Shown in pieces: positions 1 to 35,856 of a stretch of DNA of 35,856 bases. Every line of letters begins with the position of its first letter. The stretch's first letter is position 1. Origin of the DNA: Nitrospirota bacterium (lineage in GTDB: Bacteria > Nitrospirota > Thermodesulfovibrionia > Thermodesulfovibrionales > JdFR-88); the NCBI GenBank assembly GCA_021789935.1, contig JAJYIR010000025.1, positions 1 to 35,856 of the forward strand, written 5' to 3'. The notes under the pieces were generated by a model. The model was given only the letters and a program-made list of their open reading frames with translations. It was not told where the DNA came from and ran no database searches. The position numbers and the translations under genes are program-made.

Positions 1-247
1 TCACGAGTTTAAACTCGGAATTCGTTGCCACCTGGAACCCTACGGAGCGTCTTCAGTTTTACGGCGAAATCTTCGCCAGACAAAGACCGGATCCGGGCAG
101 GGAGCAGGCTATAACTTCGATGGAGGCCTCCAGTATATGGTTACGCACTTCTGGTGGGAGGCGGATCTTGAAGAAGGCGTGCGCCTCTCAGGCAACCTTG
201 GCGGCTTTACCCATTACTACGGGGTAGGTTCAGGGTTTCTGTTTTAG
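1..247 (+). pseudogene. 3' end of outer-membrane barrel protein, frameshifted
   Basis: This is the last ~80 codons of a gene whose start lies outside the window. Its translation matches the C-terminus of the intact barrel protein at 27805-28683 almost residue for residue: ATW-P-ERLQFYGE, then QTKT, GAGY-FDGG, EEG-RLSG-LGGFTHY, ending G-GFLF. The match needs two frames. Positions 3 to about 73 read in one frame; from about 74 to the TAG at 245-247 the next frame is needed. One missing G near position 75 (TTCGCC where the paralogue has a GGC codon) explains it. The terminal phenylalanine and alternating residues fit an outer-membrane beta-barrel of the PF13557-like transporter type. Either a true pseudogene or a one-base sequence error at the contig edge. 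Confidence 0.75.
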
Positions 248-274
248 AGCGGAGACAGCAAACGGAAGAATGAA

Positions 275-304
275 TTGCCTTTTATGGTTGACATATTTTA
301 TACT
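275..304 (+). promoter_or_regulatory. Possible promoter of the NRAMP operon
   Basis: TTGCCT (275-280), an 18-nt spacer and TATACT (299-304) resemble a sigma-70 promoter. Transcription would start near 311, giving a leader of about 310 nt before the transporter gene. A perfect 6-bp palindrome, CTCAAT-AA-ATTGAG (317-330), lies just downstream and could be an operator or an mRNA 5' hairpin. A TTGACA at 288-293 has no good -10 at normal spacing. Confidence 0.4.
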
Positions 305-339
305 TTTTTTGCGATCCTCAATAAATTGAGAATTCAAGG

Positions 340-423
340 AGGTGTCAATGGACGGCGGCCCAAGTAGTCATTGTAGTCACGGCAATAAACTGACGGGACG
401 GACGGCGTTTCCATTGAGCACCT
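340..423 (+). promoter_or_regulatory. Leader RNA helix hiding a Shine-Dalgarno and start codon
   Basis: AGGTG (340-344) can pair with CACCT (419-423) and CAATGG (346-351) with CCATTG (411-416), giving an 11-bp stem broken only by a 1x2 internal loop. The left arm contains most of the Shine-Dalgarno and the ATG at 348-350, so the fold would block translation of the small ORF starting there. The loop contains two GACGGCG copies (351-357, 401-407). It does not match the M-box or yybP-ykoY consensus as I know them. Function as a metal or translation switch is an inference from position ahead of a metal transporter. Confidence 0.4.
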
Positions 424-513
424 TATCCTAAAAGCTTCTCTGGAAATCCCCCGCTCATTACGCTTTTCGTCATAGCCCCTCTTCTGGGCATCCCGGCCGG
501 TTTTTTGCTGTAA
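348..513 (+). CDS. Small membrane protein split over two reading frames
   Basis: An ATG at 348 follows a near-perfect Shine-Dalgarno (AAGGAGGTG, 336-344) and opens a 27-codon ORF with a polar stretch containing His-Cys-Ser-His, ending TAA at 429-431. The +1 frame, open from 418, continues without a start codon to TAA at 511-513 and encodes KSFSGNPP followed by a clear transmembrane helix (LITLFVIAPLLGIPAGFLL). Joined by a +1 shift near 415-431 (TCC TAA A) the product would be about 54 aa: cytoplasmic polar head plus one membrane helix. I do not recognise a family. It could be a programmed frameshift, a decayed gene, a one-base sequence error, or a leader peptide plus chance helix. Position directly ahead of the NRAMP-type gene suggests a role with it, as with other small regulators of metal transport, but this is inference. 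Confidence 0.4.
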
Positions 514-623
514 CCCTTTTTACTAGTTGGCGACGAACCGGGTCCATTGGCTCCCCGAAATTTAAAAAATTTTATAAAGGCACACAGAGTTCCTGATAAA
601 TTTTTAGCAGGAAGGGGGATACG

Positions 624-1892
624 ATGAATTTTTTTGCCAGGCTGTATTATCAATATCGCAAAATTATCAAGGCGATCGGCCTTTTTTTCATCATTTCAGG
701 GCCGGGCATCATAGTTATGATCGCCGATAATGACGCGGGTGGTATCACCACGTATGCGGCAACTGGCGCCAAGTACAGCTATAACCTGATATGGGTGATA
801 TTGATCCTTATACCAGTTTGCTATTACGTCCAGGAGATGACGGTACGGCTGGGCGCTGTGACCAAGCGTGGACATGCCGAGGCCATTTTTGAGGGGTTCG
901 GTTCTTTTTGGGGATGGTTTTCGCTTACCGATCTGATGGTCGTAAACTGGCTGACCATGGTGACCGAATTTATCGGTATGGCGGCAGCCCTCAAAATTTT
1001 TGGCATTTCTCCATACATCACCGTAATTGGTATTTGTGTGGTCATGGGCATTATGGTCCTGAACGGCAGTTACTGGACATGGGAAAAGATAACGCTCCTT
1101 TTTTGCGCGATGAACCTGATCTATATTCCTGGCGCTTTTATGGTGCATCCGTCAATAAAGGACATCGTGAGCCAGGGAGTGGTTCCAAATTTGCCTGGCG
1201 GTTTGAATAACGATCTTTTCTTTTTCCTTATGGCCAACATTGGAACTACCATAGCCCCTTGGATGCTCTTTTTCCAGCAAAGCTCGGTGGTCGACAAGTC
1301 CCTTAAGGAGAAGGATATCCCCTGGGGCAAGGTAGACACCTATGTGGGTTCTTTCCTTACCGGGCTGGTGGCCATATTCATAATTATCGTGACCGGCACC
1401 GTACTTAAAGGGGTCAATATAGAAGATGCCGCTCAGGCGTCCGTATATCTGATGAAGATCAATAAATATATCGGCACCTTCATGGCCATCGGGCTTTTCG
1501 ATGCCGGTTTTCTGGGCGCTATCTGTATCTCTTTGGCAAGCTCCTGGGCATTTGGAGAAGTATTCGGCTGGGCACATTCGCTCAATTACAAGATAAAAGA
1601 GGCTCCCTGGTTCTATGGACTCTATTTCTTATTGATGATAACCTCGGGGATTGTGGTGCTTATCCCGAATGCCCCGCTGGTCCTGATAACACTATTTGTG
1701 CAGGTCGTGGCGGTAACCCTGCTTCCCGCCGCGCTGGTTTTTTTGATACTGCTTTTGAATAACAAAAAGACAATGGGCGAGTACACTAACACAAAATCGC
1801 AGAATATCATCAATGTGGCGATCGTAGTGGCCATTATTATAATATCCAGCATATACGGCGTGAGCACGCTGTTTCCAAATGTGCTCAAGTAA
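624..1892 (+). CDS. NRAMP-related divalent metal (possibly Mg2+) transporter
   Basis: A 422-aa inner-membrane protein with about 11 hydrophobic segments and the NRAMP fold signature GPG in TM1. A purine-rich site (GGAAGGGGG) precedes the ATG. Classical Mn/Fe NRAMPs bind metal with DPGN in TM1 and MPH in TM6. Here TM1 reads D37-A-G-G40 and TM6 reads A211-P-W213, so the Asn and the sulfur ligand Met are replaced by Gly and Ala. From memory, loss of the Met and Asn is typical of the NRAMP-related Mg2+ transporters (NRMT), so Mg2+ or a broad divalent substrate is more likely than Mn/Fe selectivity. It heads an operon with a 58-aa membrane protein and a MgtE-like sensor, which also points to magnesium. 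Family assignment is firm; substrate is inferred. Confidence 0.88.
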   Translation: MNFFARLYYQYRKIIKAIGLFFIISGPGIIVMIADNDAGGITTYAATGAKYSYNLIWVILILIPVCYYVQEMTVRLGAVTKRGHAEAIFEGFGSFWGWFSLTDLMVVNWLTMVTEFIGMAAALKIFGISPYITVIGICVVMGIMVLNGSYWTWEKITLLFCAMNLIYIPGAFMVHPSIKDIVSQGVVPNLPGGLNNDLFFFLMANIGTTIAPWMLFFQQSSVVDKSLKEKDIPWGKVDTYVGSFLTGLVAIFIIIVTGTVLKGVNIEDAAQASVYLMKINKYIGTFMAIGLFDAGFLGAICISLASSWAFGEVFGWAHSLNYKIKEAPWFYGLYFLLMITSGIVVLIPNAPLVLITLFVQVVAVTLLPAALVFLILLLNNKKTMGEYTNTKSQNIINVAIVVAIIIISSIYGVSTLFPNVLK

Positions 1893-1906
1893 AAGAGGCG
1901 GGCAAG

Positions 1907-2083
1907 ATGATAAAAAATTTCTTCAAACATAATTACGCAAAGATACGTGAAATAAACAAAAAATACGCTCATCCTAATGTGGAGATATCCAAAGGGATAA
2001 AATTTTCGCTGCTGACCCTCAGGCTTTACCTGATCTTTTTGGTGCTCCTGCTGCTTTATAAATTCATAACCCTTGTGCGATAA
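1907..2083 (+). CDS. 58-aa single-helix membrane protein
   Basis: ATG at 1907 lies 15 nt after the transporter stop, with a purine-rich GAGGCGGG just upstream; the TAA at 2081-2083 is 25 nt before the next gene. The product has a basic N-terminal half (IREINKKYAHP) and one C-terminal transmembrane helix (LLTLRLYLIFLVLLLLYKF). It lies tightly between an NRAMP-type transporter and a MgtE_N/CBS protein, so a small accessory subunit or regulator of the carrier is plausible. I do not recognise a named family. Confidence 0.72.
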   Translation: MIKNFFKHNYAKIREINKKYAHPNVEISKGIKFSLLTLRLYLIFLVLLLLYKFITLVR

Positions 2084-2108
2084 CGAGGTTACAGGAGGTG
2101 ATAACGTC

Positions 2109-3386
2109 ATGAACATTTTGAACGAAAAAAATCACGAATTGGCCGAGTCTGTTTATTTCCTTAGCGATATGATCGGCACAAAAATATTCTACAACGAAAA
2201 AAAGATCGGAAAGTTGCGCGATATAGCCATAAGAGAGCATGAAAAACTTCCAACGGTCACCCACCTATATGTCAGCCGTCCGTTCGGCCATAAGCCGCTG
2301 ATGATACCATGGGGAAATGTGACCGATATCAGCCCGTGCGGCATCGTGGTCGACCTGCCGGCCCTGGAACAGTTTGAAGGCGAACCGGCGGAATCCCAGG
2401 TGCTGCTTAATGACCATATTCTGGACAAGAAAGTCCTCGATATGGATGACAACGAGGTGGATGTGGTCTATGACGTGAAGCTGGTGCTGCGGGGCAAAGT
2501 CCTTTACGTTACCGATGTGGATTTCAGCCGGTATGCACTTTTTAAAAGGCTTGGCCTGAAACCTATAATGAAATTGCTGTTTAGCGGCACCAATCTGCTT
2601 AAAAAAGAGACGCTCTCCTGGTCCTATGTCCAGCCGCTTCCTGAGGACATCGGCAGGTTCAGGGGGGCTGTAAAACTGAGGATACTTAAAGACAAGCTGT
2701 CGGATATCCATCCTATGGACCTGGCTGATATCCTTGAGGAGCTGAATGAGGAGCAGCGGTTGGCCATATTCAACGAGCTGGAGACCGAGCATGCGTCCGA
2801 CACCCTGGAGGAGATAGAACCCAGAGTCCAGAGGACACTGATATCCTCCATCAAGAAAGAAAGGGCCGCCGAGCTGATCAATGACATGACCCCGGCCCAG
2901 GCTGCCGATATCCTTTCCATACTGCCAGCGCAGGAGGCGGATGAGATACTTGCTTTATTGGAGAAAGAGAATGCGGAAAAGATCCATCACATGCTTGACA
3001 AGCAGGAAGAGAAAATTATCAATTTATCTACCTCGCACTTCATCAAACTCTCTCCCGACATGAAGGTTAGCGAGGTGCTTTCCCAATTTCGCGATCTGGC
3101 AAAAGACAAGGACGAGATCGCCTATATTTATGCGGTCGATGAAAAAGGCACATTGATGGGAGTTCTGGATCTGAAAGAGGTGCTGCAGGCCGAGCTTGAT
3201 GACAAGCTTGCGGACATAATGACAACCAGCGTCATCAGTTTAAAACCCGATAGCACACTTGATGAGGCGGCTGAAACTTTTGCGCGGTACAATTTCCGTT
3301 CGCTCCCGATAGTGGACGAGCGGGAAGTGATACTTGGCATTATTTTGTATCGCGACGTGATGAACCTGAAGCACAGGTTCGTTTAG
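2109..3386 (+). CDS. PRC-barrel / MgtE_N / CBS protein without channel domain
   Basis: A 425-aa soluble protein. The start at 2109 is chosen because AGGAGGTG lies at the right distance; an upstream in-frame start at 2073 would overlap the small membrane gene. Domains in order: PRC-barrel-like (about 12-82), a second PRC-like unit (about 95-155), the helical superhelix of the MgtE N domain (about 190-300, with HPMDLADILEEL and TPAQAADILSIL repeats), and a CBS pair (about 305-425). In MgtE these N and CBS domains sense cytosolic Mg2+ and gate the channel, but no MgtE transmembrane domain follows here. The gene is cotranscribed with the NRAMP-related carrier, so it may sense Mg2+ or nucleotides and control that carrier. 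Domain calls are firm; partner and ligand are inferred. Confidence 0.85.
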   Translation: MNILNEKNHELAESVYFLSDMIGTKIFYNEKKIGKLRDIAIREHEKLPTVTHLYVSRPFGHKPLMIPWGNVTDISPCGIVVDLPALEQFEGEPAESQVLLNDHILDKKVLDMDDNEVDVVYDVKLVLRGKVLYVTDVDFSRYALFKRLGLKPIMKLLFSGTNLLKKETLSWSYVQPLPEDIGRFRGAVKLRILKDKLSDIHPMDLADILEELNEEQRLAIFNELETEHASDTLEEIEPRVQRTLISSIKKERAAELINDMTPAQAADILSILPAQEADEILALLEKENAEKIHHMLDKQEEKIINLSTSHFIKLSPDMKVSEVLSQFRDLAKDKDEIAYIYAVDEKGTLMGVLDLKEVLQAELDDKLADIMTTSVISLKPDSTLDEAAETFARYNFRSLPIVDEREVILGIILYRDVMNLKHRFV

Positions 3387-3411
3387 TGTCCATTTAGAAG
3401 CCTCTTTGCTC

Positions 3412-3440
3412 TTGACGAAAACCGGTACTTATTGGATACT
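3412..3440 (+). promoter_or_regulatory. selA promoter, leaderless geometry
   Basis: TTGACG (3412-3417), 17-nt spacer and GATACT (3435-3440) form a good sigma-70 promoter. The -10 ends 6 nt before the ATG at 3447, so transcription would begin at or next to the A of the start codon. Confidence 0.6.
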
Positions 3441-3446
3441 AACGGA

Positions 3447-4847
3447 ATGGAAACAGCGGACATAAAGACGCGCCTGAAAGGCCTGCCGGGCGTTGATGAG
3501 ACGCTGAAGGGCCCGGAAGGGCGCAAATGGCTCTCTCTCTATCCCAGAAGGTTTGTGCTTAAGGCCATAAGGGAGCACCTTGAGGACCTGAGAAACGGGA
3601 TAAGGAAAGGCGGGTCCCCGGCAACAGACCCAGACTCCATCTCACGCGGCATCGAATGCCTTGTGCTTGGTTATGTGGCCCCCAGTTTGCGGGCGGCTAT
3701 AAACGCAACCGGAGTGGTCCTCCATACAAATTTGGGAAGGGCGCCTCTTTCCGAATCCGCCCTTAATAGTATTTTGGAGATATCAAAGGGGTATTCCAAT
3801 CTCGAATATAATCTGAAAGAGGGGAAAAGGGGCAAAAGATATGCCCACCTCAGTGGATTGATAAAAGAGATCACGGGCGCGCCCGGCGCGACCGTCGTCA
3901 ACAATAACGCTGCCGCCGTTCTGCTTGCGCTCTCCTCCCTTGCAAAGGGGAAAGAGGTTATAGTCTCCCGCGGCGAACTTGTGGAGATAGGCGGTTCCTT
4001 CCGTGTCCCGGATGTGATGGCCCAAAGCGGGGCCGTCCTCCGGGAGGTAGGTACGACGAACAAGACCCACCTGCGGGACTATGAAAGGGCGATATGCGGG
4101 GAGACGGCGCTTATCCTTAAGGTGCACCAGTCAAATTACAGGATTACCGGTTTTACCTCCGATGTCTCCGTGGAGGAGCTTGTTGCCCTTGGAAAAAGGC
4201 ATTCCATCCCCGTGATGTTCGATCTGGGGAGCGGCTGCCTGTTTGATTTGAGAGGGCGCGGCGTGGGGACGGAGCCTGTCGTAAAAGAGGTTGTGGAAAC
4301 CGGCGTGGACCTTGTCACCTTCAGCGGAGACAAACTCCTTGGCGGGCCCCAGGCCGGCATAGCCGCCGGGAAACCGGAGGTGATAGAGAAAATGAACCAA
4401 AACCCCCTGGCCAGGGCGCTCAGGATAGACAAAATGACGCTGGCCGCCCTGCAGGCCACTTTCTTTGCATATGCCGATGAGGAAAGGGCGGCAAAAGAGA
4501 TACCCGCATTGAGGATGCTGCTGGACAGGCCCGAATCCATTCGCGAAAGGGCCGAAAGGCTTGCCTCCGGAATCGGAAAAGGGAAAAACATTTCCGTGGA
4601 CGTTATAGAAGATTCTTCCGAGGCGGGAGGCGGTTCGCTGCCGGGCGTAAGCCTGAGGACTTTTTGTGTTTCCATCCGCCATAATTCGCTTACTCCGAAC
4701 GCTCTGGAAGAGCGCCTGAGGACGGGGGCGCCGCCCGTCATTGCCAGGATAAAGGAAGACGCCCTGCTGCTTGACGCAAGGACCATTTCGGACGATGAGG
4801 TCCCGGTGGTTGCGGAGCGGCTCAATTCTGTTCTGGGCCGCAGATAA
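3447..4847 (+). CDS. selA: L-seryl-tRNA(Sec) selenium transferase
   Basis: A 466-aa PLP enzyme that converts seryl-tRNA(Sec) to selenocysteinyl-tRNA(Sec) using selenophosphate. The central motif TFSGDKLLGGPQAG carries the PLP-binding lysine (K296); INATGVVLHTNLGRAPLS and FDLGSGCL are also typical. Length matches bacterial SelA. ATG 3447 is chosen over an in-frame TTG at 3432 because the promoter -10 lies immediately upstream and the TTG would fall inside the promoter spacer. No selB, selD, tRNA-Sec or obvious selenoprotein gene is in the window, so the rest of the pathway must lie elsewhere. It probably forms its own transcription unit, convergent with the OsmC-like gene. Confidence 0.95.
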   Translation: METADIKTRLKGLPGVDETLKGPEGRKWLSLYPRRFVLKAIREHLEDLRNGIRKGGSPATDPDSISRGIECLVLGYVAPSLRAAINATGVVLHTNLGRAPLSESALNSILEISKGYSNLEYNLKEGKRGKRYAHLSGLIKEITGAPGATVVNNNAAAVLLALSSLAKGKEVIVSRGELVEIGGSFRVPDVMAQSGAVLREVGTTNKTHLRDYERAICGETALILKVHQSNYRITGFTSDVSVEELVALGKRHSIPVMFDLGSGCLFDLRGRGVGTEPVVKEVVETGVDLVTFSGDKLLGGPQAGIAAGKPEVIEKMNQNPLARALRIDKMTLAALQATFFAYADEERAAKEIPALRMLLDRPESIRERAERLASGIGKGKNISVDVIEDSSEAGGGSLPGVSLRTFCVSIRHNSLTPNALEERLRTGAPPVIARIKEDALLLDARTISDDEVPVVAERLNSVLGRR

Positions 4848-4889
4848 AGTGGTGCTGGTTTTGTTCAGTTTTTTGTTTTGATTTTCCGG

Positions 4890-4912
4890 GTGTGGGGGCG
4901 GAGCCCCCACAC
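4890..4912. terminator. Hairpin between convergent genes
   Basis: A perfect 10-bp stem, GTGTGGGGGC-GGA-GCCCCCACAC, lies between the 3' ends of selA and the OsmC-like gene. No U-run follows on either strand (the T-rich stretch 4861-4885 precedes it on the plus strand), so it is not a textbook intrinsic terminator, but it may block read-through both ways. Confidence 0.45.
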
Positions 4913-4946
4913 ATTACACAGGCGGGAGGGTGGGTTAAATAAAAGC

Positions 4947-5429
4947 TCACTCCTCGATGTTTAAAACATAATCCACATCCACTTCCATGTCTTTTCTGAG
5001 GCTGTGATAAACGGAACAGTATTTTTCGTGCGAAAGGGAAACCGCTTTTTTCACCTGTTTCTCGGTTATATTTTTGCCGGTTATCGTGAGGACCATCTGA
5101 ATGCGGGTGAAATACTGGGGCGGGGTAGGGTTCCTTTCGCCTATGATGTCCAGCTTGAAGTCGGAGATCTGCCCGCGCATCTTCTGTATGAACGAGACCG
5201 TGTCTATGGCCATGCAACCGGCCAGGGAGAGCAGAAGGCTTTCCGTCGGCGCGCAGCCCCATTCTATCTTGGCGTCGAAGTCCACTTCATATCCCCGCTG
5301 TGTGCGGCCGTGGAAGATAAGGTCCTTTTCCCAGGTAAGAGTACCCTTCATGGCAGGGGCGACTTTCTCCTTATACCCTTTAAGGGAAGATGCGTCCAGT
5401 TCAGCTTCTTTCTTTTTTTCATCAGACAT
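4947..5429 (-). CDS. OsmC/Ohr-family protein
   Basis: A 160-aa protein of the OsmC-like family, whose characterised members reduce organic hydroperoxides with two cysteines. The two expected cysteines are present: in SLAGCMAIDTV, and in HEKYCSVYHSL. Length is normal, with a charged N-terminal tail before the first beta strand. A strong AAAGGAGG lies upstream of the ATG. It stands alone, convergent with selA and downstream of purF by about 160 bp. Whether it acts on hydroperoxides or another thiol substrate cannot be told from the sequence. Confidence 0.88.
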   Translation of the reverse strand: MSDEKKKEAELDASSLKGYKEKVAPAMKGTLTWEKDLIFHGRTQRGYEVDFDAKIEWGCAPTESLLLSLAGCMAIDTVSFIQKMRGQISDFKLDIIGERNPTPPQYFTRIQMVLTITGKNITEKQVKKAVSLSHEKYCSVYHSLRKDMEVDVDYVLNIEE

Positions 5430-5587
5430 GGATGTGTTGCCTCCTTTTCAAATCAAAAATAGTTTCAGAAGTAAGAAATATCTATATTAAATAATTTGGC
5501 GCGAAATTTCGAGTATGGGAGCCGGCATGGAGCACAAAGCGGGTGGTCCGGTCCGTGATGCGGGAGCAGAAAAACAAATTAAAAATT

Positions 5588-6991
5588 CTAGAACATCATC
5601 TCCATCTGGCTTTCCTGGCCGGGAAAGACAATCGGGTATTCGTTGTTAAAGCAGGCCTTGCAGAAGTTTTCAGGGTCGGGGATCGCTGTAAAAAGCCCTT
5701 CAAGGCTCAGGTAAGCCAGGCTGTCCGCCGTTATATAGCGCCGGATCTCCTCCACATTATGGCTTGAGGCTATCAACTCCTGCCTGGTTGGCGTGTCTAT
5801 GCCGTAGAAGCACGGGCCCTTGGTGGGAGGGGAGCTTATCTTCATGTGTACCTCGCGGACATTGCCGCCTTCCCGGAGCATCTTAACGATCTTTTTGCTG
5901 GTCGTGCCCCTCACGATGGAATCGTCCACGACTATCACCCGTTTGCCCTCCAGGAGGTCCCTGACCGGGTTGAGTTTTATTTTCACTCCGAAATGCCTTA
6001 TGCTCTGCTTGGGTTCAATGAAGGTCCTGCCTATGTAGTGGTTCCTTATAAGACCGAAATCAAAAGGTATGCCGCTTTGCTCCGAGTAGCCCAGGGCCGC
6101 CGGAACGCCGGAGTCCGGCACGGGGATAACGATGTCGGCATCCACCGGATGCTCCATGGCAAGTTGTTTGCCCAGTTGCTTGCGCACGGTGTTTACGCTG
6201 TGGCCGCCGAAGATGCGGCTGTCCGGGCGGGCGAAATAGATATATTCGAATATACAGAAGGCCCGTCTTGGGGCCACCATGCATTTCGGGTAGGAAGTAA
6301 GCCCGTTGGCGTCTATTACCACCATCTCGCCCGGTTCCACATCCCTTATGAATTCAGCGCCTATAAGGTCGAATGCGCATGTCTCCGAGCTGACTGCATA
6401 CGCGCCGTCAACCTTGCCAATGCTCAGGGGCCGGACGCCAAAGGGGTCGCGGATGGCGATGAGTTTTTTCTCCGTCAGGATAATGAGGCTGTAGGAGCCC
6501 GCTATCTGCCTGAGGGCTATTATTATCCTGTCTTTCAGGTCCTCCTCCCTGGTGTGGGCGATGAGGTGGATGAATACTTCGCTATCGGACGTGGACTGGA
6601 ATATCGCCCCTTCCTTTTCGAGGGTCTTTCGAAGCTCGAAGGCGTTTATCAGATTGCCGTTATGGGCTATGGCAAGCTGGCCCATGGAGAAATTTGCCAG
6701 TATCGGCTGAACGTTTTTAGGGTTGCTGCCGCCGGCGGTGGAGTACCTGTTATGGCCGATGGCCATATAGCCCGGCAGTTTTTTAAGACGCTTTTCGTTG
6801 AAAATATCGGCCACCAGGCCAACCGATTTTTCCAGGTGCAATTGTTTTTCGTCAGAGGAGCAGATGCCCGCGCTTTCCTGCCCGCGGTGCTGGAGGGCGT
6901 AAAGCCCCAGGTAGACAAGATTAGCCGCCTCGGGGTGGCCGAAGACCCCGAACACTCCGCATTCTTCTCTGAACTTATCTGGATTCAACAC
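5588..6991 (-). CDS. purF: Amidophosphoribosyltransferase
   Basis: A 467-aa enzyme of the first step of purine synthesis, transferring glutamine ammonia to PRPP. A 10-residue propeptide precedes the nucleophile C11 (EECGVFGV), and [10 protein letters not shown] follows. The PRPP loop is [13 protein letters not shown]. Cysteines in [17 protein letters not shown] and the C-terminal CKAC pair fit the iron-sulfur type of B. subtilis. The start is GTG at 6991-6989. The coding region overlaps the end of purL by 17 nt, so the two are translated from one mRNA, probably coupled. Confidence 0.96.
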
Positions 6992-9200
6992 GGTTTTTCA
7001 ACGATTTTTTATGGACTTCAGAGAGACGGCTTACGGGGACGCCGATCTCCGAATCGATATTAAGATTTTTGCCCCCGGTCTTCCCTATCAGGAAAAGAGG
7101 GACCCCGTGATTTTCACAAAGAAGCTTCAGTGCCGCAAGGTCCCCTTCGGAAAGGCTAGCCACAACCCTCCCGGAGGACTCTCCAAAAAGAAGAGCGTCT
7201 TTTCTTGTCCCTGGGGCTGAAATATCTTTCAGGGAAATTTCCGCCCCGATGTTCCCGGAAATCGAAGACTCCGCCAGCGCGGCCGCAACTCCCCCTTCGG
7301 AGCAGTCGTGGGCGCTGTGCAAAATGGGCACAGCCTGGGTCAAAAGCGCATGGAGCCTGCTTTCCGCCTGCAGGTCCAGTGACGGCGGCATGCCTTTTTC
7401 CATCCCGTGGATAACGGCAAGGTATTCGGAGCCGCCAAGCTCCTCTTTGGTGAGGCCTAGAAGCACTACCGCGTCTCCTTCGAGCTTGAACCCCTGTGTA
7501 AGGTGCTTTTCCACGTCCTCGAGTATCCCAACCATCCCGATGGTTGGAGTAGGGTATATGGCCTGGCCTTTTGTCTCGTTATAGAAACTTACGTTGCCGC
7601 CTATTACGGGGGTCTGGAGAGCCCGGCAGGCCTCGCCAATGCCTTTTACGGCGTTGACGAACTGCCACATGACCTCCGGCTTCTCCGGGTTCCCGAAGTT
7701 AAGATTGTCTGTAACGGCGAGGGGTCTTGCCCCGGAACAGGCTATGTTCCTTGCCGCCTCGGCCACTGCGTGCATTCCGCCCAGATATGGGTCAAGATAA
7801 CAGTAGCGGCTGGAACAGTCCACGGTCATGGCTAGGCCCTTTACTCCGCTGCCCCCGCTTTCCTTCACCCTGATAACGGCGGCATCCGATCCCGGAAGGA
7901 CCACAGTGTTTGTCCTTACCATGTGATCGTATTCCTGCCATATCATCTCTTTTGAGGCAATGTTCGGAGACGCCAGAAGTTCGAGGAGGACACTGTTGTA
8001 ATCTGTGGGAAGCGCAATGGAACCCAGATCCAGCTTCTGGAGGCCGTCCTGCCAGGCTGGCCGTTCGGATGGCCTGTCGTAGAGCGGAGCCTCGCTTGAT
8101 ATCTTTGCAGCCGGAATCTGTGCCACCGTCTTGCCGTTCCACTTCACAGTTAAAAAACCGTCGTCCATCACCCTGCCGATAACAACCGCCTCAAGGTCCC
8201 ATTTGCGGAAGATATCAAGAAGCTCTTCTTCCTTGCCTTTTGAGACCACTATGAGCATGCGCTCCTGGCTTTCGGAGAGCATGAATTCGTAAGGGATCAT
8301 GTCCTTTTCGCGAGGCGGCACTTTTTCTATATGGAGTTCCACGCCGGTGCCGGCCCTTCCGGCCATTTCCGACGAGGAGGACGTAAGCCCGGCCCCGCCC
8401 ATGTCCTGTATGCCAACAATAAGGTCCTTGCCCATGGCTTCAAGGCAGGCCTCCAAAAGAAGTTTTTCCGTAAAAGGGTCGCCGACCTGGACATTTGGTT
8501 TTTTCTGCTCGGCATCATCAGTGAACTCCTCGCTGGCCATGGTGACCCCGTGTATGCCGTCGCGGCCGGTCTTTGACCCCACGTATATGACAGGGTTTCC
8601 TGCTCCGGAGGCTGTCCCCTTGAATATCTTTTCTTTTTTAACTATTCCAAGATTAAAGACGTTTACGAGGATATTTCCTCCATAGCAGGGATGGAAATAT
8701 GCCTCTCCGCCAACAGTGGGGACCCCGATGCAGTTCCCATAACCGGCTATGCCTGAGACGACGCCCGAAAGCAGGCGGCGCTGAAGAGGGTCGTCAAGCG
8801 GGCCGAACCTGAGGGAATTGAGGCTGGCTACCGGCCTTGCCCCCATTGTGAAAATGTCCCTTAGTATTCCGCCCACACCCGTGGCCGCCCCCTGGTAAGG
8901 CTCGATGAATGAAGGATGGTTATGGGACTCCATCTTGAATACGGCGCAGAGCCCGTCGCCGATGTCTATCACGCCGGCATTTTCGCCGGGACCCTGCACA
9001 ACCCACGGAGCGGAGGTCGGGAAATTCCTGAAATGGATGCGGGAGCTTTTGTAAGAGCAGTGCTCGCTCCACATGACCGAGAAGATGCCCAACTCGGTAA
9101 ATGTAGGCGTCCTGCCCAGGATTTCGAGAATCTTGGCGTATTCACCGGCCGTAAGGCCGTGTTCCTTTATAAGTGATTCGTTAATTTCCGGTTCTTTCAA
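6975..9200 (-). CDS. purL: Phosphoribosylformylglycinamidine synthase II (small PurL)
   Basis: A 741-aa ATP-dependent synthase of step four of purine synthesis, of the small type that works with separate PurS and PurQ (not in this window). Typical motifs are [12 protein letters not shown] near the N-terminus, [28 protein letters not shown] and the DCSEGG region near the C-terminus. The start is TTG at 9200: an in-frame stop lies just upstream (8 codons before) and there is no nearby ATG. The Shine-Dalgarno is weak. It is the first gene of a purL-purF pair. Confidence 0.95.
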
Positions 9201-9287
9201 TCGGGATGAACCTGCACCAAATCAAATTAAAAATCGGGCATCAAAATCAGATCAAAAAAATCTGGAAATGGCCTGAACCTCGTCTAT

Positions 9288-9316
9288 TTTATCATAGCGG
9301 CAGGTTTAAAAGTAAA
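9288..9316 (-). promoter_or_regulatory. Possible purLF promoter
   Basis: On the minus strand TTTACT (9316-9311), 17 nt and GATAAA (9293-9288) resemble a sigma-70 promoter, leaving a leader of about 80 nt before the TTG start. The leader contains a small CAGAT/ATCTG hairpin. Confidence 0.35.
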
Positions 9317-9346
9317 CAGGCATCAGATAATAAATACCAGGGGGGA

Positions 9347-9775
9347 CTATTGCGGGTATCTGAAGGGGCTTCCGGTAATGGCGGTATTGAATTTAAGCTG
9401 CTGCTGCCCGGTCAGTTCGAAGACCGCCATCCCGCTTTCGCTGGTTTTTTTCCCGCCTTTGGTCCAGGTGCCGTTCCATTCGACGTTTACGGTCACGCCA
9501 CTGCCTCTTACGTCAACCCATTTAGTGCTGAAAGCAAGCTTAACGGCATCGAACTTATCCAGGCTTGGGACTATTTCATTATAGCCCTTGTCCGTGCTGA
9601 TCAGCCTGATCGCCGCGGCATCTTTTGCGGTATAGCCGCGTCTGAGGGCCTGGATGATATTGTTTGCCTTATTGAAATAAACAGCCCCCTCCGGGACGGG
9701 TTTGATCTGTTTTTTTGAGCATCCGGCGGACAGCGCCAGCACGCAAACCAGCAAAATCAGCAGTGAACGTCTCAT
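9347..9775 (-). CDS. Putative lipoprotein
   Basis: A 142-aa protein with a lipoprotein signal peptide: basic start, hydrophobic core and lipobox LSAGC with Cys at 19. The mature part is mixed alpha/beta, with a region (VTVNVEWNGTWTKGG) suggesting a small NTF2-like or stress-type fold, but I cannot name the family. Its ATG overlaps the stop of a 43-aa ORF upstream (ATGA-type overlap), so it is probably the last gene of the cytochrome operon. Cellular site: membrane-anchored, periplasm-facing. Confidence 0.75.
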   Translation of the reverse strand: MRRSLLILLVCVLALSAGCSKKQIKPVPEGAVYFNKANNIIQALRRGYTAKDAAAIRLISTDKGYNEIVPSLDKFDAVKLAFSTKWVDVRGSGVTVNVEWNGTWTKGGKKTSESGMAVFELTGQQQLKFNTAITGSPFRYPQ

Positions 9776-9903
9776 CGATTTTTGTGAATGTTCCTTTCAA
9801 TCGTATCTTCGGGCCATACCTTTTGGCCATATCTTGGGCTTGTCTTAACGGGTGTGCCGTTAGGGCCGCCCGCGACGGATCCCGTAAAAACCTTACACAT
9901 CAT
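9772..9903 (-). CDS. 43-aa hypothetical protein
   Basis: ATG-ATG at 9903-9898 opens a 43-codon ORF ending in TGA that overlaps the ATG of the lipoprotein gene by four bases. It fills most of the gap between the secreted three-Cys protein and the lipoprotein. The product is polar with glycine, proline and basic residues (GGPNGTPVKTSPRYGQKVWP) and has no membrane segment. The overlap and the codon choice favour a real gene; no family is recognised and the ribosome site is weak. Confidence 0.4.
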   Translation of the reverse strand: MMCKVFTGSVAGGPNGTPVKTSPRYGQKVWPEDTIERNIHKNR

Positions 9904-9933
9904 TATCCATAAGCGGGGCCGCCGGGTCAACCT

Positions 9934-10278
9934 TCATTTTTTATCTTCTTTTACCTTCGCATCGAGGGCGAACTCATACATGTCATGGCACATCCTGAGC
10001 CTTCTGGAATAGACCTTTTTCGCACTGTCTTCCAGGCAGCCCAGCCGCCCTTTCAGGGCATCAGCGCTTCTGATATGGGAGTTCAGTTCATCTTTTGAAA
10101 GGGCCATGCTTGCCGTGGTTGCCGAGCAGACATCATTGAATTCATTTATCCACTCCCTCTCTTCCGGCCCGCTGCCGGCCCCGCCTGGTTTCCCGGTACC
10201 TGAAAACCGGGCGTCTGCCGCGAAGGCGGCGCCAGACAGGATTAAAACGGCAAAGGCGGCCATCATGATTTTTTTCAT
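9934..10278 (-). CDS. Small secreted three-cysteine protein
   Basis: A 114-aa protein with a signal peptide (MKKIMMAAFAVLILSGAAFA, cleavage after AFA). The mature part starts with a Gly-rich stretch and then is predicted helical with cysteines at DVCSA, GRLGCLED and RMCHD. A clear GGAGG precedes the ATG, 8 nt after the stop of the cytochrome gene. There is no CxxCH, so it is not itself a heme protein. Its place in the operon suggests a periplasmic partner of the cytochromes; the function is unknown. Confidence 0.75.
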   Translation of the reverse strand: MKKIMMAAFAVLILSGAAFAADARFSGTGKPGGAGSGPEEREWINEFNDVCSATTASMALSKDELNSHIRSADALKGRLGCLEDSAKKVYSRRLRMCHDMYEFALDAKVKEDKK

Positions 10279-10285
10279 AGGGCGG

Positions 10286-11107
10286 TTACCTCCAGTTGCC
10301 CATGCCTAAATGGCACCTGCCGCAGTCTTTCAGGGGGAATGCGACCTTCCCGTGGCAGACCCCGCAAAACTCTCCCTTGAAATAAGACTCCATCCTGTTT
10401 TGTTTCTCCGTCCTGTTTTTGATATCAAATATATCCGGATGGCAATTGTTGCAATCAAGCCACCGGTTATGGGCTTTATGGGGGAATACAGCCGAGGGTA
10501 CATAATCCCAGGCGGCTTTGAGCGTAAGTGCCCGGTCGAATTGGAACTTATCCGGCTTGGTAATCAGGTAATCGACGGGCTTTATTAAATTTTCCTCCAT
10601 GGCCTGGTTCCAGTCTATTCCGTTGCCATGAATTGCGGGGGGCAACCCGCCCGTTTTTTTTGCGAATTCCTTCTTGCCTGGTCCGACCCCTCCGTTATGG
10701 CAGCGGCTGCAGTGCTCAATTCCGAAGGCGGTCTTGCCATTGTGACAGGCCCCGCAGTATTTTCCTTCCACATTGTCCTCCATCGTTATCCCGGTCGTGC
10801 CGGCCTTGAAATTGATCTGGAGTTCGAAATGACATACCCTGCAGGTATAACGAAGCCTATGCACCCAGTGAGAGAAGATGACCGGTTTCGCTCCTTCGGG
10901 TTTCATTATGATATTGCCGTAAGACTGGGGTACGGGATCGGCTGCGAAGGTGAAGTTTTGAGGGCCCATCGCGGCAGATGCGCCGGAGAATGAAAGAAAT
11001 AGAAACAGAAGACCCGCCAGCGCCGCCCATGCCTGCCTGACGCCGGGCCGGGCATGCCGGACGGCATGGGCCTTTACTGGGAGGCGGATTTGTGGCACCG
11101 ATCGCAT
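10286..11107 (-). CDS. Hexaheme cytochrome c with two c7-like triheme domains
   Basis: A 273-aa exported protein with six CxxCH sites: CRVCH, CGACH, CSRCH, CNNCH, CGVCH and CGRCH, arranged as two triheme units like the c(7)-type triheme domain. Each unit starts with YG-I or PSAVFPHKAH-type motifs and contains the extra histidines expected as distal heme ligands. The signal segment AALAGLLFLFLSFSGASA sits about 27 residues in, after an unusually long basic leader. The assumed ATG overlaps the upstream cytochrome gene by 34 nt, so the true start may be further in. Role: periplasmic electron transfer, probably with its neighbour. Confidence 0.88.
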   Translation of the reverse strand: MRSVPQIRLPVKAHAVRHARPGVRQAWAALAGLLFLFLSFSGASAAMGPQNFTFAADPVPQSYGNIIMKPEGAKPVIFSHWVHRLRYTCRVCHFELQINFKAGTTGITMEDNVEGKYCGACHNGKTAFGIEHCSRCHNGGVGPGKKEFAKKTGGLPPAIHGNGIDWNQAMEENLIKPVDYLITKPDKFQFDRALTLKAAWDYVPSAVFPHKAHNRWLDCNNCHPDIFDIKNRTEKQNRMESYFKGEFCGVCHGKVAFPLKDCGRCHLGMGNWR

Positions 11108-11904
11108 TCTATGAGCGGAAAGGCAACCTTTCCGTGGCAGGCGCCGCAGTATTTACCGCTGAAGTTATCGGACATGGTCATCGCCCGATCCCCGCCTTTC
11201 TCGATGCTGAATATCTCTGGATGGCAAAGTTCGCAACCGCTCCAGTCCATGTGTTTTTTATGTGAGAATATGACTTTCGGCATCCCTTTTATTTTAGGTA
11301 CTATCGCGTCATCGGAAGGTATGGGGAAATCGGGCCTCCTTGCCGAAACGCCGTTTATGAAATCGATCAGATGAATTTTCCCCTGGGTTTCCGCCTTTTC
11401 CCAATCGATGCCGTTTCCGAATCTTGCCTTGGGGAAATTCGCGGTAAATGAATAAAAATCATAATCCTGGTCAGGTTGTTTGCCCTCTGAGTGGCATTTA
11501 TCGCAGCGGCGCGCCTCTTCAGCCGGAATCCAGCCGCGGGAAGAGTGCGGCGGCTCACATGCCTGGAATATTGGTTTGCCCCTGAAGAGCATCCTGCCGT
11601 TATGGCAGGTGCCGCAATAAAACCCCTTCTCGTTGTCCCCGGCCGTTATCCCTGTGCCTCCGGTCTTCATGGCAAAACCGACGTCCACGTGGCAGAGCCT
11701 GCAGGTATAGATCGCGCGGTGCAGCCAGTGGGGATATACAACAGCGGACAGCCCACTGTATTCGGAGTAGTTGTTTATGACAATGGTACCGTACTCTTCT
11801 GGGAGGGGCCTTCTTTTCTTTATCCCGTCCCCGTGCTGGGCAAACACGGTTCCGGCAGCCAGGAGCAGGACGATCAATGGCAACGGACAAAGCACTTTTT
11901 TCAT
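11074..11904 (-). CDS. Hexaheme cytochrome c, c7-like triheme domains
   Basis: A 276-aa exported protein with signal peptide (LLAAGTVFAQ) and six CxxCH motifs: CRLCH, CGTCH, CDKCH, CELCH, CGACH and CDRCH. It aligns with its neighbour over its length (YGTIVI, VYPHWLHRAIYTCRLCH, GTGITAGDNEKGFYCG, VIFSHKKHMDWSGCELCHPEIF), so the pair arose by duplication. Its first unit carries an insertion with one extra Cys and CDKCH. First gene of the operon; a strong promoter lies 11 nt upstream of the ATG. Together the two proteins could carry twelve hemes for extracellular or periplasmic electron transfer. Confidence 0.9.
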   Translation of the reverse strand: MKKVLCPLPLIVLLLAAGTVFAQHGDGIKKRRPLPEEYGTIVINNYSEYSGLSAVVYPHWLHRAIYTCRLCHVDVGFAMKTGGTGITAGDNEKGFYCGTCHNGRMLFRGKPIFQACEPPHSSRGWIPAEEARRCDKCHSEGKQPDQDYDFYSFTANFPKARFGNGIDWEKAETQGKIHLIDFINGVSARRPDFPIPSDDAIVPKIKGMPKVIFSHKKHMDWSGCELCHPEIFSIEKGGDRAMTMSDNFSGKYCGACHGKVAFPLIECDRCHKSASQ

Positions 11905-11915
11905 TTTCCAAACAG

Positions 11916-11944
11916 AGTATACACCGGACTGGTTTCAGTTTCAA
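11916..11944 (-). promoter_or_regulatory. Cytochrome operon promoter
   Basis: On the minus strand TTGAAA (11944-11939), 17 nt and TATACT (11921-11916) are close to consensus. Only 11 nt separate the -10 from the ATG at 11904, so the mRNA leader would be about 4-5 nt. Confidence 0.6.
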
Positions 11945-11964
11945 TCAAAAAACAGGTTTTCCCC

Positions 11965-11993
11965 TTGTGCCCCCAGGTTTGCTATCCTATATG
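11965..11993 (+). promoter_or_regulatory. Possible promoter of the PhoU-like gene
   Basis: TTGTGC (11965-11970), 17 nt and TATATG (11988-11993) lie just upstream of a Shine-Dalgarno (GGAGGG at 12002-12007) and the TTG start. Confidence 0.35.
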
Positions 11994-12013
11994 CAAGGGC
12001 TGGAGGGCTGTTT

Positions 12014-12604
12014 TTGGGGCCGAAAGAGACGATAAACGGCATTTATGAGCTTTTCCTGAAGGTGGTTGAGGCGGTGGAGCTCGAACGGAAGAGTTCGCTT
12101 TGTTCGCGCTCTGTCTTCCTGGATGAAGCCAGCCGCATTATCCTGGATGTGCGAAAGCATCAGGCAGGTCTGGTTTTAAAGCTTTCGCAAACCGGGGTGA
12201 AAGACCCGGTACTCCTTAAATATGCCACCGTTCCCGGGCATATCGAGAGGATATGCGAATATATGGAAAACATGAATAGGGCGCTGAGCGCCCGGTGCAA
12301 CGAGGGTATCCGCTTCAGTGATAAAGCGACGGACGAGGTAAACTATCTCTTCGAGGAGCTGAAGGGCATACTCTTGAACACATCCGGCATGCTCGGAACC
12401 GGAAATTTCATTCTGGCAGGGCATATAAAGCACGCGGAGCTTGCATTTTCCGAAAGCGCCAGAGAGTTCGCCGCCCGCCACAGGGAGCGCATCGAGGAAG
12501 GGTTATGCCTTCCAAAGGCATCTTCCATTTACATGGACATGCTGAATTCCTTCATGGCCATAGCGTGGCATTCAAAAGAAATAATGCAGGAACTGCGGGA
12601 GTGA
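12014..12604 (+). CDS. PhoU-like helical protein
   Basis: A 196-aa all-helical protein resembling the PhoU-like domain at the C-terminus of Na/Pi cotransporters: paired three-helix units, the end of the second carrying AREFAARHRERIEEGLC and a YMDMLNSFMAIAWHSKEI segment. TTG at 12014 is chosen because GGAGGG sits 6 nt upstream; the longer open frame upstream covers the divergent cytochrome start and is not coding-like. There is no membrane domain, so it would act as a soluble regulator. It stands alone, divergent from the cytochrome operon and ending 10 nt from the convergent membrane-protein gene. Phosphate link is by family only. Confidence 0.65.
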   Translation: MGPKETINGIYELFLKVVEAVELERKSSLCSRSVFLDEASRIILDVRKHQAGLVLKLSQTGVKDPVLLKYATVPGHIERICEYMENMNRALSARCNEGIRFSDKATDEVNYLFEELKGILLNTSGMLGTGNFILAGHIKHAELAFSESAREFAARHRERIEEGLCLPKASSIYMDMLNSFMAIAWHSKEIMQELRE

Positions 12605-12614
12605 GCTTCGGGTG

Positions 12615-14453
12615 CTACCTGCCCGGGGTTTGGGGGACCGCCTGGCGCGGGTAGTAATTGAAAAGGGTGCTGACCCTGTCCCTGACCCATGAAGGGTACA
12701 TGGCGTAAAACTGCTGCGCCTTCTGTGTGTAACCAAGAGCCTCAAGAGCGTCCGCTTTGTTTATATTGAAAATGGGGTTTGTGCCCGCGAAACCCAGTAT
12801 GTTTTCAACCTCTATTATCTCTTTCAGGATATCTTTTTTGTCTATCTTGTATCTTTGGATGATCTGCTGGTTCTTGCTGGCGTTTCTTACGAATATCGCC
12901 TGGTTGTTTTGCAGGAAAACGAGCTTCCATTCCGGGTCGGTTATCAGAGAGATCGGAAGCGGCACTATGTATCCCGATTCCCTGAATACTACGGGCACGA
13001 GTATGAAATTGATGTTGAAGGCATCAAGTTCCTGCTGCCATCCGGGATAGCTTTTTAATATTGCATCGGCTTGACTGTTGACGGTATTGCTCAGGGCCCG
13101 GCCATCAATGAAGACCTGATATTTGGGATAAATGTCCCAAATGAGGAAGCCTCCCCAGGTATAAAAGTTGTACATCGGCGGCGCTATGTTATTTTTTTTA
13201 AGGAACATGTCCGCGCTTATCGGGTACCATGGGGAGACCCACTGGTTCGTCACACGCGGTTTCAAAACCCATGTCATGGGCCGGGCAATATAATAAGTGC
13301 ACCATATTGTTGTAACGATAAGTAAAACGGAAAAGGCGGCCGCCACCTTTTTAAAACTCTTCAGCTCCAGCAGGCTTTTGCCATAATAAAAGGAGAGGAT
13401 GACAATCGAAAACATAAGCCCTCTGGCGTAATAATTGGCAAAGAAAGAGATAAAAAATACAGTAAAAAGCTCAGGCAGGTCTATATCTTTTTTCAGCCAG
13501 TATTTGACTGCAAGCAGTATGGCCAGGAGCGCTGTGAAGGCCCAATAGAAAAGGAGCCAATGATAATATAGCTGCTTGTAAAAATAGATGAGGGGCCTGA
13601 ACTCAAGGACCACGGTCTCAACCCATTGAGCGCCGGTTTGCAGGCCTACGGTGTGCTTTATATCGCCAAAAAACCTGCTTGCAAGGCCAAACAGATAGTT
13701 ATAACTCAAGGAAAAGCCGTTCGGGTTCAGCCCGGAGGCTAGAATGCCCGCCAGCGCGCCCAAAAGCAATAGATAATTCGGTTTGCCGGCATTGCCCCTG
13801 AGCTTCTGATAACCCCATTTGGCCGCATCGCCAAACACGTACAGGATGATTATCACGATGCCCACAATGAACCCCGCATGGACGTTTGCCCAGAACGCCA
13901 TCAAAAAAGCAAGCAACACGGCGGAAACCCCGCTTTTCCGTCTTATCCCCTCCAGGAGCATTATCGCGAGAATCGAAAGCAGGAACGATATGCCCTGCGG
14001 CCTTTCATAAGTGTAGAAAAGCATGATCGATGTAAGCAGCGCACCGAAGGCCGAGGAGGAGAGGGCCATCCAGGGTTTAAGGCCTTTTTTGACAAGCCAG
14101 ACATATATGAACAGCATGGGAAGGATGATGAGAAGGCCCCGGAACAGGCCGATGCCCTCGTATCCATCAAGCGCATAAGAGCCGTAGAACATGACCTGGC
14201 CCAGCCATTCGGATTTCAGCCCCTGCTTTTCCACCTTCGGTAATGGACGGGGGGATGTGTATGAGAACGGGTCCGAATTGGGAAGCGATTGGCTTTCAAC
14301 TGTTTGCCGGCCGGTCCTCAGGTGCCACCATAGGTCCGGATCGTTTAAGGCAAAATTAGTTGTTATGCCGAAAACCCAGGCAAAAAAAAGCAGGGCGAGG
14401 ATATGCCATGCCCACCTTTTGATGCTAGTGTTTTGTGCGTCCGTAGATGTCAT
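12615..14453 (-). CDS. Polytopic membrane protein, DPDLWWHL family (GT-C-like)
   Basis: A 612-aa integral membrane protein with about 11 hydrophobic helices. The first periplasmic loop after TM1 contains DPDLWWHLRTG, a signature of a family of GT-C-like membrane proteins related to glycosyl or oligosaccharide transfer; WANVHAGF and YERPQG follow. The C-terminal third is a soluble domain (FINFILVPVV) ending in a TPR-like helix pair. It overlaps the end of manC by 29 nt, in a cluster with a polyprenol-phosphate mannosyltransferase, so transfer of mannose from a lipid carrier to a glycan or protein is a reasonable guess, not shown. Confidence 0.72.
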   Translation of the reverse strand: MTSTDAQNTSIKRWAWHILALLFFAWVFGITTNFALNDPDLWWHLRTGRQTVESQSLPNSDPFSYTSPRPLPKVEKQGLKSEWLGQVMFYGSYALDGYEGIGLFRGLLIILPMLFIYVWLVKKGLKPWMALSSSAFGALLTSIMLFYTYERPQGISFLLSILAIMLLEGIRRKSGVSAVLLAFLMAFWANVHAGFIVGIVIIILYVFGDAAKWGYQKLRGNAGKPNYLLLLGALAGILASGLNPNGFSLSYNYLFGLASRFFGDIKHTVGLQTGAQWVETVVLEFRPLIYFYKQLYYHWLLFYWAFTALLAILLAVKYWLKKDIDLPELFTVFFISFFANYYARGLMFSIVILSFYYGKSLLELKSFKKVAAAFSVLLIVTTIWCTYYIARPMTWVLKPRVTNQWVSPWYPISADMFLKKNNIAPPMYNFYTWGGFLIWDIYPKYQVFIDGRALSNTVNSQADAILKSYPGWQQELDAFNINFILVPVVFRESGYIVPLPISLITDPEWKLVFLQNNQAIFVRNASKNQQIIQRYKIDKKDILKEIIEVENILGFAGTNPIFNINKADALEALGYTQKAQQFYAMYPSWVRDRVSTLFNYYPRQAVPQTPGR

Positions 14454-15861
14454 CGAACCGTATTATATCATCTTCACCAAGGTGCTCGCCACTTTGTATT
14501 TCTATTATCTTCAGTGGGATCATCCCCGGGTTTTCAAGCCGGTGTTTAACCGTGTTGGGTATATAGGTGCTCTCGTTTTTGTTTATATAGAAGACCTCCT
14601 CGCCTTTTTGCACCTTGGCTATGCCGGAGACCACTATCCAGTGTTCGCTCCTGTGGTTGTGCATCTGCAGGCTTAACCTGGCCTTGGGTTTCAGGCAGAT
14701 GTGCTTTATCTGGTAGCCGGGCCCCTTTTCCAGGACCGCGAAATGCCCCCAGGGCCTTTCCTCCGTCTTGGGCATGAGATATTCCTGTTTGCCCGTTTCC
14801 TTCAATTTGTCCACGAGATTTTTTACTTCCTGCACCCGCTCCCTTGGGCATATGAGGGTGGCATCGGATGTGTCCACAACCACCATGTCCTTGAGTCCTA
14901 TCGAGGCTATGAGCCTTCCCGAACTGAAAAATATAGAGCCTTCGGCATCCATGTTGACGGAATTTCCCAGCACTATGTTGCCTGCCTCGTCTTTTTCCAT
15001 GATTTCGCCAAGGGCGCTCCAGCTGCCCACGTCCGACCAGCCGAAGTCCGACCTCACAACGAAGACGCGTTTTGATTTCTCCAGCACGCCGTAATCTATG
15101 GAGTCTGCCTCAATACGGGAATATACGCTTTCCAGGGCGGCGGTTTCCTGGTCCGTGCCGAGCTGTTTTTCAATTCCGGAAAAGGCCTTGTAAAGGTCCG
15201 GCATGTATTTTTTAATCTCATTTATCATGGTCTGCGCCTTGAAAAGGAAGATGCCGCTATTCCATAGATAGGATTTATCCTTTAAAAAAGCGCGTGCCCG
15301 CCTGGCGTCTGGCTTTTCAACAAAGCTTTCAACCCTGAAGACATTTTTTCTGACAGGTTTCCCGGATTTTATGTAGCCGTAGCCGGTCTCAGGCCTGTCA
15401 GGGATAACTCCGAAGGTCACCAGGTTGCCTGCCTCTGCGGCAGCAACAGCCTCGTTTATGGCGGCCTCGAATGCCTCCAGGTGCGTAATATGGTGGTCGG
15501 AAGGCAGGACTAGCATCAAGGCGTCCTTGTTTTCCTTTCTTTTTTTGAACGCGGCCAGAGATATGGCCGGGGCCGTGTTCCTGCCCTCGGGCTCCACTAA
15601 TATGCAGTCCGGCGCGAGGGTCTCTTTTGTCTGCCACCGCACGAGTTCCGACTGGCCGGCGGTGGTCACGATCAGAATGTTTTCGGGTTGGGTCACGCCC
15701 CTCAGGCGCTCAATGGTGCTTTCAAGAAGGGTTTTCTCGCCGATGATCTTCAGGAACTGTTTTGGAAAGGTCTCTCTGCTCAACGGCCAAAACCTTGTCC
15801 CCTTTCCGCCGGCCATTATAACGGCATGGAGGTTTTTGTTTGTTTTTCTCCCAGGGATCAT
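14425..15861 (-). CDS. manC: Mannose-1-phosphate guanylyltransferase / mannose-6-phosphate isomerase
   Basis: A 478-aa bifunctional type II PMI/GMP enzyme giving GDP-mannose. The N-terminal nucleotidyltransferase has AVIMAGGKGTRFWPLSRETFPKQF and FVEKPD; the C-terminal cupin isomerase has RPWGHF, LQMHNHRSEHW and the metal-binding His and Glu residues of that fold. A good Shine-Dalgarno (AAGGAG) precedes the ATG, which overlaps the mannosyltransferase stop by four bases (ATGA), implying translational coupling. GDP-mannose made here would feed the neighbouring mannosyltransferase. Confidence 0.95.
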   Translation of the reverse strand: MIPGRKTNKNLHAVIMAGGKGTRFWPLSRETFPKQFLKIIGEKTLLESTIERLRGVTQPENILIVTTAGQSELVRWQTKETLAPDCILVEPEGRNTAPAISLAAFKKRKENKDALMLVLPSDHHITHLEAFEAAINEAVAAAEAGNLVTFGVIPDRPETGYGYIKSGKPVRKNVFRVESFVEKPDARRARAFLKDKSYLWNSGIFLFKAQTMINEIKKYMPDLYKAFSGIEKQLGTDQETAALESVYSRIEADSIDYGVLEKSKRVFVVRSDFGWSDVGSWSALGEIMEKDEAGNIVLGNSVNMDAEGSIFFSSGRLIASIGLKDMVVVDTSDATLICPRERVQEVKNLVDKLKETGKQEYLMPKTEERPWGHFAVLEKGPGYQIKHICLKPKARLSLQMHNHRSEHWIVVSGIAKVQKGEEVFYINKNESTYIPNTVKHRLENPGMIPLKIIEIQSGEHLGEDDIIRFDDIYGRTKH

Positions 15862-16628
15862 CCGTCCGTTCTCCTTCCAGGTTTTTTTCCGGGGTCTTTT
15901 GCAAATTTTAAAAAAGAATTTTTTATTTCTCTCAGTTTAAGCCTCCAGGGCAGCCAGACGGCCTCTCTGATAATGTGCCTGCTCATCTTGGAAGAGCCGC
16001 TGGCGCGTTCCGTGAATATTATAGGCACCTCCACAACACGCAACCCGGAACGCCATGCCATGTATGCCATTTCGATCTGAAAGGCATATCCCTCCGAATG
16101 GATGCCGCCCAGTTCGATATTTTCAAGGGCATTGCGGCTGAAAGCGCGGTAGCCGCTCGTTATGTCACTTAATTCCATGCCCAATATCCTGGACGCATAG
16201 AGATTGCCGGACTTGGAAAGTATGAGCCTTTTAAAATCCCACCCGACAACGCTGATCGTGCCCCTCATGTACCTGGAGCCTATGACAAGGTCGGCCCCTT
16301 TCTCTATTTCGTCCAAAAACCTTGGCAGGTCAAGGGGGTTGTGGGACATGTCGGAGTCCATTTCTACGAAACAGTCATAGCCTCTGTCGATCCCCCAGAG
16401 AAAGCCCGCGAGATACGCCGTTCCCAGGCCAAGCTTCCCCGGTCTGTTCATTACGTGGACCCTCCGGTTCCGGCTGGCCCAGTCGACGGCTATCTGCGCG
16501 GTGCCGTCCGGGGAGTTATCGTCTATAACGAGTATATCGGCCAATTCCTGTGTGAGGACCTTTGTAAGCACGACCGGGAGGGTATCCTTCTCCATGTAAG
16601 TAGGCAATATAACAAGAACTCTGGACAT
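15858..16628 (-). CDS. Polyprenol-phosphate mannosyltransferase (DPM1-like GT2)
   Basis: A 256-aa family-2 glycosyltransferase without membrane helices, like DPM1 and Ppm1 catalytic domains. Motifs: VILPTYMEKDTLP at the N-terminus, IDDNSPDGT for nucleotide binding, EMDSDMSHNP as the metal-binding DxD region, IGSRYMRG, and SGYRAFSR. It would transfer mannose from GDP-mannose to a polyprenyl phosphate at the inner membrane. It is coupled to manC by an ATGA overlap. There is no Shine-Dalgarno, but TATAAT sits 7 nt before the ATG. Confidence 0.92.
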   Translation of the reverse strand: MSRVLVILPTYMEKDTLPVVLTKVLTQELADILVIDDNSPDGTAQIAVDWASRNRRVHVMNRPGKLGLGTAYLAGFLWGIDRGYDCFVEMDSDMSHNPLDLPRFLDEIEKGADLVIGSRYMRGTISVVGWDFKRLILSKSGNLYASRILGMELSDITSGYRAFSRNALENIELGGIHSEGYAFQIEMAYMAWRSGLRVVEVPIIFTERASGSSKMSRHIIREAVWLPWRLKLREIKNSFLKFAKDPGKKPGRRTDG

Positions 16629-16635
16629 GAAATTA

Positions 16636-16641
16636 ATTATA
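16636..16641 (-). promoter_or_regulatory. Consensus -10 hexamer before the mannosyltransferase
   Basis: A perfect TATAAT on the minus strand ends 7 nt upstream of the ATG at 16628. No convincing -35 was found at 16-18 nt, so the promoter is tentative; if used, the mRNA would be leaderless. Confidence 0.4.
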
Positions 16642-16795
16642 ATTCAACTTCATTAAAAACTGTGGATTTGCCGATATCCGGCCACCCGAAAGGCTTGTGC
16701 GGTAATTTACTTGTCAGCTTGGCCCCTGTCTTCGAGGCCGTTTCGAGATGGTCTGCGAGGCTGCCCCTGATTTTTTGAGAGGTATGCGATGGCTC

Positions 16796-18388
16796 TTATT
16801 TGTTCTTTGTCCCGGAGTTTATGGCCCACTCAATGATGGCCTGTTCCAATGCCTCCATGGTGGCCGTTGCCGGCATGATATCCACGGCCAGCCCGGCTTC
16901 TTTCACCTTTTTCGCAGTCACCGGCCCTATTACGGCTATCGCGACCCCCTTGAGCAGGTCTTTTGCCTCGTCGCCAATCATTTCCAGGAAATTCGTGAAC
17001 GTTGCACCGCTTGTGAAAGTGGCTACGGTGATCTTCCCTTCCTTCATGAAACGTTTCAGCCTCTTGCCGCTTGCCTCCGGCTTTATCGCCCTGTATACGG
17101 GCGGTACGTCTATATGGCCACCCAGTTCCCGGACCTTTTCAGGAAACACCTCCCGGGCCTCCTGGGCGCGCGGGAGAAGAAAACGCATTCCCTCAAGGGT
17201 TTTTTTGTCTTTTTTGTCTTTTTTGTTTTCCCCCGGACGGTCCTTTAACCCGGCAAAGGACTTTATGAGCCCCTCCGCCCTGAATTCCTCAGGCACCATA
17301 TCAACCTTAAGGCAGAAACTCTGAACCGCTTCCGCGGTTTTCGGGCCCACCGCACATATTTTTGCGCCGCCCAGGCATCGGATGTCCATTCCGAGCTCCC
17401 GGAGCCTTTCAAAGAAGAATTTTACCCCCTTCGCGCTTGTGAATATGACCCAGTCGTAAGAGCCGGCCTTCCCCAGGGTTTCGTCCAGGGGCTGCCAGCT
17501 TGCGGGGGGCACGATCTCAAAAGCCGGGAACTCCATGACCTCAGCGCCCATGTCCTCCAGCATCTCAAACCCGGAGGAATGCTGCCTGGTGAGAAGGACA
17601 CGTTGGCCGAAAAGGGGTTTTTTCTCATACCATTTGAGTTTTTCCCTCAACCGGACCACATCGCCTACGACCATTACCGCCGGGGGCTTTATCTGGTTTT
17701 CCTTCATCACTCCGGCGACCTCACCCAGGGTGCTTACAATGGTCCTTTGCTCGGGTCTTGTCCCCCACCTTATGACGGCAACCGGCGTCTCAGGGGATTT
17801 CCCGTTGGAGATGAGCTTTCCAATGAGTACTTCCATGTTTTTTACGGCCATTAGAAAGACCAGTGTGCCTACGCCCGTGGCCAGCTTTTCCCATGCTATG
17901 GATGAGCCCTCTTTTGTGATGTCCTCGTAACCGGGGATCACGGCGAATGACGAGGATATCTTCCTGTGCGTAAGCGGGATTCCGGCGTAAGCGGGGGCCG
18001 CAATGGATGAACTCACCCCTGGCACCACCTCGAACTCCAGCCCCTCGCCGGCAAGGGCGCAGGCCTCCTCTCCGCCGCGGCCGAAGACAAACGGGTCTCC
18101 GCCCTTCAGCCTGCATACCGTCTTTCCTTTTTTGGCCCTGTCCACGAGGATGGCGTTTATGTCTTCCTGGCTCATCGTGTGATGGCCGCCGCGCTTGCCC
18201 GCGTAAATGAACTCGGCGTCCTGCCTTATATAATTGAGAACCTGGGCGTTAAGATGGTAATCGTATACGACGACGTCTGCCCTTTTAAGGCATTTAAGCC
18301 CCTTTACAGTCATCAGCCCGATGTCTCCGGGGCCCGCTCCGACCAGATATACCTTACCTTTTTTATCCATGACTTTTGATTTTAACAT
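16796..18388 (-). CDS. cobA-hemD: Uroporphyrinogen-III C-methyltransferase / uroporphyrinogen-III synthase fusion
   Basis: A 530-aa fusion of two tetrapyrrole enzymes. The N-terminal SUMT part (about 1-250) has VYLVGAGPGD, GKRGGHHTMSQE, RLKGGDPFVFGRGGEE and VPGVSSSIAAPAYAGIP. The C-terminal HemD part (about 265-520) has VIFTSAKGVKFFF and the ATFTSGATFTNF region. A lysine-rich insert KKDKKDKK near residue 390 is encoded by three copies of a 9-bp repeat. Either ATG 18388 or ATG 18370 could be the start; family alignment favours 18370, the promoter position favours 18388. It makes uroporphyrinogen III and methylates it towards siroheme, heme d1 or cobalamin, fitting the heme demand of the cytochromes nearby. 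Confidence 0.94.
   Translation of the reverse strand: MLKSKVMDKKGKVYLVGAGPGDIGLMTVKGLKCLKRADVVVYDYHLNAQVLNYIRQDAEFIYAGKRGGHHTMSQEDINAILVDRAKKGKTVCRLKGGDPFVFGRGGEEACALAGEGLEFEVVPGVSSSIAAPAYAGIPLTHRKISSSFAVIPGYEDITKEGSSIAWEKLATGVGTLVFLMAVKNMEVLIGKLISNGKSPETPVAVIRWGTRPEQRTIVSTLGEVAGVMKENQIKPPAVMVVGDVVRLREKLKWYEKKPLFGQRVLLTRQHSSGFEMLEDMGAEVMEFPAFEIVPPASWQPLDETLGKAGSYDWVIFTSAKGVKFFFERLRELGMDIRCLGGAKICAVGPKTAEAVQSFCLKVDMVPEEFRAEGLIKSFAGLKDRPGENKKDKKDKKTLEGMRFLLPRAQEAREVFPEKVRELGGHIDVPPVYRAIKPEASGKRLKRFMKEGKITVATFTSGATFTNFLEMIGDEAKDLLKGVAIAVIGPVTAKKVKEAGLAVDIMPATATMEALEQAIIEWAINSGTKNK
17201..17227. repeat. Three tandem 9-bp repeats inside hemD
   Basis: TTTTTTGTC, TTTTTTGTC and TTTTTTGTT run in tandem on the plus strand. 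On the coding strand they add KKD units in frame. The same 9-mer occurs in tandem at 27817-27852. Confidence 0.8.
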
Positions 18389-18399
18389 GTAAGAGGGTA

Positions 18400-18428
18400 C
18401 TTATATCTCTGCCGCTAACGTCCGGTAA
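18400..18428 (-). promoter_or_regulatory. Possible cobA-hemD promoter
   Basis: On the minus strand TTACCG (18428-18423), 17 nt and TATAAG (18405-18400), ending 11 nt before ATG 18388. It lies in the short gap after tyrS, so cobA-hemD may have its own promoter with a very short leader. Confidence 0.4.
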
Positions 18429-18436
18429 CAAGGCCG

Positions 18437-19636
18437 TCATGCCGGCTCTATTTTTAAAAACTTTCTTTTCCCGACCGCTATGAGGCAGTGGCCCTTAGGG
18501 AGTTTTGTCCCGGGATCTGAACATTTCAGACCGTCTATCTTCACCCCGCCCTGTTTTATAAGCCTCTGGGCCTCGGAAGTGCTTTGGGCAAGCCCCGAAA
18601 GCCTGAGGATCTTTGGCAGCCACATAAGCTCTTCCTCCCATGCCATTTTGAAGACGGGGACCTCATCGGGGACCTCTTTTTTTCTGAAGACCAGATCGAA
18701 CGCATCCTTTGCACGCATGGCCTCCTTTTCACCGTGGTACCTTGCCGTAATTTCAATGGCCAGCGCCTCTTTTGCCTTCATCGGATGGATGGAGCCGTTT
18801 TTTATATTATCCTTGAGCCCTTCAAGCTCCTCGTTGGATATATGGCTTAAAAGCTCGTAGTAACGGAGCATGAGCTCGTCGGTAATCGACATTATTTTTC
18901 CGAACATATCCAAGGGGCGTTCAGTTATGCCTATGTAATTGCCAAGGCTTTTTGACATCTTCTTTACCCCGTCCAGACCCTCCAGCAGGGGCATAAGCAC
19001 AAGGCTCTGCGGCGCCTGCCCATATGCCTTCTGCAGCTCTCTTCCCACTATAAGATTGAATTTCTGGTCCGTGCCCCCAAGCTCGATGTCGGCCTTCAGA
19101 TGTACGGAATCGTATCCCTGGATGAGGGGGTAGAGGAACTCGTGAATGCCGATCGGGTTTTGGCCCTGGAACCGCTTCTTGAAATCCTCACGCTCAAGCA
19201 TCCTGGCCACCGTGTATTGGCCTGCAAGCTTTATAAACTCCTCCGGCTTAAGGGCGCCCATCCACCGGGAGTTGAACTCTGCGCGGGTCTTTTCCGCATC
19301 CAGTATCTTTATAATCTGCTCCCTGTAGGTCAGGGCGTTTCTGGCGACGTCCTCACTCGTAAGGGGTTTTCTGGTCTCGCTTTTTCCGGTGGGGTCGCCT
19401 ATCATTCCGGTAAAGTCCCCGATAAGGAATATTATCTCATGTCCAAGGTCCTGCAGCTGCCGCATCTTTTCGATGAGCACGGTGTGGCCCAGGTGGATGT
19501 CCGGGGCGGTGGGGTCAAAACCCGCCTTTACGCGCAGGGGGACGCCGCGTTCAAGCTTTTTTAAAAGTTCATCCTCGACGATTAGTTCAGATGCACCCCG
19601 TTTTATTATCTCCAGCTGTTTAGAGGCTTCGAGCAT
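18437..19636 (-). CDS. tyrS: Tyrosyl-tRNA synthetase
   Basis: A 399-aa class I synthetase. The catalytic domain shows [14 protein letters not shown] (HIGH-type motif), [19 protein letters not shown] and [11 protein letters not shown] (KMSKS). An S4 RNA-binding domain is at the C-terminus (about 335-399: [21 protein letters not shown]). It belongs to the longer bacterial TyrRS subtype (TyrRZ-like). It is the first gene of a minus-strand series that continues with cobA-hemD. Confidence 0.96.
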
Positions 19637-19644
19637 AGTCCGTT

Positions 19645-19674
19645 ATGATATATCCGGCGGGCACGGCGGGTCAA
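19645..19674 (-). promoter_or_regulatory. tyrS promoter, leaderless geometry
   Basis: TTGACC (19674-19669 on the minus strand), 18 nt and TATCAT (19650-19645). Eight nucleotides separate the -10 from the ATG, and no Shine-Dalgarno is present. Confidence 0.55.
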
Positions 19675-19703
19675 TCGATCGGGTTAACCTGTCCATATTT
19701 CCC

Positions 19704-19739
19704 TTGAAGCGCGCGGTAGTATCTGATATTTTTTATCAG
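19704..19739 (+). promoter_or_regulatory. ald promoter and overlapping hairpin
   Basis: TTGAAG (19704-19709), 17 nt and TATTTT (19727-19732) make a plausible promoter. A palindrome CTGATA-N5-TATCAG (19723-19739) covers the -10, so it could be an operator. It is followed by AAAGGAGGGG and the ald start. Confidence 0.45.
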
Positions 19740-19755
19740 AAAAGGAGGGGTTTGG

Positions 19756-20862
19756 ATGGTAATAGGGGTCCCGGCGGAGATCAAAAAAGAAGAGCGCCGC
19801 GCCGGCATGACGCCTGAAGGGGCAGCGGAGCTTGCTGGCCTTGGGCACACCGTGTTCGTTGAAAAAGGCACAGGCCTGGGCAGCGGTTTTGCGGATGACC
19901 TTTATGAGGCGTCCGGCGCACGGATTTCGGACAGAAATTCCATATGGAAGACGGCGGACCTCATCATAAAGGTCAAGGAGCCCCTGCCGGAGGAATACGG
20001 ATTTTTAAAAGAGGGGCAAATCCTTTTTACCTTCCTGCACCTGGCCGCTAATCCCGGGCTTGCGAAGGCCCTTCTTGCAAGCGGGATTTCCGCCTTTGCC
20101 TATGAAACCCTCGAAGAGGGCGGCAGGCTTCCGCTCCTTGCCCCCATGAGCGTTATCGCGGGCAGGATGGCCCCCCTTATGGGAGCATTTTATCTGCAGG
20201 CAAGTCTCGGCGGAAGCGGTGTTTTCGCAGCAGGCGCGGCGGGCGTGAGGCCCGCAAACTGCCTTATACTTGGCGCCGGCACGGCCGGCACAAATGCCGC
20301 CCGCGTGGCCTCCGCGATAGGCATGGACACGACCGTCATCAACATGGCCGCAAGCGGGCTCAGGGTGATAGATGAGATGTTTTTGGGCAGGGTCAGGACA
20401 TTAAGCCTTACCCGTGGGGCCCTCATGGGGTCCCTGAGGGAAGCTGACATTGTAATAGGCGCTGTCCTTGTGCCGGGGGCAAAGACGCCTGTGCTTATAG
20501 ACAGGGACGCGCTCCGGACGATGAAGAAGGGCTCCGTACTTATAGATATATCCGTAGACCAGGGCGGGACGGCAGAGACTTCAAGGCCCACCACCCATGA
20601 CGACCCCGTTTACCAGGTTGACGGCATTATACATTACTGCGTCGCCAATATGCCTGGCGCCTATCCCAGAACCTCAACACTGGCACTTGCAGGCTCCACT
20701 ATGGCTTATATAAAGATGCTCGCCTCGGAAATAGAAAAAAGCGGTATTGAGGGATGCATAAAAAAAAGTGCGCCTCTGAGGGCCGCGCTGAACATCCATA
20801 AGGGCAGGGTCGTCCATCCGGCAGTCGCCCTGTCGCTCGGAATGGAACCCCCGGATATATAA
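19756..20862 (+). CDS. ald: Alanine dehydrogenase
   Basis: A 368-aa NAD-dependent enzyme that reversibly deaminates L-alanine to pyruvate and ammonia. Motifs: GVPAEIKKEERRAGMTPEG (with the substrate-binding Arg), KVKEP with the catalytic Lys, FTFLHLA with the catalytic His, the Rossmann motif LGAGTAGTNAA, and DISVDQGG with the Asp near the active site. A strong AAAGGAGGGG precedes the ATG. It is divergent from tyrS and is followed by about 140 bp without a gene before arsR. Confidence 0.95.
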   Translation: MVIGVPAEIKKEERRAGMTPEGAAELAGLGHTVFVEKGTGLGSGFADDLYEASGARISDRNSIWKTADLIIKVKEPLPEEYGFLKEGQILFTFLHLAANPGLAKALLASGISAFAYETLEEGGRLPLLAPMSVIAGRMAPLMGAFYLQASLGGSGVFAAGAAGVRPANCLILGAGTAGTNAARVASAIGMDTTVINMAASGLRVIDEMFLGRVRTLSLTRGALMGSLREADIVIGAVLVPGAKTPVLIDRDALRTMKKGSVLIDISVDQGGTAETSRPTTHDDPVYQVDGIIHYCVANMPGAYPRTSTLALAGSTMAYIKMLASEIEKSGIEGCIKKSAPLRAALNIHKGRVVHPAVALSLGMEPPDI

Positions 20863-20967
20863 AAAAAATGCCCGGCGGCTGAAAAACACCTTCGTTTCCA
20901 TTTACTGCTCAAAGCTGGAACAGTCAAAAGGGGCGGAGGCAAAAAATCAAAAAAATCAGCGAATCTA

Positions 20968-20998
20968 TTGACATGACATATCTAATTGTGGTTATATG
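20968..20998 (+). promoter_or_regulatory. arsR promoter with inverted-repeat operator
   Basis: Consensus TTGACA (20968-20973), 17 nt and GTTATA (20991-20996). An inverted repeat CATAT-N12-ATATG (20977-20998) spans the spacer and -10, as in ArsR/SmtB operators, suggesting autorepression. The -10 ends 9 nt before the ATG at 21006, and there is no Shine-Dalgarno. Confidence 0.6.
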
Positions 20999-21005
20999 AA
21001 ATGTT

Positions 21006-21437
21006 ATGAATGAGTACTTGAAGGTTTTCAGGGCGCTTTCCGATGAGACGAGGCTGAGGATCCTCCTGCTTGTATCAGGCCGGGAGCTTTGTGTCTGCCA
21101 GATAATGGCGGTGTTGGGGACCTCCCAGCCCCTTGTTTCAAGGAACCTGAACCTGCTTAAGTCTGCAGGCTTCCTGCTGTCCAGGAGGGAAAAGAAGCTG
21201 ATGTTCTACAAGCTCAGGCCGGACCTTGCTGAAGACGGCCTCGGGTTTGCCGTTGAGATTCTAAAGGACCTGGAGCAGACGGGAAGGGCGGCGGAGGACA
21301 GAAACTGCCTCCAGGAGTGCCAGGAATTCCAGAAGATCACTGGCCGTTGTGATATGAAGTCTTTCCGGGAATTCATAAGGAAAAAGAAAAAGCTGCCTGC
21401 CGTAGACGGGGCGGGAGCGGAAAGTCCGGGTGCCTAG
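21006..21437 (+). CDS. ArsR/SmtB-family repressor
   Basis: A 143-aa winged-helix regulator. FRALSDETRLRILLLV and the recognition helix LGTSQPLVSRNLNLLKSAGFL are typical, as is KKLMFYKL in the wing. The ELCVCQ motif (C29, C31) matches the metal(loid) site of ArsR, but the third Cys of ELCVCDLC is absent; three further Cys lie near the C-terminus (NCLQECQ, GRCD) and might complete a site. It leads an operon with an outer-membrane factor, adaptor and RND pump, ending 3 nt before the next gene, so it probably controls that efflux system in response to a metal(loid) or thiol-reactive signal. Confidence 0.92.
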   Translation: MNEYLKVFRALSDETRLRILLLVSGRELCVCQIMAVLGTSQPLVSRNLNLLKSAGFLLSRREKKLMFYKLRPDLAEDGLGFAVEILKDLEQTGRAAEDRNCLQECQEFQKITGRCDMKSFREFIRKKKKLPAVDGAGAESPGA

Positions 21438-21440
21438 GAG

Positions 21441-22862
21441 ATGAGATTGCATAAGGCTTGTCTTTTTTTATTTTACTTCCTTATCCTGACGGCGGTGCCT
21501 GCCCATATGGCCTGCGCCAAGGAAAAAAACCTGGCAAAAACGCCCGTCAAGACAAAAAACTTCGTGAGGACAGATTTGACGATGGGCCTGGGTCAGGCGG
21601 TAAGGGCCGCCTTACAGGAAAACCCGCGCATCAAGGCGGGCAACTGGAAAGTGAAGGCTGCAAAGGAAGGCGTGGGGGCATCGCTGGGATATTTTTACCC
21701 GTCTTTGTCGTTTGAAAGCCGTTATATGCGCACGGACAATCCAACGTATGTCTTTATGGCGAAACTGGACCAGCAGCGGTTCGCGCAATCCGATTTCCAG
21801 ATAGATTCGCTTAACTCACCGCCCTCAATAAATGATTTCCAGAACAGCCTGAGGCTGGACCAGGTGGTCTATTCCAGGCGGCTAATCGCCGGAGAGAGGA
21901 TGTCAAAGGAAGATGAGGCATCGGATGGCCTGGATTTCAAGAGGCTCAAAGAGCAGGTAACGATGGACACCGTGAGGGCGTACCTGAGGGTTATAACGGC
22001 GCGCAATTTCCTGGATGCCGCGAACAAGGCGCTCGATGACACCAGTGAACACGAGGGTCTGGCAAAGCTCCGTTATAATTCCGGACTTGGCCTGTACTCT
22101 GACGTTCTGAGGGCGACCGCAGCCAACAGAGAGGCGATGACGGGGGTTGCCGCCGCCCAGGAAAACTATGAGGTGGCAAAACGGGCCCTAGGCCTGGCTA
22201 TCGGGGAGGCACAAAGCATCGATGCACGCGGACTCTCCTATGATGTAAAACTCCAGCCGATTGAATCCTATTACGCAAGCGCGGAGAGCAGGCCGGACAT
22301 AAAGGCCATAGAGGCCAGGTACGATAAGGCAAAAAGCGGGGTGGATTTTGCCTCCGCAGGGTATTTCCCCGAGGTGGGCGTCAGCGGCCAGTACCAGTGG
22401 AATGACCACCGCAGCCCGGTGGACGCGGAGGGCTCCAGCTACATGGCCACCGCCTTCCTCAAATGGGACATCTTTGACGGCACCACGCGGGAACACGAGG
22501 TAAGCCAAGCAAAGGCAAGGGTGCGGCAGGCGGAGGAAGGCCTTGATGGAGCAAAGAAGGAGGCCAGCTTCATGGTGTTTGCGGCATACCAGGATGTCCT
22601 TACGGCCCAAAAATCCCTGGACTATGCCAAGGCCGAACTGGATTCGGCTTCGGAGGGCAGAAGGCTTGTGGAACTGCGATATAAAAATTCCCTCTCGCCG
22701 CTCATAGACCTTCTGGATGCGCAGGTGATGGTAGAGAAGGCAAGGACCGGCGTAATAGTGGCCCAAAGCAGCCTGATAGAAAAATTTTTCGCGCTTGGGT
22801 TTGAAAGCGGCAGGATTTCCGAATTCATACAAAAAGCCAAAAACGGTCAAAACAAGGAGTAA
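21441..22862 (+). CDS. TolC-family outer-membrane efflux protein
   Basis: A 473-aa protein with a signal peptide (LFYFLILTAVPAHMACA) and two OEP repeats, each with long helices and short barrel strands; motifs include LDQVVYSRRLIAGER, AYLRVITARNFLDAA, LRYNSGLGLYSDVLRA, FLKWDIFDG and LVELRYKNSLSPLIDLLDAQ. It would form the trimeric outer-membrane channel of the tripartite pump encoded with it. AGGAG precedes the ATG and overlaps the arsR stop. Confidence 0.92.
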   Translation: MRLHKACLFLFYFLILTAVPAHMACAKEKNLAKTPVKTKNFVRTDLTMGLGQAVRAALQENPRIKAGNWKVKAAKEGVGASLGYFYPSLSFESRYMRTDNPTYVFMAKLDQQRFAQSDFQIDSLNSPPSINDFQNSLRLDQVVYSRRLIAGERMSKEDEASDGLDFKRLKEQVTMDTVRAYLRVITARNFLDAANKALDDTSEHEGLAKLRYNSGLGLYSDVLRATAANREAMTGVAAAQENYEVAKRALGLAIGEAQSIDARGLSYDVKLQPIESYYASAESRPDIKAIEARYDKAKSGVDFASAGYFPEVGVSGQYQWNDHRSPVDAEGSSYMATAFLKWDIFDGTTREHEVSQAKARVRQAEEGLDGAKKEASFMVFAAYQDVLTAQKSLDYAKAELDSASEGRRLVELRYKNSLSPLIDLLDAQVMVEKARTGVIVAQSSLIEKFFALGFESGRISEFIQKAKNGQNKE

Positions 22863-22864
22863 GG

Positions 22865-24016
22865 ATGAGAAAAGTTTTTTCTTCGCGTTTTTTTGTTTTT
22901 TTGATGCCCTTTTCTGTGCTGGCCCTTGTGGTTATTCCCCTCCTTGCCTCCTGCGGACGGAAATCCGGACCGGGGAGGGCCGGGATACAGCGGCCTGTCA
23001 TTGAGGGAGTAAAGACCGATGTGGTCCGCATGATGCGGGTCCCTTCCCTGTATGAGACGCCGGGCGAGGTGGAGTCAAAAAACTCATCGTTTGTCGCCTC
23101 CAAGGTAATGGGAACTGTGACCTCCATGCGCGTGGACAGGGGGCAGGCGGTAAGAAAGGGGCAGGTCCTTCTTACCATCGAGGCCGGGGACGCACGCGAA
23201 AAAGTGGCGCAGGCGCAGCAGGGGTTTGAACAGGCCGTGCAGGCAAAAAAAATGGCCGATGAGGAAAAGGCCCTTGCTCAGACCACATATAAAAGATACA
23301 AAAAACTCTATGACCAGAAGGCAGTCGCCCAGCAGGAATTTGACGAAATGCGCACGAGGCTGAAGATGGCCGGTTTAAGACAGCAGGCGGCTGGCGCGGC
23401 GGTCGCCCAGGCCGGGGCCGCGCTCGCGGAGGCAAAGACTTATCTTGGATATACGGTAGTGAGGGCACCGATAAGTGGGATAGTGGTGGATAAAAAGGCC
23501 GACACCGGCAGCATGGCCACTCCCGGGACCCCGCTGATAGTAGTGGAGGAGCCCAGCTACAGGATATCCGCTTCTCTTGACGAGCGTTTCCTGGGAAAAG
23601 TAAGGAAGGGCACGCCTGTGATGGTTGATATGCCGTCTGAGGGGGGCAGGAAGACATTCCCCATAACCCAGGTGACGCCCGGGGTTGATCCGGCAACCAG
23701 GACATTTACCGTGAGGATAGATCTGCCCTATTCGGCGGGGCTGCAGAGCGGCCTTTATGTGAAGCTCTACGTGCCTGATGGAGTTAAAAATGCGGTCATG
23801 GTACCCAAGGCGGCCATAGGCAGGCGCGGCCAGCTATATTTCGCGTACACAGTAAGCCCGGATGGGATATTGGAGCTTCGGGCCCTGAGGACGGGGCAGG
23901 AATATGATGGTTACACAGAGGTGTTGTCCGGGCTCAACCCGGGAGACCGCGTAACGGTCTCCGGTTTTGAAGGTCTGAGAGAGGGCGATATCATAAAGGA
24001 GGCCCCAGGCCGGTGA
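22865..24016 (+). CDS. RND periplasmic adaptor (MFP) lipoprotein
   Basis: A 383-aa adaptor with a lipobox LLASC, so anchored to the inner membrane by lipid. Order: beta-barrel/lipoyl halves (GTVTSMRVDRGQAVRKGQVL and VVRAPISGIVVDKKADTGSM), a coiled-coil hairpin between them (about residues 115-185), then barrel and membrane-proximal domains (LNPGDRVTVSGFEGL). AAGGAG precedes the ATG; the stop overlaps the pump's GTG start by four bases. It links the RND pump to the TolC-like channel. Confidence 0.92.
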   Translation: MRKVFSSRFFVFLMPFSVLALVVIPLLASCGRKSGPGRAGIQRPVIEGVKTDVVRMMRVPSLYETPGEVESKNSSFVASKVMGTVTSMRVDRGQAVRKGQVLLTIEAGDAREKVAQAQQGFEQAVQAKKMADEEKALAQTTYKRYKKLYDQKAVAQQEFDEMRTRLKMAGLRQQAAGAAVAQAGAALAEAKTYLGYTVVRAPISGIVVDKKADTGSMATPGTPLIVVEEPSYRISASLDERFLGKVRKGTPVMVDMPSEGGRKTFPITQVTPGVDPATRTFTVRIDLPYSAGLQSGLYVKLYVPDGVKNAVMVPKAAIGRRGQLYFAYTVSPDGILELRALRTGQEYDGYTEVLSGLNPGDRVTVSGFEGLREGDIIKEAPGR

Positions 24017-27000
24017 ACCAGGATAAGAGGCCGGATATGCCGGAAAAGGAGATTTTCAAGAGCCGTCTTGGCATAGCGGGCAGGATTGCCAGGGCCTTTC
24101 TTACATCCAAGCTCACACCCCTCATTGTGGCCGCTTCCCTGGTGGCGGGCGTTTTTGCGATAATCGTAACTCCGCGCGAGGAAGACCCGCAGATACACGT
24201 CCCCATGATAGACGTTTTCGTGAGCTATCCGGGGGCCTCGGCAAAGGAAACGGAAAACCTTGTCACAAAACCCATGGAGAGGCTTATCCGGGAGATACCG
24301 GAAGTCGAATACGTCTATTCCATAAGCAAACCCGGCGGCTCTCTGATAATCGTAAGGTATTACGTGGGACAGAGCATGAACAAAAGTCTCGTGACTCTCT
24401 ACACCAAGCTCATGTCCAACTATGACAAGATACCGCCCGGGGTCAGCCGGCCCCTTATAAAGCCGAAGTCCATAAACGACGTGCCGGTGCTGGTATATAA
24501 CCTCTGGTCGGACAGATACACGTCTTACGACCTCAGGCGCATGGCTGAAGGACTGGCCGATGAGCTTAAAAAAGACCAGGATGTCTCTGAAGTGACGGTA
24601 ACCGGCGGCCCTTCCAGGCAGGTGCGGGTGGAACTGGACCCGGCAAGGCTCAAGGCGTACAACCTTTCCGTGATGGCCATAGCCCAGGCACTTCAAGGCT
24701 CCAATTTCGCAACGCCCGAGGAACAGCTAACAAGCGGGAACCAGAGTTTTCGCGTCCAGGCCGGAGGGTTCCTTGAAAATGCCGGGCAGGTGGGCGATGT
24801 GGTGGTAGGGGTCTCAAACGGCAGCCCGGTTTATTTGAAGGACGTGGCCTCCATTAACGACGGCCCCCAGGAGCCGGATAATTACGTCTTCATGGGCCTT
24901 GGCCCCTCCTTCGACAAAAAGGAGAGGCTGGGCGGAGGGCTGGAAAACATAAAGCCCACAGCCAGGCTCTACGATGCAGTCACGATAAGTGTGGCAAAGA
25001 AAAAGGGCACCAATGCCACCCTGCTTGCCGAGAGGCTGCAGTCACGGATAGAGGCGGTGAGGGGCAGGGTCGTCCCGGCCGGGGTAAGAATAAACCTGGC
25101 CAGAAACTACGGGGCCACGGCGGAGGAAAAATCCGATGAGCTGCTGGAGCACATGCTTATCGCGACCATATCTGTCACCATCCTTGTGGCGCTGGCCCTG
25201 GGCTTGAGGGAATCGCTCGTTGTTGCCGTTGCGGTGCCGGTGACGCTTTCCCTTACCCTGCTCATAAATTATCTTTACGGATATACGCTCAACCGGGTCA
25301 CGCTTTTTGCGCTCATATTTTCCATAGGCATACTCGTGGACGACGCCATAGTGGTGGTGGAAAACATCCATCGGCATTTCAAGCTGTATGGGCCGGGCAA
25401 ACGCAAGGTGGCCTACGCGGTGGACGAGGTGGGCAATCCAACCATATTGGCAACGTTCACCGTTATAGCGGCGCTGCTGCCCATGGCCTTTGTCGGCGGA
25501 CTTATGGGGCCGTATATGAGGCCCATCCCCGTCGGGGCCTCGGCCGCGATGCTGTTTTCCCTGCTGATAGCCTTTATCGTGAGCCCTTGGCTGAGCTACG
25601 CGGTTTTGAAAAAAGTAAAGCACACCCGGCAGGAGGAAGGCCTGGAGAAAAAAGAGCTCCGTGGCCTGGACCACATCTATCACAAGGTCCTTTCCCCATT
25701 GCTTGAAAGCAGGAAAAAACGGGCGCTGGTGCTTGGAGGCGTGGTGGGGCTCCTGCTTCTGGCCGTTCTGATGGTGCCCCTGAAGCTGGTCGACATGAAG
25801 ATGCTGCCCTTTGACAACAAAAACGAAATGCAGGTGATAATAGACATGCCCGAGGGCACCACCCTTGAGACAACGGAGCATGTGGCCTCAGATATGGGTG
25901 AGTACCTGAGCACAGTCCCCGAAGTGACCGATTACCAGATATATGCGGGGGCGGCCTCACCCTTCAACTTCAACGGGCTTGTGCGGCACTATTACCTGAG
26001 GAACCAGCCGAACCAGGCCGACATCCAGTTAAACATCGTTGGTAAAAGCTACAGGTCTGCGCAAAGCCATGACATCGCCAAGAGGATAAGGCCGGGGCTG
26101 GACCGCATCGCCGCGCTCTATGGGGCCAAGGTGAAGATCGCCGAGATTCCGCCGGGCCCTCCTGTGCTTGACACTCTAGTGGCCGAGGTTTACGGTCCCT
26201 CGCTCAGGGGGCAGACCGATCTGGCCAGGAAGGTGATGGATATATTCAAATCGACCCCGGGCGTGGTGGACGTGGACTGGTATGTCGAGGCGCCGCAAAA
26301 GAAATTGACTTTCACGGTGGACAAGACCAAGGCGGCGCTTGACGGAGTTTCAACGGAGGCCGCGGCCCAGACGTTGAGCGCCTCAATGGGAGGGCTCCAG
26401 GCCGGCCTGGCGCATATGAAGGATGAAAGGGACCCTGTGCCGATCGTTTTGAGGCTTCCGGAAAAGGCGCGCTCAAGTGTAAACAGCCTTTTTTCACTCA
26501 CCGTGCCATCAAGCAAGGGTACTCTTGTTCCGCTGGGCGAGATCGTGAATGTTAAGGAAGGGACGATAGACCAGTCCATTTACCGGAAAAACCTGCACCG
26601 GGTGGTCTACGTCATAGGGGATGTGGCGGGCAGGGAGGAAAGCCCGGTCTACGCCATACTCAAGATGAAAAACAGGATTGCCCGCCTCACGCAGGACGGT
26701 TTTACCGTAAAACAGTATTTCTGGCACCAGCCGCTCATCGGCCAGCATTACTCGGTGAAGTGGGACGGCGAATGGCACACCACTTTCGTTACCTTCCGCG
26801 ACATGGGGATAGCCTTTGCCGCCGTGCTTGTCCTTATTTATATACTGGTGGTGGCATGGTTCGGGAATTTTGCCGTGCCGCTTATCATAATGGCGCCCAT
26901 ACCCCTTACGCTGATAGGCATTCTGCCGGGGCATTTCATCTTCAGCGCGTTCTTTACCGCTACCAGCATGATAGGTTTTATAGCGCTTGCCGGCATAATA

Positions 27001-27318
27001 GTCCGAAACTCCATATTGCTTGTGGATTTTGTGCAGATGGAGTGGGCAACCTGCGATGACCTTGAAGGCGCCCTTATAAGGGCCGGCGCGGTGAGGTTTC
27101 GACCCATCGCACTTACGGCGGCCGCCGTTGTGGTCGGCGCCTCCGTCATCCTTTTTGATCCCATATTCCAGGGGCTTGCCATATCCCTTATGTTCGGGGC
27201 GGTGGCGGCCACTGCCCTTACGCTTGTTGTTGTGCCGCTTCTGTATTACGAGTTTTTCAAGAACAAGCCGTGTCCAATGAAGAAAAATGACGAGGAGGAT
27301 AGCGATGTATCTGCTTAA
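24013..27318 (+). CDS. RND efflux pump permease
   Basis: An 1101-aa inner-membrane antiporter with the twelve-helix, two-porter-domain layout of AcrB-like pumps. Motifs: TPREEDPQI and SYPGASAKETENLVTKPMER after TM1, and the proton-relay Asp pair in GILVDDAIVVVENI of TM4; the second half ends with IIVRNSILLVDF and ALTAAAVVVGASVILFDPIFQG. The sequence looks like the hydrophobe-type rather than the CusA-type (no CusA methionine relay was searched in detail). It starts with GTG, coupled to the adaptor, and is 14 nt overlapped by a small membrane gene. Substrate unknown. Confidence 0.93.
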   Translation: MNQDKRPDMPEKEIFKSRLGIAGRIARAFLTSKLTPLIVAASLVAGVFAIIVTPREEDPQIHVPMIDVFVSYPGASAKETENLVTKPMERLIREIPEVEYVYSISKPGGSLIIVRYYVGQSMNKSLVTLYTKLMSNYDKIPPGVSRPLIKPKSINDVPVLVYNLWSDRYTSYDLRRMAEGLADELKKDQDVSEVTVTGGPSRQVRVELDPARLKAYNLSVMAIAQALQGSNFATPEEQLTSGNQSFRVQAGGFLENAGQVGDVVVGVSNGSPVYLKDVASINDGPQEPDNYVFMGLGPSFDKKERLGGGLENIKPTARLYDAVTISVAKKKGTNATLLAERLQSRIEAVRGRVVPAGVRINLARNYGATAEEKSDELLEHMLIATISVTILVALALGLRESLVVAVAVPVTLSLTLLINYLYGYTLNRVTLFALIFSIGILVDDAIVVVENIHRHFKLYGPGKRKVAYAVDEVGNPTILATFTVIAALLPMAFVGGLMGPYMRPIPVGASAAMLFSLLIAFIVSPWLSYAVLKKVKHTRQEEGLEKKELRGLDHIYHKVLSPLLESRKKRALVLGGVVGLLLLAVLMVPLKLVDMKMLPFDNKNEMQVIIDMPEGTTLETTEHVASDMGEYLSTVPEVTDYQIYAGAASPFNFNGLVRHYYLRNQPNQADIQLNIVGKSYRSAQSHDIAKRIRPGLDRIAALYGAKVKIAEIPPGPPVLDTLVAEVYGPSLRGQTDLARKVMDIFKSTPGVVDVDWYVEAPQKKLTFTVDKTKAALDGVSTEAAAQTLSASMGGLQAGLAHMKDERDPVPIVLRLPEKARSSVNSLFSLTVPSSKGTLVPLGEIVNVKEGTIDQSIYRKNLHRVVYVIGDVAGREESPVYAILKMKNRIARLTQDGFTVKQYFWHQPLIGQHYSVKWDGEWHTTFVTFRDMGIAFAAVLVLIYILVVAWFGNFAVPLIIMAPIPLTLIGILPGHFIFSAFFTATSMIGFIALAGIIVRNSILLVDFVQMEWATCDDLEGALIRAGAVRFRPIALTAAAVVVGASVILFDPIFQGLAISLMFGAVAATALTLVVVPLLYYEFFKNKPCPMKKNDEEDSDVSA

Positions 27319-27532
27319 GACCGATTCCTGGTACCTGGAGAGGACCGTGTTTCTTGTGGCCGGTTTTGTGGTGCTTTTGAGCCTGGCGCTGTCGGTGCTC
27401 TTCAGCCCCTACTGGCTGCTTCTTGCCGCGTTTGCGGGTGTAAACCTGATGGTATTCGCGGTAACGGGGTTTTGCGTGATGGCCAACATGCTTAAGAAGT
27501 TCTTTGGCCTGAAACCCAGACTGGAAAGGTAA
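27305..27532 (+). CDS. Small DUF2892-like inner-membrane protein
   Basis: A 75-aa protein with two transmembrane helices (VFLVAGFVVLLSLALSVLF and LLLAAFAGVNLMVFAVTGF), in the arrangement of DUF2892 / YgaP-type membrane domains. ATG 27305 is chosen because GAGGAGG lies just upstream; an earlier in-frame start at 27287 lies inside the Shine-Dalgarno region. It overlaps the end of the RND gene by 14 nt and precedes the operon's terminator, so it is the last gene of that efflux operon. Confidence 0.8.
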   Translation: MYLLKTDSWYLERTVFLVAGFVVLLSLALSVLFSPYWLLLAAFAGVNLMVFAVTGFCVMANMLKKFFGLKPRLER

Positions 27533-27591
27533 TGTTCCATACCCCTTTCCTCTGTGAAAGGGCAAGGACCATTATCAGCATCAGAGGTTTG

Positions 27592-27622
27592 AAAATCCCC
27601 GCATTTTTTTGCGGGGATTTTT
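27592..27622 (+). terminator. Intrinsic terminator of the efflux operon
   Basis: AAAATCCCCGC and GCGGGGATTTT pair around an 8-nt loop, followed by a T-run. It ends the arsR-RND operon. Confidence 0.9.
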
Positions 27623-27707
27623 GTTGATTTTTTTTACCCGGAAATCAATTTTTCTCCGTGACTCAAAAACCGGGCCCGTTTTTTTACATTTTTACATTTT
27701 TCGTTTA

Positions 27708-27736
27708 TTGCAACATTGTTGCATCTGTGATAAGAT
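27708..27736 (+). promoter_or_regulatory. Promoter with Zur-like operator before the barrel gene
   Basis: TTGCAA (27708-27713), 17 nt and TAAGAT (27731-27736). A perfect 7-1-7 dyad, TGCAACA-T-TGTTGCA (27709-27723), covers the -35 and spacer. The same promoter layout with a diverged dyad lies before the Fur-family gene at 28746, so this is probably that regulator's binding site. Confidence 0.6.
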
Positions 27737-27804
27737 GGAGGGCGGGTCATTGGGATGTCCTGAGCCGCCGGGGAAGAAAAATCAAGCCGCTGAAGGGGTT
27801 TTTT

Positions 27805-28683
27805 ATGGGGAGGGCTTTTTTTACCTTTTTTGTCTTTTTTGTCTTTTTTGCCTTTTTCTGTATGCTTTCGCCCGTTTTCCCAGGTAGCGGGGAAATGGCT
27901 TATGCCAAGGATAAAAAACCTGCCGTTGAAGCCGCCGACCCCTGCTCAGCCTTAAACCCGGGCGCCCTGCTTTCCCTCCTGGACCGCCCTACGGTCTCGG
28001 ACAGCGCCTGCGTTGTCCAGTTGGGACATGTTGTTTTGGAGACGGGCTGGCAACATGCGGACGTAAAAGGCGAGGGGGGCGGCACGGCTGACAACTATCC
28101 CCAGGCCGAAATAAGATACGGCCTTCCCGGCGGAAACGAGTTTAAGGTACTTGCGCCAAACTACAACAGCCAGAGGGCGGGAGTTCCTGAGGAGGCGTCC
28201 TCCGGCTTTTCTGCTGCCTCTGCCGGCTTTAAGCACGAGTTTGGCTATACAGAGAAATGGCTTGGCTCGATGGAGGCTGTTCTGACCCTTCCCTCCGGAA
28301 ACGATGCCTTCGGAAGCCGTGGTATCGGGGCCGCATTAAACGGGATAGTTTCTTATGCGCTTACCGGCCAAATCGGCCTGTCGCTCCAACTGGGCGTAAG
28401 CTCCCAGACCGAACCCACATCATCCGGGGGCGGGCGTTTCACAAGCGTAAACCAGTTCCTTACGGCCACCTGGGACCCCGCGGAGCGTCTGCAGTTTTAC
28501 GGCGAAGTCTTTGGCCAAACGAAAACCGCGCCGGATGAGGGGGCGGGCTATGACTTCGATGGAGGAGTCCAGTACATTGTTGCCCAGTGGTGGGAGGTGG
28601 ACGTTGAAGAGGGCTTGCGCCTTTCCGGAGACCTTGGAGGCTTCACCCATTACACAGGCGCGGGCATGGGATTTTTGTTTTAA
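27805..28683 (+). CDS. Outer-membrane barrel protein (PF13557-like transporter)
   Basis: A 292-aa exported protein. ATG 27805 follows GAAGGGG; an earlier in-frame GTG at 27658 lies upstream of the promoter and is unlikely. The signal peptide is very phenylalanine-rich (FFTFFVFFVFFAFF) because four 9-bp repeats encode it, with probable cleavage after AYA. The mature part alternates polar and hydrophobic strands (YPQAEIRYGLPGGNEFKV, GQIGLSLQLGVS, LQFYGEVFGQT) and ends in Phe, as outer-membrane barrels do. A putative Zur box precedes it and the zinc genes follow, so it may pass zinc or a zinc chelate. A frameshifted paralogue is at 1-247. Confidence 0.78.
   Translation: MGRAFFTFFVFFVFFAFFCMLSPVFPGSGEMAYAKDKKPAVEAADPCSALNPGALLSLLDRPTVSDSACVVQLGHVVLETGWQHADVKGEGGGTADNYPQAEIRYGLPGGNEFKVLAPNYNSQRAGVPEEASSGFSAASAGFKHEFGYTEKWLGSMEAVLTLPSGNDAFGSRGIGAALNGIVSYALTGQIGLSLQLGVSSQTEPTSSGGGRFTSVNQFLTATWDPAERLQFYGEVFGQTKTAPDEGAGYDFDGGVQYIVAQWWEVDVEEGLRLSGDLGGFTHYTGAGMGFLF
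27817..27852 (+). repeat. Four tandem 9-bp T6 repeats in a signal peptide
   Basis: TTTTTTACC, TTTTTTGTC, TTTTTTGTC and TTTTTTGCC in tandem add Phe-Phe-X units to the hydrophobic core of the signal peptide. Same unit as in hemD at 17201-17227. Confidence 0.8.
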
Positions 28684-28707
28684 AGATACGAAAAATTTTT
28701 GTTCATT

Positions 28708-28736
28708 TTGCAATTATGTCGCATCTATGTTAAATT
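28708..28736 (+). promoter_or_regulatory. zur promoter with diverged dyad, leaderless geometry
   Basis: TTGCAA (28708-28713), 17 nt and TAAATT (28731-28736), the same geometry as the barrel promoter. The dyad TGCAATT-A-TGTCGCA (28709-28723) is imperfect. The -10 ends 9 nt before the ATG, with no Shine-Dalgarno, so the mRNA may be leaderless; the dyad suggests autoregulation. Confidence 0.5.
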
Positions 28737-28745
28737 TTTTTAAAT

Positions 28746-29171
28746 ATGTCAGAGAACAGGGATGAACGAATCACAGACCTTTTGAGGAAAAACGGGCTTA
28801 AGGCGACAAAAGGCAGGGTGGAGGTGCTTGAGCTTTTTTTTGAGGCCGGAAGGCCTCTTGCCCAAATGCAGATTATGGAAATGCTGAGGCTGAAGCTGGA
28901 CAGGGCGAGCGTCTACCGTATATTAAACGCCTTTGCTGAAGCCGGCATCATACATACGGCCTACGTGGACGGCAGGCACAGGGTCTACGAGCTTCCGGAT
29001 AAGTGCAGCGGCCGGAACTGCCATCCGCATTTTTCATGCCGGGGCTGCGGAATGACGGCCTGCCTTGAGGATTTCCATGTCCATTACAAGGGGACCCTCG
29101 GCAAAGGTTTTGTGGCGGAAAGGCAGAAGGTCCTGATAGAAGGGCTCTGCCCGGACTGTAAAAAAACATAA
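28746..29171 (+). CDS. zur: Fur-family repressor, probably Zur
   Basis: A 141-aa Fur-superfamily regulator: winged helix (GLKATKGRVEVLELF, LDRASVYRILNAFAEAGII) followed by the dimerisation and metal domain. Cysteines in NCHPHFSCRGCGMTACL and the C-terminal CPDC make the structural zinc site; HPHF and FHVHY supply regulatory ligands. It lies directly upstream of the zinc ABC genes and downstream of a barrel gene with a matching dyad, so Zur is more likely than Fur or PerR. The assignment rests on context. Confidence 0.82.
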   Translation: MSENRDERITDLLRKNGLKATKGRVEVLELFFEAGRPLAQMQIMEMLRLKLDRASVYRILNAFAEAGIIHTAYVDGRHRVYELPDKCSGRNCHPHFSCRGCGMTACLEDFHVHYKGTLGKGFVAERQKVLIEGLCPDCKKT

Positions 29172-29201
29172 ATAGAAACTGCAAACGCAGATGTATAGGC
29201 C

Positions 29202-29226
29202 TTTTTTACTTTTTTGCTTTTTTTGA
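29202..29226 (+). repeat. T-rich 8/9-bp repeats between zur and znuA
   Basis: TTTTTTAC, TTTTTTGC and TTTTTTTGA in tandem resemble the 9-mers in hemD and the barrel gene, here in a non-coding gap. Confidence 0.55.
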
Positions 29227-29264
29227 CGGCGGTGCCCTTTAATGGATAAAAGGTGAAGGTTAAT

Positions 29265-30221
29265 ATGAAAATTAACGGAAAAAGGCTTGCAATCATCGGC
29301 GTATTTGCCGTCGTTGCGGCCTGCGTTATCTATTTTTATTTTTTTGCCAGGCAGGGCGGCCCACGGGAAATGGCAAATACGAATAACGCAGGGGCTACCC
29401 GGGCCATCATAAAAATCGTTGCCGCCGAAAATTTTTACGGAAATATAGCCAGCCAGTTAGGCGGAGACAAAGTGACGGTCAAAAGCATTATTTCGAACCC
29501 GAACGTAGACCCGCATGAATACGAATCAAGCGTCGAAGACGGGATCTCCATCGCGAAGGCCGGCATAGTAATCAAAAACGGGCTCCAGTACGACACCTGG
29601 ATAAACAAGATGCTTGCCGCCTCGCCCAACCCGGGCCGGATTGTGATAACTGCCGGAGAAATCGCACCAAAGCCGCTGCCGGGCAACCCGCATGTCTGGT
29701 ATGGAGCCGATAACATAGAGGCTGTGGCGAAAGCCGTTACCGGGGCGCTCATAAAAGCGGACCCCTCCGATAAGGCCGTCTTTGAATCCAACCTGGCGCT
29801 GTTTCAAAGTTCATTGGCGCCTATCCGGGCAAAGATGAATGCGATCAAACTGAAATACTCCGGAACCCCTGTCGGACTTACGGAGACTATCTGCCTGTAT
29901 CAGACCCGGCCGATGGGTCTAAGGGTGCTAACGCCGTTTAATTTTGAAAAGGCGGTAGCGGAAGGCAACGACCCGTCCGCGGCCGACGTCGCGACGGCCA
30001 ATAACCAGATTAACAATAAAGAGATCAAAATACTGATATACAACAGCCAGACGGTCACGCCCATAACAACGAACCTGCTTGGTGCGGCGCGGGCGCATGG
30101 TATTCCCGTTGTTGCGGTGTCCGAGACGATGCCCTCCGGCTATACATACCAGAACTGGATGCTGGCGGAGCTGAATGCAATCGAAAAAGGGCTTTTTGCC
30201 GCCAGGGCGGCCGGGCACTGA
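29265..30221 (+). CDS. znuA: Zinc/manganese-type ABC transporter substrate-binding protein
   Basis: A 318-aa member of the cluster A-I (ZnuA/PsaA) binding proteins. The N-terminus is a membrane anchor (IIGVFAVVAACVIYFYFFA), not a lipobox. Expected ligands: H84 in NVDPHEYES, H143 in GNPHVWYG, E207 in GLTETICLY and E287 in VSETMPSG. ZnuA normally has His at the third site and a His-rich loop, and PsaA has Glu and Asp; here both late ligands are Glu and no His-rich loop exists. Zinc is inferred from the Zur-type neighbour. ATG 29265 is chosen for its GGTGAAGG site over GTG 29253. Confidence 0.85.
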   Translation: MKINGKRLAIIGVFAVVAACVIYFYFFARQGGPREMANTNNAGATRAIIKIVAAENFYGNIASQLGGDKVTVKSIISNPNVDPHEYESSVEDGISIAKAGIVIKNGLQYDTWINKMLAASPNPGRIVITAGEIAPKPLPGNPHVWYGADNIEAVAKAVTGALIKADPSDKAVFESNLALFQSSLAPIRAKMNAIKLKYSGTPVGLTETICLYQTRPMGLRVLTPFNFEKAVAEGNDPSAADVATANNQINNKEIKILIYNSQTVTPITTNLLGAARAHGIPVVAVSETMPSGYTYQNWMLAELNAIEKGLFAARAAGH

Positions 30222-30225
30222 CATC

Positions 30226-30999
30226 ATGCCAGGGGCCCAAACTGTGATATCGGTAGAAAACATTTCAGTGGAACTGAACGGTCGGACGATTTTGGAAAAC
30301 GTCAGTTTCGATGTGAAACAGGGGGAATTTATTGCGGTCCTCGGTCCTAACGGGGCCGGCAAAACCACGCTTTTCAAAGTGCTGCTGGGCCTGCTTGGAC
30401 CTGCGCACGGGAAAGCTGTGGTGCTTGGCAAACCGCCGCGCCTGGGCGCAAAAGAGATCGGCTATACCCCCCAGCACAGGGTCCTGGAGACCGACCTTGC
30501 CTTGCGCGCCAGAGACGTTGTCGGCTTTGGCCTGGATGGAAATAAATGGGGCATCGGATTTGGAAGCCGCAGGCGGAATGCCGCGATAGACAAAGTGCTG
30601 GAGGAAGTTGGCGTCTGCCATTTGGCGGACGCGCCGGTCGGCCGCCTTTCCGGCGGCGAACAACAGCAGATGTTCATCGCGCAGGCGCTCATAACCAACC
30701 CCAAAATCCTGATGCTGGACGAGCCGCTTTCAAACCTGGACATCAGTCATGCGCGGAAGATAGTTGCGCTTTTGGCGGGCATCAGCCGCAATCGCGGGGT
30801 GGCTGTCATGCTCATCTCGCACGATATAAATCCGCTGCTGCATTCCGTGGACCGCGTGCTCTATATGGCAAACGGGCATGGCGTCCTGGGTGCTCCGAAA
30901 GAGGTCATCACGAGCGAAACGCTTTCAATGCTCTATAATTCAAAGGTAGACGTTGTCCACTCCGGAGGCAGGATTTTCGTTGCCGGGGCGGACGTTTAA
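30226..30999 (+). CDS. znuC: Zinc-type ABC transporter ATPase
   Basis: A 257-aa ABC ATPase: Walker A GPNGAGKTT, Q-loop region GYTPQHR, signature LSGGEQQQ, Walker B ILMLDEPLSNLD and the switch His in LISHD. It powers import by the two permeases that follow. ATG 30226 lies 4 nt after the znuA stop; the ribosome site is weak and coupling is likely. Confidence 0.92.
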   Translation: MPGAQTVISVENISVELNGRTILENVSFDVKQGEFIAVLGPNGAGKTTLFKVLLGLLGPAHGKAVVLGKPPRLGAKEIGYTPQHRVLETDLALRARDVVGFGLDGNKWGIGFGSRRRNAAIDKVLEEVGVCHLADAPVGRLSGGEQQQMFIAQALITNPKILMLDEPLSNLDISHARKIVALLAGISRNRGVAVMLISHDINPLLHSVDRVLYMANGHGVLGAPKEVITSETLSMLYNSKVDVVHSGGRIFVAGADV

Positions 31000-31055
31000 G
31001 GGGGGCGGCAGCGCGGTGGGCGTCGATAAAAATTGAGATCATCCGGCTTCTGACA

Positions 31056-31880
31056 ATGGACCTCTCCATCTTCCAGTATCCTTTTGTGCGGAATGCATTT
31101 CTTGCCGGATCGATTGTGGCCGTCACTGCCGGATTCATAGGCTATTTTTTGGCAGCGCGAGGGCTTGTGTTTGCGGGCCACGCGTTATCGCATATCGGCT
31201 TTGCCGGCGCTGCAGGTGCGCTTGTTTTGGGAATAGACCCGATCTTTGGTTTGTTTTTCTTCACCATTGTCTCCGGAATCGGTATCGGTGTCACCGGAAA
31301 AAATTTACGCGAAGAAGACATGAACATCGGAATTATAATGATGCTCATGCTGGGGCTGGGCGCGCTTTTCATCTCTCTTTACAGCGGGTATGCAGAGCGT
31401 GCCTACAGCATTCTTTTTGGGACCATCCTGGGTATAACGGGGACCGACGTTTTAGTCACTGTTGCATTTGGCATAGCGGTTTGCGCCGTCCTTGCCGTAA
31501 TCGGGCGTCCGCTCCTTTTCGCCTCTATCGAGCCTGAGGTTGCCGAGGCGCGGGGCGTCCCCGTCCGCCTGCTTGGCATCGTGTTTCTTGTGCTTGTTGC
31601 TGTCGCGGTTTCAATGGCGGCGGTGGTTGTAGGCATTCTTCTGGTATTCACTCTGCTGGTAGGGCCCGCTGCAACGGCAATGCGGCTTACCCGTCGGCCC
31701 GGCTCCGCGATGGCCTTGTCCATCGTACTGGCCCTCCTTTACACGTGGCTTGGCATTTTCCTTGCCGCAACCAGCGCCTGGCCCGTGAGCTTTTACATCG
31801 CCTCGATATCGTTTGCCGCCTATGTGGCGGTCCGGCTGCTTAAGCCAATGATCGGGAAAATGAAAACGCATCCGGTATGA
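31056..31880 (+). CDS. znuB: Zinc-type ABC transporter permease 1
   Basis: A 274-aa ABC-3 family permease with about eight helices; GHALSHIGFAGAAGAL is typical, as is GRPLLFASIEPEVAEARGVPVRLL. It overlaps the second permease by four bases (ATGA). Having two different permeases implies a heterodimer. No Shine-Dalgarno is obvious and the 56-nt gap after znuC looks empty. Confidence 0.9.
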   Translation: MDLSIFQYPFVRNAFLAGSIVAVTAGFIGYFLAARGLVFAGHALSHIGFAGAAGALVLGIDPIFGLFFFTIVSGIGIGVTGKNLREEDMNIGIIMMLMLGLGALFISLYSGYAERAYSILFGTILGITGTDVLVTVAFGIAVCAVLAVIGRPLLFASIEPEVAEARGVPVRLLGIVFLVLVAVAVSMAAVVVGILLVFTLLVGPAATAMRLTRRPGSAMALSIVLALLYTWLGIFLAATSAWPVSFYIASISFAAYVAVRLLKPMIGKMKTHPV

Positions 31881-32719
31881 TTTTTTTTACACTTCTTAAA
31901 CAGCCGTTTGTGGAAAACGCCTTCATTGCGGGCACGCTGATTGCCGTTATTTCGGCGGTCATCGGATATTTTGTCGTGCTTCGGGCGGAGGCGTTTGCCG
32001 CGCACGCGCTATCTCATGTCGGTTTTGCCGGGGCCACGCTGGCGGCCCTCCTGGGCGCGAGCTCACTTCTTGGCATGTCCGGATTTACAGTCCTGGCCGG
32101 GCTCGGAATGGGCGCGCTTGGCAAGCGCATCCGTGGGCGTGACATTGAGATCGGCATCACCCTTTCCTTCGCGCTTGGCCTTGGCGTGCTCTTCCTCAGA
32201 CTCTACACGAACTCTGCAAGCGAAACGGTGAGCGTGCTCTTTGGTTCCATTTTGAGCGTCACGCGGGCCAACATCGTATGGACAATCGTCCTGGGGGTCG
32301 CAACGCTGTCGGTTCTGGCCGCGATTGGGCGTCCGCTGCTTTTCGCCTCGATCGATCCCGATAGCGCACAGGCGCGCGGCGTGCCTGTTAAACTGCTTTC
32401 AATAGTGTTCATGCTTCTTGTCGCCATTACAGTTTCTGAAGCGATACAGGTTGTCGGCGTTTTGCTTGTTTTTGCTCTCATTGTCGCTCCCGCCGCGATT
32501 TCCCAGCATGTGACGCGCCGGCCTTTTTCCGCGATCATGCTCTCTGCGGTGCTAGGCGGAGTTTTCGTCTGGGGAGGCCTCTGCCTTGCGCTCGCCACCA
32601 GGTTTCCGGTGAGCTTTTACATCTCCGTTATCGCCGCGTTGACGTATTTTGTTGTTGTGGGGTCAAGCCACATTGTCCGACCGCACGCGCAGGAAATACC
32701 GGAGCCCCGGTGCCACTGA
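31877..32719 (+). CDS. Zinc-type ABC transporter permease 2
   Basis: A 280-aa ABC-3 permease paralogous to its neighbour: FVENAFIAGTLIAVISAVIGYFVV, AHALSHVGFAGATLAAL and GRPLLFASIDPDSAQARGVPVKLL align with permease 1. Translation is coupled by the ATGA overlap. Together the two would form the membrane part of one importer with ZnuC and the binding protein. Last gene of the operon. Confidence 0.9.
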   Translation: MIFFTLLKQPFVENAFIAGTLIAVISAVIGYFVVLRAEAFAAHALSHVGFAGATLAALLGASSLLGMSGFTVLAGLGMGALGKRIRGRDIEIGITLSFALGLGVLFLRLYTNSASETVSVLFGSILSVTRANIVWTIVLGVATLSVLAAIGRPLLFASIDPDSAQARGVPVKLLSIVFMLLVAITVSEAIQVVGVLLVFALIVAPAAISQHVTRRPFSAIMLSAVLGGVFVWGGLCLALATRFPVSFYISVIAALTYFVVVGSSHIVRPHAQEIPEPRCH

Positions 32720-33147
32720 TTTTTTTCTTTTCTCCCGGCTGCCGGTATTTTTTGTTTCAGTCCGTTTGTCCCAATATCTGCACGGCAACGGCTGGGAGCG
32801 GGGCCCGGTTTCCCTTTACCGTTCCTGTTATGTTGACGGAAAAGGCATCAATGCAAATTACGCCGCCACGAACCTTTTGCCGGTATTCTGGTATTGATTG
32901 AAGTCGGACTTTCCTTTAGGCGCCCCTGCTGGTCTTTTGCACTGAAATTGACGGCCGTGCGGAGTTGAAGGTGAAAAGGACAGTTTAAAAAGTGCTGACC
33001 TTGGTGTATGGTGCCCCTTCTGGAAAAAGCAACCGAATTCTGACCACCCCGGGTCGGTTAATATTTCGGGATGATATGTGGTAATCATCCCCAACCTTGG
33101 CAGTTACAAGGGCAGGTGAACCTCCTTCTTTCGTTTCACCTGCCTGC
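32720..33147. other. Gap with weak terminator and probable IS21 end
   Basis: A weak terminator (CCGG-CTG-CCGG, 32735-32745, then T-rich) follows the zinc operon. 32780-32897 has an open, protein-like frame without a recognisable family. From about 32950 to 33070 the minus strand carries GGTCAG-type sequence (GGGGTGGTCAGAATTCGG, and AAGGTCAGCAC) such as occurs in the non-coding right ends of some IS21 elements, which fits the istA remnant next to it. Confidence 0.4.
33068..33144. repeat. Two inverted repeats beside the istA remnant
   Basis: GGGATGAT (33068-33075) pairs with ATCATCCC (33084-33091), and GGCAGGTGAA (33111-33120) with TTCACCTGCC (33135-33144); both stems are perfect. They lie just beyond the 3' end of the istA remnant and may be element-end hairpins. 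Confidence 0.6.
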
Positions 33148-33600
33148 TTATTTATCCCTCCCGCGCAACACCTTCTGCACCGCTGTCGTTAAATTGTCAT
33201 AGATGAGTACCGGAAAGATGCCGCCATAGAAGGCAAATGCATGGATGTGAGCATCCAGAAATGCCTGCTGACGTTCACAACGATAGAAACGTACAAAGTG
33301 CTTGCCGGAATATTTGCTCCGCATGCAGAAAAACTTCAGCCGGTGCTCTTCGCCGGCTATGATTGCTGTAGCTGTGCCCCAGTCGACTTCTGCTTCATTG
33401 CCAGACTCCGGGTTGCACGGGATAAATGCCCGCGGGCTTTCTATGCCTAAAGTTATCTTGGCAAGTTTTACATAGCGCCGCACAGTGGATTCACACCCTT
33501 TATACCCATGCTCATCCACCAAGCGGTTGTATATCCGGTGCGCCTTATGCCGCTGCTTCTTCGGTTTGTCCCTGTCGCTCTCGCACAGAATAAATAAAGA
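33148..33600 (-). pseudogene. istA: IS21-family istA transposase remnant
   Basis: An internal piece (about 150 codons) of an IstA transposase. The recognisable part starts near ESDRDKPKKQRHKAHRIYNRL, contains the DDE-core segments EAEVDWG and VLIYDNLTTAV (first two catalytic Asp) and stops at VLRGRDK. The N-terminal HTH is missing, replaced by sequence of the Fic gene end, and the catalytic Glu region and istB are absent. It is therefore inactive. Confidence 0.85.
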
Positions 33601-33604
33601 ATTT

Positions 33605-34711
33605 CTAAATAGACAACGAATAACTGGTGCTACGGCCGCCACCGGAATCTTTCATCAGTATCTCCCTTTTTGCGAGATCAAGGATGTCGCGCAGGGCGGT
33701 ATCCTGAGAACATTCAGTCATCTTTGCCCATTTAGAACTCGTGAGTTTGCCTTCAAAGGCGCCATCAAGCATTTTGTTGAGAATCTTACGCTGCCGTTCA
33801 TTAAAAGGAGCATCTGCGTGAGATTCCCAAAATCGTGCCTTCCTGAGTACAGTCCCAAGCGTATTCCAGGCCTTATCAAACGCGTGGTCCAGGCAGCCCA
33901 AAAACCAATCCAACCACTCTGTGATATCAAGAGTTCCTTTTTGCGTCCTTTCCAATATTTCATAATAAGCTTTACGTTCATCACGGATTTGTGCTGACAT
34001 GCTGTAGAACCGCTGTTGACTATTCTCTGACCGAGCCAACATCATATCTGAGATGGCGCGCGCAATCCGTCCATTCCCATCTTCAAAAGGGTGAATAGTT
34101 ACAAGCCAAAGATGCGCAATTCCCGCCCGCAGCACAAGATCACTCTTATCGTCATGATTGAACCATTTAATAAAAGCCGCCATCTCCTGATCAATCCGTT
34201 TGGCCGCCGGGGCTTCAAAATGCACACGCTCTCGACCAAGTGGCCCCGAGACAACCTGCATCGGTCCCTTGGCGTCATCGCGCCAAGCCCCGACCTTGAT
34301 TGTTCTTATGCCGCTATGCCCTGTTGGAAACAAAGAGGCGTGCCATCCCAAAAGCCTTTTTTTAGTCAATGGCTCGTGATAGTTCTGAGTGGCGTCGAGC
34401 ATCATCTCGACAATCCCCTCAACGTTCCTGTCTGCCGGCGGCAGAGTGCCTATATCCATGCCAAGATGCCGGGCTATAGACGAGCGCACTTGTGCCTTAT
34501 CAAGGATTTCTCCTTCAATCTCGCTAGACCTTAAAACATCCGAAGTCAGCGTTTGGAGAACGGCTTCCTTTTGAAATGAAAACCCCAGAGCTTCCATGCG
34601 TCCAAGCAGCTGCCCCTGCTTAAAACGGACAGAACTTAGGCCCTGGGTTAGCGACTCCGCAGTCCAGTGAAATCGGGGCCAATCTGGAAGTTCATGGATA
34701 TAAGTTTTCAT
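33605..34711 (-). CDS. Fic-domain protein with DUF4172-type N-terminus
   Basis: A 368-aa Fic enzyme; most such proteins transfer AMP to target proteins. The N-terminal domain (about 5-85, YIHELPDWPRFHW) is DUF4172-like and carries the inhibitory helix SSEIEGE (S62, E66), class II type. The Fic core is HPFEDGNGRIAR (207-218), complete. The C-terminus is a winged helix (about 310-360, SSKWAKMTECSQDTALRDILDL), suggesting DNA binding and self-regulation. It is complete despite the adjacent istA remnant. Two dyads upstream may be its operators. Confidence 0.9.
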   Translation of the reverse strand: MKTYIHELPDWPRFHWTAESLTQGLSSVRFKQGQLLGRMEALGFSFQKEAVLQTLTSDVLRSSEIEGEILDKAQVRSSIARHLGMDIGTLPPADRNVEGIVEMMLDATQNYHEPLTKKRLLGWHASLFPTGHSGIRTIKVGAWRDDAKGPMQVVSGPLGRERVHFEAPAAKRIDQEMAAFIKWFNHDDKSDLVLRAGIAHLWLVTIHPFEDGNGRIARAISDMMLARSENSQQRFYSMSAQIRDERKAYYEILERTQKGTLDITEWLDWFLGCLDHAFDKAWNTLGTVLRKARFWESHADAPFNERQRKILNKMLDGAFEGKLTSSKWAKMTECSQDTALRDILDLAKREILMKDSGGGRSTSYSLSI

Positions 34712-34723
34712 TCGCTGCGCCTC

Positions 34724-34787
34724 ATGCGGTTATTGTAACATATATTCTCCGCATATTTTGCGTCTATTGTAGCCCGTATTCGCCGCA
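34724..34787 (-). promoter_or_regulatory. Tandem dyads upstream of the Fic gene
   Basis: Two related 29-31 bp elements lie 12-76 nt upstream of the ATG: ATGCGG-N19-CCGCAT (34724-34754) and TGCGTC-N17-GCCGCA (34759-34787). On the minus strand each reads TGCGG, GAATA, then TACAATA and CGCA. Each includes a TACAAT that could serve as a -10. Probable promoter and operator pair for autoregulation. Confidence 0.5.
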
Positions 34788-35212
34788 TGTCCTTGCGGTG
34801 ATGGGACATATCTCCGACTGGTAGGTGGATACCTATGCAGTAGGTGGGGGCATATCTCTACGAGGTTTTGCAAATAATCCATGGATTTTCGAAGATCGCG
34901 GCCAGTCATCTGCTTGAGGAGTCTATCTTGCCTGAATACAAAGGATGCCCGTAGCTTTTTCGTAAGCGCAAATGGCCATCTGTTCTGAGCGTCATGACCA
35001 AACATGGCGCGGGTTTCAACCGGAAACTGCCGCTCACGGCGGCTTCGGCTTGATGCGACGTGCCCCTTCGACTCCGCACTTTTAAACAGTAGCTGCGGAT
35101 ACAAAAGTTTGCCCTGAAGTTTGCCATATGCTTAATCGCCGGCAGGACACTGGTTCCCACCTGTATTTGTGAGGTGAGAACTGCACCTTAAGAAACGCTC
35201 GCCTGAAATTTT
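34788..35212. other. Unassigned accessory sequence
   Basis: No supportable gene. The minus strand has an open frame at 34730-35104, but it runs through the dyads and shows no family. The base composition and lack of long coherent frames fit decayed mobile-element debris. Confidence 0.3.
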
Positions 35213-35326
35213 TTGAAAGATGAGGCAATTGCTGCGAGTCTGCCAATTCTCTTCAGAACATTGCGGGGTCAGAAAATTTCAGAGAAGAAGCTTGGAAAAC
35301 TGGTGGAACCGATCAAGAAATCCTGA
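35213..35326 (+). CDS. Small ORF ahead of the ImmA/IrrE gene
   Basis: A 37-codon frame from TTG 35213 to TGA 35324-35326, ending 2 nt before the IrrE ATG. It encodes LPILFRTLRGQKISEKKLGKL, a helical basic stretch. XRE-type antitoxins usually sit here, so it may be a shortened one or a separate small antitoxin; this is uncertain. Confidence 0.3.
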   Translation: MKDEAIAASLPILFRTLRGQKISEKKLGKLVEPIKKS

Positions 35327-35328
35327 TA

Positions 35329-35730
35329 ATGCCCAATATCCCGGTATACAGCTACGAAGATTTGCGCAGGAAGGCAGATGAGTTTTTGCGGAAATATAAT
35401 TCTGCCGGGAATATTCCAATCCCCATAGAAGAGATTGTAGAATTCGATTTCGGCATCAATATCGTGCCTGTCTTAGGGCTGCAAAGAGAATTTGAAGTAG
35501 AAGGATTTACCTCCGGCGATCTGAAAAATATCTATGTTGACGAATATGTTTATACGGAGCGCATTACCCGCTATCGGTTTACTCTGGCCCATGAGATAGG
35601 TCATATTGTTCTGCACCGTCGCTTATACGATGCGCACAGGTTCAAATCCATCCAGGCATGGAAAGAATTCATCAACTCAATGACCGAAGAAGAGCATAGC
35701 TGGCTTGAATACCAGGGGTATGCCCCTCTC
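35329..35730 (+). pseudogene. ImmA/IrrE metallopeptidase, 3' end lost
   Basis: An ImmA/IrrE family zinc peptidase (COG2856) with HEIGH at residues 88-92 in FTLAHEIGHIVLH and the third-ligand Glu in WLEYQ (E127). The usual continuation after EYQ (a short FA--LL-P segment and the C-terminal helices) is missing: at about 35719-35735 the sequence changes to a fragment of a tyrosine recombinase on the other strand, and the frame stops at 35784. These proteins normally cleave a partner repressor or antitoxin; this copy may be inactive. Confidence 0.75.
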
Positions 35731-35734
35731 TCTA

Positions 35735-35856
35735 CAACATCCCGTTTCAGTACTTGCTTGTACAGGAATTTTATGCCGCTGTAATAAAACCGGAACGTTC
35801 CGTCCGCCAGTTTTCTCTTGTCTTTAAGAAAAAGCAGGTATTCCTTGATCTCGCTC
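35735..35856 (-). CDS. N-terminal part of tyrosine recombinase, entering from the right edge
   Basis: Read from the right edge on the minus strand, the frame gives EIKEYLLFLKDKRKLADGTF then YSGIKFLYKQVLKRD, which matches the SAM-like N-terminal domain of tyrosine recombinases (YL-FL--ERKL--ST----L-ALKFLY--VL-RD). Similarity stops near 35739, where ImmA/IrrE sequence begins, so its catalytic domain is lost on this side. Its start codon lies beyond the window. Confidence 0.6.

Follow-up and report, generated by a model that had tools for sequence, protein, structure and literature searches.

In one branch of NRMT carriers a one-helix membrane protein is a more constant partner than the MgtE-like sensor

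The window, the whole 35,856-nucleotide stretch of Nitrospirota DNA that was analysed (contig JAJYIR010000025.1), contains three plus-strand genes that are separated by gaps of 14 and 25 bases and preceded by a 377-base leader (positions 247–623, plus strand). The first gene (624–1892, plus strand) encodes an NRMT-type NRAMP carrier of 422 residues (Pfam Nramp, 261 bits), in which DAGG (residues 37–40, helix 1) takes the place of DPGN and APW (residues 211–213, within the TTIAPW of helix 6) that of MPH. The second (1907–2083, plus strand) encodes a 58-residue membrane protein with a basic N-terminus, the motif LRxYL and one hydrophobic segment (residues 33–51). Its codons show pN values of 0.11–0.18 against pS values of 0.56–0.86 among relatives; purifying selection is strong and this small ORF is thus a real gene. 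The third (2109–3386, plus strand) encodes a soluble protein of 425 residues, counted from its ATG, with PRC, MgtE_N and CBS domains. An earlier, sequence-only reading of this DNA had described the carrier, the one-helix protein, the channel-less domain protein and the leader, all of which we recover, and had counted two small membrane proteins, where there is one.

Those near relatives that carry a name in public records belong to the Nitrospirota. Directly upstream, window positions 1–246 hold the 3′ end of an outer-membrane-type protein gene that appears frameshifted relative to positions 2632–3549 of the related locus L035. Locus L010 has a different outer-membrane-type gene (367–1278, reverse strand, Phenol_MetA_deg family) at the equivalent place, so a gene of this type recurs before the carrier. 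On the 3′ side, 45 bases separate the operon from selA (3432–4847), which encodes selenocysteine synthase and has the same orientation.

When the carrier was compared with solved structures, EleNRMT (PDB 7qia) was the best match (E = 4.5e-70), the best canonical NRAMP giving E = 3.4e-19. The DxxG-TxxA motif published as the NRMT signature (PMC8806188) is present in the carrier as DAGG and TTIA (residues 208–211), and a tree grouped the carrier with the NRMTs against a canonical outgroup with support of 100. Alignment with EleNRMT places W213 and Q218 at the helix-6b histidine positions, and neither residue can take a proton; EleNRMT has W and N at these positions, which accompanies its absent proton coupling. 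By these sequence criteria the carrier is an NRMT, a member of the Mg2+ branch of the NRAMP family, and Mg2+ would be its substrate. The carrier resembles EleNRMT in its binding-site motif, in the loss of the proton-pathway histidines and in fold, but EleNRMT lies in another NRMT branch (tree support 86, on a long branch) and was studied alone.

The product of the third gene matched PRC (30 bits, residues 15–84), MgtE_N (80 bits, residues 200–298) and a pair of CBS domains (74 bits, residues 303–424). It contained no membrane segment and gave no match to the channel family. A second PRC-like barrel is probable at about residues 99–150, the predicted structure (pLDDT 83, pTM 0.42) having a further barrel-like stretch after the PRC domain. 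Both the sequence and the predicted fold match the cytosolic domain of MgtE, in which MgtE_N-CBS is a gating module (PMC5529423). The MgtE_N and CBS domains are thus common to this sensor and the MgtE Mg2+ channel. By contrast, the sensor is without the channel domain, has one additional PRC-type domain, or two, at its N-terminus and would act in trans, if at all. At three positions aligned with presumed Mg2+-site residues of MgtE, the sensor has Asp (267 and 416) and Ala (263). The sensors examined from the other NRMT branch have Asp at both the 263 and 267 positions, which belong to the site in the MgtE N domain, and window-type sensors keep the second only.

The sensor and carrier genes are tightly linked. 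Among 198 genomes of the phylum Nitrospirota, with genes taken as adjacent when they share a strand and lie no more than 1 kb apart, a sensor gene adjoins 69 of 76 NRMT genes and an NRMT gene adjoins 69 of 74 sensor genes; the sensor gene lies upstream of the carrier in 63 cases and downstream, as in the window, in six. The pairing from which the sequence-only reading had derived a sensor-controlled Mg2+ carrier is therefore well supported and far from rare. The idea itself was already published: Shin et al. (2014) described most NrmT genes as adjoining a homologue of the cytoplasmic domain of MgtE and suggested that it regulates by feedback (PMC4072509), so the earlier reading independently rediscovered their suggestion, and control of the carrier by the sensor is something that we, too, infer. 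The systems described there, from Clostridium acetobutylicum and Acidobacterium capsulatum, show the same pairing of a Mg2+ carrier with a stand-alone cytoplasmic domain. A one-helix protein, which the window operon has, is not mentioned in the passages of that paper covered here; the A. capsulatum sensor gene is there placed upstream of its carrier, whereas the window sensor gene is downstream, and an M-box stands before some NrmT and MgtE-like members but not before the window operon. According to the same authors, the C. acetobutylicum carriers transported Mg2+ without the MgtE-like protein, the A. capsulatum carrier mainly rescued Mn2+ uptake, and adding the MgtE-like protein made Mg2+ rescue no better (PMC4072509).

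A different role for the sensor would be that of a Mg2+-dependent regulator elsewhere in the cell that never touches the carrier; like RimM, it would use its PRC domains to bind the ribosome or an RNA. PRC domains do occur in RimM, to which the sensor gives a weak match. Carriers also function without the sensor in the experiments of Shin et al. (PMC4072509). Such a role nevertheless appears unlikely, given that the linkage of sensor and carrier genes is tight in both directions and is kept in two different gene orders, and that MgtE_N-CBS is a gating module in MgtE itself (PMC5529423). We favour a sensor that acts on the carrier.

A scan of named genomes by carrier sequence patterns alone yielded 79 loci, which are spread over numerous bacterial phyla and also include archaea; many are metagenome bins, so that individual taxonomic assignments could be incorrect. 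Of the 79 loci, 78 have the helix protein, as a separate gene in 72 and fused to the carrier C-terminus in six; the sole locus without it is interrupted by a contig end. The sensor, by comparison, is not adjacent in 18 of the helix-bearing loci, comprising 12 with a separate helix gene (one ended by its contig) and all six fusions. Within this NRMT branch the carrier is thus accompanied more constantly by the one-helix protein than by the sensor. The sequence-only reading had correctly paired the carrier with a channel-less sensor but missed this more constant companion. Carrier-helix-sensor is the commonest gene order, while a deltaproteobacterial and holophagal group has the order carrier-sensor-helix, its helix protein being 36–40 residues long in most members. 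All helix-bearing carriers fall in one branch of the tree, which comprises 79 rows (support 97; a quick method was used and some branches are long), apart from EleNRMT and from the Nitrospirota carriers with an upstream sensor.

The motif LRxYL forms the conserved core of the helix family. A profile built from the separate copies and run on 8218 ORFs matched, beyond its seed, only the copy at locus L103 and seven of nine fused carrier C-termini from Nitrospirota and Actinomycetota, the latter with E values of 7.5e-5 to 0.03. In the 198 genomes it gave six strong matches, all in this operon type, and weak matches to one fused carrier and to two sequences elsewhere. Searches of the family against Pfam and PDB sequences gave no match, and a search of the open-licence literature turned up no publication that links NRMTs with a small membrane protein. 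DltX was tried as an identity for the 58-residue protein and rejected (PF12459 scored 18.3 bits against a cut-off of 25, and only one of 37 family members matched at all). The one-helix protein is previously unannotated; that an NRAMP Mg2+ carrier could be controlled by an MgtE-like sensor was a known concept, and the constant one-helix partner is what is added here.

Several observations bear on the transported metal. Among the 198 genomes, NRMT occurs in 74 and full-length MgtE in 74, and the two occur together in only 2, where 27.7 were expected (Fisher p = 2.5e-17, which is only a guide as the genomes are related and hence not independent). Nine carriers of the helix branch are preceded by M-box Mg2+ riboswitches, in loci with the sensor (L080, L082 and L087), with the helix protein only (L105, L107, L108 and L112) and with the fused arrangement (L100 and L104). 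The window's own genome encodes an MgtA-type ATPase and a separate canonical MntH that has DPGN and MPH; neither CorA nor, above the cut-off, a further MgtE_N gene was found in it. Because this MntH is present, the Mn2+ role looks already filled. Could the carrier nonetheless chiefly import Mn2+ or another transition metal, with the sensor answering to that metal? The A. capsulatum carrier described by Shin et al. is a precedent for Mn2+ (PMC4072509), and EcoDMT retains Mn2+ transport when its site is mutated to that of NRMT (PMC8806188). Set against the resident MntH, the M-box control of nine branch members and the near-exclusion between NRMT and MgtE, a transition-metal role seems quite improbable, and the operon likely imports Mg2+. 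The riboswitch-controlled carrier of two Alicyclobacillus loci, L105 and L112, has a second NRAMP-like gene directly upstream, which forms its own long branch in the tree.

A model of the natural fusion at locus L011, predicted from 52 aligned sequences (pLDDT 87.5, pTM 0.88), has NRAMPs, including EleNRMT, as its nearest solved structures. In it an extra helix (residues 458–486) is predicted between the last shared helix of the carrier and the small-protein helix (residues 519–549). This extra helix fits the topology, because an 11-helix carrier ends outside and the linker must return to the cytoplasm ahead of a small-protein helix that begins on the inner side. Since the one-helix protein is constant where the sensor is not, it more probably serves as a subunit of the carrier than as an anchor for the sensor; indeed, docking the sensor cannot be its only purpose, as twelve loci with a separate helix gene have no adjacent sensor. 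Its binding to the carrier and its function there we infer from this distribution and from the fusions. An analogy is offered by MAP17, the small single-helix partner of SGLT: in both cases one helix is found beside a LeuT-fold carrier, but no sequence relation is seen.

MgtR and MgtS, small proteins of Mg2+ transport, act as stability or proteolysis tags on other Mg2+ transporters, and the 58-residue protein, with its single helix and basic N-terminus, could be a tag of this sort on the carrier and not a working subunit. We regard this as somewhat unlikely, for the helix has been permanently fused to the carrier C-terminus in two lineages, which points to a permanent position within the complex.

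The reading that we prefer, with a probability of roughly 0.62, is a Mg2+ uptake operon in which the NRMT carrier is accompanied by the sensor as a brake in trans and by the helix protein as a carrier subunit. The family assignments, the linkage of the genes, the natural fusions and the near-exclusion between NRMT and MgtE are established by the data. Weighing against this reading are the Mn2+ behaviour of the A. capsulatum carrier, the lack of M-boxes among the 198 Nitrospirota genomes and, in the sensor, the Ala at one of the three presumed MgtE site positions. The carrier would admit Mg2+ along the electrochemical gradient of the ion and would not couple this to protons. Should transport be uncoupled, as it is in EleNRMT, the membrane potential drives Mg2+ and uptake needs limiting, which would make the sensor a natural brake. 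The soluble sensor would read cytoplasmic Mg2+, perhaps also ATP, and slow or lock the carrier when Mg2+ is abundant, acting in trans as the same domains of MgtE act in cis. The one-helix protein, inserted with its basic N-terminus in the cytoplasm, would pack on the carrier and stabilise or gate it and, where the sensor exists, may also form part of the sensor's docking surface. NRMT carriers have been assumed to work alone, and we found no tested role for the MgtE-like companion since 2014. If the helix is a subunit, assays of carriers without it may miss their true properties, and the natural fusions provide a ready single-chain construct. The operon would also allow one to test cleanly what keeps an uncoupled Mg2+ carrier from overfilling the cell.

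Within the leader, the short ORF MDGGPSSHCSHGNKLTGRTAFPLSTLS (348–431, plus strand) starts with MDGGPSSH behind the ribosome site GGAGGTG, and its start is spanned by the 5′ arm (340–353, plus strand) of a hairpin whose 3′ arm lies at 409–423 (plus strand). Other ORFs with an MDxGP start are found ahead of the carrier, or close to it, at loci L006, L010 (twice), L035 and L062, a related MDxGP-type start recurs before relatives in Nitrospirota, and two Alicyclobacillus leaders have an MDSPSSS start. In the hairpin 92% of cells were paired, compared to 32–45% in slid controls; there was no double compensatory change, and the hairpin is thus unproven by covariation although its pairing is far above the controls. 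The leader pattern was found nowhere beyond this operon in the 198 genomes. No known riboswitch or Rfam family was detected in the window or the operon leader, and the M-box occurs in 0 of the 198 Nitrospirota genomes. The mgtL, corL and mgtQ leaders (PMC11552253, PMC8092293) likewise place, ahead of the gene for a Mg2+ transporter, a hairpin and a short ORF in which Asp and Pro come early. This is resemblance only, and by analogy an mgtL-type Mg2+ attenuator is a lead only to what the leader ORF might be. As a more tentative generalisation, which we hold possible but short of probable, a whole NRMT branch may be built around a constant one-helix subunit from an undescribed protein family, which would contribute an additional transmembrane helix either in trans or by fusion, with the sensor as an optional gate of this two-part carrier and a Mg2+-responsive leader ORF replacing the M-box in Nitrospirota. 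At the related loci L006 and L062 the short ORF follows a promoter-like TTGACA site with near-normal spacing; in the window (281–345), TTGACA and TATACT are only about five bases apart.
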